The notes beneath the pieces are model-generated. The model saw only the letters and a program-made list of their open reading frames with translations. It was not told where the DNA came from and did no database searches. Source: Candidatus Planktophila sp. (GTDB lineage: Bacteria; Actinomycetota; Actinomycetes; Nanopelagicales; Nanopelagicaceae). Taken from it: a DNA stretch of 64,000 nt. The stretch lies in the NCBI GenBank assembly GCA_017858325.1, contig JAFMBT010000001.1, positions 1 through 64,000 on the forward strand, written 5' to 3'. Positions 1 through 64,000 of the stretch are shown piece after piece. Both the position numbers and the translations under genes were made by a program. The stretch's first letter is position 1; every line of letters begins with the position of its first letter.

Positions 1-48
1 GCACGCCGCCAGCGTTCGTCCTGAGCCAGGATCAAACTCTCCATAGAA
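1..48 (-). rRNA. rrs: 16S rRNA, 5' end only (partial)
   Basis: Read on the minus strand, positions 40 downward begin AGAGTTTGATCCTGGCTCAG, the universal 5' end of bacterial 16S rRNA, followed by GACGAACGCTGGCGGCGTGC, which is typical of actinobacteria. The rest of the gene lies outside the window. The mature 5' end at about 47-48 is placed by analogy with the usual 7-8 bases ahead of this motif. The operon is co-directional with, and downstream of, the argCBDRH-tyrS genes. Confidence 0.97.
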
Positions 49-300
49 AGTTTTCTGGCTTACGTGACAAACAAACTGTCGTTTATTTTGTCTTTACCAA
101 AGGAAATCAACGAGTAGTCCATGTCCTGAATTAACAGTGCATGGCACATACTTCATTGAAGTATTTATTTAGAGAATGGCTCTAGAAATTTGCATGACTA
201 GGTAAACCATTCTCTGGCATTGACTTATGGCACGCTGTTGAGTTCTCAAGGTACGGATGCGCACTGCGTCCTAGGATTTCTCCTATTTTTCAGGGCAGAC
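49..300 (-). ncRNA. 16S rRNA precursor leader with BoxA-like element and processing hairpins
   Basis: On the minus strand, positions 251-229 read CCTTGAGAACTCAACAGCGTGCC, split here only by numbering; this resembles the conserved actinobacterial pre-16S leader element linked to antitermination and processing. Downstream (lower coordinates) lie two inverted repeats: CCATTCTCT at 207-215 pairs perfectly with AGAGAATGG at 171-179, and ATACTTC at 148-154 pairs with GAAGTAT at 158-164. They probably form part of the stalk cleaved during rRNA maturation. No open reading frame is credible here. The transcript start is inferred from the promoters further upstream, not seen. Confidence 0.7.
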
Positions 301-305
301 TGCCA

Positions 306-335
306 AACTTACTGCATAGCGCTAGGCACGGTCAA
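306..335 (-). promoter_or_regulatory. candidate proximal rRNA operon promoter
   Basis: On the minus strand TTGACC (335-330) is followed after 18 bases by TAAGTT (311-306), fitting an actinobacterial TTGAC / TANNNT housekeeping promoter. It would start the rRNA precursor near position 299. The -10 is imperfect, so this is the weaker of the two candidates. Confidence 0.45.
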
Positions 336-419
336 ACCGGCTAGATAGGCATAAGGTGAGGAAGTAATGCTGTACGGCCCCCAAGCTTCCCAAGGGTACG
401 TTCCACAGCAAGGAGCCTA

Positions 420-449
420 ACTATAGGGGTGAGCCGGCCTGAGGGTCAA
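420..449 (-). promoter_or_regulatory. candidate distal rRNA operon promoter
   Basis: On the minus strand TTGACC (449-444) and TATAGT (425-420) are 18 bases apart, the best promoter match in the 504-base gap between tyrS and the 16S gene. Tandem promoters are usual for rRNA operons. Between this site and tyrS (450-551) I see only a weak A/T-rich hairpin (AAAAG at 520-524 with CTTTT at 530-534), so tyrS read-through into the rRNA operon cannot be excluded. Confidence 0.6.
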
Positions 450-551
450 ATTAGGCACCGGTTCTCTGATTGGGGTGAGTGGGAATCTATAAATCATAGA
501 AAGTTACGTTTTTGAGCGTAAAAGTGGCCCTTTTGCGGGTACGCATAGAGA

Positions 552-1817
552 TTACTGAAGTACTACCGCTGCGAGATCTCGCTTACCCTTTCGCAGAACT
601 GCATATTTACCACATAAAAAGTGGCTTTTTTCGAGTCTGAAATCCTCGCCGGCGATCTTCTCATTATTGAGATATGCGCCACCCTCTTTAACGATCCGAC
701 GAGCCGCTGATTTCGAGTCCACTACGCCGGCAGAGGCCAAGAGGTCCACCCATGTCGGGATTTCCTGATCTGGCGAGAGAACAACGGTAGGTAATTCACT
801 CAGGGCGCTCGCCAGAGTCTTCTCATCCAAGGCCGACAAGTCGCCTTGTCCAAAGAGCGCACGTGCCGCGTCTTCTACACGCACTGCAGTATCACTTCCG
901 TGAATCATCGATGTGAGTTCTCGTGCGAGTGCACGGTGGGCGTTGCGTGCTCCGGGGTTTTCCTTATGTTCTTTTACGATCTCTTCAATTTCTGCTCGAG
1001 ACTTAAATGAGAAAACCTTTAAAAAATTGATTACATCGTTGTCATCGGCGTTGAGCCAATATTGGAAGAAGGCGTAAGGAGATGTCATCTCAGGATCTAG
1101 CCAGATGCTTCCACCGGCAGTCTTTCCAAACTTAGTTCCATCAGATTTGGTGAGCAACGGAATAGTGAGTGCGTGTGCGCTTCCGCCTTCAACACGTCGG
1201 ATGAGATCTAGACCAGCAACAATGTTTCCCCACTGGTCAGATCCCCCGAGCTGTAACGTGCAGTTATTTCGCTTATAGAGTTCAAGATAATCAAAGGCCT
1301 GTAATACTTGATAAGAAAATTCAGTATATGAAATACCTGCTTCAAGACGATTGGCTACCGAATCTTTTGAAAGCATTTGATTGACGCTAAAGTGTTTTCC
1401 AACATCTCTGAGGAATTCAATAGCTGATAATGGTTGTGTCCAATCAAGATTATTCACAACGCGGGCTGGATTTGCCGCGGCGTGAAAGTCAAGGACAGAT
1501 GAAACCTGCACCGCAATGCGATCAACCCATTGCTTGACTATGTCATTGCTATTCAGGGTTCTCTCTTCATTGCGCCCGCTCGGGTCCCCTACTAAACCAG
1601 TCGCTCCGCCTACGAGCGCGATTGGATGGTGGCCCGCCATTTGAAAACGACGCAATACAAGTAGGACTACGAGATTTCCCACGTGAATGCTTGGCGCTGT
1701 TGGATCGAAACCGATGTAACAGGTGATGGGCTTATCTAGAGCAGTCGAAAGAGCCTTCTCATCAGTGGTCTGTGCGATAAGTCCACGCCAGCGAAGATCG
1801 TCAAGGAATGCGCTCAT
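552..1817 (-). CDS. tyrS: tyrosyl-tRNA synthetase
   Basis: Cytoplasmic class I enzyme that charges tRNA-Tyr with tyrosine. The 421-residue protein has the family's normal length. The HIGH-type motif appears as HVGN at residues 45-48, the tyrosine/tRNA region has QLGGSDQWGN at 189-198, and the KMSKS-type loop is KFGKT at 229-233, the bacterial TyrRS form. A C-terminal S4-like RNA-binding domain occupies about 350-415. The start codon overlaps the argH stop by 4 bases, so it is translationally coupled to the arginine genes and is the last gene before the rRNA operon. Confidence 0.97.
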   Translation of the reverse strand: MSAFLDDLRWRGLIAQTTDEKALSTALDKPITCYIGFDPTAPSIHVGNLVVLLVLRRFQMAGHHPIALVGGATGLVGDPSGRNEERTLNSNDIVKQWVDRIAVQVSSVLDFHAAANPARVVNNLDWTQPLSAIEFLRDVGKHFSVNQMLSKDSVANRLEAGISYTEFSYQVLQAFDYLELYKRNNCTLQLGGSDQWGNIVAGLDLIRRVEGGSAHALTIPLLTKSDGTKFGKTAGGSIWLDPEMTSPYAFFQYWLNADDNDVINFLKVFSFKSRAEIEEIVKEHKENPGARNAHRALARELTSMIHGSDTAVRVEDAARALFGQGDLSALDEKTLASALSELPTVVLSPDQEIPTWVDLLASAGVVDSKSAARRIVKEGGAYLNNEKIAGEDFRLEKSHFLCGKYAVLRKGKRDLAAVVLQ

Positions 1818-3241
1818 GCGCTCATCATGCCTGAAAAGGCGGCCAACTTGGCGGAGAAATTCGCTTCAAAAGCGGTGACTTCGCTCTTCAGGATAACAAG
1901 TTGTCGAGCCAGAGCCGATGGTGCGGTCCCGCCAAAAGTGGTGCGCGAGGTGAGTGCGCCCTCGACGGTGAGAACAGTTCTAATCTCAGGAGTGAGTTGC
2001 GGATGGATTGCAAAGAATTCAGAATCTGAAAGCTCATGCAACTCTTTACCCTGTGCCTCTGCACGCGCAACGCACTTTCCGGCAACTTCATGCGCCGTCG
2101 AAAATGGAATATGCGCACGGACGAGAAAGTCAGCAATCTCTGTCGCCAGAGAATAACCCGCCGGTGCTGCAGCAGCCATCTTCTCGCGATTAAATTCCGT
2201 CGTTGCCACCATCCCTGTCACAGCAGGAAGAACTAGAGCTAACGTATCAAAGGAATCAAAGAGCGGCTCTTTATCTTCTTGCAGATCACGATTGTAAGCA
2301 AAAGGTAGTCCCTTAAGCATTGCTAATACTCCGGTGAGATTTCCGATCAAACGTCCTGCTTTTCCACGCGCCAGTTCGGCAACATCAGGATTTTTCTTCT
2401 GCGGCATAATCGATGAACCGGTCGAGTATGCCTCTGCAACATCAGCCCATCCGAATTCAGTTGTTGCCCAGATACACCACTCTTCTCCGATGCGTGAGAG
2501 ATGGACCCCGACTAGCGAGATGAGGAAGAGAGCTTCTGCCACAAAGTCGCGATCAGATACTCCGTCGATACTGTTTCCTGCGCTACGTTTAAAACCTAGA
2601 GCGGTCGCCGTAGCTTCCGGTGAAAGCGGAAGAGATGACCCTGATAAAGCACCAGAGCCCAATGGGCTTACTGATGCACGGTTTAACCAATCGTCGATCC
2701 GATCGAGATCACGATTGAATGCGTGTACATGCTTTGCGATTTCATGTCCGAAAAGAACAGGTTGAGCATGTTGCATATGTGTGAAGCCAACTGATGGTGC
2801 GTTGGAATATTCAGCGGCTTTAGCCATAAGTGCACCTTGCAGTGCAATAATCATTGTGCTGGTCTGCAACATAGCATCGATGGCGTAGAGACGAAGATCG
2901 GCGGCTACTTGATCATTGCGTGAACGGCCAGCGCGGAGGGATCCGCCAATGTCGCCTAGTTTTTCACTCAGGCCTCGCTCGAGAGCAGAATGTACATCTT
3001 CATCCGAATCTTTATAAATAAAGGTTCCGTCAGCAACTTCTCTCGTCAACTCTTGCAGCGCTGTACGGATCTTGGCCGCCACATCTGCCGTTAACAATTG
3101 TGAGGACTCCAGAACCCCTAAGTGCGCCAAAGACGAACGCAAGTCATAGGGGGCTAATCGCCAATCGAAATGCACGCTACGCGATAGTGCAAATACCGCA
3201 TCAGCCGGTTCTTCCGAAAATCTTCCACCCCAGAGCGCCAT
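1814..3241 (-). CDS. argH: argininosuccinate lyase
   Basis: Catalyses the last step of arginine synthesis, argininosuccinate to arginine plus fumarate. The 475-residue product starts MALWGGRFSEEP, the family's usual N-terminus, so I use the ATG at 3241, four bases after the argR stop; an in-frame extension to 3352 would run back into argR and has no support. The fumarase/aspartase-superfamily signature GSSIMPQKKNPD is present, with the substrate-binding SRNDQ segment upstream. argH follows argR directly and overlaps tyrS by 4 bases. The usual partner argG is not in the cluster. Confidence 0.97.
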   Translation of the reverse strand: MALWGGRFSEEPADAVFALSRSVHFDWRLAPYDLRSSLAHLGVLESSQLLTADVAAKIRTALQELTREVADGTFIYKDSDEDVHSALERGLSEKLGDIGGSLRAGRSRNDQVAADLRLYAIDAMLQTSTMIIALQGALMAKAAEYSNAPSVGFTHMQHAQPVLFGHEIAKHVHAFNRDLDRIDDWLNRASVSPLGSGALSGSSLPLSPEATATALGFKRSAGNSIDGVSDRDFVAEALFLISLVGVHLSRIGEEWCIWATTEFGWADVAEAYSTGSSIMPQKKNPDVAELARGKAGRLIGNLTGVLAMLKGLPFAYNRDLQEDKEPLFDSFDTLALVLPAVTGMVATTEFNREKMAAAAPAGYSLATEIADFLVRAHIPFSTAHEVAGKCVARAEAQGKELHELSDSEFFAIHPQLTPEIRTVLTVEGALTSRTTFGGTAPSALARQLVILKSEVTAFEANFSAKLAAFSGMMSA

Positions 3242-3245
3242 CGTT

Positions 3246-3758
3246 CTACCTTCTCTTCTTTGTCGTAGGGCTCTTCTTACCCTTTGGTTTACCAGCAAAT
3301 ACCAGCAACTCGCGCGCCAAGGCGTTGCCACCAGTTGCGCTTCGTGAAACAACTAAAACTGTGTCATCACCTGCAATTGTTCCGATGATCTCTTTGATTC
3401 CAGAATGATCAAGGGAGCTTGCTAACAGTTGGGCTCCCCCAGGTGGGGTTCTCACGACTGCGAGATTTCCGCTCGACTCAACGCTAATAATTAACTCATG
3501 AGATAACGGCATCGAGCGTGCAATTGAAGAATCTGTCCCATCGACTATCGCGTAGACCATCTCTCCTTGACTATTACGAATGCGAACAGCGCCGATTTCT
3601 TCAATATCCCGACTTGCCGTTGCTTGGGTTACGACATAACCCTCCTTCTTGAGCGCCTGCACAAGGTCTTCTTGGCTGTGAACTCGCCCTGAAGAAATTG
3701 CATTGATAGCTGCGTTTCTGCGGGCTGAGACAGAATTAATCGGTTGGACTTTAGCCAT
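3246..3758 (-). CDS. argR: arginine repressor ArgR
   Basis: Arginine-responsive hexameric repressor of arginine synthesis genes. Residues about 10-70 form the winged-helix DNA-binding domain (SQEDLVQALKKEGYVVTQAT then SRDIEEIG), and the C-terminal domain carries GTIAGDDT, the arginine-binding and oligomerisation signature. A lysine/arginine-rich tail ends the 170-residue protein. It overlaps argD by 8 bases and lies inside the operon it should control; matching ARG boxes sit upstream of argC at about 6755-6792, which supports autoregulation. Confidence 0.95.
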   Translation of the reverse strand: MAKVQPINSVSARRNAAINAISSGRVHSQEDLVQALKKEGYVVTQATASRDIEEIGAVRIRNSQGEMVYAIVDGTDSSIARSMPLSHELIISVESSGNLAVVRTPPGGAQLLASSLDHSGIKEIIGTIAGDDTVLVVSRSATGGNALARELLVFAGKPKGKKSPTTKKRR

Positions 3759-4926
3759 GGTGAACCTCTTTCAATACCTTCGTGAAGAGAGAGATGAACT
3801 TCTCGATTTGAAGTGCGGTGACAATTAGCGGCGGTGCGATTCTTATAGTGCTCTCATTTGCTGCATTAACGATGACTCCAGAATCCAACAGTGCTGCAGC
3901 AACGCTTTTGGCTATTGGACTCTCTAATTCGATTCCTAAAAGCAGACCTCTTCCCCGTACTTCTTTGACGCCAGGAAGAGCAGATATCTTCGTCTTGATT
4001 TTCTTCTCATGGCTGCGTGCTGACTGCATTAACTTATTTTTTAAGATGACATCGAGAACTGCGTTGCCTGCCGCACACGAGATTGGGCTTCCGCCAAATG
4101 TTGTGCCGTGATCACCGGGTAGGAGAAGTTGCGCAGCGCTGCCGTAAGCAATCGTTGCACCAATCGGTAGTCCCCCACCAAGGCCTTTGGCCAAGGTAAC
4201 AATGTCAGGTTTAACTTTTTCATGTTCAAAACCAAACCACTGACCAGTACGACCTATTCCGGTCTGCACGCAATCAAAGACAAGAAGTGCGCCAGTCTGA
4301 TCGCAAATGAGGCGCAATCCTGCGAGGTATCCATCTTCAGGAGTAATCACGCCGGCCTCTCCCATTATGGGTTCTACGATCACCATCGCAGTTCGCTTTG
4401 TAACAGCTCGACGCATTGCTGCCAGATCACCAAAGGGAACATGTGTAATACCCTTAAGCAAGGGCGTAAATGGCTCACGCTTTGCAGGTTGGCCAGTTAT
4501 AGAAAGTGCTCCCATGGTGCGACCATGGAATGATCCTTGAGCTGCAACGATCTTTGATCGTCCTGTGCGACGAGAAATTTTGAGTGCTGCTTCATTTGCT
4601 TCAGCGCCAGAATTACAGAAAAAAACGCGAGAATTGCTATCACCAGTCATTGCCTGCAAGCGTGAAGCCAGTAGTAACCCCTGAGGATGGGCGAAGAAAT
4701 TACTGACATGGCCAAGGGTGGCAACTTGGGTCGAGACAGATTTAACGATTGCTGGATGAGCATGACCTAAGACGTTGGTGGCTATTCCAGCGAGGAAATC
4801 AAGGTATGAATTTCCATAATCATCTTTAATGACACATCCTTTGCCACTGACAAAGGTGCGCGATGGTGTTCCGTAGTTTGCCATCATGAGATCGGTCCAT
4901 GAAAGACTCAGCGACTTCTTTCTCAT
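3751..4926 (-). CDS. argD: acetylornithine aminotransferase
   Basis: PLP-dependent class III aminotransferase converting N-acetylglutamate semialdehyde plus glutamate to N-acetylornithine. The 391-residue protein has the PLP-binding GSEAN-type motif (NSGAEANEAALK), the aspartate region LLVFDCVQTGIGRTG, and the Schiff-base lysine in TLAKGLGGGLPIGA. It overlaps argB by 4 bases (ATGA) and argR by 8. Related ornithine or succinylornithine aminotransferases share the fold; the arg operon setting decides the assignment. Confidence 0.95.
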   Translation of the reverse strand: MRKKSLSLSWTDLMMANYGTPSRTFVSGKGCVIKDDYGNSYLDFLAGIATNVLGHAHPAIVKSVSTQVATLGHVSNFFAHPQGLLLASRLQAMTGDSNSRVFFCNSGAEANEAALKISRRTGRSKIVAAQGSFHGRTMGALSITGQPAKREPFTPLLKGITHVPFGDLAAMRRAVTKRTAMVIVEPIMGEAGVITPEDGYLAGLRLICDQTGALLVFDCVQTGIGRTGQWFGFEHEKVKPDIVTLAKGLGGGLPIGATIAYGSAAQLLLPGDHGTTFGGSPISCAAGNAVLDVILKNKLMQSARSHEKKIKTKISALPGVKEVRGRGLLLGIELESPIAKSVAAALLDSGVIVNAANESTIRIAPPLIVTALQIEKFISLFTKVLKEVHHG

Positions 4927-5711
4927 GCACTCACCAAAGTTCCGCCAGAATTTTCCAAAGCCATCGCAAATGCAAGTGGATCTTTGCCGTCAATAATGCG
5001 CACAGCTCGTGCGCCATTATCAATTGCTTCTAGGCACGCTGCGACCTTTGGCGCCATTCCTTCTTCAAATGAATCCTTGATCGCAAAGAGTTCGTCACGA
5101 GTAATTGAAGATATAAGTGATCCACGATCTGGCCAGTTGCGATAAATGCCGGGCACGTCTGTCATAACAATAAGAGCAACCGCATCAAGTGCGCCTGCAA
5201 TCGCAGCTGCCACAAGATCTCCATTTGCGTTAAGCGCCCCGGTTTCATCAGCGTTTGAAGCAACCGGCGATATCACAGGAACCTTCCCTTGATCGAGCAG
5301 CGATTGAATCTGGTCTACATCAACTGCAGTTATCCGACCGACGTATCCGAGATCGACCGAAGTACCGTCTACTAAACGAGTGAGTTTCTCAGCCTTAACG
5401 ATGCGACGACCCGACAGAGATACGGCAGGGATCGAATGCGCGATCAATGCGGCCGTCACCGCAGGACCTACACGATTTTCAAGAACTTCTGTAACTACCT
5501 CAAGGGTCGCTAAATCTGTGTAGCGAAATCCACCAATAAAGTGTGGAGTTATTCCACGCGCTGTTAGTTCAGCATTTACTTGAGGGGCTCCACCATGAAC
5601 GACTGCTACTCTCAAATTTTTAGCGAGTGCTTGGGCAAGTGCTTGGGCGAATAGGCCCGAGTCATCAGACATAGCGTGACCGCCATACTTAACGACGAGA
5701 GTGTTACTCAT
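4923..5711 (-). CDS. argB: acetylglutamate kinase
   Basis: Phosphorylates N-acetylglutamate with ATP, the second step of ornithine synthesis. The 262-residue amino-acid-kinase-fold protein starts MSNTLVVKYGGHAM; the KYGG motif is the nucleotide-binding glycine loop expected close to the N-terminus. That favours the ATG at 5711, which overlaps the argC stop by 4 bases, over an upstream in-frame start at 5759 inside argC. GGAPQVN and the AIAGALDA segment fit the substrate and nucleotide sites. Many ArgB proteins are feedback-inhibited by arginine; the sequence does not settle this here. Confidence 0.95.
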   Translation of the reverse strand: MSNTLVVKYGGHAMSDDSGLFAQALAQALAKNLRVAVVHGGAPQVNAELTARGITPHFIGGFRYTDLATLEVVTEVLENRVGPAVTAALIAHSIPAVSLSGRRIVKAEKLTRLVDGTSVDLGYVGRITAVDVDQIQSLLDQGKVPVISPVASNADETGALNANGDLVAAAIAGALDAVALIVMTDVPGIYRNWPDRGSLISSITRDELFAIKDSFEEGMAPKVAACLEAIDNGARAVRIIDGKDPLAFAMALENSGGTLVSA

Positions 5712-6736
5712 ATTCCAAGGCCTTGAACGCTCAATCCGGAAGAAGCATCTAGGCCACACATGATGTTTGCATTTTGTACCGCCTGACCAGCAGCTCCTTT
5801 ACCTAAGTTATCGATTGCAATACTCACGATTGCTCGCTTCGTATGGCTGTCAACGGCAACCTGGATGTGTGCAGAGTTACTACCAAAAACCGACGACGTT
5901 GCGGGCATCTGGCCTTCTTCTAGAATAGCTACAAATTTCTGATTCTTATAGTAAGAAAGAAAGTGACTGCGCAATTCATCTGTAGATACAAACTGGTCCA
6001 ACTTAACTGTGATCGTAGCTAAGATCCCTCTGACCATCGGGGCAAGCATGGGTGTAAAGGAGATACGCACTTCTTTCCCGCTTGCCTCAGATACACACTG
6101 CTCAATTTCTGGTGTGTGTTGATGCACTCCCCCAAATTTATAGGATGTCATCGACCCCATAATCGCACTTGCGAGAAGGTGTGTTTTCGCGCTTCGACCA
6201 GCACCTGAAGTTCCGGATGCCGCAACAACGACAACATCATTGAGGTGTGCAAAGGGAGCAAGGGGAGTTAATGCCAATGCAACGGCTGTGGCATAGCATC
6301 CAGGATTGGCAATCTTCTGAGCGCCCTTAATCTTCTCTTTATTTCCTGCAATCTCTGGTAATCCATAAACCCAGTGACCTGCATGAGCGCCGCCATAATA
6401 TTTCTCCCAGGCAATCGGATCTTCCAAACGAAAGTCTGCTCCGATATCGATAAATTTCATGGAAGGCTTCAGCGAGGTAATCGTTGCCACGGCAGAGGCA
6501 GACTCCCCATGCGGAAGAGCCAAGAAGACGAGCTCAGATGAGGTGAAAAGTTCAGGAGAGAAAGCGGAAAAACTCTTTCCTGTATAGGACGCCAATTGTG
6601 GATGCACTGATGTGATGGGTTCGCCTGCGTTGGAGTGTGCGCTGATTGCTTCAACAGAAAAGACTGGGTGATCAGCCAAGATGCGCAGCAGCTCGCCCCC
6701 TGCATAGCCGCTACCGCCGACGATTCCAATTTTCAT
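5708..6736 (-). CDS. argC: N-acetyl-gamma-glutamyl-phosphate reductase
   Basis: NADPH-dependent reductase making N-acetylglutamate semialdehyde. The 342-residue protein begins with the dinucleotide-binding GGSGYAGGELLR and carries the catalytic cysteine in NPGCYAT (Cys147). It is the first gene of argC-argB-argD-argR-argH-tyrS. The ATG has no Shine-Dalgarno sequence; a TATCTT hexamer ends exactly 6 bases upstream, so the mRNA is probably leaderless. In many actinobacteria argJ follows argC; here argB does, with a 4-base overlap. Confidence 0.96.
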   Translation of the reverse strand: MKIGIVGGSGYAGGELLRILADHPVFSVEAISAHSNAGEPITSVHPQLASYTGKSFSAFSPELFTSSELVFLALPHGESASAVATITSLKPSMKFIDIGADFRLEDPIAWEKYYGGAHAGHWVYGLPEIAGNKEKIKGAQKIANPGCYATAVALALTPLAPFAHLNDVVVVAASGTSGAGRSAKTHLLASAIMGSMTSYKFGGVHQHTPEIEQCVSEASGKEVRISFTPMLAPMVRGILATITVKLDQFVSTDELRSHFLSYYKNQKFVAILEEGQMPATSSVFGSNSAHIQVAVDSHTKRAIVSIAIDNLGKGAAGQAVQNANIMCGLDASSGLSVQGLGI

Positions 6737-6742
6737 TGAACT

Positions 6743-6792
6743 AAGATACAGCCTGATCTATAATTATGCAATCTTATGCATAATTATGCAGT
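6743..6792 (-). promoter_or_regulatory. argC promoter with tandem ARG boxes (ArgR operator)
   Basis: The perfect 14-base palindrome TGCATAATTATGCA (6777-6790) fits the ARG-box core TGNATWWWWATNCA. A second, half-conserved box (TCTATAATTATGCA, 6757-6770) sits 20 bases away, so both face the same side of the helix, as in classical ArgR operators. On the minus strand TTGCAT (6771-6766), a 17-base spacer and TATCTT (6748-6743) form the promoter; the -35 overlaps the second box, so bound ArgR would block RNA polymerase. The palindrome also overlaps the pheT stop codon (6784-6786). Confidence 0.8.
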
Positions 6793-9240
6793 GCGCAGTG
6801 TCGCTCCTGTTGAACGAGCTGCCTCGGCCACTGCCGATTCGCGCAGGGCTGTGATTTCCGCCCCGGTGAGCGTTCGATCCTCGGCTCGGAAAACCAGAGC
6901 GAAAGCGAGGGATACTCTTCCATCTCCCAGCTTGTCGTAGCGATCAAAGAGGGTGATTGATTCAAGGAGTGGACCAGCACCGGCGCGCAGCGCTGCTTCA
7001 ACATCTCCAGCGGCTACATTCTCGTCAACAATAAGTGCGACATCTTGCAGAGCAGCCGGCATTGTTCCTACTGTTGTTGGGCGTACTCGCAGTGATTCCG
7101 GGAGAGCGCTCAGGGCAACTGCGAATGCGGCACTTCGTGCGGGAAGTCCGTACTTAGCAATAATTCGTGGATGCAGTTCTCCAGCGTGCGCAACTGCCTT
7201 GCCATCAACAATCAACTCGGCACAACGACCAGGATGCCATGGTGCAAACTCGCTGCGGGAAATACTCCATGGCAAGTGACAGAGGTCGAGGATATCTGAG
7301 GCGGCCGCGATCGCATCTTGCCATCCGTATGAACGTGCAGAGCCCTGCCAATCTTCCTTCTCCACTTTTCCTACTAGCACTCCGGCCACATGGAAACCTT
7401 GCGGCGGAACGCTAGCGTAAATCTCTTTAATTGTTTGTGTAGAAGGTCGAGAGCCTATCTCTGGGAAGATTCCATCAATGAGTTTCTGAGAACTTCTGAA
7501 AATAGAACCCATCTCAAATATCGCAAAGTCCTTCGCACCACGAGAAATATTACGTGCTGCAACTTCAATGAGTCCTGGAACAAGATGGACGCGCATCAAT
7601 GGAAATTCTTCTGACATTGGATTGGCGATTGCGTAGGTTGAAGCGCGCTCCCCCACAAATCCCATGAAATCAATAGTCTCTTGATTGGTAAATGGGAAAG
7701 TTTGAACCTCTGCCAAGCCACGAGAAGCCAGCATTGTTGCAACCGCACGACGACGTTTCTGTGTTGGTGTAAGTGATGCATGAACTGGACGCGGCGGAAG
7801 AACCGATGGAATTGCATCGTAGCCAATCATTCGCGCTACCTCTTCAGCGAGATCTGCAGGAGTGAGAAGATCCCAACGCCAGGATGGTGGGTCAACCACG
7901 AAGTTCTTTTCATCGACATCGCAGCCAATTACTCGAAGGAGTTCAGCAATCTTTGTCGGTGTGATCTCTAGCCCCAATATGCGCGAAATATAGGCAGGAT
8001 CTACTGTGAGAAGCGGCGCATACTTCGGCTCTCCATCGACGACGGTGGCAACGTGTTGCGCGGAACTGTGTTGAGTGAGGAGTTGAACAAAACGAGCAGA
8101 GGCAAATTCTGCCAGTGATGGATCAACGCTACGTTCAAGACGGCGCGATGCCTCTGATGATAATTTGTGGCGCCGGGAATTCTTTGCAATGCATACGGGA
8201 TCAAAGCGAACAGCTTCGAGCGCAATTTCAGTTGTACTCTCAGAAATCTCAGAGGAAGCTCCGCCCATAGTTCCGGCCAGTGCAAGAGGTTGCTCGTCAT
8301 CACAGACCATTAAGTCATCAGGATGAAGCTGGCGAACCTGTCCATCTAAAGTGGTAAATGGCTGCGCTTTACCCGCGCGCTTGATTGTTAATCCACCCTT
8401 GATCTTTGACTTATCGAAGGCATGAAGTGGTTGTCCAAGTTCGAGCATCACATAATTAGTAACATCTACAACGAGTGAGATGGAACGCATTCCCATTTTT
8501 TCAATCCGTCGACGCATCCACAGTGGAGTTGTAGCTCGCGGGTCAAAGTTGGTCAGCGTGCGCAGGTAAAAGACTGATGCGGTCGCTGGGTCGGCAATCT
8601 TTGCTGTCACTCCTTTTCCGGTTTCGGTGAAGGTGAGATCGCGTAGTGCATCCACGGGATCGATAAACTTCAAGTTCAGCGAACCCGCAACCTCACGTGC
8701 TAATCCTCGGATACTCAAGGCATAGCCACGATCTGGATTCACTGAGATATCAAAGATGACATCGTTAATCATCAATCCAGAAATTGCATCTTCTCCGATT
8801 GTCACCGACCCTTGCGCAAAGGTCATAATTCCCGAATGATCATCGCCGAGGCCTAGTTCGCGTGCAGAACAGATCATGCCGTTGGAAGTTTTTCCATATG
8901 TTTCACGCGCTCCGATTGCGAAATCACCTGGAAGTACAGCGCCAGGCAGGGCAGCAACAATGAGATCTCCAACAACGAAATTGGTTGCTCCACATATGAC
9001 GTAACGCGTTGATCCTTCGCCACAATCAAGACCGACATATCGAACTGGCTTCTTAAAGTCAGTGAGTTCCTCAATGCTCAAGACCTTTGCAAAGACAAGT
9101 GGCCCAGTGAGATCAGCTCCCTGCTTGATAATCTCTTCAACTTCAAATCCGACTCGAATAAGGCCATCTGAAATCTGCTCTGGAGTTATTGCTGCTGGAA
9201 TCTCAACAAATTCCTTGATCCACGATAAAGGTGCCCGCAT
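6784..9240 (-). CDS. pheT: phenylalanyl-tRNA synthetase beta subunit
   Basis: Beta subunit of the alpha2-beta2 synthetase that charges tRNA-Phe. The 818-residue protein has the full bacterial architecture: an OB-fold tRNA-binding domain at about 40-150, the B3/B4 editing domain near 210-380, B5 near 400-475, the catalytic-like core to about 700, and a C-terminal ferredoxin-fold anticodon-binding domain ending RSTGATLRTA. It starts directly after the pheS stop with no gap. Its 3' end overlaps the ARG box of the next operon. Confidence 0.97.
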   Translation of the reverse strand: MRAPLSWIKEFVEIPAAITPEQISDGLIRVGFEVEEIIKQGADLTGPLVFAKVLSIEELTDFKKPVRYVGLDCGEGSTRYVICGATNFVVGDLIVAALPGAVLPGDFAIGARETYGKTSNGMICSARELGLGDDHSGIMTFAQGSVTIGEDAISGLMINDVIFDISVNPDRGYALSIRGLAREVAGSLNLKFIDPVDALRDLTFTETGKGVTAKIADPATASVFYLRTLTNFDPRATTPLWMRRRIEKMGMRSISLVVDVTNYVMLELGQPLHAFDKSKIKGGLTIKRAGKAQPFTTLDGQVRQLHPDDLMVCDDEQPLALAGTMGGASSEISESTTEIALEAVRFDPVCIAKNSRRHKLSSEASRRLERSVDPSLAEFASARFVQLLTQHSSAQHVATVVDGEPKYAPLLTVDPAYISRILGLEITPTKIAELLRVIGCDVDEKNFVVDPPSWRWDLLTPADLAEEVARMIGYDAIPSVLPPRPVHASLTPTQKRRRAVATMLASRGLAEVQTFPFTNQETIDFMGFVGERASTYAIANPMSEEFPLMRVHLVPGLIEVAARNISRGAKDFAIFEMGSIFRSSQKLIDGIFPEIGSRPSTQTIKEIYASVPPQGFHVAGVLVGKVEKEDWQGSARSYGWQDAIAAASDILDLCHLPWSISRSEFAPWHPGRCAELIVDGKAVAHAGELHPRIIAKYGLPARSAAFAVALSALPESLRVRPTTVGTMPAALQDVALIVDENVAAGDVEAALRAGAGPLLESITLFDRYDKLGDGRVSLAFALVFRAEDRTLTGAEITALRESAVAEAARSTGATLRTA

Positions 9241-10248
9241 TTAGAGTCCTACTCCGAACTGACGAGTAAATCGAAGATCGCCTTCCACAATGTCATGCAT
9301 GTCGGTTATTCCATGGCGGACCATCAGTGTTCGTTCAAGGCCCATTCCGAATGCAAAACCTGAATAGAGATCTGTATCAATACCGCAGGTTGCAAGAACG
9401 CGCGGATTCACCATTCCACATCCACCCCACTCAATCCAACGACCGTTAAAGAAGATATCTACCTCTGCACTGGGTTCGGTGAAGGGAAAGAACGATGGAC
9501 GCAACCGCGTTTTTACATCGGCACCAAACATATGACGTGCGAAGTTATCGAGAGTTCCTTTGAGGTGAGCCATCGTGATTCCCTTATCGATGACCAATCC
9601 CTCTACCTGGTGAAAGACCGGAGAATGCGTCGCATCGAGTTCATCTGCTCTAAAAGTTCGCCCCGGACAAATGACGTAGATGGGAGGTTCATTTTCCAAC
9701 ATAGTCCGAATTTGAACCGGTGATGTGTGAGTACGCAAGACGATTCCAGATTCCACTGGTTCGATAAAGAAAGTGTCCTGCATAGTGCGTGCTGGATGAT
9801 CGGCTGGGATATTGAGAGCATCGAAGTTGAGCCAACCCGATTCCAGTTCTGGTCCTTCGGCGACAGAGAATCCTTGCTCAATAAAGAAATCGGAAATCTC
9901 ATTCTTGATAATTGTGATGGGGTGTAAACCACCCTTATGTGATCGTGATGCAGGCAAGGTGATATCGACGACCTCATCGCGAAGAACTCTTTCATCTTGT
10001 TCGCGCTCTAACTTTGCTGTCGCTTCGTCCAGAGCAGCTGCAATTGCAGCTTTAGCTTCACCGATGATTTTTCCTACTGATGCCTTTTGATCGGCGGCAA
10101 GTGATCCGAGTGATCGACTGGCCAGAGCTATGGGTGACTTATCTCCGGCGTGGGCTAGCCGCGCATCTTTGAGCGAATCTAAATCCTGGGCTGCCGCGAA
10201 AGCGCTGCGCGCCCGCTCGACCCACTGTGCAACCTCGCCCTGATTCAT
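9241..10248 (-). CDS. pheS: phenylalanyl-tRNA synthetase alpha subunit
   Basis: Catalytic subunit of class II phenylalanyl-tRNA synthetase. The 335-residue protein has an N-terminal coiled coil (about 1-85), class II motif 2 (GRTFRADELDATHSPVFHQ) and motif 3 (FGMGLERTLMVRHGI). The ATG lacks a Shine-Dalgarno sequence, but TAGAAT ends 7 bases upstream, suggesting a leaderless transcript that starts inside the end of the preceding methyltransferase gene. pheT follows without spacing. Confidence 0.97.
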   Translation of the reverse strand: MNQGEVAQWVERARSAFAAAQDLDSLKDARLAHAGDKSPIALASRSLGSLAADQKASVGKIIGEAKAAIAAALDEATAKLEREQDERVLRDEVVDITLPASRSHKGGLHPITIIKNEISDFFIEQGFSVAEGPELESGWLNFDALNIPADHPARTMQDTFFIEPVESGIVLRTHTSPVQIRTMLENEPPIYVICPGRTFRADELDATHSPVFHQVEGLVIDKGITMAHLKGTLDNFARHMFGADVKTRLRPSFFPFTEPSAEVDIFFNGRWIEWGGCGMVNPRVLATCGIDTDLYSGFAFGMGLERTLMVRHGITDMHDIVEGDLRFTRQFGVGL

Positions 10249-10255
10249 GGGCCCT

Positions 10256-10261
10256 ATTCTA
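10256..10261 (-). promoter_or_regulatory. candidate pheS -10 element embedded in the upstream stop codon
   Basis: On the minus strand TAGAAT (10261-10256, 5 of 6 matches to TATAAT) lies 7 bases before the pheS ATG, placing the transcription start at or next to the A of the ATG. Its TAG is also the stop codon of the methyltransferase gene. I did not find a convincing -35. Confidence 0.5.
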
Positions 10262-11044
10262 ACCGCGAGAGGACTGAGAAAGCGTGAACATTACGATCGA
10301 AGCCGCGGCAGAAAGATTTAAGCTCTCGGCTTGTCCTGACATAGGGATCGCAACAGTGCGAGCGTTGATTGCTAGTTGATTGGTACTAGTTCCTGCTCCT
10401 TCATTTCCAAAAATTGCGATACACGGCGCTGAAGAACGAAAATTTACAATTGACTCACTGGCATGAGATGACAAGACGATGCATTCTGCTTTATCTATGT
10501 GGGTTATGAGATCTTTTAATTCGAGCGCTTCAAAGACGGGAATATGCCAGAGAGAGCCAGCCGTTGATCGAACAACCTTAGGAGAATACATATCGACGCT
10601 GCCGGGTGATGTAATGACCGCTCTCGCGCCAAAGGCATCTGCGGATCTGAGTATCGTTCCTGCATTACCCGGATCTTGTATTCGATCTAGATAGATTACA
10701 AATGATTCTGGAGCAACGTTAAGTTTAGTCAGTGAGTAAGCAGGGATCGAACAGAGCATCAGAATTCCTTGGGGTGTTACCGTCGATGCCATCTCTTGCA
10801 TTACGGGATCACTTACCTCAATAACATTGACCTCAGAAATATCTTGTTTACCAATACGAGTGGCACCAGCCGGGCTGAGATAAAGAGTCTCGATTGCCGG
10901 GCCAGTTTGAGAAGCAAGCGCTTCACGTAGAGATTGAATACCTTCAGCTACAAAGAGACCTGAATCGCTTCGCTCTTTACTCCCCCGTGAACCAATAAGA
11001 GCCTTCACTCGCCCGACATGCGGCGACTGAAGGCTCTCAATCAT
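10259..11044 (-). CDS. TrmH/SpoU-family RNA 2'-O-methyltransferase
   Basis: SAM-dependent SPOUT methyltransferase acting on the 2'-hydroxyl of rRNA or tRNA. The 261-residue protein has an N-terminal substrate-binding domain with FVAEGIQSLREAL, then the three SpoU motifs: LDRIQDPGNAGTILRSADAF, IFGNEGAG and AIPMSGQAESLNLSAAASIV, the knot and SAM site. A gene of this family between rplT and pheS is common in actinobacteria. The target nucleotide cannot be read from sequence; 23S rRNA is the likely class of substrate. Confidence 0.92.
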   Translation of the reverse strand: MIESLQSPHVGRVKALIGSRGSKERSDSGLFVAEGIQSLREALASQTGPAIETLYLSPAGATRIGKQDISEVNVIEVSDPVMQEMASTVTPQGILMLCSIPAYSLTKLNVAPESFVIYLDRIQDPGNAGTILRSADAFGARAVITSPGSVDMYSPKVVRSTAGSLWHIPVFEALELKDLITHIDKAECIVLSSHASESIVNFRSSAPCIAIFGNEGAGTSTNQLAINARTVAIPMSGQAESLNLSAAASIVMFTLSQSSRG

Positions 11045-11068
11045 TGGATTGATTTTTACTTGTTCAGA

Positions 11069-11431
11069 TTACGCTGAGACAAGGCTCTTGCGAGCAAGGT
11101 CAACGAGGGTCTTGAAGGTTGCTGGATCATTGATCGCGATATCTGAAAGTACTCGACGATCAACTTCTATTCCTGCTGCCTTAAGTCCCTGAATAAAGCG
11201 GTTGTAGGTCATTCCATTTTCGCGGGATGCTGCGTTAATGCGCTGAATCCAGAGCTGACGGAAATCACCTTTCTTATCCTTGCGATCATTGAACGCATAA
11301 ACCATTGAGTGCGTAACTTGCTCCTTCGCCTTTGTGAAAAGACGTGAGCGCTGGCCGCGATAACCTGCGGCACGCTCGAGAGTTGTACGACGCTTCTTCG
11401 CTGCGTGGACACCACGTTTTACTCTTGCCAT
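11069..11431 (-). CDS. rplT: 50S ribosomal protein L20
   Basis: Primary-binding protein of the large ribosomal subunit, needed for early 50S assembly. The 120-residue product begins [19 protein letters not shown] and is highly basic in the first 60 residues, the long rRNA-binding helix typical of L20, followed by a globular domain ending LARKSLVSA. It is third in infC-rpmI-rplT, 14 bases after rpmI, with AAGGAG ahead of the start. In other bacteria L20 represses this operon; no L20-binding leader could be confirmed here. Confidence 0.97.
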
Positions 11432-11445
11432 TTAGCGCACTCTCC

Positions 11446-11643
11446 TTACTTCAAACCAAGCATGCGCTTGGCTGTCATTGTGACGGTTGGCTTTGCTGAC
11501 TGCTCTTGGCTAAGACGACGAGTGACACGTGAAGACTTGCGCTCCAAAAGGTGGCGCTTTCCTGCACGCTCATGCATGATCTTTCCTGAACCTGTGACGC
11601 GGAAGGTCTTCTTCGCACCACTATGGGTTTTCATCTTTGGCAT
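11446..11643 (-). CDS. rpmI: 50S ribosomal protein L35
   Basis: Small basic large-subunit protein. The 65 residues start [20 protein letters not shown] and end [11 protein letters not shown], matching the L35 family end to end (usual length 64-66). It is the middle gene of infC-rpmI-rplT, with a 28-base gap to infC and a 14-base gap to rplT. Confidence 0.97.
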
Positions 11644-11671
11644 TGCTGTCTCCTGTGCCTACTCGGTTTCT

Positions 11672-12256
11672 CTACTTCTCAACTTCTTGCTTTGCCTTCT
11701 CAGCAGCTGCTCGAGCTGCCTTCTGTTCTGCTACTGCTTCGGTCTTCTTTTTCGTCGGACCTAATACCATCGTCATGTTTCGTCCCTCTTGCTTTGGGGC
11801 GAACTCAACGAAACCATGTTCTGTCACATCTTCTGCCAGACGCTGTAGTAACTTAAAGCCCATCTCTGGACGAGTTTGCTCACGACCACGAAATTTCATT
11901 GTGATCTTCACCTTGTCACCACCTTTGAGGAACTTCTCGATTGCGTTTTTCTTCGTTTCGTAATCGTGAGTTTCGATCTTAGGTGTCAATCGCACTTCCT
12001 TCACCACAATGTGGGTCTGGTTCTGACGAGCCTCTCGCGCCTTCTGTGCTGCTTCATACTTGAACTTTCCAAAGTCCATGATTTTACAAACAGGTGGATT
12101 AGCCTCTGGTGCGATCTCAACTAAGTCGAGTCCGATCTCATCGGCCATTGCAAGCGCTACTTCGATATCAACTACTCCAACTTGTTCACCGGTGTAATTG
12201 ATGAGACGAATTTGAGGTGTTCGGATCCGATCATTGATGCGCGGTTCAGTGGTGAT
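11672..12256 (-). CDS. infC: translation initiation factor IF-3, probable AUC start
   Basis: Binds the 30S subunit, prevents 50S joining and checks start-codon/initiator-tRNA pairing. Homology begins at [11 protein letters not shown] and runs through [11 protein letters not shown] and the C-terminal domain to [14 protein letters not shown]; a lysine/alanine tail follows. The codon ahead of TTEPRIN is ATC (12256-12254), preceded 5 bases upstream by AAGGAG, the only good ribosome-binding site in the region. That gives 194 residues, the family's normal length. ATG codons at 12427 and 12370 would add about 57 or 38 residues with no family resemblance. Rare start codons are a known IF-3 self-regulation device in E. 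coli (AUU). Confidence 0.9.
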
Positions 12257-12447
12257 TTCTGCTCCTTCGTTTGGCTTTGCTTTTCTTGTAACGAAGCCGC
12301 CGCGCAAGGACACCGCAGACAGTGAAGTGTGGGAAGCCCCACGGCTCAATGAGCCTTCTTCATCCGACATAACCAACACTCGCAGAACGAGAGAGGTGGG
12401 AGCGGTGAGCTCCTCTTGCAGCGACATGACGTCACTGGTCTTACGTA
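12257..12447 (-). other. 5' leader of infC-rpmI-rplT
   Basis: About 185 transcribed bases separate the predicted start site from the infC AUC codon. The stretch is open in the infC frame from an ATG at 12427, but its translation does not look like IF-3. It contains GTGGGG / CCCAC-type and GCGGTGTCC-rich complementary segments (around 12305-12340) that could fold. It may be a regulatory leader for ribosomal-protein or IF-3 feedback; I do not recognise a named RNA family. Confidence 0.4.
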
Positions 12448-12476
12448 AGGGTACCTGAGGGGTGGGTGAAAGTGAA
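12448..12476 (-). promoter_or_regulatory. infC operon promoter (TACCCT class)
   Basis: On the minus strand TTCACT (12476-12471) is followed after 17 bases by TACCCT (12453-12448), fitting TANNNT. The 17 bases 12445-12461 recur exactly at the VIT-transporter promoter (63886-63902), and TACCCT is also the best -10 candidate for rpsA and gltB. Confidence 0.55.
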
Positions 12477-12478
12477 AA

Positions 12479-13141
12479 TTACGGTTGGCGTTCCGCGAAA
12501 TCCACGCGTGCATCGGGGGCTAGCGGTGGACATTTCACTCCAGGCGCGCTCACCGCTTCAAAGTGCCACCATTCATTGGCATATACCCGACAGAGTCCAA
12601 AACGCCACCCATGCCGCTCAAGCCAGAGTGCACCGGGGCGATCCATCGGGTAATTCACATCGATTGCTAAACCCATCGGATGGTGGGATGACTCTGCAGG
12701 TAAGACCCATTTCGATGCTTCGCTCTCACTCCCCCGAATTCGAACTTCACGTTGATATAAAAATGCCTGACGTTCCAGAGTTCTAAATCCCGAAGTGATC
12801 ACCAAAGATATTCCATCTTCTGCGGCAAAGAGTCGAGCCGTATTAAATCGTTCTTCTAATTGTGGATGAAGTTCTTCAACAACACCGGAGGCAGTGGCAC
12901 TTTCACTGAGCCCTCCATCTCCTAAGAAAAGATAACCTTGCGGACATTCAATAGTCTTAGTCGAATAAATGAGGAGATTCGTAACATCAAAGCATTGTCG
13001 AAATTTTGCGTAGTTGACAACTTTGACTGGCGGAGCCAAAGCACGTGATCGCTGATCGACAACACCAAATATCGATCCTGCGATCAATGGAAGAAGTACA
13101 GCTAGGATGAAGAGAGAGTTATCCCTATGCGCCCATCGCAT
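12479..13141 (-). CDS. D-alanyl-D-alanine carboxypeptidase, peptidase M15B (VanY-like)
   Basis: Zinc peptidase expected to trim the terminal D-Ala from peptidoglycan stem peptides outside the membrane. An N-terminal membrane anchor (LFILAVLLPLIAGSIFGVV) is followed by a linker and a catalytic domain with both zinc signatures: SSHHPMGLAIDV (His and Asp ligands) and EWWHFE (catalytic Glu and His ligand). About 220 residues from the ATG at 13141; an ATG at 13153 adds four. Either start overlaps the 3' end of fabI, so the genes are coupled. An endolysin-like specificity is possible within this family. Confidence 0.85.
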   Translation of the reverse strand: MRWAHRDNSLFILAVLLPLIAGSIFGVVDQRSRALAPPVKVVNYAKFRQCFDVTNLLIYSTKTIECPQGYLFLGDGGLSESATASGVVEELHPQLEERFNTARLFAAEDGISLVITSGFRTLERQAFLYQREVRIRGSESEASKWVLPAESSHHPMGLAIDVNYPMDRPGALWLERHGWRFGLCRVYANEWWHFEAVSAPGVKCPPLAPDARVDFAERQP

Positions 13142-13892
13142 GAAGCCCACCATCTACATGGATGATCTCCCCGGTCGTCTTGGGAAACCAATCACTGAGT
13201 AGTGCGATGACCGCCTTCGCTGCAGGCTGTGGGTCAGTTACATCCCACTTAAGAGGCGAGCGTTCATTCCATACTTTTTCAAATTCATCAAAGCCAGGAA
13301 TTGATTTAGCGGCGATCGTGCGAATAGGACCAGCAGCAACAAGATTGACGCGTACGTTTTCACTCCCGAGATCACGAGCGAGGTAGCGCGAGGTTGATTC
13401 TAGAGCCGCTTTTGCAACTCCCATCCAGTCGTATTGCGGCCAAGCAACCGTAGCATCGAAATCGAGTCCGACAACCGAAGCACCCTCAAGAAATGTAGGG
13501 CGGCAAGCAAGAGTCAGAGATTTGAGTGAGTAAGCAGATACATGAACGGCTGTTGCTACATCTTCCCAGGCGGTATTGAGAAAATTTCCACCAAGAGCCC
13601 CTTCAGGTGCGAATCCAATGGAGTGAACGACACCATCGAGATGAGGCACATACTTGCGAATTTCTTCTGCTAATCCATCCAGATGATATTGGTCTGTGAC
13701 ATCTAATTCAATGATGGGTGGCATCTGCGGAAGACGACCTGCGATACGGGTGGTCAGGCTAAGAGCTCTACCGAAGCCAGTCAGTACAACTGTTGCACCT
13801 TGTTCCTGCGCAATCTTTGCAACATGGAAGGCGATGGAGCCATCGGTGAGTACTCCGGTAACCAATACATTTTTTCCCGAGAGAATTCCCAT
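13125..13892 (-). CDS. fabI: enoyl-[acyl-carrier-protein] reductase (NADH), FabI/InhA type
   Basis: Reduces the enoyl-ACP double bond, the final step of each fatty-acid elongation cycle. The 255-residue short-chain dehydrogenase has the atypical FabI pattern: VTGVLTDGSIAFHVAK rather than TGxxxGIG at the nucleotide site, VHSIGFAP, and the Tyr-X6-Lys catalytic pair in YDWMGVAK. That spacing separates it from FabG. It follows fabG with a 2-base gap, as in the mycobacterial fabG1-inhA pair. It is the family targeted by isoniazid adducts and triclosan. Confidence 0.93.
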   Translation of the reverse strand: MGILSGKNVLVTGVLTDGSIAFHVAKIAQEQGATVVLTGFGRALSLTTRIAGRLPQMPPIIELDVTDQYHLDGLAEEIRKYVPHLDGVVHSIGFAPEGALGGNFLNTAWEDVATAVHVSAYSLKSLTLACRPTFLEGASVVGLDFDATVAWPQYDWMGVAKAALESTSRYLARDLGSENVRVNLVAAGPIRTIAAKSIPGFDEFEKVWNERSPLKWDVTDPQPAAKAVIALLSDWFPKTTGEIIHVDGGLHAMGA

Positions 13893-13894
13893 GG

Positions 13895-14599
13895 TTAGTG
13901 CCCCATTCCTAATCCACCATCAACCGGGATAACTGCCCCCGTGATGTAACTTGCCTTTTCCGATGCCAAGAAAGTAACCACATCGGCAATTTCTTCAGCG
14001 GTGCAGAAGCGACCCAAAGGAACTTGTGCAGCTATTTCTTCACGGCGTTTTTCTTCCAACTCCGCCGTCATATCGGTTTCCACAAAACCTGGCGCAACCA
14101 CATTTGCTGTGATTGAACGACTCCCTAGTTCGCGCGCGAAAGATCTCGCCATGCCTACAAGTCCAGCTTTGCTAGCAGAATAGTTCACTTGGCCCGCGGC
14201 TCCGACTGAGCCAACTACCGAGCCGATAAAGATGAGCCTGCCTCGCTTGTTTTTCAGAAGTCCCTTTGTCGCTCTCTTTGCCACTCGAAATGCTCCACTG
14301 AGATTTGCATCCACAACTGAAGTGAAATCCTCTTCACTCATGCGAAGAACAAGGGTGTCTCTCGTTATTCCAGCATTCATGACAATGACATCAGGAATTC
14401 CCCACTGATCCTCTATCTGTGAGAATGCGGCGTCTACAGACTCTGCAGATGTCACATCCATCACAACGGATTTGAATCCAGCGGGCGCTATTCCACTTCT
14501 ATACGTGGCGATAACCTCGACACCGCTGGCTTTCAAAGACGTAGCAATGGCTAAACCAATTCCCCGGTTTGCCCCTGTCACCACAGCTATTGAACTCAT
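13895..14599 (-). CDS. fabG: 3-oxoacyl-[acyl-carrier-protein] reductase
   Basis: NADPH-dependent beta-ketoacyl-ACP reductase of fatty-acid synthesis. The 234-residue SDR protein has TGANRGIG at the cofactor site, the NAG motif (VMNAGIT), and the catalytic Ser/Tyr/Lys with YSASKAG. The neighbouring fabI supports a fatty-acid rather than a general SDR role. TAAGTT ends 7 bases before the ATG with no Shine-Dalgarno sequence, pointing to a leaderless fabG-fabI-peptidase transcript. Confidence 0.95.
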   Translation of the reverse strand: MSSIAVVTGANRGIGLAIATSLKASGVEVIATYRSGIAPAGFKSVVMDVTSAESVDAAFSQIEDQWGIPDVIVMNAGITRDTLVLRMSEEDFTSVVDANLSGAFRVAKRATKGLLKNKRGRLIFIGSVVGSVGAAGQVNYSASKAGLVGMARSFARELGSRSITANVVAPGFVETDMTAELEEKRREEIAAQVPLGRFCTAEEIADVVTFLASEKASYITGAVIPVDGGLGMGH

Positions 14600-14679
14600 A
14601 GGGCCAAACTTACCTCGCTACCTATGCGTAACCTGCATTTGAAGTCGCTGGAAGGCCGTCTCGGGCCTAGGCTTCCTAT
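14600..14679. promoter_or_regulatory. divergent promoters of fabG and the DUF3099 gene
   Basis: On the minus strand TAAGTT (14612-14607) lies 7 bases before the fabG ATG. On the plus strand TAGGCT (14668-14673) lies 6 bases before the DUF3099 ATG. Neither gene has a ribosome-binding site, so both mRNAs are probably leaderless. No strong -35 is evident for either. Confidence 0.55.
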
Positions 14680-14964
14680 ATGGAGCGTGGCAGTGCAGGT
14701 GGCGAGGAAGTCTTTGATGTCACTAGCGCCCCAAAATCTTTAAGTAACGATCTCGCGGGGCGACAACGTCGATATCTCATTTCAATGATGATTCGTACGG
14801 GGTGTTTCATTCTTACTGTTGTCTTGCCGAGTCCCTATCGTTGGTTTGCATTGGCTGGGGCAGTAACGCTGCCATATATAGCCGTCGTTATCGCAAATGC
14901 AGGGCGCGAGACGATTACACCGGGTGATTCCCTGCTCAATGAAAAGCCGCGCTCACTTTCCTAA
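14680..14964 (+). CDS. DUF3099-family small membrane protein
   Basis: Uncharacterised actinobacterial family. The 94-residue product has a polar N-terminus beginning with VFDVTSAP, the segment that typically opens DUF3099 proteins, then two predicted membrane helices (about 35-52, MMIRTGCFILTVVLPSP, and 56-74, WFALAGAVTLPYIAVVIAN) and a short polar tail. It lies 13 bases ahead of the SURF1 gene. Function unknown; the neighbourhood hints at the cell envelope or respiratory chain, which is inference. Confidence 0.8.
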   Translation: MERGSAGGEEVFDVTSAPKSLSNDLAGRQRRYLISMMIRTGCFILTVVLPSPYRWFALAGAVTLPYIAVVIANAGRETITPGDSLLNEKPRSLS

Positions 14965-14977
14965 CTAGACTTCCTCT

Positions 14978-15712
14978 GTGACTAAGCCGGTCGAGACTCA
15001 CCCCTACTTTAAATCATTTGTCGCTCTTGTACTCATCGCAGGTTGCCTGTGGGCTTCGCAGTGGCAGTTTCATCGAGGTGAAGATCGCAAGGCTCGAAAC
15101 GACCTTATCGAGTTAAGAATTTCGCAATCAGAGAGCGCACTTGAATTAGTTACTGGAGATGTAAACGCTAATGAATGGCGGACTGTCACAGCCAGTGGAG
15201 AGTTCGATCCAACAAACCAAATCTTGCTACGCAATCGCTACTTTGAAGGTAAATATGGTTACGGAGTTCTCACGCGATTTACCTCAGATCAGGGAAAGGT
15301 GATGTGGGTTGACCGCGGTTGGGTACAAGCTGGCGCATCTGCCACGGTTGTTCCACCAACACCAGAAGTACCAGGCGGGATGGTTTCTATTCGTGCCCGC
15401 TTAAGGCTCGACTCGTCTCTGCCCTCCGGCTCTTTCTTTGCACTCCCTGGCGCAGGTGAAAGCGGTCTTGTTTCGCGCCTTAATGCACAATCCGGATTAG
15501 ATTCAGAGAATTATTATCTTGATCTGATATCTGGGTCAGATCCATTACTCGTTCCTAAGGCCCCTGCCGAGGTTCCCTCACTCAGTGATGGTCCGCATTT
15601 AGCGTACGCGGTGCAGTGGGCGCTCTTCGCCGCACTTATAGTTTACGGACGTTACTTAATTAGAAAGATGGATTTAACGAGCAGTGAGGTCCTGCCGACT
15701 AAAGAGGTCTGA
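14978..15712 (+). CDS. SURF1-family cytochrome c oxidase assembly protein
   Basis: Membrane protein implicated in maturation of the heme a / Cu active site of aa3-type oxidase. The 244-residue protein has the SURF1 layout: an N-terminal membrane helix (FVALVLIAGCLWASQWQFHRG), a long extracytoplasmic domain (about 35-205) with GVLTRFTSDQGKVMWVDRGW, and a C-terminal helix (YAVQWALFAALIVYGRYLI). It starts with GTG at 14978. Its last 39 bases overlap the 3' end of the convergent ABC exporter gene. Heme A synthase, 8 kb away, is a functional companion. Confidence 0.9.
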   Translation: MTKPVETHPYFKSFVALVLIAGCLWASQWQFHRGEDRKARNDLIELRISQSESALELVTGDVNANEWRTVTASGEFDPTNQILLRNRYFEGKYGYGVLTRFTSDQGKVMWVDRGWVQAGASATVVPPTPEVPGGMVSIRARLRLDSSLPSGSFFALPGAGESGLVSRLNAQSGLDSENYYLDLISGSDPLLVPKAPAEVPSLSDGPHLAYAVQWALFAALIVYGRYLIRKMDLTSSEVLPTKEV

Positions 15713-17539
15713 GTAAATTCCACCCGCTCCAATTAACTCTTCATGGCGTCCCTTTTCAGCAACCGCACCATCTCGAATAACAAGTATCTGATCGGCATCC
15801 ATCACCGTACTAAGCCTATGCGCAATAACGATACTCGTTCGACCCTGAAGTGCATTCTTCAATGCAATTTGAACGAGGTCTTCATTCTCGGAATCTAGGT
15901 GAGCAGTTGCTTCATCGAGTATTACTAAGGATGGTGATTTAAGAAGAAGCCTAGCTATTGCTAATCGTTGCTTCTCTCCCCCACTTAATCTGTGTCCGCG
16001 CTCACCTACCATCGTGGATAGACCTTGCGGAAGGGAAGTGATTAATGTCCAGATCTGGGCCGAACGGCATGCTTCTTCCATCTCCTCCAAAGTTGCATCT
16101 GGTTTTGCATACTTCAAATTCTCTTCGATCGTTTCATGGAATAGATGCGCATCTTGCATGACTACACCGATATTCATTCGAAGGCTTTCCAGATCGTATT
16201 CACGAATATCGACACCATCTATTTCTATCGATCCATCTGTCACATCGTAAAGTCGCGGAATAAGTGCGCTAATTGTTGTTTTACCGGCACCCGATGGACC
16301 TACAAGCGCTGTCATTGTTCCAGGCTCAACGGTAAAGGAGAGCTTTCTCAAAATTTCACCAGAATCAACCACTTCGCGAGTAGCGATTCCCTCAAGTGAT
16401 GCCAGCGAAATCTCATCTGCCTTCGGATAAGAAAAATCTACCTCTTTGAACTCTATCTTTGGCTTAGATGGCGCTAGAGCAATCGCACCTGTCATACTCT
16501 CGACCATAGGCTTGAGATCAAGAACTTCAAAGACTCTTTCAAATGAGACAAGTGAAGTCATGACATCAATTCGAATATTTGATAGCGCTGTGAGCGGCCC
16601 GTAGAGGCGCGCCAATAGGGCGGTGATTGCAATCATTGTGCCTACGGTGATTGATCCCGAAATTGCTAAATGCCCGCCAATTCCATAAGCGAAGGCTGTT
16701 GCAATTGCCGCAACGCTGGTAAGTGCTATAAAAAAGAGTCTGTTAAGCAGAGCTAGCTGTATACCAATATCTGCAACTTTGCGTGCACGTGAGCGGAAAA
16801 ACTCTCTCTCAGTTGTGTTCTTGCCGTAGAGAGCCACAAGAAGGGCGCCAGATACGTTAAATCTCTCTGTCATTGTGCTCGACATCTGGGCATTTACCTC
16901 AAAAGATTCTCGCGTCAACGATTGAATCTTTCGACCGACCCACTTGGTGGGGAGCAAGAAAAGCGGGAGGAGGGCGAGTGAAAAGAGAGTGATCTGCCAC
17001 GAGAGAAAGAGCATGGCGATAGTGACTAGCGTCAGGCTAATGACATTACTGACAATGCCCGAAAGAGTTGCAGTGAATGCCTGCTGGGCTCCCATCACAT
17101 CCGAGTTAATGCGCGAGATGAGCGCCCCTGTTTGCGTGCGAGTGAAGAATGCAATGGATTGCTTCTGCACATGAGCAAAGACTTCAGATCGAAGATCGTA
17201 AATGAGACCTTCGCCGATACGAGCTGAAAACCAGCGCCCGATGACATTCATGATGGCATCGAGGATCGCAAGAGCGCCAACGGCCAAAGCCAATTGCGTC
17301 ACGAGCCCAGAATCTTTGGGAAGCACTCCATCATCTATAAGTTTTCTCAGTAGCAACGGAGTCGATACGATCAAGAAGGCATCAACAACAACTGTTGCGA
17401 GAAAGAAAATGAGATATCGACGATAGGCCCTGCCATAGGACAGAATTCGCTTGACTGTGCCGGGCTTTAATTTGGTCTCTTTTACGGAAGGATCTGCTGT
17501 GATTGACCTAAAGGTCATCCACATTGCATGTTGAGACAT
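15674..17539 (-). CDS. ABC exporter, permease-ATPase half-transporter (ABCB/MsbA type)
   Basis: Fused ABC half-transporter, presumably a homodimer exporting an unknown lipid or drug-like substrate. Residues about 35-330 hold a six-helix type-1 exporter domain; the C-terminal ATPase has Walker A GPSGAGKTT, the signature LSGGEKQR, Walker B LVILDEATAHLD and the switch histidine in VIAHRLST. Length 621 residues. It begins 3 bases after the sufT-like stop, so it probably rides on the suf transcript. A role in exporting an Fe-S-related compound (compare Atm1) is conceivable but unsupported beyond position. Confidence 0.9.
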   Translation of the reverse strand: MSQHAMWMTFRSITADPSVKETKLKPGTVKRILSYGRAYRRYLIFFLATVVVDAFLIVSTPLLLRKLIDDGVLPKDSGLVTQLALAVGALAILDAIMNVIGRWFSARIGEGLIYDLRSEVFAHVQKQSIAFFTRTQTGALISRINSDVMGAQQAFTATLSGIVSNVISLTLVTIAMLFLSWQITLFSLALLPLFLLPTKWVGRKIQSLTRESFEVNAQMSSTMTERFNVSGALLVALYGKNTTEREFFRSRARKVADIGIQLALLNRLFFIALTSVAAIATAFAYGIGGHLAISGSITVGTMIAITALLARLYGPLTALSNIRIDVMTSLVSFERVFEVLDLKPMVESMTGAIALAPSKPKIEFKEVDFSYPKADEISLASLEGIATREVVDSGEILRKLSFTVEPGTMTALVGPSGAGKTTISALIPRLYDVTDGSIEIDGVDIREYDLESLRMNIGVVMQDAHLFHETIEENLKYAKPDATLEEMEEACRSAQIWTLITSLPQGLSTMVGERGHRLSGGEKQRLAIARLLLKSPSLVILDEATAHLDSENEDLVQIALKNALQGRTSIVIAHRLSTVMDADQILVIRDGAVAEKGRHEELIGAGGIYSDLFSRQDLTAR

Positions 17540-17542
17540 AAA

Positions 17543-17854
17543 TTAAACGGTGAAGCCAAGAGCTCTTAACTGCTCGCGACCATCGTCGGAAATCTTGTCT
17601 GGCCCCCACGGTGGCATCCATACCCAATTAATTTTTACATCACTTGTGAGAGGCGCTAGCGCTTGTCGAGTTTGATCTTCAATAACATCTTGGAGTGGGC
17701 ATGCTGCCGAAGTAAGAGTCATGTTCAACACGGCAATATTGCTCTCATCGACCATTACATCGTAAATGAGTCCTAAGTCAACGACATTGATTCCTAACTC
17801 AGGATCAACGACATCCTTCATCGCCTCGGTAACATCTTCAACTTTTGCGCTCAT
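17543..17854 (-). CDS. sufT: SufT/MIP18-family Fe-S assembly factor (DUF59)
   Basis: Small protein of the DUF59/PaaD-like family linked to Fe-S cluster maturation or transfer. The 103 residues contain the family core VVDPELGINVVDLGLIYDV and TLTSAACPLQDVIEDQ with the conserved cysteine, plus VWMPPWGPDKIS near the end. I use the ATG at 17854, preceded by AAAGG; a GTG three bases earlier is also in frame. It closes the suf gene set, 53 bases after sufU. Confidence 0.9.
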   Translation of the reverse strand: MSAKVEDVTEAMKDVVDPELGINVVDLGLIYDVMVDESNIAVLNMTLTSAACPLQDVIEDQTRQALAPLTSDVKINWVWMPPWGPDKISDDGREQLRALGFTV

Positions 17855-17910
17855 CACATGCCTTTCCTTTGGGGTTCATACTATCTCTAGTGGAACAATC
17901 GCGTAATCGG

Positions 17911-18351
17911 TTATCTCTTCTCGACTGCTTGCAGTGTCGCATCTTTAATTGCCATCCAGCCCAAGAGTGCACATTTGATACGGGCTGGATATTGGGAAAC
18001 ACCCGCCAGCGCGACTGCATCCTCGAGTACCGCCTCATCACCGGTCTTCTTGCCCTTGCTCTGCATTAATTCAACGAATTGCTCTGAGATTGATTCTACT
18101 TCGCTCAGTGACTTGCCCATAAGAAGATCACTTGCAATCGAGACGCTTGCTTGGGAGATCGAACAGCCCACGCCATCCCACGTGATCTCTTTAATCGTCT
18201 GACCATCCAAGGTCAGGTTAAGAGTTATTTCATCACCGCAACTTGGATTAATGTGATGCACCTGCACATCAAAGTGCTTTGAAAGAGTTTTGTTTAAAGG
18301 ATTCTTGTAGTGATCCAGGATCACCTCTTGATATAAATTATCTAAGTTCAT
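17911..18351 (-). CDS. sufU: SufU Fe-S assembly / sulfur-transfer protein
   Basis: IscU-fold zinc protein that accepts persulfide sulfur from SufS in Gram-positive SUF systems. The 146-residue protein has the three cysteines of the family in PSCGDE, GVGCSISQAS and RIKCALLGW, and the SufU-type insertion between the second and third cysteine. It overlaps sufS by 4 bases, matching the known SufS-SufU partnership. Confidence 0.95.
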   Translation of the reverse strand: MNLDNLYQEVILDHYKNPLNKTLSKHFDVQVHHINPSCGDEITLNLTLDGQTIKEITWDGVGCSISQASVSIASDLLMGKSLSEVESISEQFVELMQSKGKKTGDEAVLEDAVALAGVSQYPARIKCALLGWMAIKDATLQAVEKR

Positions 18352-19595
18352 TTGCCGAAATATTTCATAGCCGAATGAATGCCAGAGATCAACGCATCGT
18401 TATCTTCTATTGTGTTATAGAGATAAAGCGAGGCGCGAGTAGTGGCGGGAACGCCAAGCGAGCGAGTTAATGGCCAGGCGCAGTGATGACCTGTTCGCAC
18501 TGCAATACCCTGACTATCAAGAAATTGGCCCAAATCATGTGGGTGTATATCTGCAACAGTGAACGAGAGTGCTCCCCCACGATTATCCATCGTATGAGGG
18601 CCAACTACGCGTATCTCTTTATTCTCTAACAATTTACCAAGTAAGTCCGCGGTAAGTTCATGTTCATGAGCTGCAATCTCATTCATTCCGATCACAGAAA
18701 GATAGTCGATGGCAACTCCCAGGCCGACAGCTTGCGCCATGTTCGGGACTCCAGCTTCGAATTTTGCTGGCGCTTTTGCCCACGATGCTGTTGTCATAGT
18801 GACATCTGCAATCATCGAACCGCCGGTAAGAAACGGTGGAAGCTCAGCAAGGAGCTCACGCTTACCCCACATGATTCCTACGCCAGTTGGACCAAGAGCC
18901 TTATGGCCTGAGAATGCCAGGAAATCAACTCCGAGCTCTTTCACATCAACCTTCATATGAGGAACTGACTGACATGCATCAAGTACAACAACGGCGCCAA
19001 CGGCGTGCGCTGCCTTAACGATCTCGTCTAAAGGATTGATGGTTCCCAAAACATTTGATTGATGGGTGAGGGCAACAACTTTGGACTTTGGAGTGATTAG
19101 TTCTGAGATCTGTGAGAGATCTAGTCGACCATCGGGGGTTACGTTAAACCAAACAAGTTCAGCCCCTGTCCGGGCTGCTAACTGTTGCCAAGGAATGAGA
19201 TTGGCATGGTGTTCCATCTCAGTTAGAACAATGCGGTCACCTTCTGAGAGATGAAATCTATTCCCACGTGGTGCATTTCCCATTGCATAAGCGATCAAAT
19301 TCAAGGACTCGGTGGCACCTTTAGTGAAAATTACTTCATCAGTCTCTGCTCCGAGAAACTCTGCGACTTTACCTCTGGCTCCCTCGAAGAGATCTGTCGC
19401 TTCTTCTGCAAGTTGATGAGCGCCACGGTGAACGGCAGCATTACTAAGGCGATAGAAATCGAGTTCTGAATCGATAACAACCTGAGGCTTCTGTGATGTA
19501 GCCCCGCTATCTAAATAGACCAACCTCTTACCGTCGCGAATAGTCCGTTTAAATATCGGAAAGTCATCGCGAACGGTGAGGGGGTTGAAAGTCAT
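18348..19595 (-). CDS. sufS: cysteine desulfurase SufS
   Basis: Class II PLP-dependent desulfurase that removes sulfur from cysteine and supplies it to SufU. The 415-residue protein has the PLP lysine in FSGHKALGPTGVG and the catalytic cysteine in RTGHHCAWPL; the short active-site loop is typical of SufS rather than IscS. It lies 17 bases after sufC and overlaps sufU by 4 bases. Confidence 0.96.
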   Translation of the reverse strand: MTFNPLTVRDDFPIFKRTIRDGKRLVYLDSGATSQKPQVVIDSELDFYRLSNAAVHRGAHQLAEEATDLFEGARGKVAEFLGAETDEVIFTKGATESLNLIAYAMGNAPRGNRFHLSEGDRIVLTEMEHHANLIPWQQLAARTGAELVWFNVTPDGRLDLSQISELITPKSKVVALTHQSNVLGTINPLDEIVKAAHAVGAVVVLDACQSVPHMKVDVKELGVDFLAFSGHKALGPTGVGIMWGKRELLAELPPFLTGGSMIADVTMTTASWAKAPAKFEAGVPNMAQAVGLGVAIDYLSVIGMNEIAAHEHELTADLLGKLLENKEIRVVGPHTMDNRGGALSFTVADIHPHDLGQFLDSQGIAVRTGHHCAWPLTRSLGVPATTRASLYLYNTIEDNDALISGIHSAMKYFGK

Positions 19596-19612
19596 AGATG
19601 AAACGAAAACGC

Positions 19613-20365
19613 TTACGCGTTGACGTACTCCTCGTAACCTTGAGCTTCCAGCTTGTCCGCTAGCTCAGGGCCGCCCTCTTCCACAATCTTTCCATTTGCA
19701 AAGACGTGAACGAAGTCAGGCTTGATGTACTTGAGGATGCGCGTGTAGTGGGTGATGAGAAGGACGCCAACATTGCTATTCTCCTTGGCACGATTAACGC
19801 CCTCAGAAACTACGCGTAGCGCATCTACATCGAGACCTGAATCTGTTTCATCCAGGATCGCAATCTTCGGCTTGAGCAATTCAAGTTGCATGATTTCGTG
19901 ACGCTTCTTCTCGCCGCCGGAGAAACCTTCATTCACATTACGTGAGGCAAAGGATGGATCCATCTTGAGCGCTTCCATTGCACCCTTGACTTCGCCAACC
20001 CACTCGCGAAGTTTTGGAGCTTCACCACGTAGGGCTGTTGCTGCAGTTCGTAGGAAGTTAGAGACAGAGACGCCTGGCACTTCAACCGGATACTGCATCG
20101 CAAGGAATAGACCTGCCTTTGCGCGCTCATCAACAGACATCTCTAGAACATCTGCACCGTCAAGAGTTACTGTGCCACCAGTGATTGTGTATTTAGGGTG
20201 GCCAGCAATTGAATAGGCAAGAGTGGATTTTCCTGAGCCGTTAGGACCCATGATTGCATGCGTCTCGCCTGATTTGATGGTGAGGTCTACTCCCTTGAGA
20301 ATTTCAACATCCCCGTTTTCGGTTGTAACGCTTACCTTTAATCCACGAATTTCAAGTGTGCTCAT
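19613..20365 (-). CDS. sufC: Fe-S assembly ATPase SufC
   Basis: ABC-type ATPase that drives the SufB-SufD scaffold. The 250-residue protein has Walker A GPNGSGKST, the SufC-type signature FSGGEKKRHEI and Walker B AILDETDSGLD. No membrane partner is encoded, consistent with its cytosolic role. It follows the Rieske gene by 11 bases, with GGGG ahead of the ATG. Confidence 0.97.
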   Translation of the reverse strand: MSTLEIRGLKVSVTTENGDVEILKGVDLTIKSGETHAIMGPNGSGKSTLAYSIAGHPKYTITGGTVTLDGADVLEMSVDERAKAGLFLAMQYPVEVPGVSVSNFLRTAATALRGEAPKLREWVGEVKGAMEALKMDPSFASRNVNEGFSGGEKKRHEIMQLELLKPKIAILDETDSGLDVDALRVVSEGVNRAKENSNVGVLLITHYTRILKYIKPDFVHVFANGKIVEEGGPELADKLEAQGYEEYVNA

Positions 20366-20376
20366 GTATTCCCCGA

Positions 20377-20673
20377 TTAGATTTCCACTGTGACGGAGTC
20401 TCCGTCAACATGTATTTCATAAGTTTTGATTGGTGCTACCGCTGGCGGTGTGAGCGCCTCACCCGTGCGCAGGTCAAATTCAGCTCCATGAAGCCAACAC
20501 TCGATTTTAAAGTTCGAGACATCTCCTTCAGATAGCGAAGCATCTGAATGCGAACATGTGTCATCGACGGCAAAAACCTCATCGCCCACACGTGCAACAC
20601 AAATAGTCTTGCCATTCTTCTCGAGCTTGACTGGCTTTCCTTCAGCTAACGATGCAAAAGATAGGTCAGCCAT
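20377..20673 (-). CDS. Rieske [2Fe-2S] ferredoxin-like protein
   Basis: Small Rieske protein embedded in the suf operon. The 98 residues carry both ligand pairs, CSH at the first site (DTCSHSDASLSEG) and CWLHG at the second, so the 2Fe-2S cluster can form. The ATG at 20673 overlaps the sufD stop by 8 bases; a longer frame from 20703 would run into sufD and adds no Rieske sequence. Proteins like this resemble the ferredoxin of NirD/dioxygenase systems; in actinobacterial suf loci the role is unproven, perhaps electron supply for cluster assembly. Confidence 0.92.
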   Translation of the reverse strand: MADLSFASLAEGKPVKLEKNGKTICVARVGDEVFAVDDTCSHSDASLSEGDVSNFKIECWLHGAEFDLRTGEALTPPAVAPIKTYEIHVDGDSVTVEI

Positions 20674-21766
20674 TGATTGCCCCCGCCTTAGCAAGTTCGT
20701 CATCTATACGAGCCATGATTCGATCTTCGATCACTTGATCCTTGATCTGAGAAACAATCTCAGTAAAGAATCCACGAACAACGAGCCTACGTGCATCTGC
20801 ACTATTGATTCCACGAGACATTAAGTAGAAGAGTTGCTCATCATCGAATCGACCAGTGGTGCTTGCGTGACCGGCTCCAACAATTTCACCAGTCTCGATC
20901 TCTAGATTAGGAACTGAATCAGCACGTGCTCCATCTGAGAGAAGTAGATTTCGATTGAGCTCATAGGTATCTGTTCCCTCTGCCGCCGCACGGATAAATA
21001 CATCTCCGATCCATACGGTATGGGCATCTTGGCCAGCTAACGCGCCTTTGTAATTCACACGTGACTTGGCCTGAGGAACAAGGTGATCAACAAAGATGCG
21101 GTGCTCGAAGAATTGACCAGCAGTTGCGAAGTAGACACCGAGTAGCTCAGCGCTTGATCCAGGACCGGCAAACTCAACTGTAGGTAGAAGTCGAACGAGA
21201 GATCCGCCGACAGTGACAATGATGGAATTGAAGGTGGCATCACGTTCAACTACAGCATTGTGGCGGGCTGCGTGAATGGAGGAAGCACCCCACTCTTGCA
21301 GCGAGATAAAGGTCAGATGTGCCCCAGCTCCTACTTGAATTTCCAGATCCTCACCAATTCGCAGATCACCTGAGTTCTCAAAGATCACCGTAGCTTTTGC
21401 ATGAGGTTCAACAACAATCTGAATTCGGGCGAACTCAACTGAATCAAGATCTCGCATAGATCGTGAGAAATGAATCGGTTGAGCAATCTCAGTGTCCTTG
21501 GAGATTGTCAGTCGCTGCACCGTCTTTGAAAAAGCTCGTATCCGCTGAGTGATCGCATCATCAGTTGGTGAAAATGCGTCAGCTTCCACAGTGTCAAAGC
21601 TGACACCTGAAGGTAATGCTTGAACTGGCTTCAGCGAATTGAGGAGCGAAGCAACAGCACTTCCATCGTGCATACCTGCTAAACGTTTGAGAGGAGTAAA
21701 ACGCCACGCCTCTTCACGACCTTGCGGGGTATGAATCTCCAGCACATTTGATTGCAGAGAAGTCAT
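20666..21766 (-). CDS. sufD: Fe-S assembly scaffold protein SufD
   Basis: Partner of SufB in the SufBC2D scaffold. The 366-residue protein is a beta-helix SufBD-fold polypeptide with the C-terminal signature [22 protein letters not shown], which precedes LVVRGFFTEIVSQI. Its start shares one base with the sufB stop (TAATG), indicating translational coupling. Confidence 0.95.
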   Translation of the reverse strand: MTSLQSNVLEIHTPQGREEAWRFTPLKRLAGMHDGSAVASLLNSLKPVQALPSGVSFDTVEADAFSPTDDAITQRIRAFSKTVQRLTISKDTEIAQPIHFSRSMRDLDSVEFARIQIVVEPHAKATVIFENSGDLRIGEDLEIQVGAGAHLTFISLQEWGASSIHAARHNAVVERDATFNSIIVTVGGSLVRLLPTVEFAGPGSSAELLGVYFATAGQFFEHRIFVDHLVPQAKSRVNYKGALAGQDAHTVWIGDVFIRAAAEGTDTYELNRNLLLSDGARADSVPNLEIETGEIVGAGHASTTGRFDDEQLFYLMSRGINSADARRLVVRGFFTEIVSQIKDQVIEDRIMARIDDELAKAGAING

Positions 21767-23175
21767 TACCCAACGGCCCCTTCCATCTGAAGCTCGATAA
21801 GGCGGTTGAGTTCGAGGGCGTACTCCATCGGTAGCTCACGAGCAATTGGCTCGATAAAGCCACGAACAATCATCGCCATTGCTTCATCTTCATTAAGTCC
21901 GCGTGACATTAAGTAGAAGAGTTGGTCATCGCTAATTTTCGAGACTGTTGCTTCGTGACCCATGGAGACATCATCTTCACGAATATCTACATATGGGTAT
22001 GTATCTGAACGTGAAATCGTGTCAACGAGAAGAGCATCACACTTAACGGTGCTAGCTGAGTGATGAGCACCCTCTTGAACCTGTACAAGTCCGCGGTAAG
22101 ACGTTCTTCCACCACCACGCGCTACTGATTTCGAGATAACAGATGATGACGTGTAAGGAGCAGCGTGAACCATCTTTGCACCGGAATCTTGATGTTGACC
22201 AGGACCAGCAAATGCAAGTGAGAGTGTCTCTCCCTTAGCGTGAGGACCCATCAAGAGAACTGCTGGATACTTCATTGTTACCTTTGATCCAATATTTCCA
22301 TCGACCCATTCCATCGTTGCACCTTCTGCGCATGTTGCACGCTTGGTCACGAGGTTGTACACGTTGTTAGACCAGTTCTGAATTGTTGTGTAACGAACGC
22401 GTGCACCCTTTTTGACGATGATCTCAACGACGGCAGAGTGCAGTGAGTCTGACTTGTAAATTGGCGCGGTGCAGCCTTCAACATAATGAATGTATGAATC
22501 TTCATCGGCAATAATGAGTGTGCGCTCGAACTGACCCATATTTTCGGTATTAATTCTGAAATATGCTTGAAGAGGGATATCAACATGAACGCCCTTAGGA
22601 ACGTAGATAAATGATCCGCCTGACCAGACAGAGGTATTGAGCGCTGCAAACTTATTATCTCCCACTGGGATAACCGTGCCGAAATATTCACGGAAGAGCT
22701 CTGGGTGTTCGCGTAGGGCTGTATCAGTATCAAGGAAGAGGACTCCGAGCTTTTCTAGATCTTCTCGAATTGAGTGATAGACCACCTCTGATTCGTACTG
22801 TGCTGCTACTCCAGAGACTAATCTCTGCTTCTCTGCCTCTGGAATGCCGAGGCGGTCATAAGTATTTTTAATATCATCTGGCAGGTCATCCCAAGTTGTT
22901 GCCTGCTTTTCAGTTGAGCGCACAAAGTACTTGATTGTGTCGAAGAAGATTCCAGAGAGATCGCTACCCCATGATGGCATAGGTTTCTTCTCGAAGAGTG
23001 AAAGTCCCTTAAGGCGTAGGTCTAGCATCCACTGTGGCTCATTCTTCTTCGCTGAAATATCACGAACTACATCTTCGTTAATTCCGCGCTTGGCGGTTGC
23101 GCCAGCATCAGTCTTATCGGCCCAACCGTATTCGTAATTTCCAAGGCCGTCGAGTTCTGGATGTGCTGTTGTCAT
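21766..23175 (-). CDS. sufB: Fe-S assembly scaffold protein SufB
   Basis: Principal scaffold on which new Fe-S clusters are assembled. The 469-residue protein has the family sequence through [32 protein letters not shown] and the C-terminal [22 protein letters not shown] see no intein, which some actinobacterial SufB proteins contain. Its start overlaps the sufR stop by one base (TAATG). Confidence 0.97.
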
Positions 23176-23858
23176 TATTGTGCCTTTCCAGCGGTAGTTG
23201 TGAGTTGAGGAATATAAGTAGTACAGACACCATCACCATGAGCGATCGTTGCTAGACGTTGGACATGAGTTCCAAGTAAACGAGAGAATGCTTGCGTTTC
23301 TGCCTCACAGAGTTGCGGGTAAGCAGATGCAACGTGGGCAATCGGACAGTGATGTTGGCAAATCTCTTCGCCCAAACCGCGATCTTCAACACTGGCTGCA
23401 TAACCCTGATCGGTGAGAAATTCTGCAAGCAGCGCAGCCTTGTCGTTCTTGCGCGTTGTTCTGTTCTGATTAATGTACTCATTCGCCTTTACTTCTATGT
23501 CATCGGCTCTCGACTGCGCAAATGATGCGACAAGATGTGCTCCGGAGTGTGATGCCATGAATCTCAACGCTGAGACAGCTAAGTCATCGTAGGTATGCTC
23601 GAATTGCGCACGCCCAGCATCGGTCATGAGAAATACCTTCGACGGCCGCCCGCGCCCCCTGGCAGAAGAAGTACGCGGCTCTCGCGCTTCCAAAATTCCA
23701 TCTGCGACAAGGAGCTCCAGATGTCTGCGAATTCCTGCAGGAGTTAGGGCTAGGGATTGGCTCAAAGTCGATGCCGTGGCAGGCCCATGCTCAAGAATCA
23801 GGCGCGCAATCGCATCCCTTGTCGGGAGATCTTCGCCCTGAGCGTCGCCGATTTTCAC
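23175..23858 (-). CDS. sufR: SufR-type Fe-S sensing repressor of the suf operon
   Basis: DeoR/ArsR-like winged-helix regulator that senses Fe-S status and represses suf genes. The 227-residue protein has an HTH at about 15-60 ([20 protein letters not shown], wing [10 protein letters not shown]), and cysteines near the C-terminus in [18 protein letters not shown] and DGVCTTYI that fit cluster ligation. It begins with GTG at 23858; TACATT ends 6 bases upstream, suggesting a leaderless mRNA. First gene of sufR-B-D-Rieske-C-S-U-T. Confidence 0.92.
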
Positions 23859-23928
23859 AACACGAATGTATCGTAATTAACTCCCGCCTTCTACTCGAAC
23901 ACTCCCCCTACTGGAATAGGCTAGAGAT
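23859..23928. promoter_or_regulatory. divergent sufR / ctaA promoter region with candidate SufR operator
   Basis: Plus strand: TAGGCT (23917-23922) lies 6 bases before the ctaA ATG. Minus strand: TACATT (23870-23865) lies 6 bases before the sufR GTG. Across the sufR -10 is an inverted repeat, ACGA-N5-TCGT (23862-23874), well placed for autorepression by SufR. The repeat is short, so the operator call is tentative; the two -10 positions are clearer. Confidence 0.5.
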
Positions 23929-24798
23929 ATGCGTATTCGTACCGCCTTGTATGGAGCCCTTCTCTTTCTCCAAGGAGCACTGGTGATTACAGGCGGAGCT
24001 GTACGCCTGACAGGCTCAGGGCTCGGATGCCCGACATGGCCCGAGTGTTCAGAAGGTTCTTTTACGCCGGTTGCTACGCAAATTGAACCAGAGCACCAGG
24101 TGTGGATTGAATTCGGAAATCGCTTACTCACCTTTGCACTTCTTATCGCAGCACTTGCTGTGGTCATCGAAGTATTGAAATCGCGCAGGAAAGATCTTCG
24201 CCTTCTTGCAGCTGGTCAGTTGTTGGGGATTCTGGCACAAGGTGGGTTGGGTGGCATTACAGTTCTCACCGATTTACATCCAATCCCGGTCGCAGGCCAC
24301 TTGCTCCTTTCAATGATTCTTATCGCTGGGGCAGCTTCTCTTTACTCACGACGTTCTGGACCAGTCGCAAGGTCAAAAATCAAAGCAACATCAGTTCGTA
24401 TCATCTCTGGCGTACATCTAGCTATTTCATTTCTAGTCTTGGTGTTAGGAACGCTAGTGACAGGAAGTGGTCCTCATGCCGGAGATGAAACCGCGCAACG
24501 CTTTGGCTTTGATATTCGAAATATAACTGTTCTTCACACTGATGCAGTGATATTTCTTATGGGTTTAACTATTGCATATCTAGTACTTCCCCAGGTAAAT
24601 AGCGCGACCAAACGAGCAATCGTTATTTTTCTTGGTATTTCGTTGGGTCAAGGTGCGATTGGATATATTCAATACGCCACTGGCGTTCCAGAAATCTTGG
24701 TGGGTTTTCATCTTCTAGGTGCAGTTCTATTCTGGATAGCCGCCTGGCGTATTCGTCTCACAGTTGTCCGAGTTCCAAAGAATAGAAAGGGAGAGTAA
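23929..24798 (+). CDS. ctaA: heme A synthase (CtaA/COX15 family)
   Basis: Membrane enzyme oxidising the C8 methyl of heme O to give heme A for aa3-type cytochrome c oxidase. The 289-residue protein has about eight membrane helices in two similar halves. Conserved features are GGAVRLTGSGLGCPTWPEC with paired cysteines in the first extracytoplasmic loop, and histidines in EHQVWIEFGNRLLT, PVAGHLLLS, VLHTDAV and GFHLLGAVLF that fit heme ligation. It is adjacent to tkt with no gap. The partner heme O synthase gene (ctaB), often here in relatives, is absent. Confidence 0.92.
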   Translation: MRIRTALYGALLFLQGALVITGGAVRLTGSGLGCPTWPECSEGSFTPVATQIEPEHQVWIEFGNRLLTFALLIAALAVVIEVLKSRRKDLRLLAAGQLLGILAQGGLGGITVLTDLHPIPVAGHLLLSMILIAGAASLYSRRSGPVARSKIKATSVRIISGVHLAISFLVLVLGTLVTGSGPHAGDETAQRFGFDIRNITVLHTDAVIFLMGLTIAYLVLPQVNSATKRAIVIFLGISLGQGAIGYIQYATGVPEILVGFHLLGAVLFWIAAWRIRLTVVRVPKNRKGE

Positions 24799-26847
24799 AT
24801 GAAAACGATGTCACAGTGGAGTCCGCTTGATGATCGTGCGATCGCTCTCGCGCGCGCACTTGCGATGGATGCAGTTCAAAAAGTAGGCAATGGCCATCCT
24901 GGGACTGCAATGTCGCTTGCTCCCGCCGCTTACGCGCTCTTCCAGCGCCATCTCGTTCATGATCCTTCCGATCCGAAATGGCTCGGACGCGATCGCTTTA
25001 TTCTTTCGTGCGGCCATTCGTCAATGACTCTTTACACGCAGCTTTTTTTTAGTGGCTATGGGCTGACCATGAAAGATTTACAGGAATTCCGCACTCACGG
25101 TTCACTCACCCCCGGTCATCCAGAGTACGGACATACCGATGGAGTGGAGATGACGACCGGCCCGCTCGGTGCAGGCGTCGCTACCGCCGTTGGATTTGCG
25201 ATGGCAGCGCGCTTTGAACGTGGCTTATTAGATCCCACAGCACCTGCTGGTCAATCCCCTTTTGATCACACCATCTGGGTGATTTGCTCTGATGGAGATT
25301 TACAAGAAGGCGTTAGCGCTGAAGCTTCATCGCTGGCAGGAACTCAGGAGCTTGGCAATCTCAACGTTATCTATGACGATAATCGAATTTCAATTGAAGG
25401 CGACACTCATCTGGCTTTCACTGAAGATGTGTCAGCTCGATACCGTGCATATGGGTGGGATGTCATCGAAGTTGCGACTCTTGCTGATGGAAATGTCGAC
25501 CTCCCCGCACTCGATCAAGCAATGACCGATGCAAAAAATCAAAGTAAGAAGCCAACTCTTATTCGCATGAAATCAGTCATCGCTTGGCCTGCGCCAAAGT
25601 TACGTAACACTGCTAAATCGCACGGCTCAGCACTCGGTGATGCCGAGATTGAAGCAACTAAGACGCTCTTAGGTCTTGATCCCCAGGAAAAGTTTGCGAT
25701 GCCTGATGAAGTATTGGCACATATTCGCTTGGTGAAAGATCGTGCCGCTGCCAGAAGGAAAGAGTGGGATGCTTGCTTTGCTACGTGGAAGGAAGCTCAT
25801 CCAGCCCAGGCTCAATTACTTGCACGATTAGTCGCGCGTGATCTCCCTGCTGGATGGGACACCTCACTACCAACATTTGAAGCGGGGAAAGATGTCTCAA
25901 CCCGCGCGGCTTCCGGCAAGGCGGTTAATGCGATCGCTGCCTCACTTCCTGAGTTCTGGGGAGGTTCGGCAGATCTGGCCGAGAGCAATAACACCACTAT
26001 CGAAGGTGGGCGTTCATTCTTGCCAACAACAACTTCATTCCCTGATGCCGACCCGTATGGTCGCGTGATTCACTTCGGAATTCGTGAGCATGCCATGGGA
26101 TCTATTCTCAATGGCATCACTCTTCATGGGCTATCTCGTGCCTTCGGTGGAACCTTTGCAGTCTTTAGTGATTACATGCGTCCTTCAGTTCGTCTAGCTG
26201 CACTGATGAATATCCCAACGATATTTATTTGGACACACGATTCCATTGGCCTCGGCGAAGATGGACCTACTCATCAACCGATCGAACATCTTGCCTCACT
26301 GCGCGCCATTCCAGGTTTATCAGTCATTAGACCAGCCGATGCCAACGAAGTATCGCAAGCATGGAAATCAATACTGCTACGAAGTGAACCGACTGGCTTG
26401 CTGCTCTCCCGTCAAAATCTTCCAGTTTTTGCACGTACCTCAGAGAATTCAGCAGCGCTCGTAGATAAGGGTGCATACACACTTGTTAACTCACCTCAAC
26501 CAGCAGAGGTCGTTCTTATTGCCACAGGTTCAGAGGTAAGCGTCGCTGTTGCAAGTGCAGAGATCCTAAACGCTCAAGGTATCTCGACTTCGGTTGTCAG
26601 CGCTCCATGTCTGGAATGGTTTACTCAGCAGAGTCAGCAGTATAAAGATCAAGTAATTCCAGCTACAGCGCTTCGAGTCAGTATCGAAGCAGGGGTATCT
26701 ATGGGATGGCGAGACTATGTCGGCGATTCAGGAGTCATCATTAGCCTTGATCACTACGGCGCATCTGCCTCTGCTGGAGAACTCTTTAAGGAGTTTGGAT
26801 TCAGCGCAGAGAATGTCGTAGCAAAAGTTCTGGCAGCACGAGGATGA
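24799..26847 (+). CDS. tkt: transketolase
   Basis: Thiamine-diphosphate enzyme moving two-carbon units in the non-oxidative pentose phosphate pathway. The 682-residue protein has GNGHPGTAMSLAPAAY at the N-terminus, the cofactor motif CSDGDLQEG ending in YDDN, the pyrimidine-domain IREHAMGSILNG and THDSIGLGEDGPTHQP, and a C-terminal transketolase domain. The ATG follows the ctaA stop directly, and the stop overlaps tal by 4 bases. Confidence 0.97.
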   Translation: MKTMSQWSPLDDRAIALARALAMDAVQKVGNGHPGTAMSLAPAAYALFQRHLVHDPSDPKWLGRDRFILSCGHSSMTLYTQLFFSGYGLTMKDLQEFRTHGSLTPGHPEYGHTDGVEMTTGPLGAGVATAVGFAMAARFERGLLDPTAPAGQSPFDHTIWVICSDGDLQEGVSAEASSLAGTQELGNLNVIYDDNRISIEGDTHLAFTEDVSARYRAYGWDVIEVATLADGNVDLPALDQAMTDAKNQSKKPTLIRMKSVIAWPAPKLRNTAKSHGSALGDAEIEATKTLLGLDPQEKFAMPDEVLAHIRLVKDRAAARRKEWDACFATWKEAHPAQAQLLARLVARDLPAGWDTSLPTFEAGKDVSTRAASGKAVNAIAASLPEFWGGSADLAESNNTTIEGGRSFLPTTTSFPDADPYGRVIHFGIREHAMGSILNGITLHGLSRAFGGTFAVFSDYMRPSVRLAALMNIPTIFIWTHDSIGLGEDGPTHQPIEHLASLRAIPGLSVIRPADANEVSQAWKSILLRSEPTGLLLSRQNLPVFARTSENSAALVDKGAYTLVNSPQPAEVVLIATGSEVSVAVASAEILNAQGISTSVVSAPCLEWFTQQSQQYKDQVIPATALRVSIEAGVSMGWRDYVGDSGVIISLDHYGASASAGELFKEFGFSAENVVAKVLAARG

Positions 26848-27929
26848 AACACCAACAGATTCTCGCTGCGGGAACATCCATCTGGCTCGATGATTTATCT
26901 CGGGCAAGGCTCTCAGGTGATGATCGACTGAGTCTTGCCTACCGAATTGCCCATAACGGAGTCCGAGGCGTAACAACTAATCCGAGTATCTTTGCTGCCG
27001 CGATCACCGGATCGGCAGATTACGCTTCCGATATCGCAGCTTTCCACGGTGAGAATGTAGATGCTCTCGTTCAGAAATTAACGACCGATGACGTTCGCCT
27101 TGCGTGCGACCTCTTCCTTGATCTCTATCGCTCAAGTAACGGTATCGATGGTCGAGTAAGTATCGAAGTGGATCCACGGTTGGCTCGAAATACCGAAGCA
27201 ACGATCAGCGAAGGTGCAGCTCTTTTTTCAATCGTTGATCGTCCTAATGTCATGATTAAAGTCCCAGCAACTATCGAAGGTCTTCCTGCGATTACCGCCC
27301 TGATCGGCCAGGGTATTAGCGTAAACGTCACACTAATTTTCTCAGTTGAAAGATATGCCCACGTCATTGAAGCATTCATCAAGGGAATTGAAATTGCCGC
27401 ATCTGAAGGTCGAGATCTTTCTACAATTCGTTCCGTTGCATCATTTTTTATATCGCGTATAGATAGCGCAGTCGATAAGGAACTCAAAGCAATCGGTAAC
27501 ACCAGCCTTATGGGAAAAATTGCCCTCGCAAACGCGCACGTTGCCTATGCCCTTTTTCAAGAAATATTTCAGTCAGAGAGGTGGATGGCTCTACAAAAGG
27601 CAGGCGCGCACGTCCAGCGACCACTATGGGCATCTACCGGTGTGAAGGATCCAGCGTATCCCGACACCCTCTACGTTGATCAATTGCTTGCAGCTCACAC
27701 TGTCAATACCATGCCTCCAGCAACACTTGATGCAGTTTTGGACCACAGCGCTATCAACGGTGATTCGATTTCACCTCAAATCGCGGGTTCCAAAAAACAT
27801 ATCCGTGATCTCGAAGAGACGGGAATCTCTCTCGCCGCTATCACAACATTTCTTGAAGAAGATGGTGTCAAGAAGTTTGCACAGTCGTGGATCGATCTCC
27901 TCGATTCTGTAAAGAAGGAAATGAAATAG
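26844..27929 (+). CDS. tal: transaldolase
   Basis: Transfers a dihydroxyacetone unit between sugar phosphates via a Schiff base. The 361-residue protein belongs to the longer actinobacterial transaldolase group; the conserved aspartate is in GVTTNPSIFA context, the Schiff-base lysine in VMIKVPAT, and PLWASTGVKDPAYPDTLYV is present near the C-terminus. Start overlaps tkt by 4 bases; pgi begins immediately after the stop. Confidence 0.96.
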   Translation: MKHQQILAAGTSIWLDDLSRARLSGDDRLSLAYRIAHNGVRGVTTNPSIFAAAITGSADYASDIAAFHGENVDALVQKLTTDDVRLACDLFLDLYRSSNGIDGRVSIEVDPRLARNTEATISEGAALFSIVDRPNVMIKVPATIEGLPAITALIGQGISVNVTLIFSVERYAHVIEAFIKGIEIAASEGRDLSTIRSVASFFISRIDSAVDKELKAIGNTSLMGKIALANAHVAYALFQEIFQSERWMALQKAGAHVQRPLWASTGVKDPAYPDTLYVDQLLAAHTVNTMPPATLDAVLDHSAINGDSISPQIAGSKKHIRDLEETGISLAAITTFLEEDGVKKFAQSWIDLLDSVKKEMK

Positions 27930-29465
27930 ATGAAGATCTACGGATCGGCGATCTCTCGCGTTGATCGTTCAAGTGATCTCTACCGAAAGTTAGAACGAGT
28001 TCATCTGAGCATTGCAGCGAAAGATCCGAACACCTGGGGTCCAGAAGCTGCTGTTGAGGCAGCAATTCGACTCAACTGGGTTGATCTGCCAGAGACATCT
28101 CGCGAACTTTTACCCGAAATAGATGCGGTCATCGCGCGCTTCTCGCATATCAAGAGAATCGTTCTTGCCGGAATGGGTGGCTCTTCCCTAGCGCCTGAAG
28201 TTATTGCTCAGAGTTATCAGAAGAAATTATTCATACTCGATTCAACTGATCCTCATTATGTGGCTCATGCCTTGGCTGGTGATGTAGCTTCTACTCTTCT
28301 CGTTGTCTCATCAAAATCTGGATCTACCATCGAGACTACTTCTGCACGAGCGATCTTTAGCCAAGCATGTGAAAAAGCTGGGCTCTCATTGTCATCGCAT
28401 CTTCTCGTTATCACTGATCCAGGTTCACCACTAGATCTTCAGGCAAGAAAAGTAGGCCTGACTGTCATTAATGCTGATCCACAAGTCGGTGGTCGCTTCA
28501 GCGCATTGACCGCCTTTGGTTTGGTGCCAAGTGCTCTCGTCGGAGTTGATGTGTCGGTAATACTTGACCAAGCAGCAGATGCAAAGAAAGAGTTTGTGTC
28601 TGACTCTCAATTCATCATCGATGTGGCTGCAATTTTTCTCACTCAAACAGAGCAGTACATCTCATTTGTTGAGCGGGGCTCAGGACTTCACGGACTCTCT
28701 GATTGGATAGAACAATTAATCGCAGAATCAACTGGAAAGTCAGGTGTCGGACGACTGCCGGTTGCCGTTGAAGATTTAGAGTCCGCTGCAGTTGGCGGAG
28801 CGCTCACCGTCTCTTTCTCCGATAGCGAGGCAGACCTTGTAGTTACTGGCGAACTTGGTGAGCACTTTATCTTCTGGGAGTGGGTAACAGCACTTGTGGG
28901 CGCTGGGTTGGAGATCGATCCATTTAATCAACCTAATGTCGCAGAGGCAAAGAGTGCAACAGCAGAGTTATTGAGCCAATGGAAGGGAGTTCTCCCTGCA
29001 TTGATTGCGCCGCACTCTGATAAAAAGGTAGCCATTTTTGGCGGAGAGAATTCACTTGGTCAATCACTGCGTGCATTGATTCACAATGTTCCGGCAGGTG
29101 GTTACATCTCTATTCAGGCATATCTTGATCGTAAAGATGATAAAAGAATTCAAGAGTTGCGCAGGATACTTTCAGCGAAGTCAGCCTTACCAGTTACCTT
29201 CGGTTGGGGTCCGCGCTTTCTTCATTCGACCGGCCAATTTCATAAAGGTGGCCAACCCAATGGAGCTTTTCTACAGATCACCGGTGACTGCCATACTAAC
29301 TTCGAGATCCCAGGTTCTGACTTTAGTTTTGAAACTTTACTTATGGCTCAAGCCCTCGGTGACTTTCAAGCACTGCAGAAAAGAAAATTCCCACTACTGC
29401 GTCTTCATCTAGAAGATCGCCCAGCGGGAATCACTCAACTTTTGGAAGCTGCACGCTTACTTTAA
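27930..29465 (+). CDS. pgi: glucose-6-phosphate isomerase
   Basis: Interconverts glucose-6-phosphate and fructose-6-phosphate. The 511-residue protein has two SIS-type sugar-phosphate domains: VLAGMGGSSLAPEVI and VVSSKSGSTIETTSA in the first, and FGWGPRFLHSTGQFHKGGQPNG with EDRPAGI in the second. It is shorter than the E. coli enzyme and of the type found beside tal in actinobacteria. Genes zwf, opcA and pgl, which often lie between tal and pgi in relatives, are missing. It ends one base before the convergent rbpA stop. Confidence 0.93.
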   Translation: MKIYGSAISRVDRSSDLYRKLERVHLSIAAKDPNTWGPEAAVEAAIRLNWVDLPETSRELLPEIDAVIARFSHIKRIVLAGMGGSSLAPEVIAQSYQKKLFILDSTDPHYVAHALAGDVASTLLVVSSKSGSTIETTSARAIFSQACEKAGLSLSSHLLVITDPGSPLDLQARKVGLTVINADPQVGGRFSALTAFGLVPSALVGVDVSVILDQAADAKKEFVSDSQFIIDVAAIFLTQTEQYISFVERGSGLHGLSDWIEQLIAESTGKSGVGRLPVAVEDLESAAVGGALTVSFSDSEADLVVTGELGEHFIFWEWVTALVGAGLEIDPFNQPNVAEAKSATAELLSQWKGVLPALIAPHSDKKVAIFGGENSLGQSLRALIHNVPAGGYISIQAYLDRKDDKRIQELRRILSAKSALPVTFGWGPRFLHSTGQFHKGGQPNGAFLQITGDCHTNFEIPGSDFSFETLLMAQALGDFQALQKRKFPLLRLHLEDRPAGITQLLEAARLL

Positions 29466-29466
29466 A

Positions 29467-29802
29467 TTACTCATCACCGCGCAATTTCTTTAGCGCATCT
29501 TCAAGAATCTTGGCACCTTCTGCATCTGTGCGTCGTTCTTTGACATAGGCAAGGTGAGTTTTGTAGGGCACATTGACGACTGCAGTAGGTGGCTTATTGC
29601 GGTCGCGACCAGCTGGAAGACCACACTTAGGACAATCCCATTCGGCAGGAATAACTACTGTCTCTTCTACTGCAAATGATGGGCGAACTTCGTGGCCGTT
29701 ACCGCACCAGTACGAAACTGTTGCGCGCTCAATTTGATCTCCACGCTCGGCCTCGCCCATTGGGCCAGCGCCGACTCGACTTCCACGAATAGCACTTGCC
29801 AT
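29467..29802 (-). CDS. rbpA: RNA polymerase-binding protein RbpA
   Basis: Actinobacteria-specific activator that binds the group 1 sigma factor and RNA polymerase and stabilises the open complex. The 111-residue protein starts MASAIRGSRVGAGPMGEAERG (N-terminal tail), has a zinc-binding core with WCGNGHE and CPKCGLPAG, and a C-terminal sigma-interaction segment (KTHLAYVKERRTDAEG). An AGGGA precedes the ATG. It follows secG by 4 bases. Confidence 0.96.
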   Translation of the reverse strand: MASAIRGSRVGAGPMGEAERGDQIERATVSYWCGNGHEVRPSFAVEETVVIPAEWDCPKCGLPAGRDRNKPPTAVVNVPYKTHLAYVKERRTDAEGAKILEDALKKLRGDE

Positions 29803-29806
29803 CGTC

Positions 29807-30037
29807 TTATCCCTTCAACACTAATGAGAGAGCAACAACGCCGGCAAACCAAAGGCCACCCACGAGAATTGTGAGGCGATCGAGATTGCGCTCAACCACT
29901 GATGAACCTCCATAGTTTGAGGAGACGCCACCACCGAAAAGGTCGGAGAGTCCTGCGCCCTTACCCTTATGGAGAAGGACGAGAAGGATCATGATGATGC
30001 TCATTACGATCAGAAAGATAGAAAGTCCGAGGGCCAT
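29807..30037 (-). CDS. secG: preprotein translocase subunit SecG
   Basis: Non-essential third subunit of the SecYEG channel. The 76-residue protein has two membrane helices (about 4-22 and 55-74) joined by a loop with LHKGKGAGLSDLFGGG, the family signature. It has AAGGAG ahead of the ATG and lies between tpiA and rbpA, its usual actinobacterial position. Confidence 0.93.
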   Translation of the reverse strand: MALGLSIFLIVMSIIMILLVLLHKGKGAGLSDLFGGGVSSNYGGSSVVERNLDRLTILVGGLWFAGVVALSLVLKG

Positions 30038-30112
30038 TTGCCGTGCTCCTTACATCGTAGAAGGGAAGGATACTAGATTCCAAGGGCGAGCGAGCACCTG
30101 CTCTCAGTAGAA

Positions 30113-30892
30113 CTACAGGGATTCTTGTGCGTAAAACTTGGAAATTTTTGCGAGTTCCTCAGGATCAAGGCTTGCTCCCCCGATGAGTGCGCCATCAACA
30201 TCGCTCTGCTTCATAATCTCAACAATATTGGAAGACTTCACTGAGCCACCGTAAAGAATGCGCATTCCTGCAGCAATTTCGGGCGAGCCAAAGACTCCAA
30301 CCTCTTCCCGAATAGCGGCGCATACTTCTTGAGCATCCTCTGGGGTCGCAGTCTTGCCGGTTCCAATAGCCCAGACAGGTTCGTAGGCAATCACAATTTT
30401 CTTCAACTCTGGCTTTGTAAAACCTTCCAAACCGGCACGCACTTGGCGGATTACATGAGAAACATGGGCGCCAGATTCACGAATTGGAAGCTCTTCACCA
30501 ACGCAGAAAATTGGAATGAGATCGTGGGCAAGAGCGGCCCGAATCTTCTTATTAATAACGGCATCATCTTCCTTATGGATAGCCCGACGCTCAGAGTGAC
30601 CAACTACGACAAAGGTGCACCCTAATTTTGAAAGCATAGATCCGGAAATATCGCCGGTGAAGGCTCCGCCATTTTCTGGAGATAGATCTTGCGCGCCGTA
30701 GAGCAAGCGAAGGCGATCTCCATCGATAAGCGTTTGAATAGATCGAATATCAGTAAATGGAGGAAGAACCGCGATGTCAACCGCGTCATAATCTTTATCC
30801 GAAAGTGAATAGACAAGCTTCTGTGCAACTGCAATCGCCTCAAGGTGATTGAGGTTCATCTTCCAATTGCCCGCCATCAGTGGCTTGCGCAT
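30113..30892 (-). CDS. tpiA: triosephosphate isomerase
   Basis: Interconverts dihydroxyacetone phosphate and glyceraldehyde-3-phosphate. The 259-residue TIM barrel starts [13 protein letters not shown] (active-site Asn and Lys), has the catalytic His in VVGHSERR and the catalytic Glu in [12 protein letters not shown], followed by the mobile loop. AAAGGAG precedes the ATG. Last gene of gap-pgk-tpiA. Confidence 0.97.
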
Positions 30893-30930
30893 ATTCTTCT
30901 CCTTTGAGGTGGTTGTAAATTACAGCAAGA

Positions 30931-32114
30931 TTAGAGATCAAGTGCCTTAAGACCCGGGAGTTCTTTGCCCTCGAGGTATTCCAGAGATGCTCCCCCACCA
31001 GTTGAGATATATCCGAAGTCGCTATCGGCAAAACCGAGCGCTCTCACTGCCGCAGCGGAATCACCGCCACCAACAACTGATATTCCAGAGACGTGAGTAA
31101 GTGCTTCCGCGACAACCTTGGTGCCGTGAGCAAAATTCGGGAATTCAAAGACTCCCATGGGTCCATTCCAGAAAACCGTCTGGCATTGAACAATTGCTGC
31201 TGCGAATGCATGGGCGGATTCTGGGCCAATATCAAGACCCATCTGATTAGCCGGAATTGCATTGGCTGAAACGAGTGTGGGTTGTGAATCTAGTGCAAAT
31301 TCAGGTGCTACCACGATATCGGTGGGCAAAATCAACCTGACTCCCGCCTTCTGTGCCTTTTCAATTAACTCTTTCACCGTTGGAATCAGATCAACTTCTA
31401 CAAGTGACTTACCAATCTGATGTCCCTGTGCAGCCAAAAATGTAAAGACCATTCCACCACCTATGGCCATAACATCAACTTTATTGAGAAGATTAGAGAT
31501 CACTCCAATTTTGTCTGAGACCTTCGACCCGCCAAGTACAACTCCATAAGGACGGGCTGGTTGAACGGTCAATTTCTTAAGTACTTCAACTTCTGCACTA
31601 ACTAAGAGGCCAGCTGCATGAGGAAGAAGCTGCGGAAGATCATAGACAGATGCATGCTTTCGATGAACTGCGCCGAAGCCATCTCCCACGTAGAAGTCAG
31701 CCAGAGAAGCTAAGTGCTTTGCCAATACTTGACGCTCTGATTCTTCTTTAGAAGTTTCCGCCGAAGTAAAGCGAATATTTTCCAATAGGAGAACATCTCC
31801 CGGCTTGAGATTACCTGCCGCAGAGATGACAGCGCTCCCTTCTACTGCGCCAGGAAAAGCAACTGTTCTTCCCAGTAATTCACCGAGACGTGTGGCAACA
31901 GGGGCTAAAGATAGCTCTTCCTTGAATTCGCCCTTAGGGCGACCTAAGTGAGCGGCAATAAGAACGCTCGCACCGGCAGAGAGTAAGTACTCAATTGTTG
32001 GGAGCGAAGCCTTAATCCGTCCGTCATCTGTTATGACACCATTTTTAAGCGGCACATTGAGATCACAGCGGAGAAAGACACGTTTTCCAGCAAGATCGCT
32101 ACCCTGCAATTGCA

Positions 32115-32115
<1 letters not shown>
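30931..32115 (-). CDS. pgk: phosphoglycerate kinase
   Basis: Makes ATP from 1,3-bisphosphoglycerate. The 394-residue protein has the N-terminal substrate signature KRVFLRCDLNVPL, AHLGRPKG, the nucleotide-domain FWNGPMGVFE and the C-terminal STGGGASLEYLEGKELPG. Its start shares one base with the gap stop (TAATG). Confidence 0.97.
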
Positions 32116-33191
<1,076 letters not shown>

Positions 33192-33218
33192 TTATCAGCC
33201 GATGAGAGCCAAGAAGTA

Positions 33219-34199
33219 CTACTCGCCAAGCAGGTCAGGCGACAAACCCGCCTCGGTATCAGGGATCCCTAATTCAGAAGCGCGCTTATCAGCCATCGCT
33301 AACAATCTACGAATCCGACCTGCGATCGCATCTTTTGTCATTGGTGGGGTTGCAAGTGAACCCAACTCCTCAAGGCTGGCTTGCCCATGACTGATTCGTA
33401 ACTCACCCGCTTCTTTTAAGTGATCCGGAATTTCAGGACCGAGAATTTCCATTGCACGTTGTACGCGCGCGGCAGCTGCGACTGCGGCACGTGCTGAGCG
33501 GCGAAGGTTTGCATCATCAAAATTGGCAAGTCGATTTGCAGTTGCCCGTACTTCACGACGCATGCGTCGCTCTTCCCAAGCAAGCACACTTTCATGTGCA
33601 CCTAAACGAGTAAGCAATACTCCGATCGCATCACCATCGCGAATAACAACTCGATCAACTCCGCGTACCTCGCGCGCCTTAGCGGCAATCCCGAGACGTC
33701 GCGCAGCACCGACCAAAGCAAGGGCCGCTTCAGGGCCAGGGCATGTGATCTCGAGTGAAGAAGAGCGTCCCGGTTCTGTCAGTGAGCCATGTGCAATAAA
33801 AGCCCCTCTCCATGCTGCCTCAGCGTCGCAGATATTTGCCGATACAACTTGTGGTGGAAGTCCTCGGATCGGACGACCATTTCCATCGATCAGCCCAGTC
33901 TGCCTAGCTAGCGCATCACCTGATTCGATGACACGAACAACATACCTAGAACCCTTGCGCAGACCGCTTGATGAGAGAACAGCCAAATCACTGTCATGTC
34001 CGTATATATCGGCGATATCTTTCTTTAACCTGCGCGCACTCTGGGATGTATCCAATTCAACTTCAATGACAACTTTGCCCGCTGCTATATGTAACCCACC
34101 AGCAAAGCGGAGAAGAGATGAGACTTCGGCCTTGCGGCAACATGGTCGGGTGACAGAGAGGCGACTTAGCTCATCTTTTACCGCTGCAGTCATAGCCAT
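33219..34199 (-). CDS. whiA: DNA-binding regulator WhiA
   Basis: Conserved regulator, a sporulation/cell-division factor in Streptomyces, found throughout Gram-positive bacteria. The 326-residue product begins [14 protein letters not shown], the usual WhiA start, so I use the ATG at 34199 (four bases after the yvcK stop) over the one at 34229. An N-terminal domain resembling a LAGLIDADG homing endonuclease (about 1-215) is followed by a C-terminal HTH ([20 protein letters not shown]). Part of rapZ-yvcK-whiA. Confidence 0.95.
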
Positions 34200-34203
34200 T
34201 GGG

Positions 34204-35154
34204 CTATCCAACCAAAGATTTCCCGACAATGTGTGAGAAAAGAAGGGCTAATTTTTTCGGATCATGGTGAGTGCTGTTAGTGGTGCTACGTAGATCTGCA
34301 GCCAACAACTCTCCACCTTGGGTTGAAACTTTTTCTCGAAGGATCTCGGCTGTATTGCCCACCTCGATCGTTGATGAATCCGCAATCACATAGTCAAAAT
34401 GCAGATCGGCTGCCAAGCTTTGGATCGCACTCAAGTGATCAATAGCACTTCGCCCTGAAAATTCTCCCGCATGCTGCTCATCTAGATTAAGTATCAAGAC
34501 CTTCTTTGCTCTTGTGGATACTAAAGCTTCGCGCTGTTCTGGAACTAAAACGTGCGGAAGCACGCTAGAGATCCATGAACCTGGACCCATCGACACAATC
34601 TCTGCATTATTAATGGCATCAAGTGCTTCTTCTCGCGCACGTGGATTTTCAGGAATCAATCGTAACGATTCAAACTTGCCCTCGGCTACGGCCACTTCTT
34701 TCTGGCCGCGAATAGTCTCTCTCTTCTCACCGTTGATAAAGACTGCCTCTATATCTAATGGCTCACTTGCCATTGGTAAGACTCGACCATTAACTTTCAA
34801 TAACGCTGCCACTCGATCTAACCCATCAACGGGATCATCATCACGATCCCACAGCGCAGCCAAGAGTAGATTCCCAACTGCGTGACCGTTAAGCGCTCCA
34901 TCGCTAGTGAAGCGATATTGCATAATCTGCGCCCAGCTTCGGCCCCATTCATCGTCTCCACACAGGGCAGCAAGTGCCATACGAAGATCACCCGGTGGGA
35001 ATATTGGAAACTCTTCACGAAGCCGACCGCTGGAGCCACCATTATCGGCAACTGTAACAATGGCTGTAATTTCAAATGTAATTGATCGCAGTGCAGTCAA
35101 GGTGGCAAACAAACCATGACCGCCACCAAGTGCGACAACGTGTGGTGCAGACAT
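34204..35154 (-). CDS. yvcK: YvcK/CofD-like gluconeogenesis and cell-shape factor
   Basis: Nucleotide-sugar-binding protein of the CofD-like superfamily, tied in Bacillus and mycobacteria to growth on gluconeogenic carbon and to cell-wall precursor supply. The 316-residue protein has the N-terminal [22 protein letters not shown] and [10 protein letters not shown], and [17 protein letters not shown]. Catalytic activity is not established for the family. It lies between rapZ and whiA with 3- and 4-base gaps. Confidence 0.93.
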
Positions 35155-35157
35155 CTT

Positions 35158-36027
35158 CTACTCGCGACCCACATCTCTATGTGTGGCATGGGCTGAAATT
35201 TCTAAATCAGATGAATGTTCAGATAACTGCCGAGCAATTTCTCGCGCGACAGAGACGCTGCGATGCTTGCCACCGGTGCATCCAACGGCAAGAGTGACGA
35301 AACGTTTTCCTTCGCGTAGATATCCTGGAATCATTTGGAGAAGAACTGACACATAGGATCGGATGAACTCTTCAACGCCTTCACTCTTGGTTACTGCATT
35401 AAAGACCTGATCATTGAGGCCAGTCAGAGGACGGAGCCCTGGTACCCAGTGTGGGTTAGGGATAAAGCGCGCATCCAGCAGTAAATCCGAATCAACCGGG
35501 ATGCCGTACTTAAATCCAAATGACAATACATTGATACGGATGGCGCTGAGTGAACCAGGTGAGAATATTTCAGCAACTCGTTTTTCAAGTTGATGAACAT
35601 TGAGATTACTTGAATCAATCACAATATCAGCGGTACCACGAAGCTCATCGAGCTTAGCTCTTTCGCGTGATATTCCATCGACGATTCGCTCTGCTCCCTG
35701 CAGCGGATGTGGACGACGAGTGGATTCAAAACGAGCCACTAACACTTGATCGCTTGCATCAAGGAATAGCAATCTAAAGGGTACTTTCTTCTCCTTCAAC
35801 GTCGCCAGCGATGTACTTAACTCATCGAAGAATTTTCCGCCGCGCACGTCTACTACTACGGCCACTGATTCGAATTCAGAACCTATTGTGTGTGAAGCTA
35901 AATCTGGGAGAAGTGCGGGCGGCAGGTTATCAACCACATACCAACCGTGATCCTCTAGCGCGTGAGCAACAGTTGAGCGCCCAGCTCCGGACATCCCGGT
36001 GAGAATTAAGAGTTCCCGTTCTTCCAT
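35158..36027 (-). CDS. rapZ: RapZ-family nucleotide-binding protein
   Basis: P-loop ATP/GTP-binding protein (YvcJ in Bacillus; RNA adaptor RapZ in enterics). The 289-residue protein has a Walker A loop in the actinobacterial form GMSGAGRS, with Arg replacing the usual Lys, and the C-terminal domain signature FGFKYG...DARFIPNPHW and TVGCTGGKHRSV-type CTGGKHRSVSVA. Its role in actinobacteria is not well defined. First gene of rapZ-yvcK-whiA, 58 bases after uvrC. Confidence 0.94.
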   Translation of the reverse strand: MEERELLILTGMSGAGRSTVAHALEDHGWYVVDNLPPALLPDLASHTIGSEFESVAVVVDVRGGKFFDELSTSLATLKEKKVPFRLLFLDASDQVLVARFESTRRPHPLQGAERIVDGISRERAKLDELRGTADIVIDSSNLNVHQLEKRVAEIFSPGSLSAIRINVLSFGFKYGIPVDSDLLLDARFIPNPHWVPGLRPLTGLNDQVFNAVTKSEGVEEFIRSYVSVLLQMIPGYLREGKRFVTLAVGCTGGKHRSVSVAREIARQLSEHSSDLEISAHATHRDVGRE

Positions 36028-36085
36028 GGCTACAGTCTGCCACCGTCGTCAAGCACCTTTTCTCGCGCCTACGGTCATCTGCCAA

Positions 36086-38014
36086 TTACCTTTCTAGAAT
36101 CTCACCCGTCTGCATATCCACACCTTCAACCGCCTTCGAATCGTCCACGCGGTTGAGATGGTTCCAGATAATGCTGGCGATTTTTTCTCCGATTCCTGGA
36201 GTAGCCGAGATATCTTGCATAGTCGCCTTCTTCAGCGCACCTACAGAACCGAAGCGATCAAGTAGAGCCGTTCGGCGAACATGGCCTAGCTGTTCTATCT
36301 CATCCAAGACAGATTCGAGCATCACTTTTGATCTGCGTGAGCGGTGAAAAGTAATTGCGAATCGATGCGCTTCATCTCGGATTCTTTGGAGCAAGTACAT
36401 TCCTTCGCTGGTACGCGCCATAATCAAAGGATCAGAAGAGTGTGGCAACCAGATTTCTTCTAATCTTTTTGCCAATCCGCAGAGAGCAATATCTGTTATC
36501 CCTAGTTCTTGCAGAGCACGTGCCGCAGCCGAGACTTGCGGCGCTCCCCCGTCAACGACAATGAGTTGTGGTGGGTATGAGAATTTACTAAGCCGACCAC
36601 CCGACTCGTTTACCTCACTCTGGTCAATGTTTCGATCAGCCAATAAGCGCTTAAGTCGTCTAGTAATTACTTGATGCATGGCACGGGTGTCATCAGTTGC
36701 TTCAGTGGTATCGATGATGAAGCGACGATATTCAGTCTTTTTTGCAACCCCATCTTCAAAAACGACCATCGAGGCAACAACTGTGGTCCCTGAGATATTT
36801 GAAATATCGAAACACTCAATACGTAACGGTGTCCGAGGAAGTTCCAGTATCTCCTCCAGTTCAATGAGCGCTTTTCCTGAGACCGCAGCATCATTTGCGC
36901 GTCTACTTAAGAATTGGATAAGGGCGTAGTGAGCATTTCTGTCGACGGTATCAAGGAGTTCGACCTTCTCTCCTCTCTGCGGAACTTTGATTGTGACTTT
37001 ATGTCCGGCAAGCGAACTCAACCACAGCGTCAGAGCCGCTCCATCGATAGGTTCGTGGTTCATGTGAATTGTCGATGGAATCTCGGTCGCCCCATCACCG
37101 TAAATTGAAAAGAGCAGAGAAGCCCATGGATCTTCACCCTCAAGGGTTCTCTCTTGATCAACAATCCATGAACGTGAGCCTTTAATTGATCCTCTGCGAA
37201 CCATAAAGATCGAACCAGCTGCATGAAATCCTTCCTCATGGATGGCGATGAAATCTCCATTGAGATCATCCGAGAGATTTCCTTGCGTAGATTTCTGAGC
37301 TTTTTCAAAAGATTCTATTTGATCGCGAAGCCGTGCAGCACGTTCAAACTCTTCGCGAGATGCCGCCAACTCCATCTCATGTCGCATTGTTGGCAGAAGA
37401 TCTTCCATCCCGGATTCCATAAAGTCATTGAGTTTGATTGCAATATCTTTATGTTCTTGTGGGCTCACCCATCCCACACAAGGTGCGGCACACTTTCCGA
37501 TATCACCCAAGAGGCATTGACGTTTTGAACGTTGAGCTCTTTGGAAATTTCCGACGCTGCAGGATCGCACTGGGAATACCTTTAATAAGACCTCGTATGT
37601 ATTGCGAAGCGCCCAAGCATTTGTATATGGACCAAAATACTTAAGGCCGGGTCGCTTCTCTTTACGCGTAATGAAGATGCGTGGGTATTCATCTTCCAAC
37701 GAAATCGCTAGGTAGGGATAAGACTTATCATCTTTAAATTGAACGTTGTACGTTGGGTGATACTGCTTAATCCATGAGAATTCGAGTGCCAGCGCTTCTA
37801 GCTCTGTCTTAACAATCGTCCAATCGACCCGAACCGCCTCATGAACCATGCGATATGTCTTCTGTGCAAGGTTTGAACCGAAATATGAACTCAGGCGATT
37901 CTTAAGGTTCTTTGCTTTGCCTACGTAGATCACCTTGTCACTATTATTGTAGAAACGATAAACCCCAGGATCTTCGGGGATCTCCGGAGGGCGATAGGAG
38001 GCTGGATCTGCCAT
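36086..38014 (-). CDS. uvrC: excinuclease ABC subunit C
   Basis: Makes the dual incisions of nucleotide excision repair. The 642-residue protein has the N-terminal GIY-YIG endonuclease (GVYRFYNN...VIYVGKAKNL, 3' incision), a cysteine-containing CVGW segment, a UvrB-binding UVR helix (about 200-235), the RNase H-like 5' nuclease domain (IECFDISNISG, IVVDGGAPQ), and a C-terminal helix-hairpin-helix tandem (LLDRFGSVGALKKA). It starts 2 bases after the uvrA stop. Confidence 0.97.
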   Translation of the reverse strand: MADPASYRPPEIPEDPGVYRFYNNSDKVIYVGKAKNLKNRLSSYFGSNLAQKTYRMVHEAVRVDWTIVKTELEALALEFSWIKQYHPTYNVQFKDDKSYPYLAISLEDEYPRIFITRKEKRPGLKYFGPYTNAWALRNTYEVLLKVFPVRSCSVGNFQRAQRSKRQCLLGDIGKCAAPCVGWVSPQEHKDIAIKLNDFMESGMEDLLPTMRHEMELAASREEFERAARLRDQIESFEKAQKSTQGNLSDDLNGDFIAIHEEGFHAAGSIFMVRRGSIKGSRSWIVDQERTLEGEDPWASLLFSIYGDGATEIPSTIHMNHEPIDGAALTLWLSSLAGHKVTIKVPQRGEKVELLDTVDRNAHYALIQFLSRRANDAAVSGKALIELEEILELPRTPLRIECFDISNISGTTVVASMVVFEDGVAKKTEYRRFIIDTTEATDDTRAMHQVITRRLKRLLADRNIDQSEVNESGGRLSKFSYPPQLIVVDGGAPQVSAAARALQELGITDIALCGLAKRLEEIWLPHSSDPLIMARTSEGMYLLQRIRDEAHRFAITFHRSRRSKVMLESVLDEIEQLGHVRRTALLDRFGSVGALKKATMQDISATPGIGEKIASIIWNHLNRVDDSKAVEGVDMQTGEILER

Positions 38015-38016
38015 CG

Positions 38017-40890
38017 CTACTTCTTCTTCGCTGCGAGTTTCTTTGGAGCACGATTTGTAGCAAGAACCTCTGCCAAGAAAGATCCGGTATAGCTAGCACT
38101 TACCTTTGCAACATCCTCAGGAGTACCTACCGCGACAACCATTCCACCTCTAAATCCACCTTCTGGTCCCATATCAATAACCCAATCGGCGCATTTAATT
38201 ACATCTAAATTATGCTCAATGACAATAACAGTATTTCCAGAATCAACTAAGCGGCTTAAAACACCTAAGAGTTTGTTGACATCTTCGAAATGAAGTCCAG
38301 TGGTTGGCTCATCGAGAACGTAAATGGTTCGCCCAGTTGAGCGACGCTGAAGTTCAGTTGCGAGCTTCACGCGCTGGGCTTCTCCTCCTGAGAGCGTTGG
38401 GGCAGATTGTCCAAGGCGTACATACCCCAAGCCAACATCGCAGAGTGTCTTGAGGAATCGTGCAATAGTCGGCACTGATTGAAAGAACTCGTGAGCGATC
38501 TCGATCGGCATATCGAGAACTTCTGCGATCGTTTTACCTTTGTAATGAACTTCCAACGTCTCTCGGTTATAGCGTGCGCCGTGGCAAACCTCGCAAGGAA
38601 CGTAGACATCAGGCAAGAAGTTCATCTCAATAGTGATCGTTCCATCGCCCGTGCAATTCTCACAACGTCCACCCTTCACGTTAAAGCTAAAGCGACCCTG
38701 CTGATATCCACGAATCTTCGCCTCGGTTGTTTCAGAGAAGAGGGCTCGAATCTTGTCAAAGACACCTGTATATGTCGCAGGGTTGGATCGCGGTGTGCGG
38801 CCAATCGGTGATTGATCGACGTGAACCACTTTATCGAGCTGATCAATTCCGGTAATTGTCTTATGTCGACCTGGAACGATGCGGGCACCGTTGAGCTTAT
38901 TTGCAAGAGTCGAGTACAAGATGTCGTTGACCAAAGTAGATTTTCCAGAGCCACTTACGCCGGTAACCGCCACAAATGTTCCGAGTGGAATTGAAACTTC
39001 AACATCCTTGAGGTTATTTTCCTTCGCGCCCTTGATTACTAACTGTCGCTTGGCATCAAATGATCTGCGATTCTTAGGAATTTCAATTGCGCGACGACCA
39101 GAGAGGTAGGCACCAGTAATTGATTCTTTCGAGGCGATGAGCTCTTCATAGGAGCCAGATACGACCACCTTGCCACCATGTTCACCGGCACCCGGGCCAA
39201 TATCTACAACCCAATCAGCCGTTCGGATTGTCTCTTCATCATGTTCGACGACGATGAGAGTGTTTCCGAGATCACGAAGGCGAGTAAGAGTTTCGATCAG
39301 TCGGCGGTTATCGCGCTGATGCAATCCAATACTCGGTTCATCCAGTACATAGAGAACTCCAACAAGTCCAGAGCCGATCTGTGTCGCTAAGCGAATTCTC
39401 TGTGCTTCACCACCAGAGAGAGTCCCAGCAGGGCGATCGAGAGAGAGATAATCAAGTCCCACATCGAGGAGGAAGCCAAGGCGAGCATGAACTTCCTTCA
39501 TCACGCGCTCTGCAATCTGTGCTTCTCGCTTTGAAAGTGTGATCTGTTTTAAGAAGGCAGCACAATCATCGATTGAAAGTTCACAGACCTGAGCAATACT
39601 CTTGTCGCCAATAGTTACAGCGAGTACTTCAGGCTTGAGCCGAGCACCTTTACAAGTCGCACAAGGAATCTGACGCATATATGCCTCGTATTTATCACGA
39701 CTGTAATCACTATCGGTTTCACTATGTCTTCTATGAATAAATGGGATAACACCCTCAAATCCTGTCGTGTAGTTTCGAGCGCCATAGCGACCCTTGTAGC
39801 GCATCTTTATTTCATACTCATAGCCATTAAGGATGGCATCTTGCGCCTTAGCGCTTATCTTCTTCCACGGTGTATCTAAAGAGAATTTAACATCTTTACC
39901 TAGCGCTTCAAGCAAGCGCAGGAAATAATCTGCCGACTGACCACCGGCCCATGGGGCGATTGCTCCATCATTGATCGTCAATGAATCATCAGGGATGATC
40001 AGCTCTTCATCCACCTCTAACTTGGTTCCGATACCGGAGCAGTCAGGGCAAGCACCGAAGGGGGAATTGAAAGAGAAAGAGCGTGGTTCTAGCTCTTCAA
40101 ATGAGAGATTGCAATCATGACAAGCAAGGTGCTCGCTATACGTGTGTATCTTCCCTTGCCCGGCCTTCGCATCAACAAAGTCAAGGAGAACAATTCCGCT
40201 GGACAGTCGCAGGGCTGTCTCTATAGAGTCAGTGAGGCGCGACTTTGATTCCGCTTTAGCTGTGAGACGATCAATTACAACTTCAATCGTATGTTTCTCT
40301 TGTTTCTTGAGCTTAGGCGGCTCAGAGAGTGAAATTGCTTCACCATCGACGATAGCGCGTGAGTAACCCTGCTTTACAAGATCAGTAAAGAGATCGACAA
40401 ACTCACCTTTACGTTCTCGAACAACGGGAGCGAGCACTTGAAACTTTGTCGTTGGGGGTAGTTCAAGAATCTGATCCACAATTTGTTGCGGGCTTTGACG
40501 GGAGATCGGTTTTGTGCATTGCGGACAATGTGGCCTTCCAGCCCGTGCGAAGAGCAGACGCAAGTAGTCATATACCTCGGTGATTGTTCCAACAGTTGAG
40601 CGCGGATTTCTATTGGTAGATTTTTGATCAATGGAGACTGCAGGTGAAAGTCCTTCAATAAAATCCACATCTGGCTTATCCATCTGGCCTAGAAATTGTC
40701 GAGCGTAGGCCGAGAGAGATTCAACATAACGACGCTGACCCTCAGCAAAGATTGTGTCGAAGGCGAGGCTTGATTTTCCAGAGCCTGATAACCCTGTAAA
40801 GACAATGAGAGCATCTCGCGGGAGATCGAGGGAGATGTCCTTGAGATTATGTTCTCGAGCTCCGCGTATGACGAGTTTTTCAATCGCCAC
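38017..40890 (-). CDS. uvrA: excinuclease ABC subunit A
   Basis: DNA damage sensor of nucleotide excision repair. The 957-residue protein has two ABC ATPase modules: Walker [10 protein letters not shown] and GVSGSGKST, signatures [12 protein letters not shown] and [12 protein letters not shown]. Zinc-binding CPQC/CPDC and CENC/CEVC pairs are present. It begins with GTG at 40890, directly after the uvrB TAA. The order uvrB-uvrA-uvrC is tightly coupled. Confidence 0.97.
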
Positions 40891-42978
40891 TTAGACACCC
40901 GCCTCTTCCATTGATCGAAGTTCTTTCTTCAACATACGAATCTCATCACGAAGTTTTGCCGCCACTTCGAATTGCAGATCTGCAGCTGCACTTCGCATCT
41001 GATCGGTGAGCGAGCCTATCAAGGCGACTAAGTCTTTTCGAGGTAGAGAGACCACGCCCTTCGCGTTGAGTCCAGCCGATAGCCCTTCGCTGCTGCGATT
41101 ACCAGATTTCTTCTCACTCGCCAGTAGCGCTGAAGTATCTTCACTCTCGCGAGAGATGAGATCGGTGATATCGGCAATCTTTTTACGTAATGGTTGCGGA
41201 TCGACACCGCGTTCTAGGTTGTAGGCAACCTGTTTTGCTCGACGACGATTAGTTTCATCAATAGCCAGCGCCATTGATCGTGTGATGTTATCTGCATACA
41301 TATGAACTTCACCTGAAACATTTCGTGCAGCACGACCAATAGTCTGGATGAGCGAGGTTGCAGAGCGTAAGAATCCTTCTTTATCTGCATCAAGAATTGC
41401 AACTAGTGAGACTTCGGGGAGATCAAGGCCTTCCCGAAGAAGGTTGATACCGATCAGAACATCGTATTCGCCTGTTCGCAACTCTCGTAAAAGCTCAACT
41501 CGTCGCAGAGTATCTACCTCAGAATGGAGATAACGGACACGCACACCTCGTTCTTGCAGGTAATCGGTGAGATCTTCTGACATCTTCTTTGTCAGTGTTG
41601 TCACAAGGACACGTTCGTTTTTGACAGCGCGAATATTGATCTCTTCTAGGAGGTCATCAATTTGACCTTTGATTGGCTTGAGAATAATTGCGGGGTCAAC
41701 TAGCCCTGTAGGTCGAATCACCTGTTCCACAACATCTCCCCCAACTTTCTCCATTTCGTACTTACCGGGTGTTGCAGAGAGGTAGAGAGTCTGTCCGACT
41801 CGCTCCAGAAATTCTGGCCATTTCAGTGGTCGATTATCGAGTGCGCTCGGTAGACGAAACCCATGTTCTACCAATGTGCGCTTTCGCGATGCATCCCCCT
41901 CGTACATGGCACCGATCTGCGGAACAGTCACGTGGCTTTCATCGATCACCACAAGAAAGTCATCTGGGAAATAGTCGAGCAAGCAATGTGGTGCTGATCC
42001 TGGTGTGCGATCATCAAGATGTCGTGAATAGTTTTCGATGCCAGAGCAGAAACCGAGTTGCTCCATCATCTCGATATCAAATGTCGTACGCATGCGAAGT
42101 CGCTGGGCTTCAAGAAGTTTTCCCTGCTTCTCGAAGAGATTGAGCTGGATCTGGAGTTCATCCTGAATGTCGCCGATGGCGCGCTTCATGGTTTCCGGGC
42201 TTGCCGCATAGTGCGTGGCAGGGAAGATGTGAATCTCACTTTCATCGCGAAGTATCTCCCCCGTCAGAGGGTGGAGAGTCATAATCTTCTCGATTTCATC
42301 GCCAAACATTTCGATGCGAATGGCAAGCTCTTCGTACATCGGAATGATTTCGATCGTATCTCCACGTACTCGGAATGTGCCACGCTCGAATGCAATGTCA
42401 TTGCGCTTGTACTGGACATCTACAAAGCGGCGAAGAAGTGCATTTCGTTCAATCTCATCCCCCACTTTGAGATGGATCATGCGATCGATGTACTCCTGAG
42501 GTGTGCCTAATCCATAAATACAGGAAACGGTTGCCACAACGATCACATCTCTACGAGTCAGAAGGGCATTGGTAGCCGAATGTCGCAACCTTTCGACCTC
42601 ATCATTAACACTGGAATCCTTCTCAATAAAGGTGTCGGTCTGGGGTACATATGCCTCAGGTTGGTAGTAGTCGTAGTATGAAACGAAGTATTCGACTGCG
42701 TTGTTGGGAAGTAGTTCCCGAAATTCATTTGCCAATTGCGCGGCGAGAGTTTTATTCGGTGCTAATACCAGAGTCGGACGTTGTAGGCGTTCTACCAACC
42801 AAGCAGTCGTGGCCGACTTTCCTGTTCCTGTAGCACCAAGAAGGACAACATCTTTCTCACCGGAGTTGATTCGACGCGCAATCTCTTCGATCGCTTGGGG
42901 TTGGTCTCCAGCAGGAATGTAGTCGGAAATGACCTGAAAAGGTCCTCCGCCCGATGCGATATCTGGAGCACGTGACAT
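40891..42978 (-). CDS. uvrB: excinuclease ABC subunit B
   Basis: Helicase-like damage-verification subunit. The 695-residue protein has Walker [15 protein letters not shown], the beta-hairpin region [20 protein letters not shown]-type DESHVT, the helicase C-domain [26 protein letters not shown], and a C-terminal UVR motif for UvrC contact. TAGGCT ends 6 bases before the ATG and there is no Shine-Dalgarno sequence, so the uvrBAC mRNA is probably leaderless. I saw no LexA box. Confidence 0.97.
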
Positions 42979-42984
42979 CGCTCT

Positions 42985-42990
42985 AGCCTA
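42985..42990 (-). promoter_or_regulatory. uvrB leaderless -10 element
   Basis: On the minus strand the coaE stop TAG (42993-42991) is followed at once by TAGGCT (42990-42985), then AGAGCG and the uvrB ATG. The spacing predicts transcription starting at the ATG. Identical TAGGCT-N6-ATG units precede coaE, pyk, ctaA and the DUF3099 gene. Confidence 0.65.
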
Positions 42991-43596
42991 CTAGCGTGAT
43001 CGCTTTGATGTGAGATCAGCTAGCGCACCCTCCCATAGGTTCTCTACTTGGCGCAGTAAATGGTCATCATCTCCGTCGTTTCTTATGACTGCATTGGCTA
43101 TCGCGATGCGCTTCTCCGATGGAGCCTGGTTGGCTAGACGCGCTTTGATATCTGAGATAAACATTCCCCTTGAGAGAAGCCGACTTATTCGAAGTTCCTC
43201 ATCGGCTTCAACGGTGATGACGAAATCAAATTTACGTGCAGCATCAGTTTCAACTAGAAGTGGGATTTCATAGATCATGGGAATAGATGAATCAGATTCG
43301 GAAACCGCTTGTGCGAAAAGTCTCTGTACGCGTGGGTGAATTATCGCTTCAAGATCTGCTTTCGCTTGTGGATCTTTAAAGACTATTGCTGCAAGCGCTT
43401 TTCTATCGATATCACCGTTGCTGATGATCGATTGGCCAAAAGCTGTAACCACTTCATCAAAGCCTTCACTACCGCGCTCTATCGCGATGCGAGCAAGTTG
43501 ATCTGCGTCCACGACGATCGCACCGAGCTCACTGAAGAACTGTGCAACGGTTGATTTCCCCGCACCGATTCCTCCCGTAAGGGCGATAACGCTCAT
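42991..43596 (-). CDS. coaE: dephospho-CoA kinase
   Basis: Phosphorylates the 3'-hydroxyl of dephospho-CoA, the last step of coenzyme A synthesis. The 201-residue P-loop kinase has GGIGAGKST at the N-terminus, VVDADQLAR, and the lid region. The extra C-terminal GrpB-like domain found in some mycobacterial CoaE is absent. It lies between rpsA and uvrB with its own TAGGCT promoter element. Confidence 0.96.
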   Translation of the reverse strand: MSVIALTGGIGAGKSTVAQFFSELGAIVVDADQLARIAIERGSEGFDEVVTAFGQSIISNGDIDRKALAAIVFKDPQAKADLEAIIHPRVQRLFAQAVSESDSSIPMIYEIPLLVETDAARKFDFVITVEADEELRISRLLSRGMFISDIKARLANQAPSEKRIAIANAVIRNDGDDDHLLRQVENLWEGALADLTSKRSR

Positions 43597-43602
43597 GGAG
43601 AG

Positions 43603-43608
43603 AGCCTA
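43603..43608 (-). promoter_or_regulatory. coaE leaderless -10 element
   Basis: On the minus strand TAGGCT (43608-43603) is followed by CTCTCC and the coaE ATG, the same arrangement as uvrB and pyk. There is no ribosome-binding site, so initiation on a leaderless mRNA is the simplest reading. Confidence 0.65.
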
Positions 43609-43629
43609 CCTCTGCCACACGGGCAATGA

Positions 43630-43664
43630 GAAAGCCCCACACGAATTACTCGAGCGGGGCTTTC
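43630..43664 (-). terminator. rpsA transcription terminator
   Basis: GAAAGCCCC (43630-43638) pairs with GGGGCTTTC (43656-43664), a 9-base stem, with a further CGA/TCG pairing inside the loop. It lies 14 bases after the rpsA stop and before the coaE promoter, so it should end rpsA transcripts. The T-tract beyond it (minus strand TCTCATT) is short. Confidence 0.75.
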
Positions 43665-43677
43665 CGTTAAGAGTTAC

Positions 43678-45039
43678 TTACTCTGCAACAACTTCTTCTG
43701 GAGTTTCACTTGTAGCTCCAGCTGCATCAGCTGCCTTTGCCTCGGCCTTCTGCTTCTTGTGAGCGAGGAAGCGAACCTGCGCTTCTTGGTATTGACGCTC
43801 CCATTCTTCACGTTGTGTTTCATATCCAGGCTTCCAATCCTGAGTATCAGGATCAAAACCTTCTGGATAGATAAAGTTTCCATCTGCATCATAGCGAGCA
43901 GCCATTCCGTATTGAGTTGGATCAAATGCTTCAATCTCAACTTCAGTTCCTTCATTAGCCTGCTTAAGTGAGAGTGAGATACGGCGACGCTCTAAATCAA
44001 TATCAATGATCTTCACGAATAGTTCGTCATCGACTGCAACAACCTGCTCAGGAATTTCAACATGGCGTTCAGCTAATTCAGAGATGTGTACAAGTCCTTC
44101 GATTCCCTCGTGAACACGAATAAATGCACCGAATGGAACAAGTTTGGTAACAACACCTGGAACAACTTGGTTGATCGTATGAGTACGAGCAAATGCTTGC
44201 CACGGATCTTCTTGGGTTGCCTTGAGTGAGAGTGAGACACGCTCGCGCTCGAAATCAACTTCAAGAACTTCGACGGTTACTTCATCGCCCACTTCAACAA
44301 CTTCTCCTGGATGATCAATATGCTTCCAAGAAAGCTCTGAGACGTGAACAAGGCCATCTACGCCACCAAGGTCAACGAATGCACCGAAGTTGACGATAGA
44401 TGAGACAACGCCTGAACGCACCTGGCCCTTTTGAAGTTGGTTAAGGAATGTTGTACGTGATTCTGATTGAGTTTGCTCAAGGAATGCGCGACGTGAAAGA
44501 ACAACGTTATTGCGATTCTTATCAAGTTCGATGATGCGGGCTTCAACCTGCTTGCCGATGTAAGGAGTAAGGTCACGAACACGACGCATCTCGACCAGTG
44601 ACGCTGGCAAGAAGCCGCGCAACCCGATATCAACGATAAGCCCACCCTTAACAACTTCAATGACTGTTCCAATAACAACTTCGTCGCGCTCTTTCTTTCC
44701 TTCGATCTCTCCCCAAGCACGCTCGTACTGTGCGCGCTTCTTCGAGAGGATCAGACGTCCTTCTTTATCTTCCTTCTGTAGGACGAGGGCTTCTACCTTG
44801 TCACCAACTTTCACAATGTCATTTGGATCTGCATCGTGGCGAATCGAGAGTTCGCGCGAAGGGATTACACCTTCGGTCTTGTACCCAATATCAAGAAGTA
44901 CCTCTTCGCGATCTATCTGAACGACCGTACCTTCGACGAGGTCTCCGTCGTTGAAATTTCTGATTGTGCCTTCGATTGCTGCAAGAAAATCTGCTGCTGA
45001 TCCGATGTCATTTACTGCAATTACTGGTGATGTAGACAA
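43678..45039 (-). CDS. rpsA: 30S ribosomal protein S1, TTG start
   Basis: mRNA-binding ribosomal protein made of repeated S1 (OB-fold) domains. The 453-residue product has four S1 repeats (beginning near GDLVEGTVVQ, GTVIEVVKGG, QVRSGVVSSIVNFGAFVDLG and GVVTKLVPFGAFIRV) plus an acidic/alanine C-terminal tail, the actinobacterial form. Homology begins at STSPVIAVNDIG; the codon before it is TTG (45039-45037), with GGAG 5 bases upstream, so I prefer that start over an upstream ATG at 45120 whose extension looks like translated leader. Followed by a strong hairpin terminator. Confidence 0.93.
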   Translation of the reverse strand: MSTSPVIAVNDIGSAADFLAAIEGTIRNFNDGDLVEGTVVQIDREEVLLDIGYKTEGVIPSRELSIRHDADPNDIVKVGDKVEALVLQKEDKEGRLILSKKRAQYERAWGEIEGKKERDEVVIGTVIEVVKGGLIVDIGLRGFLPASLVEMRRVRDLTPYIGKQVEARIIELDKNRNNVVLSRRAFLEQTQSESRTTFLNQLQKGQVRSGVVSSIVNFGAFVDLGGVDGLVHVSELSWKHIDHPGEVVEVGDEVTVEVLEVDFERERVSLSLKATQEDPWQAFARTHTINQVVPGVVTKLVPFGAFIRVHEGIEGLVHISELAERHVEIPEQVVAVDDELFVKIIDIDLERRRISLSLKQANEGTEVEIEAFDPTQYGMAARYDADGNFIYPEGFDPDTQDWKPGYETQREEWERQYQEAQVRFLAHKKQKAEAKAADAAGATSETPEEVVAE

Positions 45040-45100
45040 GTGAGCTCCGTAGGGATAGATAAGTAATAGGACCCAAGCGATCTGCCTGAGGAACAGGTGA

Positions 45101-45154
45101 AGGGTACGCGGGTCTCCCATCTGCCAGCAAATCCTTGCGTAAGATAATCACTCT
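45101..45154. promoter_or_regulatory. divergent rpsA / MFS promoter region
   Basis: Minus strand: TTGCTG (45130-45125), 18 bases, TACCCT (45106-45101), giving an rpsA leader of about 55 bases with a ribosome-binding site. Plus strand: GATAAT (45143-45148) lies 6 bases before the MFS ATG, and there is no Shine-Dalgarno sequence, so that gene is a leaderless candidate. The two promoters overlap face to face within 50 bases. Confidence 0.5.
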
Positions 45155-46381
45155 ATGAAGCGCTATCGGGAGCTATTTGCTTTCCCCCAAGTGATCCGAC
45201 TTGGTATTGCCGCTTTCCCCGCACGTTTGGCCTATGGCATGCTCGGACTTGGCATTTTCTTTAAGGCTGAGCAAGCCACAGGTTCTTTTGCAATTGCAGG
45301 ATTTGCAATTGGCTTAGCCTCTCTTGCGACCGCTTCAACTGCTGGAATCCGAGGATCCATCATGGATCGTTGGGGACAGAAATGGCCTCTGAGGATTCTT
45401 GTTCCGTCATACACAATTCTCGTCTTAAATCTCAATCAGACGGAATCTACCCGAGCAATTCTTATCTCTGCTTTTGTTCTCGGAATAACCGCTCCCCCGA
45501 TTAATCTCTCGGTGAGACCATTGTGGAAAGATATTGTTCCACCAACATATTTACGAACTGCCTACGCCTTCGATTCAGCAATGATGAGTTCGACAAAGGT
45601 TATTGGCCCAGTTCTTGTCACTGCGTTGGCTCTTTCGACTAGACCATATTTAGCCCTAAATGCTGTTGCTGCTCTCCTATTTATCGGCGGACTCTCACTT
45701 GCACTTACTCCTGTCTCGCGCAACTGGATCCCTGAGAAAAAAGATAAAGGGCAGGATGTACTTCTGAAGAATCGCGCAATTCAGCTACTGATGTTTGAAG
45801 GTTGTTTTATTGGATTCGGTTGGGGCGTCTTTGATGTGTCGATACCAGCATTTGCAATACAAGAGAATGTTCCTCATCGTGTTGCTTGGATATTTGCTGC
45901 CTTTGGTCTTGCCAATGTGATTGGAGGATTACTAGGTGGGCTTGTGTCAAAGAAATTAGCTCCACTTTCAGCGCTCCGTCGAGCGTACTTCCTATGGTCA
46001 ATTGCCTGTATTCCCATTTCATTTACCTATCCGGATTGGACTATGGCTCTCGTGGGAGCATCGATTGGATTCCTTGGTGGAGCAGTTCAGGTCTTTTACT
46101 TTGAAGTCCTAGAAGCGGTGAGACCAAAAGGTTCGCAGGTGTCTTCACTGGGATGGATCTGGAGTGTAGAAGGAATGTTTATAGCGCTCGGTGCAGCAGT
46201 AGGTGGAATAGTCTCTGAGCATCTATCCCCCCGCATAGGCCTTGGATTATTACCGTTCATGATTTTCATTGGCCTCATCATTCTTACGATCGGTAAGGGG
46301 CGACTCTCTACGGCTAATAACATACCAACGGAGGCAGAAGACCTTGCAGCTATTGAGAATTTGAGCGACCCTAACAAATAG
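45155..46381 (+). CDS. major facilitator superfamily permease
   Basis: Polytopic membrane transporter of unknown substrate. The 408-residue protein has about twelve hydrophobic helices in two halves; the loop between helices 2 and 3 has GSIMDRWGQKWPLR, close to the MFS motif A (GxxxDRxGR), and its counterpart in the second half is GGLVSKKLAPLSALRR. No ATPase or binding protein partner is present. A gene of this kind between rpsA and polA occurs in related actinobacteria; efflux is likelier than uptake, but this is inference. It converges on polA with a 2-base gap. Confidence 0.85.
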   Translation: MKRYRELFAFPQVIRLGIAAFPARLAYGMLGLGIFFKAEQATGSFAIAGFAIGLASLATASTAGIRGSIMDRWGQKWPLRILVPSYTILVLNLNQTESTRAILISAFVLGITAPPINLSVRPLWKDIVPPTYLRTAYAFDSAMMSSTKVIGPVLVTALALSTRPYLALNAVAALLFIGGLSLALTPVSRNWIPEKKDKGQDVLLKNRAIQLLMFEGCFIGFGWGVFDVSIPAFAIQENVPHRVAWIFAAFGLANVIGGLLGGLVSKKLAPLSALRRAYFLWSIACIPISFTYPDWTMALVGASIGFLGGAVQVFYFEVLEAVRPKGSQVSSLGWIWSVEGMFIALGAAVGGIVSEHLSPRIGLGLLPFMIFIGLIILTIGKGRLSTANNIPTEAEDLAAIENLSDPNK

Positions 46382-46383
46382 CC

Positions 46384-48981
46384 TTAATGTGCGGCTTCAT
46401 TCCAACTCACACCGACGCCCACATTTACATCTAGTGGCGCTTTAAGTGGATATGCAGAGCCCATCTCTCGTCGAAGAATTTCAGTGGCAACTTCGACTTC
46501 CTCAGAAACAGTTTCAAGGATTAACTCATCATGCACCTGAAGCAAAAGTCGGGAACGAAGATTCCTTACCACGAGTTCTTTCTGGACATTTAACATTGCA
46601 ATTTTAATAATATCCGCGGCAGAGCCTTGTATCGGAGCATTGAGTGCCATTCGCTCTGCAATTTCACGCCGCACGCGATTATCTTGCATAAGATCTGGAA
46701 GATAGCGTCTGCGCCCAAGAATTGTCTCTGTATATCCGACCTTTCTCGCCTGTTCCACAACGCTCTTAAGGTAATCGCGAATTCCACCAAAACGGAGAAA
46801 ATATCTATCCATAAGATCTTGCGCCGCAGGTGGGGTTAAATCTAACTGCGCCGCAAGACCATATGAACTAAGTCCATAAGCAAGACCGTAAGACATCGCC
46901 TTGATCTGTCGTCGCATCTCCGGATCCACCTCTGAAGCGCTTACTCCGAAAACTTCTGCAGCGACTGTCGCATGCAGATCCTCGCCAGAGGAGAATGCAG
47001 CAAGTAGGTGCTCATCGTGAGACAGGTGCGCCATAATGCGCATCTCGATTTGACTGTAATCAGCGGTAAGCAAAAGCTCAAAACCTTTACCGGCGATAAA
47101 GCAATCCCTAATCTTGCGCCCCTCTTCAGTGCGCACAGGAATATTCTGTAGATTTGGGCCAACAGATGACAATCGCCCTGTTGCTGTTACGGTTTGAGCA
47201 AAGTGAGTATGGATTCGACCATCTGGGGCGATCTCGGCCAACAAGCCCTCAATAGTTGTTGCCAATTTCTTAGTTTCCCGAATACGAAGGAGTGCGCCTA
47301 ATACAGGATGCCCCGATTTCTCAAAGAGCCAGGCCAGTGCTTCAGCATCAGTTGTGTAACCAGTCTTGATTTTTTTAGTCTTAGGTAAGGCCAATTCTTC
47401 AAAGAGAACTACCTGTAATTGCTTTGGGGATGCGACGTTGAACTCGTGGCCAACGGAATCGTGTGCGATGGATGTTTGAGTGGCTACTTCAGATTCAAAG
47501 TAATCAAGAAGCGCGGAGAGCTTCTTCGCATCCACTGCTATCCCCCTACGTTCCATAAGTGCGAGAAGGTGTGCGACAGGAAGTTCGACGTCATAAAGAA
47601 GGCTTGTAATGCCACGGGATTCCAATTCGCTATGCAAGGATTTTTGGAGCATGAAGAGCGCCGTTGCAGTCGAAGCGAGAGTGCTCTCCTGTGAACTGGT
47701 ATCTAGGGTTGCACCATCACCCCAACGTTCAAGCAGATCGCCAATCTCGTTTGTGCGCACGCCTGGATTGAGGGCGTAGGCGGCCAGGCTAGTATCAAAG
47801 GTGATTCCTTCAATTTCATGGAGTCTCGATAAAGTCTTTCCATCATGAAGAATTTTTCTCTTTGTCGCGTTACCTATCCACGCGCCAATTTCTCCGGAGT
47901 GAACGATGTATACCTGCCCAGGTGAAAAAGCGACAGCATAACGATGGAGGACTCCATCTTGAATCTCGTAGGCGATTGCAATATCCCCGCCGTGTGAATC
48001 AATCTTCTTGCTCAGCTCCTGTGGCGTAACGATGCTCTGATCCCATTCACGAGTAAAGCGCGATGGGGTATCTGAATCAGATTTATGATCACCTTCTGCA
48101 ATCCCAATAGCCGCAACACGATCCTTGAGCGTACGAAATTCCAACTTTTCAAAGAGTGGTGCAAGGTCAGAAAATCGAACTCCACCCCACACTAAAGCCT
48201 GCGGATCTGATTCGATATCGACCGAATGAATGAGCTGGGTCAACTCGCGATTACATCTAATACTCTCAATATGTTCTCGAAGTGAGGCTCCGGCCTTACC
48301 TGGAACCTTATCTGCGTTATCCAATAACTTTTCCAATGAACCGTATTCAACAATCCATTTAGCCGCTGTTTTTTCACCGACACCAGGAACTGAGGGCAGG
48401 TTATCACTTGGATCACCGCGCAGAGCTGCAAAATCTGGATACTGAGCAGGAGTCATTGAGTACTTCTCGAGCACCGCTTCAGGTGTCATCCGCGCCATTT
48501 CACTGACGCCACGTTTTGGATACAGCACTGTTATCGAATCGGTCACAAGTTGGAAACTATCTCTATCTCCAGTACAGATAAGGACTTCGAAGCCATCGCC
48601 TGCTGCACGAGTTGCCAACGTTGCAATAATGTCATCGGCCTCAAAACCCTCGACAGAAAATTGTGTGATGCCGAATCCCGAAACTAAGTCATAAAGGTAT
48701 GACATCTGTGATCGAAATTCATCAGGGGTCTTAGCTCTATTGGCTTTGTACTCTGGAAATATCTCAGTACGGAAAGTTTTCCGTGAGACATCAAATGCCA
48801 CCGCAACATGGGTTGGCTTCTCTTCTTTTAACAGTGAGATCAACATCGTGGCAAATCCATAAATCGCATTTGTGTGTTGACCTGTTGCCGTCGTGAAATT
48901 TTCGGCTGGTAGGGCAAAAAAGGCGCGATAGGCCATTGAATGACCATCGATGAGAAGAAGCCGCTTCTCTTTCTTCGCCAT
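46384..48981 (-). CDS. polA: DNA polymerase I
   Basis: Repair and Okazaki-fragment polymerase. The 865-residue protein has a 5'-3' nuclease domain (from LLLIDGHSMAYRAFF, about 1-295), a middle 3'-5' exonuclease-like domain (about 320-480) lacking the DxE catalytic acids (IAIAYEIQDG where LDTET is expected), so proofreading is probably absent, and a polymerase domain with TADYSQIEMRIMAH, RRQIKAMSYGLAYG and QVHDELILE. I use the ATG at 48981 because MAKKEKRLLLIDG matches the family start and TAAGAT lies 7 bases upstream; a frame from 49143 has no support. Confidence 0.96.
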   Translation of the reverse strand: MAKKEKRLLLIDGHSMAYRAFFALPAENFTTATGQHTNAIYGFATMLISLLKEEKPTHVAVAFDVSRKTFRTEIFPEYKANRAKTPDEFRSQMSYLYDLVSGFGITQFSVEGFEADDIIATLATRAAGDGFEVLICTGDRDSFQLVTDSITVLYPKRGVSEMARMTPEAVLEKYSMTPAQYPDFAALRGDPSDNLPSVPGVGEKTAAKWIVEYGSLEKLLDNADKVPGKAGASLREHIESIRCNRELTQLIHSVDIESDPQALVWGGVRFSDLAPLFEKLEFRTLKDRVAAIGIAEGDHKSDSDTPSRFTREWDQSIVTPQELSKKIDSHGGDIAIAYEIQDGVLHRYAVAFSPGQVYIVHSGEIGAWIGNATKRKILHDGKTLSRLHEIEGITFDTSLAAYALNPGVRTNEIGDLLERWGDGATLDTSSQESTLASTATALFMLQKSLHSELESRGITSLLYDVELPVAHLLALMERRGIAVDAKKLSALLDYFESEVATQTSIAHDSVGHEFNVASPKQLQVVLFEELALPKTKKIKTGYTTDAEALAWLFEKSGHPVLGALLRIRETKKLATTIEGLLAEIAPDGRIHTHFAQTVTATGRLSSVGPNLQNIPVRTEEGRKIRDCFIAGKGFELLLTADYSQIEMRIMAHLSHDEHLLAAFSSGEDLHATVAAEVFGVSASEVDPEMRRQIKAMSYGLAYGLSSYGLAAQLDLTPPAAQDLMDRYFLRFGGIRDYLKSVVEQARKVGYTETILGRRRYLPDLMQDNRVRREIAERMALNAPIQGSAADIIKIAMLNVQKELVVRNLRSRLLLQVHDELILETVSEEVEVATEILRREMGSAYPLKAPLDVNVGVGVSWNEAAH

Positions 48982-49012
48982 GAGGCCAATCTTAGGTATA
49001 AAGTTGCCTGCT
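48982..49012. promoter_or_regulatory. 31-base divergent promoter between polA and the thioesterase gene
   Basis: Minus strand: TAAGAT (48994-48989) ends 7 bases before the polA ATG. Plus strand: TATAAA / TAAAGT around 48997-49004 lies 8-10 bases before the thioesterase ATG. Both genes lack ribosome-binding sites, so two leaderless or near-leaderless transcripts must start within this gap, with any -35 elements inside the opposite gene. Confidence 0.5.
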
Positions 49013-49423
49013 ATGACGCAACCTGATTTTTTACAGTTAATCCGTGAACGTGGCAGCGGCGCGCTCGACAAGAAGATGGGTATAGAAATAATCGAAGCAT
49101 CCCCTCTGCGCCTTGTGGGAAGGATGCCAGTCGAAGGAAACACTCAACCCATCGGACTCTTACACGGTGGAGCAAATGTCGTCTTAGCTGAATCACTTGG
49201 CTCTGTTGGAACTCAGCTCCATGCCGGACCATCGCGCCGCATTGTCGGTGTTGATATCAACGCTACCCACCACAAATCAGCGACATCTGGCTTCGTAACG
49301 GGCGTTGCGACAGCAGCCTCGCTTGGTAAGACTCTATGTGTATATGAAGTTGTCATCACCAACGATCAGGGCGAGCGAACATGTACTGCGCGCATTACAT
49401 GCATGATTCTTGCCGAAAGATAG
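49013..49423 (+). CDS. hotdog-fold acyl-CoA thioesterase (PaaI-like)
   Basis: Small thioesterase of the PaaI/DHNA-CoA hydrolase type. The 136-residue protein has the family core QPIGLLHGGANVVLAESLGSVG, including the HGG motif and the glutamate expected for catalysis, then the central strand segment VGVDINATHHKSA. I start it at the ATG of MTQPDF (49013); the frame is open further upstream but overlaps polA. The physiological substrate is unknown; menaquinone-pathway DHNA-CoA is one possibility for this family. Confidence 0.88.
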   Translation: MTQPDFLQLIRERGSGALDKKMGIEIIEASPLRLVGRMPVEGNTQPIGLLHGGANVVLAESLGSVGTQLHAGPSRRIVGVDINATHHKSATSGFVTGVATAASLGKTLCVYEVVITNDQGERTCTARITCMILAER

Positions 49424-49437
49424 GGGTCCTCGCTAAG

Positions 49438-49470
49438 GTTGGGTCCCAAGGAGGCGTCCTCGCTCCCAAC
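49438..49470 (+). other. hairpin in the livH upstream region
   Basis: GTTGGG (49438-49443) pairs with CCCAAC (49465-49470), and inside it AGGA pairs with TCCT around a GGCG loop. The nonamer GTCCTCGCT occurs twice (49426 and 49457). No T-tract follows, so a simple terminator is unlikely; it may be a leader structure of livHMGF or a weak terminator of the thioesterase gene. Confidence 0.4.
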
Positions 49471-49495
49471 AGCGTGAACGGAATTGGAGAGTGCT

Positions 49496-50797
49496 ATGAC
49501 TCGATCTCTTAACCTCCTGGGTCTAAGCCTCCCGGCTGTTTATCGATCCGCACTCCTCTTTATTATTGCAATAACCTCTCCTTTCTTTCTCGCAACTCCC
49601 GCACAAGCAGAGACTCCAACAAAACTCTATGGAGTCGTTACTGATTCAGAAGGTGCTGCGATACCAGGCGTTGGAATTTCAGTTGTCGGTCCTGATGGTT
49701 TTTCGGCAAATGTCTCCACCGACGAGCAAGGTCTGTGGGAGGTGCCGATTCTCTCCAAAGGAGGCTTTAGCGCAACCATCAACGTTGACGATTTGCCAGA
49801 AGGTCAAGCCTTAACCGATCCGCAGAAAAGCACCGTCAAGGCAAATGTTTTTATGCTTGGGGTCGATCTCCGGCTTCTCTTTCCTATTGGACCCGGAGTA
49901 GCCAAAGCCTCACTCCTGGAACGCTCTGCTCAACTCACTCTCGATGGAATTCTTCTTGGATTGGTTATTGGATTGGCAGCGCTGGGGCTCAGTCTGATCT
50001 TTGGAACTACCGGCCTTACTAATTTCGCGCACGGGGAAATTCTCACCCTCGCTGGCCTGTTGACCTATTACCTAAGCGCGATAGCTGGACTGCCAGTATT
50101 GATCGCAGCGCCTCTGGCAGTAATTCTCGGCGCATTCATCTCTGGCTATTTGCAGGACAGATATTTGTGGAAACCGTTACGTCGACGCGGAACCGGCCTG
50201 ATTGCCATGCTTGTGGTCTCAATTGGTTTTGCAATCTTCCTTCGCTACTTCTTCCTCTTTATCTTTGGTGGAGATACCCGTCAGCTTCCGCAGTACGCTG
50301 GACAAGCCGGACTCGAGTTCGGCTTGGTCAACATCACTCCTAAATCTATTCTTACCAGCACAATCGGAGTGTTCTTTCTCATCGGAGCAACTCTCTGGCT
50401 GCTTCGTACACGCATGGGTAAGGCGAGTCGAGCCGTAGCCGATAACCCCGCTCTGGCTTCGGCCTCTGGTATTGATGTGCAGAGGGTGATCCGCGCAGTA
50501 TGGATACTTGGTGCAGCCCTGGCAAGTTATGCCGGAGTTATCGTGACCCTTAATCAGGGTGTTAGCTTCTTAATGGGGCAAGATATGTTGCTTCTTATCT
50601 TCGCTGCGGTAACTCTGGGTGGTTTAGGAACTGCCAATGGTGCAATTGTAGGTTCACTCATCATCGGCCTTTTTATACAACTTTCGACTCTCTTTATCCC
50701 CACCGAACTCAAATACGTTGGAGCTCTTATCGTGCTCATACTCATCCTCGTCATTAGACCGCAGGGAATTTTGGGCAAAAAAGAGAGGATTGGTTAA
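49496..50797 (+). CDS. livH: branched-chain amino acid ABC transporter permease LivH, with secreted N-terminal domain
   Basis: Inner permease of a Liv-type importer. The 433-residue product is far longer than usual LivH (about 290-310). Residues 1-38 form a signal-peptide-like segment ending PAQA; about 43-105 form a carboxypeptidase-regulatory-like or beta-sandwich domain (KLYGVVTDSEGAAIPGVGIS, STDEQGLWEVP); the LivH permease begins near 130 (LTLDGILLGLVIGLAALGLS, TTGLTNFAHGEILTLAG) and ends VIRPQGILG. GGAG lies 6 bases before the ATG at 49496; a TTG 12 bases earlier is less likely. Confidence 0.9.
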   Translation: MTRSLNLLGLSLPAVYRSALLFIIAITSPFFLATPAQAETPTKLYGVVTDSEGAAIPGVGISVVGPDGFSANVSTDEQGLWEVPILSKGGFSATINVDDLPEGQALTDPQKSTVKANVFMLGVDLRLLFPIGPGVAKASLLERSAQLTLDGILLGLVIGLAALGLSLIFGTTGLTNFAHGEILTLAGLLTYYLSAIAGLPVLIAAPLAVILGAFISGYLQDRYLWKPLRRRGTGLIAMLVVSIGFAIFLRYFFLFIFGGDTRQLPQYAGQAGLEFGLVNITPKSILTSTIGVFFLIGATLWLLRTRMGKASRAVADNPALASASGIDVQRVIRAVWILGAALASYAGVIVTLNQGVSFLMGQDMLLLIFAAVTLGGLGTANGAIVGSLIIGLFIQLSTLFIPTELKYVGALIVLILILVIRPQGILGKKERIG

Positions 50798-51793
50798 ATG
50801 GACTTTCTCTTTATAACCCAGCAAACATTAAGTGCAACTATCGGCGTTAATACAATTATCTTTGCGCTAGCTGCGATTGGCTTAAATATGCACTTTGGCT
50901 ATACAGGGCTACTCAATTTTGGTCAGGCAGGATTTCTAGCAATTGGGGCTTATAGCGTTGCGGTCCCGGTAATCTCCTTCGGATTACCCCTTTGGGTAGC
51001 ATTTCTGATCGGAATTTTTAACTCCGTTATTTTCGCGTTGCTACTTGGTGTACCAACTCTTCGCCTGCGCGCTGACTATCTCGCCATCGTGACAATTGCA
51101 GCAGCTGAAATTGTTCGTCAGATCGCACGTTCGGCAACCTTTAACTCAACGTTGGGAGGCTCTGATGGAATCACAGGAAAATTTGGAGCAGATTTCTTTG
51201 CGCTCAATCCATTTAAGTCAGGGCTAGACACTCCGATCCTTCGTTTTAGCGCAAATGATCTCTGGGTCGTCATCACCGGCTGGTCACTTGTTGCTTTCAT
51301 CGTCTTTATCATGTGGATTATGGTCAACTCGCCTTGGGGTCGTCTCATGCGCGCAATCCGCGAAGATGAAGATGCAGTCAGATCGCTAGGAAAGAATGTT
51401 TATCTCTACAAAATGCAATCACTGATCATCGGTGGCGTGATTGGTGCATGTGGTGGCTTTGTCTACGCTCTTTCACGTCAGTCAGTACAGCCCGATAACT
51501 ATGGAACAGCACTCACCTTCTTCGCCTATACCGTTTTGATCTTAGGTGGGGCAGCACGCGTCTTCTCACCAGTAATTGGCGCCATGATCTTCTGGTTTTT
51601 GATCGTCTTCATCGAACAGATTCTCCGTCAAGGGGTTACCAACAATCTCATCCCTGATTGGTTAATCGGTGCCAATCAGGTGAGTCAGATCCGCTTCATG
51701 TTGATGGGTCTTGGTTTAATGCTTTTGATGATCTACAGACCGCAAGGGATTTTTGGCGATAAGAAAGAGTTGGCCCTAGATGCAAAAGCATAG
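50798..51793 (+). CDS. livM: branched-chain amino acid ABC transporter permease LivM
   Basis: Second permease of the Liv importer. The 331-residue protein has about nine membrane helices, with the family sequences NMHFGYTGLLNFGQAGFLAIGAY and the ATPase-contact loop SPWGRLMRAIREDEDAVRSLGKN, and ends IYRPQGIFG. Directly follows livH and overlaps livG by 14 bases. Confidence 0.95.
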   Translation: MDFLFITQQTLSATIGVNTIIFALAAIGLNMHFGYTGLLNFGQAGFLAIGAYSVAVPVISFGLPLWVAFLIGIFNSVIFALLLGVPTLRLRADYLAIVTIAAAEIVRQIARSATFNSTLGGSDGITGKFGADFFALNPFKSGLDTPILRFSANDLWVVITGWSLVAFIVFIMWIMVNSPWGRLMRAIREDEDAVRSLGKNVYLYKMQSLIIGGVIGACGGFVYALSRQSVQPDNYGTALTFFAYTVLILGGAARVFSPVIGAMIFWFLIVFIEQILRQGVTNNLIPDWLIGANQVSQIRFMLMGLGLMLLMIYRPQGIFGDKKELALDAKA

Positions 51794-52640
51794 TAGTGGT
51801 GGCAGTGATTTCGTTTCAGTGACGACTCAGACTCCGGGCTCGACAAAACCAGATCCGATTTTGATCGCAGACCACATTACCCGCACTTTTGGGGGTCTCA
51901 CCGCAGTCAATGTTGCCCACCTTGAAGTTCAACGAGGATCTATTACCGCCTTGATAGGGCCTAATGGCGCTGGCAAAACAACTTTCTTCAATCTTCTCAC
52001 CGGTTATGACTCCCCAAACTCTGGTACCTGGAGTTTTAATGGGAAGGCTCTCAACGGCATTGCCTCACATAAAGTTGCGCGACTGGGCATGGTACGTACC
52101 TTTCAATTAACGAAAGCGCTCTACCGCTTAACCGTACTTGAGAATATGGCGCTCGGTGCACGTGGGCAGAAGGGTGAATCAGTATTGACTTCGCTCTTCC
52201 CTTGGGTATGGAAGGCACAAGAACGCGAGATTCAACAGAAGGCAATTTCAATCCTGACTAACTTTAAATTAATCGATAAGAAAGATGATTTCGCTGCAGC
52301 TCTCTCCGGTGGTCAGAGAAAGTTACTTGAGATGGCTCGCGCGCTTATGGTTGAACCTGAAATGGTGATGCTCGATGAGCCAATGGCTGGAGTAAATCCA
52401 GCGCTCAAGCAGTCACTGTTAGAGCATATTAAGGAACTTCGTAACCAAGGTAAGACCGTACTCTTTGTCGAACACGATATGGATATGGTCCATGAGATCA
52501 GTGATTGGGTCATCGTGATGTCTCAGGGTGAAATTATCGCAGAAGGAACCCCAACGTCAGTGATGAAGAACGAGCAGGTAATCGAAGCATACTTAGGTGC
52601 TCACCACGATCTTGATCTCTCAGCAGAAGGCGATAAGTAA
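51780..52640 (+). CDS. livG: branched-chain amino acid ABC transporter ATPase LivG
   Basis: Cytoplasmic ATPase of the Liv importer. The 286-residue protein has Walker A GPNGAGKTTFFN, the signature LSGGQRKLLEMARAL, Walker B MVMLDEPMAGV and the switch histidine in VLFVEHDMDMV; the interdomain segment MVRTFQLTKALYRLTVLENM is LivG-like. The N-terminal ~30 residues before DPILIADHITRTFGG are not typical; a GTG about 36 bases downstream is an alternative start. Confidence 0.95.
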   Translation: MQKHSSGGSDFVSVTTQTPGSTKPDPILIADHITRTFGGLTAVNVAHLEVQRGSITALIGPNGAGKTTFFNLLTGYDSPNSGTWSFNGKALNGIASHKVARLGMVRTFQLTKALYRLTVLENMALGARGQKGESVLTSLFPWVWKAQEREIQQKAISILTNFKLIDKKDDFAAALSGGQRKLLEMARALMVEPEMVMLDEPMAGVNPALKQSLLEHIKELRNQGKTVLFVEHDMDMVHEISDWVIVMSQGEIIAEGTPTSVMKNEQVIEAYLGAHHDLDLSAEGDK

Positions 52641-53392
52641 TGATGAATGTAGAAAGTACTGCAGTTGAGAAGGGCAAAAGGCTGGTGGAGGCTAAGAATC
52701 TCGTAGCTGGCTATCTTCCTGGAATCAATATCCTTAATGGATGTAACCTCTACGCCGATCAAGGCGAACTTGTAGGAATCATCGGCCCTAATGGAGCGGG
52801 TAAATCCACTTTGCTTAAAGCTCTCTTCGGACTGGTTAATATTAGAGAGGGTTCAGTCACTCTTCAAGGTGAAGAGATCACAAATATGCGTGCAGATGAA
52901 CTCGTTGGACGCGGCATAGGTTTTGTTCCGCAGAGCAATAATGTCTTTCCATCTCTGACCATTGAAGAGAATTTGCAGATGGGTGCATTTCAATCACCCT
53001 CACTATTTGCTGAGCGATTTGACTTCGTGACCGATCTCTTCCCAACCCTTGGTACTCGGCGTAAACAACGTGCCGGCTCTCTCTCAGGCGGTGAGCGCCA
53101 GATGGTAGCTATGGGTCGTGCCTTAATGATGAATCCTTCAGTACTACTTCTCGATGAACCAAGTGCTGGATTATCTCCTGCTCTACAAGATGGGGTATTT
53201 GTGCGTGTGCGTGAGATAAACAAGATAGGTGTGACGGTAATTATGGTCGAGCAGAATGCCCGCCGCTGCCTACAAATTGTTGATCGTGGGTACGTTCTCG
53301 ACCAGGGCACAAATGCATATGAAGGCACTGGAAAATCACTATCTACAGATCCAAAGGTTATTGAGCTCTACCTTGGTACCCTCGCCAAGTAA
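52640..53392 (+). CDS. livF: branched-chain amino acid ABC transporter ATPase LivF
   Basis: Second ATPase of the Liv importer. The 250-residue protein has Walker A GPNGAGKSTLLKALFG, VPQSNNVFPSLTIEENL, the signature LSGGERQMVAMGRALM, Walker B VLLLDEPSAGLSP and VIMVEQNARRCL, the LivF type. It shares one base with the livG stop (TAATG). A strong terminator follows. Confidence 0.96.
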   Translation: MMNVESTAVEKGKRLVEAKNLVAGYLPGINILNGCNLYADQGELVGIIGPNGAGKSTLLKALFGLVNIREGSVTLQGEEITNMRADELVGRGIGFVPQSNNVFPSLTIEENLQMGAFQSPSLFAERFDFVTDLFPTLGTRRKQRAGSLSGGERQMVAMGRALMMNPSVLLLDEPSAGLSPALQDGVFVRVREINKIGVTVIMVEQNARRCLQIVDRGYVLDQGTNAYEGTGKSLSTDPKVIELYLGTLAK

Positions 53393-53417
53393 TTTTCATA
53401 TAGACATTTGACACAGA

Positions 53418-53449
53418 AGAAGGCCCCCCGGATAACCGGGGGGCCTTCT
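53418..53449. terminator. bidirectional terminator between livF and livK
   Basis: A 14-base-pair perfect stem (AGAAGGCCCCCCGG with CCGGGGGGCCTTCT) closes an ATAA tetraloop. It lies 25 bases after the livF stop on the plus strand and 18 bases after the livK stop on the minus strand. The stem's symmetry suits termination of both converging transcripts. Confidence 0.9.
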
Positions 53450-53467
53450 CTAGCTTTATAGAGCTAC

Positions 53468-54691
53468 TTACTCGCCCGCAGGCACATCACCAGTGATGAA
53501 CTCAGCTGGTAGCGCTACGTACTTGTTATTAGCTGTGTACTCATAGATACCCATGGTTGCAACTGAAGGGTCTCCATTATTAGCGAACTCGACTGGTCCA
53601 GAGACGCCATCGTAGTCGATGTTGACACCATCTGCGATCAAGTCCTTGCACTCAGCAAAGGTTGTGCACTTAGTGCCTCCCTTTGAAACAGAGACGAGGT
53701 TATCGCGGATAGTTTCTCCATCTGTTGCTCCACCCTGCTCTGCAGCGAGAGCTATCAAGATCACTGCATCGTATGACTCAGCAGCGTATGAGAAGTCGGT
53801 GAGAGCTGGATCTACTCCAAGAAGACGCTCTTGTAGGCTGTCATCTGCAAATACACCAGGAAGAGTCGCCTTGACGCCCGTCATGATTCCTGCAGGAAGA
53901 TCCGCATAAGCACCGCTTGAAAGGTTTCCATCAACGAGATATGTCTTTACCTTATCTGGACCGACTCCCTGCTTGATCATCTCAGTGAGGATCTTTGCAG
54001 TCTCATCGAAACCAATAAGTGCAATAGCATCTGGCTTAGCAGCCTTTGCCTTTGCAACATCTGCTGAGAATTCAGCAGCTGTAGGGTTATAGACAATATT
54101 TGTTGAAGTGCCTGAGAAAGCGGCCATTGCGTACTTAGCAAGTCCGTTTCCATAAGCATCATCGAGGTTAAGAACTACAACGTTCTTTGCACCCTCTTTT
54201 GCCATCAACTGTCCGAGAACTGCTCCCTGGAAAGTATCTGATGGTGCTGTACGGAAGTAGTAACCATCATCAGCATAATTTGTGAAGTCAGGTGATGTAT
54301 TTGCAGGAGAGAAGTGAACAATTCCAGCACTTGAAATCTTATCGATTACTGTGAAGGAAACTCCTGAAGAAGCAGCACCAACGATTGCGCTCACACCAGC
54401 AGAGATATGAGAATCAGTTGTCTGCTGCGCGATATCAGAGCTTGTATCTCCAGAATCACCACGAATGTGCTCGACATCTGCACCTAGTACTCCGCCTGCC
54501 TCGTTGATTTCAGCGATAGCTAGGTCAACTCCTGCGAACTCAGGTGGCCCAAGGAATGCAAGGCTACCTGTCTCTGGAAGGAGCGAACCGATCTTCAGCG
54601 AACTTGAACTACTGTCGCTTGAGCAACCCGCCAGTACTAATGCGGCGATTGCCGCAGCGACCACGATGGTCGCTCTGTGAAATTTCTGCAT
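53468..54691 (-). CDS. livK: branched-chain amino acid ABC transporter substrate-binding lipoprotein
   Basis: Extracytoplasmic binding protein delivering substrate to LivHMGF. The 407-residue protein begins with a lipoprotein signal (MQKFHRATIVVAAAIAALVL) and lipobox LAGC with Cys23, then a serine-rich linker and the two-lobed periplasmic-binding fold (SLKIGSLLPETGSLAFLGPP, EINEAGGVLG). I use the ATG at 54691, with AAGGAAG ahead of it; a longer frame from 54751 spoils the signal peptide. It faces the permease operon tail to tail and has its own promoter. Ligand specificity (Leu/Ile/Val or other amino acids or amides) cannot be read off. Confidence 0.93.
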   Translation of the reverse strand: MQKFHRATIVVAAAIAALVLAGCSSDSSSSSLKIGSLLPETGSLAFLGPPEFAGVDLAIAEINEAGGVLGADVEHIRGDSGDTSSDIAQQTTDSHISAGVSAIVGAASSGVSFTVIDKISSAGIVHFSPANTSPDFTNYADDGYYFRTAPSDTFQGAVLGQLMAKEGAKNVVVLNLDDAYGNGLAKYAMAAFSGTSTNIVYNPTAAEFSADVAKAKAAKPDAIALIGFDETAKILTEMIKQGVGPDKVKTYLVDGNLSSGAYADLPAGIMTGVKATLPGVFADDSLQERLLGVDPALTDFSYAAESYDAVILIALAAEQGGATDGETIRDNLVSVSKGGTKCTTFAECKDLIADGVNIDYDGVSGPVEFANNGDPSVATMGIYEYTANNKYVALPAEFITGDVPAGE

Positions 54692-54767
54692 TTTCTTCCT
54701 TTCGGTAAGTACTATCCTCCACGTCACTATCTGGAATTCAAGACGCGACATGAGGACAGATGGTCAA

Positions 54768-54796
54768 AGCATAACTGTATCGAGCGCAAAGGTAAA
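54768..54796 (-). promoter_or_regulatory. livK promoter
   Basis: On the minus strand TTTACC (54796-54791), 17 bases and TATGCT (54773-54768) form a good housekeeping promoter. It predicts a start near 54761 and a leader of about 70 bases with a ribosome-binding site. I see no recognisable riboswitch in the leader. Confidence 0.6.
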
Positions 54797-54811
54797 TGCT
54801 TTAGGGGTGAA

Positions 54812-54839
54812 GACTCACATGGAGCCCCATGAAAGAGTC
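54812..54839 (-). terminator. candidate terminator after the PdtaR-like regulator gene
   Basis: GACTC (54812-54816) pairs with GAGTC (54835-54839) and inside it CATGG pairs with CCATG around a small loop. The hairpin lies 16 bases after the regulator's stop on the minus strand. There is no T-tract, so the call is tentative. Confidence 0.4.
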
Positions 54840-54854
54840 CTCAAATGCCTCTCT

Positions 54855-55469
54855 CTAGAAAGAGATCTTCTTCGCCTGATCTGGATCGGCTACAGCCAGC
54901 GCCACATCCTTCATAGTCAAACGACGATCCATGGCCGCCTTTTGAATCCACGAAAAGGCCTCCGGCTCGGTGAGATTGAGGGCGGTCATCAATATCCCCT
55001 TAGCTCTATCGATAATCTTTCGTGTCTCAAGTCTTTGGTGAAGATCTGCAACTTCCTCTGCCAGTGATCTCATCTGCAAGTGACGGCTGATTGCAATCTC
55101 TATCGCTGGAATAAGGTCATTAATCGTAAATGGCTTGAGCACATATGCCATTACTCCAGCATCGCGCGCGCGATCGACAAGTTCTCGCTGACTAAAGGCG
55201 GTAAGCATCAGAACTGGGCAGTAAGAGATGATCTCTTCCGCCGCGCTGATGCCATCTAGGATTGGCATTTTGACATCAAGAATTGCAAGATCTGGTTTGT
55301 ACTCTTTGACAAGATCAATCGCTTGCAGACCATCGGCTGCTTGGGCAAGAACTTCATAACCAGCTTCATTCAACATCTCGACAAGATCCATTCGGATCAA
55401 CGCTTCATCTTCGGCAACAACAATACGCACACGAGGTTTCTGTGAAGATTGGTGATCGACGTTGGTCAT
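54855..55469 (-). CDS. pdtaR: PdtaR-like response regulator with ANTAR RNA-binding domain
   Basis: Two-component regulator acting on RNA: ANTAR domains bind paired hairpins in nascent mRNAs and prevent termination. The 204-residue protein has a receiver domain (acidic pair Glu20-Asp21, phospho-acceptor Asp65 in ILDVKMP, Thr90, Lys112) and an ANTAR domain at about 135-195 (KIIDRAKGILMTALNLTEPEAFSWIQ). No sensor kinase (PdtaS) is adjacent. The ATG begins 2 positions beyond the 3' end of the upstream tRNA, leaving no room for a ribosome-binding site. Confidence 0.94.
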   Translation of the reverse strand: MTNVDHQSSQKPRVRIVVAEDEALIRMDLVEMLNEAGYEVLAQAADGLQAIDLVKEYKPDLAILDVKMPILDGISAAEEIISYCPVLMLTAFSQRELVDRARDAGVMAYVLKPFTINDLIPAIEIAISRHLQMRSLAEEVADLHQRLETRKIIDRAKGILMTALNLTEPEAFSWIQKAAMDRRLTMKDVALAVADPDQAKKISF

Positions 55470-55470
55470 G

Positions 55471-55543
55471 TGCCCCGAGTCGGATTCGAACCGACACTAT
55501 GCAGTGTTTGAGACTGCCCTCTCTACCGTTGGAGTACCGAGGC
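55471..55543 (-). tRNA. tRNA with CAA anticodon (predicted tRNA-Leu), class I shape
   Basis: A 73-base cloverleaf is visible: acceptor GCCTCGG / TCGGGGC with two G-T pairs and discriminator A73; D-arm CTC / GAG; anticodon stem GCAGT / ACTGC around loop CTCAAAC, anticodon CAA (reads UUG, Leu); variable region ATAGT, 5 bases; T-arm GTCGG-TTCGAAT-CCGAC. CCA is not encoded. Leucine tRNAs normally have a long class II variable arm, so either this is an unusual leucine isoacceptor or its charging differs from the codon table expectation. It sits between pyk and the pdtaR-like gene. Confidence 0.85.
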
Positions 55544-55551
55544 GTGAGTCA

Positions 55552-55557
55552 ATCCTA
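55552..55557 (-). promoter_or_regulatory. tRNA -10 element
   Basis: On the minus strand TAGGAT (55557-55552) ends 8 bases before the first tRNA base, so transcription would start at or next to the mature 5' end. A weak -35 (TTCGGT) is 18 bases upstream. The same promoter would also transcribe pdtaR, which has none of its own. Confidence 0.45.
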
Positions 55558-55589
55558 ACCCGTTTTCGAGTGTGAACCGAATCCTTGAT

Positions 55590-57029
55590 TTATCGGTAAG
55601 CGGGCGCTGCGCCTGCAACAGCATCACCCATACGGTGTACACGCATAGCATTTGTAGAGCCGGGAATTCCGGGAGGGGATCCCGCAACGATGATGACGCT
55701 GTCACCGATAGTAGTTCGTTTACTTTCTAGCAAGAGACCATCAACTTGCTTAACCATCTCATCGGTATGAGAGACAACTGGAGTGATCATCGGTTCAACG
55801 CCCCACGTTAACGCCAAGCGGTTATAGGTCCCATGGTCTGGAGTGAGAGCGAGAATAGGAATCGGTGAGCGAAGGCGAGACATGCGGCGAGCAGAATCTC
55901 CACTTTGAGTAAAGGCAACAAGAAATTTAGCTCCGACAATCGTTCCTACTTCTACAGCTGCCTTTGTGATCGCTCCACCTTTAGTACGAGGTTCGTGTTT
56001 TAACGGGCGAATTCTCTCGAGCCCGCCTTCTTCAGTCCGCTGGATAATCCGAGCCATCGTCTGCACTGCTTCAATCGCAAAATCTCCAACACTTGTTTCA
56101 CCTGAAAGCATGAGCGCATCTGCACCATCGAGTACAGCATTAGCGCAATCGGTCGCTTCTGCTCGAGTTGGCGTAGAGTTTGTAATCATTGAATCAAGCA
56201 TTTGGGTAGCCACGATGACAGGTTTTGCAGCATCGCGAGCGAGTTCGACACAACGCTTTTGAACCAATGGGACATCTTCTATAGGTAGTTCTACTCCGAG
56301 ATCACCTCGAGCCACCATAATCCCATCGAAGGCATCGACGATACTCACAAGATTTTCCACTGCTTGTGGTTTTTCAATCTTGGCTATCACCGGAACTCTA
56401 ATTCCCTCTTCATCCATAATTCGATGTACATCTTTAATATCTTCGGCGCTACGAACGAAAGATAAGGCGATAAAATCGGCTCCTACCTTAAGTCCCCAAC
56501 GAAGATCATCAATATCTTTCTCAGAAAGTGCTGGAACAGATACTGCAACACCAGGAAGATTAATACCCTTATTGTTGCTCACCGCACCTGGTTCGATTAC
56601 CTGAGTAATAACATCGTTACCAACTACGCGGGTCACCTCAACGGTAACTTTCCCATCATCAATCAAAATACGATCTCCTGGTTTGCAATCCCCAGGAAGC
56701 CCTTTGTAGGTAGTTCCCACTCGACCTTTACTACCTTCAATCTCATCTGTTGTAATGGTGAAGACATCTCCGCGCTCTAGATCGTGAGGACCATCTTTAA
56801 ATCGACCAAGGCGAATCTTTGGACCTTGTAAGTCAACAAGAATTGCAATGGGTGCACCCGCTTGCTTAGCGGCCGCACGAACCTGATCGAGCCGTTTCTG
56901 ATGCTCTACATACCCTCCATGAGAGAGATTCAAGCGAGCCATATTCATACCCGCTGCAATCAGCTCACGTATCTTTTCAGGAGATTCAACAGCTGGTCCT
57001 AGTGTGCAAACTATCTTCGCGCGGCGCAT
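55590..57029 (-). CDS. pyk: pyruvate kinase
   Basis: Converts phosphoenolpyruvate and ADP to pyruvate and ATP. The 479-residue protein begins MRRAKIVCTLGPA, has MNMARLNLSHG, the catalytic region VPVIAKIEKPQAVENL (Lys and Glu), MVARGDLGVELP and the C-terminal allosteric domain. I use the ATG at 57029: TAGGCT ends exactly 6 bases upstream, whereas an in-frame TTG two codons earlier would fall inside the spacer. Confidence 0.97.
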   Translation of the reverse strand: MRRAKIVCTLGPAVESPEKIRELIAAGMNMARLNLSHGGYVEHQKRLDQVRAAAKQAGAPIAILVDLQGPKIRLGRFKDGPHDLERGDVFTITTDEIEGSKGRVGTTYKGLPGDCKPGDRILIDDGKVTVEVTRVVGNDVITQVIEPGAVSNNKGINLPGVAVSVPALSEKDIDDLRWGLKVGADFIALSFVRSAEDIKDVHRIMDEEGIRVPVIAKIEKPQAVENLVSIVDAFDGIMVARGDLGVELPIEDVPLVQKRCVELARDAAKPVIVATQMLDSMITNSTPTRAEATDCANAVLDGADALMLSGETSVGDFAIEAVQTMARIIQRTEEGGLERIRPLKHEPRTKGGAITKAAVEVGTIVGAKFLVAFTQSGDSARRMSRLRSPIPILALTPDHGTYNRLALTWGVEPMITPVVSHTDEMVKQVDGLLLESKRTTIGDSVIIVAGSPPGIPGSTNAMRVHRMGDAVAGAAPAYR

Positions 57030-57035
57030 TTTCAA

Positions 57036-57041
57036 AGCCTA
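57036..57041 (-). promoter_or_regulatory. pyk leaderless -10 element
   Basis: On the minus strand TAGGCT (57041-57036) is followed by TTGAAA and the pyk ATG. It has the same hexamer and spacing as the coaE, uvrB, ctaA and DUF3099 elements, and fixes the start codon choice. Confidence 0.65.
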
Positions 57042-57092
57042 CCTATATTTATTGAAAAGCAACGCGTTCGTAGGACTTTAGCCATATTTACG

Positions 57093-58547
57093 CTAAACCA
57101 TTAAAGGTCGCGCAGTTGGCTCTATAGGAGATGGTAACTGTGTCTCTCCTTCGAGATATTGATCAACAGATGCTGCGACGCTACGACCTTCAGCGATTGC
57201 CCAGACGATGAGTGACTGTCCGCGTCCAGCATCTCCAGCGACAAATATTCCTTCTGAAGTGCTCTGATACGAATCATCGCGTTTCACATTCGTTCGATCA
57301 TCGAGTTCCACTTCCAATTGATCAAACAAGGGTGTGCTCTCTGTTCCTGTAAATCCCATTGCTAGAAATGCGAAATCTGCGGGGATTTCACGCTCTGAGC
57401 CAGGAACTAGTTGAAACTTTCCATTGACGAGTTCGGTTTCGACGACTTTTAGCGCTTTGAGATTTCCGTTTCCGTCACCAATAAACTCTTCAGTACTGAC
57501 AGCAAAGACGCGCTGATCAAGTTCTTCATGCGCGCTAGAGACGCGATAAATCATTGGGTACATAGGCCATGGCTGCGCATCCGGGCGTTCATCAGTTGGC
57601 CGCGGCATAATTTCTAATTGAGTAACACTAACAGCGCCTTGACGAACTGAAGTTCCAAGGCAATCTGCACCTGTATCTCCCCCACCTAAAATAACGACAT
57701 GCTTTCCAGCGACATTGATAGCTGGGTTTGGTACTTCACCTAGGGCTTGCTTATTTCCCCACGGCAAGAACTCCATTGCCTGATAAATCCCTTTATTTTC
57801 ACGGCCTTTAATCGGTAGATCGCGCCACTGGGTAGCACCGAGAGCGAGAACAACAGCGTCGTATTTTTGACGAAGTTCAGAGCCAGTAATGTCAACGCCA
57901 ACATTGACGCCTGTGCGAAAACGCGTACCTTCTTTCTCCATCTGAGTTAAGCGGCGGTCAATAATATTCTTCTCCATTTTGAACTCTGGAATTCCATATC
58001 GAAGAAGGCCACCGATCTTGTCAGCACGTTCGTACACGACAACTGTGTGACCAGCGCGAGTAAGTTGCTGTGCGGCAGCAAGGCCCGCCGGTCCGGATCC
58101 GATAACTGCAACGGTCTTTCCTGTGATTCGATCCGGCGGAAGTGGCTTCACATCACCTGAACCAAATGCCTCTTCGATCGTGCGGAGTTCTACCTGTTTA
58201 ATAGTGACTGCATCAGCGTTGATTGCAACAACACATGCTGTTTCGCATGGGGCTGGACATAGTCGGCCGGTAAATTCAGGAAAGTTATTTGTTGCATGCA
58301 AGCGAGCGACCGCCTCCGTCATATCACCACGCCACATCAGGTCATTCCACTCAGGGATGAGGTTGCCTAGAGGGCAACCTGAGTGACAGAAAGGAATTCC
58401 ACAATCCATGCATCGACCTGCCTGCCTCTGCAGATGTTCGAGACTTTGTGGCTCGTATACCTCTCGCCAATCTTTAATTCGCACATCAACTGGTCGTCGC
58501 TTAGGAACCTCTCGCGGTGTTGTCATAAAACCCTTTGGATCAGCCAT
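57093..58547 (-). CDS. gltD: glutamate synthase small subunit (NADPH, beta chain)
   Basis: Electron-input subunit of NADPH-dependent glutamate synthase. The 484-residue protein has N-terminal Fe-S cysteines ([19 protein letters not shown], then [10 protein letters not shown]), an FAD site [18 protein letters not shown], and an NADPH site [15 protein letters not shown], ending with [18 protein letters not shown]. It overlaps gltB by 8 bases. Confidence 0.97.
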
Positions 58548-61500
58548 TTGCTACTACCTCCATTACATATTGATCTACGGGCAAACCTTCTCGCGTAGCT
58601 TTCTCCATCGCAGCGAGAACTCGAGCGTAATCACGCGGCATTACCAATGAAATTCGGCTGAGGGAGTTTTCCCAATCGAGTAAGAGATTTCCTGCTACTT
58701 GTGACTCGGTCTCGTTAAAGAAACTCGTGATTATCGCGCGCAGCGACTCCTTTTGATCTGTTGGTACAGCCAAGATATCTACCATCTCTTTATTTACGAG
58801 ATCCGGATTGAGATCTAGGACAAAGGCTCGACCGCCTGACATACCTGCCGCAAAGTTACGGCCAGTGCCTCCGAGAATAACTACGGTTCCGCCCGTCATG
58901 TACTCACAACCATGATCTCCGATTCCTTCAACAACTGCAGTGGCGCCAGAATTTCGAACACAGAAACGTTCTCCAACGATGCCGCTGATAAAGAGTTCAC
59001 CTGATGTTGCTCCATAACCAATGACATTTCCGGCGATGACATTCTCATGCGAATTAAATGTCGCACTCTCATCAGGACGCAGAATGACGCGTCCGCCAGA
59101 GATTCCCTTACCGACATAGTCGTTTGAATCACCAAATAATCTGAGCGTCAGTCCTGATGGGATAAATGCTCCTAGTGACTGGCCAGCTGATCCTCGAAGG
59201 GTTACTTGGACAGTATCTCGAGGAAGTCCCTTACCGCCAAAGTTACGAGTGATTTCAGCGCCAAGCATGGTTCCAACGGTGCGATTAACATTTCGTACTG
59301 GCGAAGAAATAGATACAGCCACTCCAGATGTAAGTGCGGGCGCAGCCTGGCTTATCAAGAGATTATCTAGCGCATCTTCAAGGCCATGATCTTGTGTTGT
59401 TACTTGATAGAGCGCGCTCACAACGTCAGGGCGAGCAAGTAGTGGCGATAGATCTAAACCACTTGCCTTCCAGTGATCAATTGCACTCTTTGTGTCAAGG
59501 TATTCGACATGTCCGATAGCCTCTTGCAAAGTCTTAAATCCAAGGGAGGCTAAAATCTCACGAACTTCTTCAGCTATATATTCAAAGAAGGTTTCTACGA
59601 ACTCTGGCTTTCCTGTGAAGCGTTTACGCAACTCTGGGTTCTGTGTTGCTACGCCCACCGGACATGTATCTAAATGACATACACGCATCATGACGCAACC
59701 AGAGACAACCAGTGGCGCTGTGGCAAAGCCATACTCTTCGGCACCAAGAAGGGCTGCAATGACAACGTCGCGACCCGTCTTCATCTGCCCATCAGTCTGC
59801 ACCACGATTCGATCACGCAGCCCATTAAGAAGAAGGGTCTGCTGTGTTTCGGCTAGACCAAGTTCCCACGGTGCACCAGCATGCTTGAGTGAGGTAAGAG
59901 GTGATGCTCCTGTACCCCCATCGTGTCCAGAAATGAGGACCACGTCAGCATGTGCCTTTGAAACTCCGGCGGCAACTGTGCCAACGCCCACCTCCGCAAC
60001 AAGTTTTACATGGATACGCGCATATTTGTTAGCATTCTTAAGATCGTGAATAAGTTGCGCGAGATCTTCAATGGAGTAAATATCGTGATGAGGAGGTGGT
60101 GAGATTAGGCCAACGCCAGGAGTTGAATAACGAACCTTAGCGATCCACGGATACACCTTGTTACCAGGGAGTTGACCACCCTCTCCTGGCTTAGCTCCCT
60201 GAGCAATCTTGATTTGAATATCGTCGGCATTAACAAGATATTCACTAGTGACGCCAAAGCGTCCAGAAGCAACCTGTTTGATCGCACTACGCCTTGAATC
60301 TCCATTGGCATCTGGGGTCAGACGAGCAGAATCTTCGCCACCTTCACCTGTATTTGATTTACCACCCAATCGATTCATGGCAATTGCTAACGTCTCGTGA
60401 GCCTCTTGGGAGATTGACCCGTATGACATCGCACCCGTTGAAAATCTTTTAACAATATCTGAAACTGATTCAACTTCGTCGATAGAAATTGCCTTACCGG
60501 CAGTTGAACTAAATGCGAAGAGACCACGAAGAGTCATGAGCGCCTTGCTCTGTTCATCTACCGCCTTTGTATAACGCTTGAATACGTCATATCTCTTAGA
60601 ACGTGTTGCGTGCTGCAGCGTAAAGACGGTTTCTGGATTGAAAAGGTGCGGTTCACCATCTCTGCGCCATTGATACTCGCCTCCAATAGGAAGTCGCTTA
60701 GTTCCTGGAACTTCTCCACCTGGTGGGTATGCAATGTGATGGCGTTTAATAGTTTCTTCAGCAATCACATCAAGATCGACGCCACCTAATCGAGAGGTTG
60801 TACCAACGAAGAATTCATCGACTACATCCTGCGCGATTCCGATAGCTTCAAAAACTTGTGCACCTGTGTATGAGGCGATTGTTGAAATACCCATCTTTGA
60901 CATTACCTTGAGGACACCTTTTCCAAGGGCCTTAATAATGTTATGCACCGCTTTCTCAGGAGTAATACCAGTAATCACTCCTTGAATAACAAGATCCTCC
61001 GCGCTCTCCATTGCAAGATACGGATTTACCGCAGCGGCTCCGTAACCAATGAGAAGTGCAACATGATGCACCTCGCGGACATCACCAGCTTCTACAACGA
61101 GACCAACTTTGGTTCGAGTCTTCTCACGAATAAGATGATGATGAACTGCAGCCGTCAGCAATAGTGATGGGATTGGTGTCTCTTCGGCATCTCCATTGCG
61201 ATCAGAGAGAACGATAATGCGTGCTCCGTCTGCAATCGCAGCACTTACCTCAGACTTAATTTCCTCAAGACGCATGCGTAGTGTGTTTCCATCACCTGAG
61301 ACAGGGAAGAGTCCACGGACCACATATGACTGTAGATTTGGATAATCTTCATCTGCATTGACATTAATAATTTTGGCTAACTCATCGTTGTTAATAACAG
61401 GAAATGGAAGACTGATCTGGCGACAGGATTGTGGACCAGGATCTAGAAGATTGTGCTCTGGGCCAATAGATCCAGCGAGGCTAGTGACAAGCTCTTCACG

Positions 61501-63057
61501 AATTGCATCAAGAGGTGGATTAGTTACTTGCGCAAAGAGTTGCGTAAAGTAATCAAAGAGCACACGAGGCTTATTTGAGAGAGCAGCAATTGGTGTATCA
61601 GTTCCCATAGAACCTAACGCCTCTCCCCCGCCCTTAGCCATCGGCGTGATGATGATGCGCAGCTCCTCTTCGGTGTAACCGAATGCTCGCTGGCGACGAA
61701 GCACTGATGAGTGTGGATAGATGATGTGCTCACGCGCTGGCAGATCAGAGAGTTTGACTGTGCCATCTTCGACCCACTTCCCATATGGGGCAGCGTCAGC
61801 CAACGAATCCTTGATCTCATCATCTTCAATTATTCGACCAGCGTTGATATCAACTAAAAACATCTTGCCTGGCTGCAAGCGACCTTTGCGAACAACAGAA
61901 TCTGCGGGAAAATCGAGTACTCCAGATTCAGATGCGAGAACCACAAGTCCATCACGTGTTACCCAGAACCTGGAAGGGCGTAGTCCATTACGATCAAGCA
62001 CTGCACCCACCTGATTGCCATCTGTAAATGTCACACATGCAGGTCCATCCCAAGGTTCCATCAAGGATGAGTGAAAGGCGTAGAAATCGCGTCGTTTCTT
62101 CGACATCGTTGCGTGATTCTCCCAGGCCTCGGGGATCATCATCAGTACTGCGTGAGGCAATGATCGGCCACCGAGGTACAACAACTCCAGTACTTCATCA
62201 AAGGAAGCTGAATCACTTCCCGACATTTCCACGATTGGATAAAGGCGAGATAGATCACCAGGAATCAGATCACTTGCCAGAAGTGATTCACGCGCACGCA
62301 TCCAGTTACGATTTCCTTTTACGGTATTGATTTCTCCGTTATGCGCGATGAAGCGATAAGGGTGTGCAAGTGGCCAGGATGGAAAGGTATTGGTGGAAAA
62401 TCTCGAGTGAACAAGTGCTAAGGGTGAGACCACGCGTTCATCGCTGAGGTCCGGAAAGAACTCTTCCAGCTGGCCAGTTGTAAGCATTCCTTTATAGACA
62501 ATTGTCTGGGACGATAATGATGGAAAATAGATTTCCCCTTGATGCTCTGCTTGCTTTCGAAGAGCAAAAGCCATGCGGTCAAGTGCGATTCCACTTTCTC
62601 CGTTAGCTGATTTAACAAATAATTGCTTGAAGATTGGCATCACCGATTTTGCTGTTGATCCCACTGAAATCGGATTTGTGGGCAAGTCACGCCATCCAAT
62701 GACGATGAGATTTTCTGCTTTTGCTAGCCTCTGGATAAATGAAGTGGGGTCAAAACCCTCTTGAATAAATGCGATTCCAGTTGCATAACTCCCTTCGGCA
62801 GGAAGATCGAATGCGGTGACGGCGCGATAAAACGCATCTGGAATACGAATAAGGATCCCCGCACCATCTCCGCTATCGGGTTCAGCACCTGCTGCGCCGC
62901 GATGTTCGAGGTTGCGAAGTGCGGTCAGGGCTTGGGCAACAATCTCGTGTGTTGCAATTTTGTTAAGAGTTGCAACCATCGCAACACCGCATGCATCATG
63001 TTCGTGTGAGGGGTTATATAACCCCTGCGCTGCGGGAAAGGTCGATGGAAGAGCCAT
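58540..63057 (-). CDS. gltB: glutamate synthase large subunit (alpha chain)
   Basis: Forms two glutamates from glutamine and 2-oxoglutarate. The 1505-residue protein starts with a 22-residue propeptide; Cys23 in [11 protein letters not shown] is the class II amidotransferase nucleophile. The synthase FMN domain follows (about 790-1190, with [19 protein letters not shown] and [13 protein letters not shown]), then Fe-S cysteines in [15 protein letters not shown], and a C-terminal beta-helix domain. AGGAG lies 9 bases before the ATG. This pair is the main nitrogen-assimilation enzyme encoded in the window. Confidence 0.97.
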
Positions 63058-63118
63058 GGGATAAATCTCCTGTTGTCGTGTTCCGTTACATCAACGGGAC
63101 AACGCTGACCCGACGAAA

Positions 63119-63124
63119 AGGGTA
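63119..63124 (-). promoter_or_regulatory. candidate gltB -10 element
   Basis: On the minus strand TACCCT (63124-63119) would start a gltB leader of about 55 bases that carries the AGGAG ribosome-binding site. The -35 is poor. The hexamer is shared with the infC, VIT and rpsA promoter candidates. Confidence 0.35.
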
Positions 63125-63156
63125 TCAACTCAGAGGCGAGGATGGTAGGTGAAGTG

Positions 63157-63178
63157 CCCTTTGGCCGCTAGCCAAGGG
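63157..63178 (-). terminator. candidate terminator at the end of the VIT transporter gene
   Basis: CCCTTTGGC (63157-63165) pairs with GCCAAGGG (63171-63178) with one bulged base. The stem overlaps the gene's own stop codon and precedes the gltB promoter. No clear T-tract follows. Confidence 0.4.
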
Positions 63179-63881
63179 TGATGTGAAAGAGTCGCCCTAT
63201 TCCAGCCGTAACCGCCATACCGAGCGAACCTCCGATGAGCACCCTGACGGTTGGGCCCAGTGCTGGTTTGCCAGCGATCTTTGCGCTGGTAATGCCGGTA
63301 AAGAGAAGGCCAACGAGAGCAAAGAGCACAATACTCAGCGCAATCGCACCGGGTGTTGGTGCAAAAACGCCAACGAATGGAAGTAAGCCTCCCAATGTAA
63401 AACTGGCAGCAGATGCCACCGCAGCTTGTATCGGGCGAGCCTTGCTCAGAGGTGTCTGTCCTAACTCATCTCGAAGATGTGCCTCGAGCGGATCGCGATC
63501 GTGCATCTGTTGGGCAACTTGCAAAGCCAACTCTGGTGTGAGGCCCCGCTCCATATAGATCTGGGTTAGCTCAAGTAACTCCCCTTCAGGATCTATCGCT
63601 AAGTGTTCAATCTCTAAATGACGATCAGAGTCTTCCACATCATTTTGCGAACGAACTGAAACATACTCACCCACTGCCATCGACATTGCGCCGGCAGCGA
63701 TGCCTGCCACGCCTGCGGTAAGAATAAAACCACTTTCATCTGGGGTTGCCGCTGTAACACCGATCATTAAACTTGCTGTTGAAACGATTCCATCATTTGC
63801 GCCAAGGACGGCTGCACGTAACCACCCAGCACGATGCGTGCGATGTTCGAGATTCCTTTGGTAGACATCCTCTAAGCCCAT
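63168..63881 (-). CDS. VIT1/CCC1-family iron/manganese transporter
   Basis: Membrane protein of the vacuolar iron transporter family, expected to move Fe(II) or Mn(II) out of the cytoplasm. The 237-residue protein has helix 1 with GANDGIVSTASLMIGV, the GAMSMAVGEYVSVRSQ segment with conserved metal-site residues, an acidic cytoplasmic domain (about 80-135, EGELLELTQIYMERGL) and three C-terminal helices. TACCCT ends 7 bases before the ATG, suggesting a leaderless mRNA. It sits between lgt and gltB. Confidence 0.92.
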   Translation of the reverse strand: MGLEDVYQRNLEHRTHRAGWLRAAVLGANDGIVSTASLMIGVTAATPDESGFILTAGVAGIAAGAMSMAVGEYVSVRSQNDVEDSDRHLEIEHLAIDPEGELLELTQIYMERGLTPELALQVAQQMHDRDPLEAHLRDELGQTPLSKARPIQAAVASAASFTLGGLLPFVGVFAPTPGAIALSIVLFALVGLLFTGITSAKIAGKPALGPTVRVLIGGSLGMAVTAGIGRLFHITLG

Positions 63882-63888
63882 GTCGGTA

Positions 63889-63916
63889 AGGGTACCTGAG
63901 GGATTAAATCTTTGAA
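63889..63916 (-). promoter_or_regulatory. VIT transporter promoter
   Basis: On the minus strand TTCAAA (63916-63911), 16 bases and TACCCT (63894-63889) precede the ATG by 7 bases. The -35 lies inside the end of the upstream gene. Bases 63886-63902 are identical to 12445-12461 at the infC promoter. Confidence 0.55.
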
Positions 63917-64000
63917 CTCTTTTTCTTCAAATTGACGAAGATTGCAAGCGCGGCGAGTCCGATTACAGCACTTACCCATTGATTCTGGCGCAGCCCAAGG
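63904..64000 (-). CDS. lgt: prolipoprotein diacylglyceryl transferase, C-terminal end (partial)
   Basis: The minus strand is open from the window edge to a TAA at 63904-63906 and encodes GLRQNQWVSAVIGLAALAIF followed by a short basic tail (VNLKKKSSKI). A GLR-N-W motif leading into a terminal membrane helix is how actinobacterial Lgt proteins end, and lgt commonly lies just upstream of gltB there. Only about 31 residues are visible, so another membrane protein remains possible. Confidence 0.65.
   Translation of the reverse strand, partial: LGLRQNQWVSAVIGLAALAIFVNLKKKSSKI

Follow-up and report, generated by a model that had tools for sequence, protein, structure and literature searches.

The window, by which we mean the whole stretch of 64,000 nucleotides of Candidatus Planktophila sp. 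DNA analysed here, contains a short-armed tRNA gene with a CAA anticodon that lies between two protein-coding genes (Table 1). The product of the upstream gene is presumably pyruvate kinase (pyk), and that of the downstream gene we take to be pdtaR, the name given in an earlier note on this DNA. The CCA end of the tRNA is only partly encoded (C74 at 55470).

Table 1. Genes and tRNA parts at the locus, in coordinates of the window
Feature	Position	Strand	Basis
Class I (short-armed) tRNA-Leu(CAA) gene, positions 1-73	55471..55543	minus	ARAGORN, RF00005, fold, sequence
Anticodon CAA (34-36), for UUG	55508..55510	minus	sequence, ARAGORN
Variable region ATAGT (44-48), 5 nt, last base U48 able to pair with A15	55496..55500	minus	sequence, fold
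D arm CUCCAACGGUAGAGAG, leucine-type: 3 bp, C13.A22 mismatch, A14, A15, G18G19, A20a, G21	55519..55534	minus	sequence, fold, G014 ortholog
Discriminator A73	55471	minus	sequence
pdtaR-like response regulator gene, 204 aa from ATG	54855..55469	minus	ORF position
Pyruvate kinase gene (presumed), upstream of tRNA	55590..57035	minus	ORF position

ARAGORN reads positions 55471-55543 as tRNA-Leu(caa), and the Rfam model RF00005 matches them over its full length (1-71) at 52.1 bits (E 2.6e-08; gathering score 29). The minimum-free-energy fold is a cloverleaf with an acceptor stem of 7 bp, a D stem of 3 bp (C10-G25, U11-A24 and C12-G23), an anticodon stem of 5 bp with the loop CTCAAAC, a variable region of 5 nt and a T stem of 5 bp. 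The D loop, AACGGUAG, holds G18G19 and A20a both in the window and in the ortholog from a complete, single-contig relative, G014. Sequence, ARAGORN, RF00005 and fold all bear out what the earlier note had described here, namely a CAA anticodon, an ATAGT variable region, a D arm of three pairs, A73 and an otherwise intact cloverleaf. The fold energy alone is weak and uninformative evidence, as it stands only 1.56 standard scores below that of shuffled sequences (z -1.56). A variable region of 4-5 nt and acceptor and T stems of 7/5 are the geometry of class I, and both are found here; at 5 nt, the variable region is short of the 10 nt or more of a class II arm. The 7/5 stems also rule out an allo-tRNA, which has an 8/4 or 9/3 body. 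Among 43 distinct short CAA tRNAs from host genomes, 846 of 860 stem-pair cells are kept and two or more Watson-Crick types occur at 16 of the 20 pairs. The variable region is 5 nt long in 42 of these sequences and A73 is present in 42, the remaining one having C73 as parsed here. A pseudogene or a gene in decay was dismissed on this covariation and conservation.

Leucine tRNA set, determinants and codon meaning

The family, a freshwater actinobacterial one, was sampled through 31 genomes of the Nanopelagicales, the window genome included, in which tRNAs were found by exact pattern. The short CAA form is present in all 31 and a short TAA form in 29. The earlier note had proposed checking for a class II tRNA-Leu(CAA) elsewhere in the genome; by pattern, a long-armed tRNA with a YAA anticodon occurs in none of the 31. 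Among 60 relatives, copies of full or nearly full length with 96-100% identity were present in 30 of the 36 same-genus genomes, many of which are incomplete, and the close named matches, among them L186 (Candidatus Planktophila versatilis) and L198 (a bin of the Nanopelagicales), point to the Nanopelagicales as judged by similarity of the tRNA and its neighbours. In the complete genome G014 all 41 RF00005 tRNA matches were located and read with ARAGORN. Its leucine tRNAs are TAG and GAG, which are long-armed, and TAA and CAA, which are short, with neither a long UUR tRNA nor a second CAA-anticodon tRNA among the 41 matches; the UUR codons therefore fall to tRNAs of class I and the CUN codons to tRNAs of class II. 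The suggestion in the earlier note of an atypical leucine isoacceptor for UUG is thus supported as to leucine but not as to atypical, the short form being the standard and sole CAA isoacceptor of its family (31/31), an outcome that the note had itself named as one that would refute it. In the window genome (G000; 1.34 Mb in 32 contigs) the TAG, GAG and short CAA leucine tRNAs were found, and a tRNA-Leu(UAA) was not found in the 32 contigs. This absence is most likely an assembly gap, because one contig ends just beyond a tRNA-Phe gene, at a point where G014 continues with Asp and Glu.

Other tRNA-like genes were noticed in the two genomes of the genus that were read, G000 and G014. Both carry a low-scoring Gly(acc)-like gene by ARAGORN with an encoded CCA (L033, G000:C11:2253-2324, and L124, G014:C1:1070867-1070938; 43.6 and 35.2 bits), and L033 is predicted to fold with an unusual anticodon arm whose loop is 3 nt long. 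Beside the ordinary Val(GAC) there are additional Val(GAC)-like tRNAs (L025, G000:C18:702-775; L114 and L117 in G014); position 37 in these is a pyrimidine or G, and those of G014 have a variable region of 6 nt.

In E. coli the leucine determinants are A73, A14, A15-U48, G18G19 and A20a, and the variable arm is dispensable in vitro (PMC9976931). The window tRNA has all of them, including the trans-Levitt pair A15-U48. In G014, A73, an open 13.22, A15-U48 and a D loop with AG at its end occur together in the four leucine tRNAs alone, long and short. A wider survey used the 823 of 899 distinct tRNAs from fetched loci that had sound stems. The full set in 233 of 233 pattern-matching short tRNAs is circular, because A14, A15, U48 and some of the D arm are set by the pattern itself, and the determinant set is therefore tested only by the 23 short leucine tRNAs that fall outside it. 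Thirteen of these 23 have the full set, as do 43 of 49 long leucine tRNAs, and it was found in none of 442 other short tRNAs and none of 47 Ser/Tyr tRNAs. The ten short leucine tRNAs that lack at least one determinant are mostly phage tRNAs; A15 and U48 are each present in 21 of the 23 and A73 in all.

LeuRS matches were obtained in all 14 genomes searched. Both the window genome and G014 have one full-length gene that includes the C-terminal part, and the match in G014 covers model positions 1-842 of 843. In G084 and G098 the matches are fragmentary and fall on more than one contig, which leaves copy number there unsettled. A search for a second or specialised LeuRS turned up a single full-length gene in the complete genomes covered. 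Two length types of LeuRS were seen in the class (L430-L459), one of 825-855 aa and one of 917-996 aa, the latter showing a break close to model position 142, and length type does not track tRNA form across these loci. Since the leucine determinant set and a full-length LeuRS are both present, charging of the short tRNA-Leu(CAA) with leucine by LeuRS is the simplest and most likely reading of the sequences.

The meaning of the codons was read from 31 pyk and 27 pdtaR loci of the genus, and the positions counted were those with a conservation of 90% or more among genomes that carry a long-armed CAA tRNA. TTA falls on conserved leucine in 151 of 151 cases and TTG in 136 of 136, a total of 287 of 287, these being cells from related genomes and not independent events. 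CUN codons in the same test are nearly always on conserved leucine too, and where conservation is poor in the pyk and pdtaR genes of the window, UUR codons are, as would be expected, also found opposite other residues. The earlier note had raised the possibility of charging with an amino acid other than leucine; if this went through a class I identity such as Met or Val, UUG would be reassigned or ambiguous. The class I geometry of the window tRNA could be taken in this way, and a human short tRNA-Leu-CAA is described as a mutated tRNA-Met, resembling tRNA-Met and possibly a silenced pseudogene (PMC8450103). The window tRNA is like the human one in having a CAA anticodon and no long arm, and differs from it in possessing the leucine core and in being conserved. 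However, the codon counts reject recoding or mis-charging, the window form is the sole CAA tRNA of its family, and not one of the 489 non-leucine tRNAs examined carries the leucine core set, so that the suggestion of the earlier note is not upheld and mis-charging is in our judgement very unlikely.

Distribution of the two forms and their shared locus

In a class survey of 296 phylogenetically related genomes with exact patterns, for which reversed-pattern controls gave no matches, the short CAA form was found in 140 genomes and the long CAA form in 64, and the short TAA form in 153 and the long TAA form in 40. None of the 296 genomes has both CAA forms and none of the 40 with a long TAA has a short TAA. 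Given the relatedness of these genomes, the P value for independence of the forms should not be read as a true probability. As 92 of the 296 show neither CAA form by these patterns, the exclusivity of the CAA forms rests on 204 genomes. At phylum level the short YAA pattern was present in 44 of 197 genomes. A scan of named genomes returned at least 119 stretches; 80 of 119 were read, and their 81 matches are all tRNA-Leu(taa) or tRNA-Leu(caa) with a class I body according to ARAGORN. The short-form records listed are mostly actinobacterial and come from Mycobacterium, Nocardia, Gordonia, Rhodococcus, Corynebacterium, Bifidobacterium, Nocardioides, Microbacterium, Streptomyces and others. A few of the matches listed bear non-actinobacterial labels (Planctomycetota, Rokubacteria, Chloroflexaceae, Deltaproteobacteria, Gemmobacter, Flavobacteriaceae and Christensenellaceae), records that are mostly metagenome bins in which contamination is possible. 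One Chloroflexaceae bin (L218) has a short TAA and a short CAA leucine tRNA about 250 bases apart on one strand. Viral contigs gave at least 120 pattern matches; among those listed, 94 are TAA, 25 CAA and 1 was not called, ARAGORN finding a short YAA leucine tRNA in 119 of 120. Some phage contigs also hold short-armed leucine tRNAs with TAG, CAG and AAG anticodons (L296, L313, L340, L365, L368, L375, L389, L405 and L408).

The two forms occupy one chromosomal place. At the short CAA loci of the class sample, pdtaR adjoins in 30 of 30 with the tRNA on the opposite strand (L125-L154; 27 of the 30 from one family), and the same arrangement is seen at eight further short CAA loci (L076-L083); at L216, L221 and L288 pdtaR is on the same strand as the tRNA. 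Of the long CAA loci read, pdtaR adjoins in 26 of 27 and pyk in 1. At least eight genera hold both CAA forms (g17, g19, g39, g42, g46, g67, g73 and g77). In g46, an 85-nt long form (L410) and a 75-nt short form (L426) both lie between pyk and pdtaR in the same orientation, with flanking genes that are 82% (pyk) and 84% (pdtaR) identical; the T arm is common to the two tRNAs, which are unlike each other in the acceptor stem, the D arm and the variable region.

One explanation for this alternation is that the short form is a real tRNA-Leu that was made repeatedly as local long-armed tRNAs lost the arm by a simple deletion, and the common locus, much of the T arm and the leucine-type D loop of both forms would fit this. 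Against it, short and long host forms differ coherently at positions 4, 5, 9, 12-23 and 13, of which 4, 5 and 9 are not fixed by the patterns. In addition, a tree of tRNA bodies (arm and anticodon removed; host sequences of uniform length; 163 distinct bodies, 30 long and 133 short) places the 30 long forms in one clade with a single short intruder and a support of 0.99, although a shared structural constraint could mimic this split. Repeated simple arm deletion is thus disfavoured and we consider it unlikely. The coherent body differences and the split in the tree point instead to a second tRNA type that was swapped in or out. Such swaps at a fixed locus probably took place several times in actinobacteria and may have gone in either direction.

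Phage may have had a part in the switching between short and long tRNAs at the CAA locus, an idea that we offer as a tentative and rather doubtful one. In its favour are the exclusive alternation of the forms, their shared locus and the short YAA leucine tRNAs in viral contigs, and mycobacteriophages are reported to integrate at tRNA-Leu-CAA, one of them bringing its own copy (PMC10865867). No prophage was caught at the site of a switch among the loci read.

The tRNA gene and the pdtaR transcript

Another possibility, put forward in the earlier note, is a tRNA-like element whose main use is to mark the pdtaR mRNA for processing; it would then be cut out by RNase P and RNase Z and have little role in translation. 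Several features of the genus agree with this. pyk, the tRNA and pdtaR share a strand, pyk and the tRNA being 46 nt apart in the window, and a search near the tRNA and pdtaR gave neither a promoter-like nor a terminator-like site. The pdtaR ATG directly follows C74 in the window, and in 23 of 29 readable genus loci it comes right after the encoded A73-C74 (window 55467-55471; L035-L064, L075). As the ATG abuts the tRNA and no promoter-like or terminator-like site is seen, release of the tRNA could create the 5' end of the pdtaR mRNA in this genus, and a side role as mRNA punctuation is possible there. However, tRNA and pdtaR lie on opposite strands in most other genera, where a long-armed tRNA-Leu(CAA) stands in for the short one, and G014 lacks any other CAA-anticodon tRNA. 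A role in processing only is rejected on this orientation and replacement, and the proposal of the earlier note that the element is mainly a processing signal has, in our view, very little left to recommend it. The link to pdtaR is local and does not explain the tRNA, because both its place and its form persist at loci of opposite orientation. At the position expected for the ribosome-binding site of pdtaR lies the 3' strand of the acceptor stem, GGGG or GAGG.

A class I tRNA-Leu in bacteria

We therefore return to the reading of the gene as a functional elongator, a tRNA-Leu(CAA) with the shape of class I that would be charged by LeuRS through a shared core and would read UUG as leucine, which we hold with high confidence. 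We propose that LeuRS recognises the short tRNA by the core of bacterial leucine tRNAs (A73, A14, A15-U48, G18G19, A20a, the 3-bp D stem and the open 13.22), so that the long variable arm would be dispensable. The tRNA would then decode UUG as leucine, activity in translation being likely from its sequence, and together with the equally short tRNA-Leu(UAA) it would make up the whole UUR-leucine decoding set of the family. The short form is a distinct tRNA type, marked by A9, C12-G23, C13, an acceptor rich in C at C4/C5 and AGU in the variable loop. This type has probably replaced, or been replaced by, the long-armed type at one chromosomal locus several times in actinobacteria.

Comparison with known leucine tRNAs brings out both likeness and difference. 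Bacterial class II tRNA-Leu, including the tRNA-Leu(UAA) of Streptomyces bldA, has the same CAA or UAA anticodons, A73, A14, A15-U48, G18G19, A20a-G21, 3-bp D stem and mismatched 13.22, and its CAA member lies at the same pdtaR/pyk locus; the short form differs in lacking the long arm, in having A9 not G9, C12-G23 not G12-C23 and C13 not G13, and in its acceptor stem. A short variable region is also found in animal mitochondrial tRNA-Leu(UUR), the charging of which rests on A73 and A14 (PMC9976931), but the tRNA described here belongs to bacterial chromosomes and phages, has an intact cloverleaf with D and T loops and is served by a bacterial LeuRS. In an accessory mycobacterial tRNA cluster, one tRNA-Leu(TAG) has a short variable loop where the authors note that a larger one is expected (PMC6582537). 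It is likewise a short-armed leucine tRNA in an actinobacterium, but one with a TAG anticodon, accessory and extra beside a normal copy, whereas the window form is the sole chromosomal CAA isoacceptor.

A 2023 review, 'The tRNA identity landscape for aminoacylation and beyond', describes tRNA-Leu as long-armed everywhere but in animal mitochondria (PMC9976931). A review of non-canonical tRNAs places tRNA-Leu in class II, with no bacterial short form mentioned in the accessible portion of its text (PMC7609411), and one CAA gene per Streptomyces genome has been reported, its shape passing without comment in the portion accessible (PMC4932002). A search of titles and abstracts in the open-access literature found no class I bacterial chromosomal tRNA-Leu given as a general form, though subscription journals and databases may have it. 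The short form is ordinary within its own family and unexpected against the textbook rule, and we regard it as a bona fide, widespread class I variant of bacterial tRNA-Leu that we have not found described as such in that open-access literature. Its occurrence across actinobacteria and in many phage contigs contradicts the rule that tRNA-Leu has a long arm, and tRNA-seq and annotation pipelines that assume such an arm may misassign short leucine tRNAs. The genera that hold both forms provide a natural test of what LeuRS reads, and the locus itself provides a natural example of a tRNA that changes class while its place in the chromosome stays fixed.
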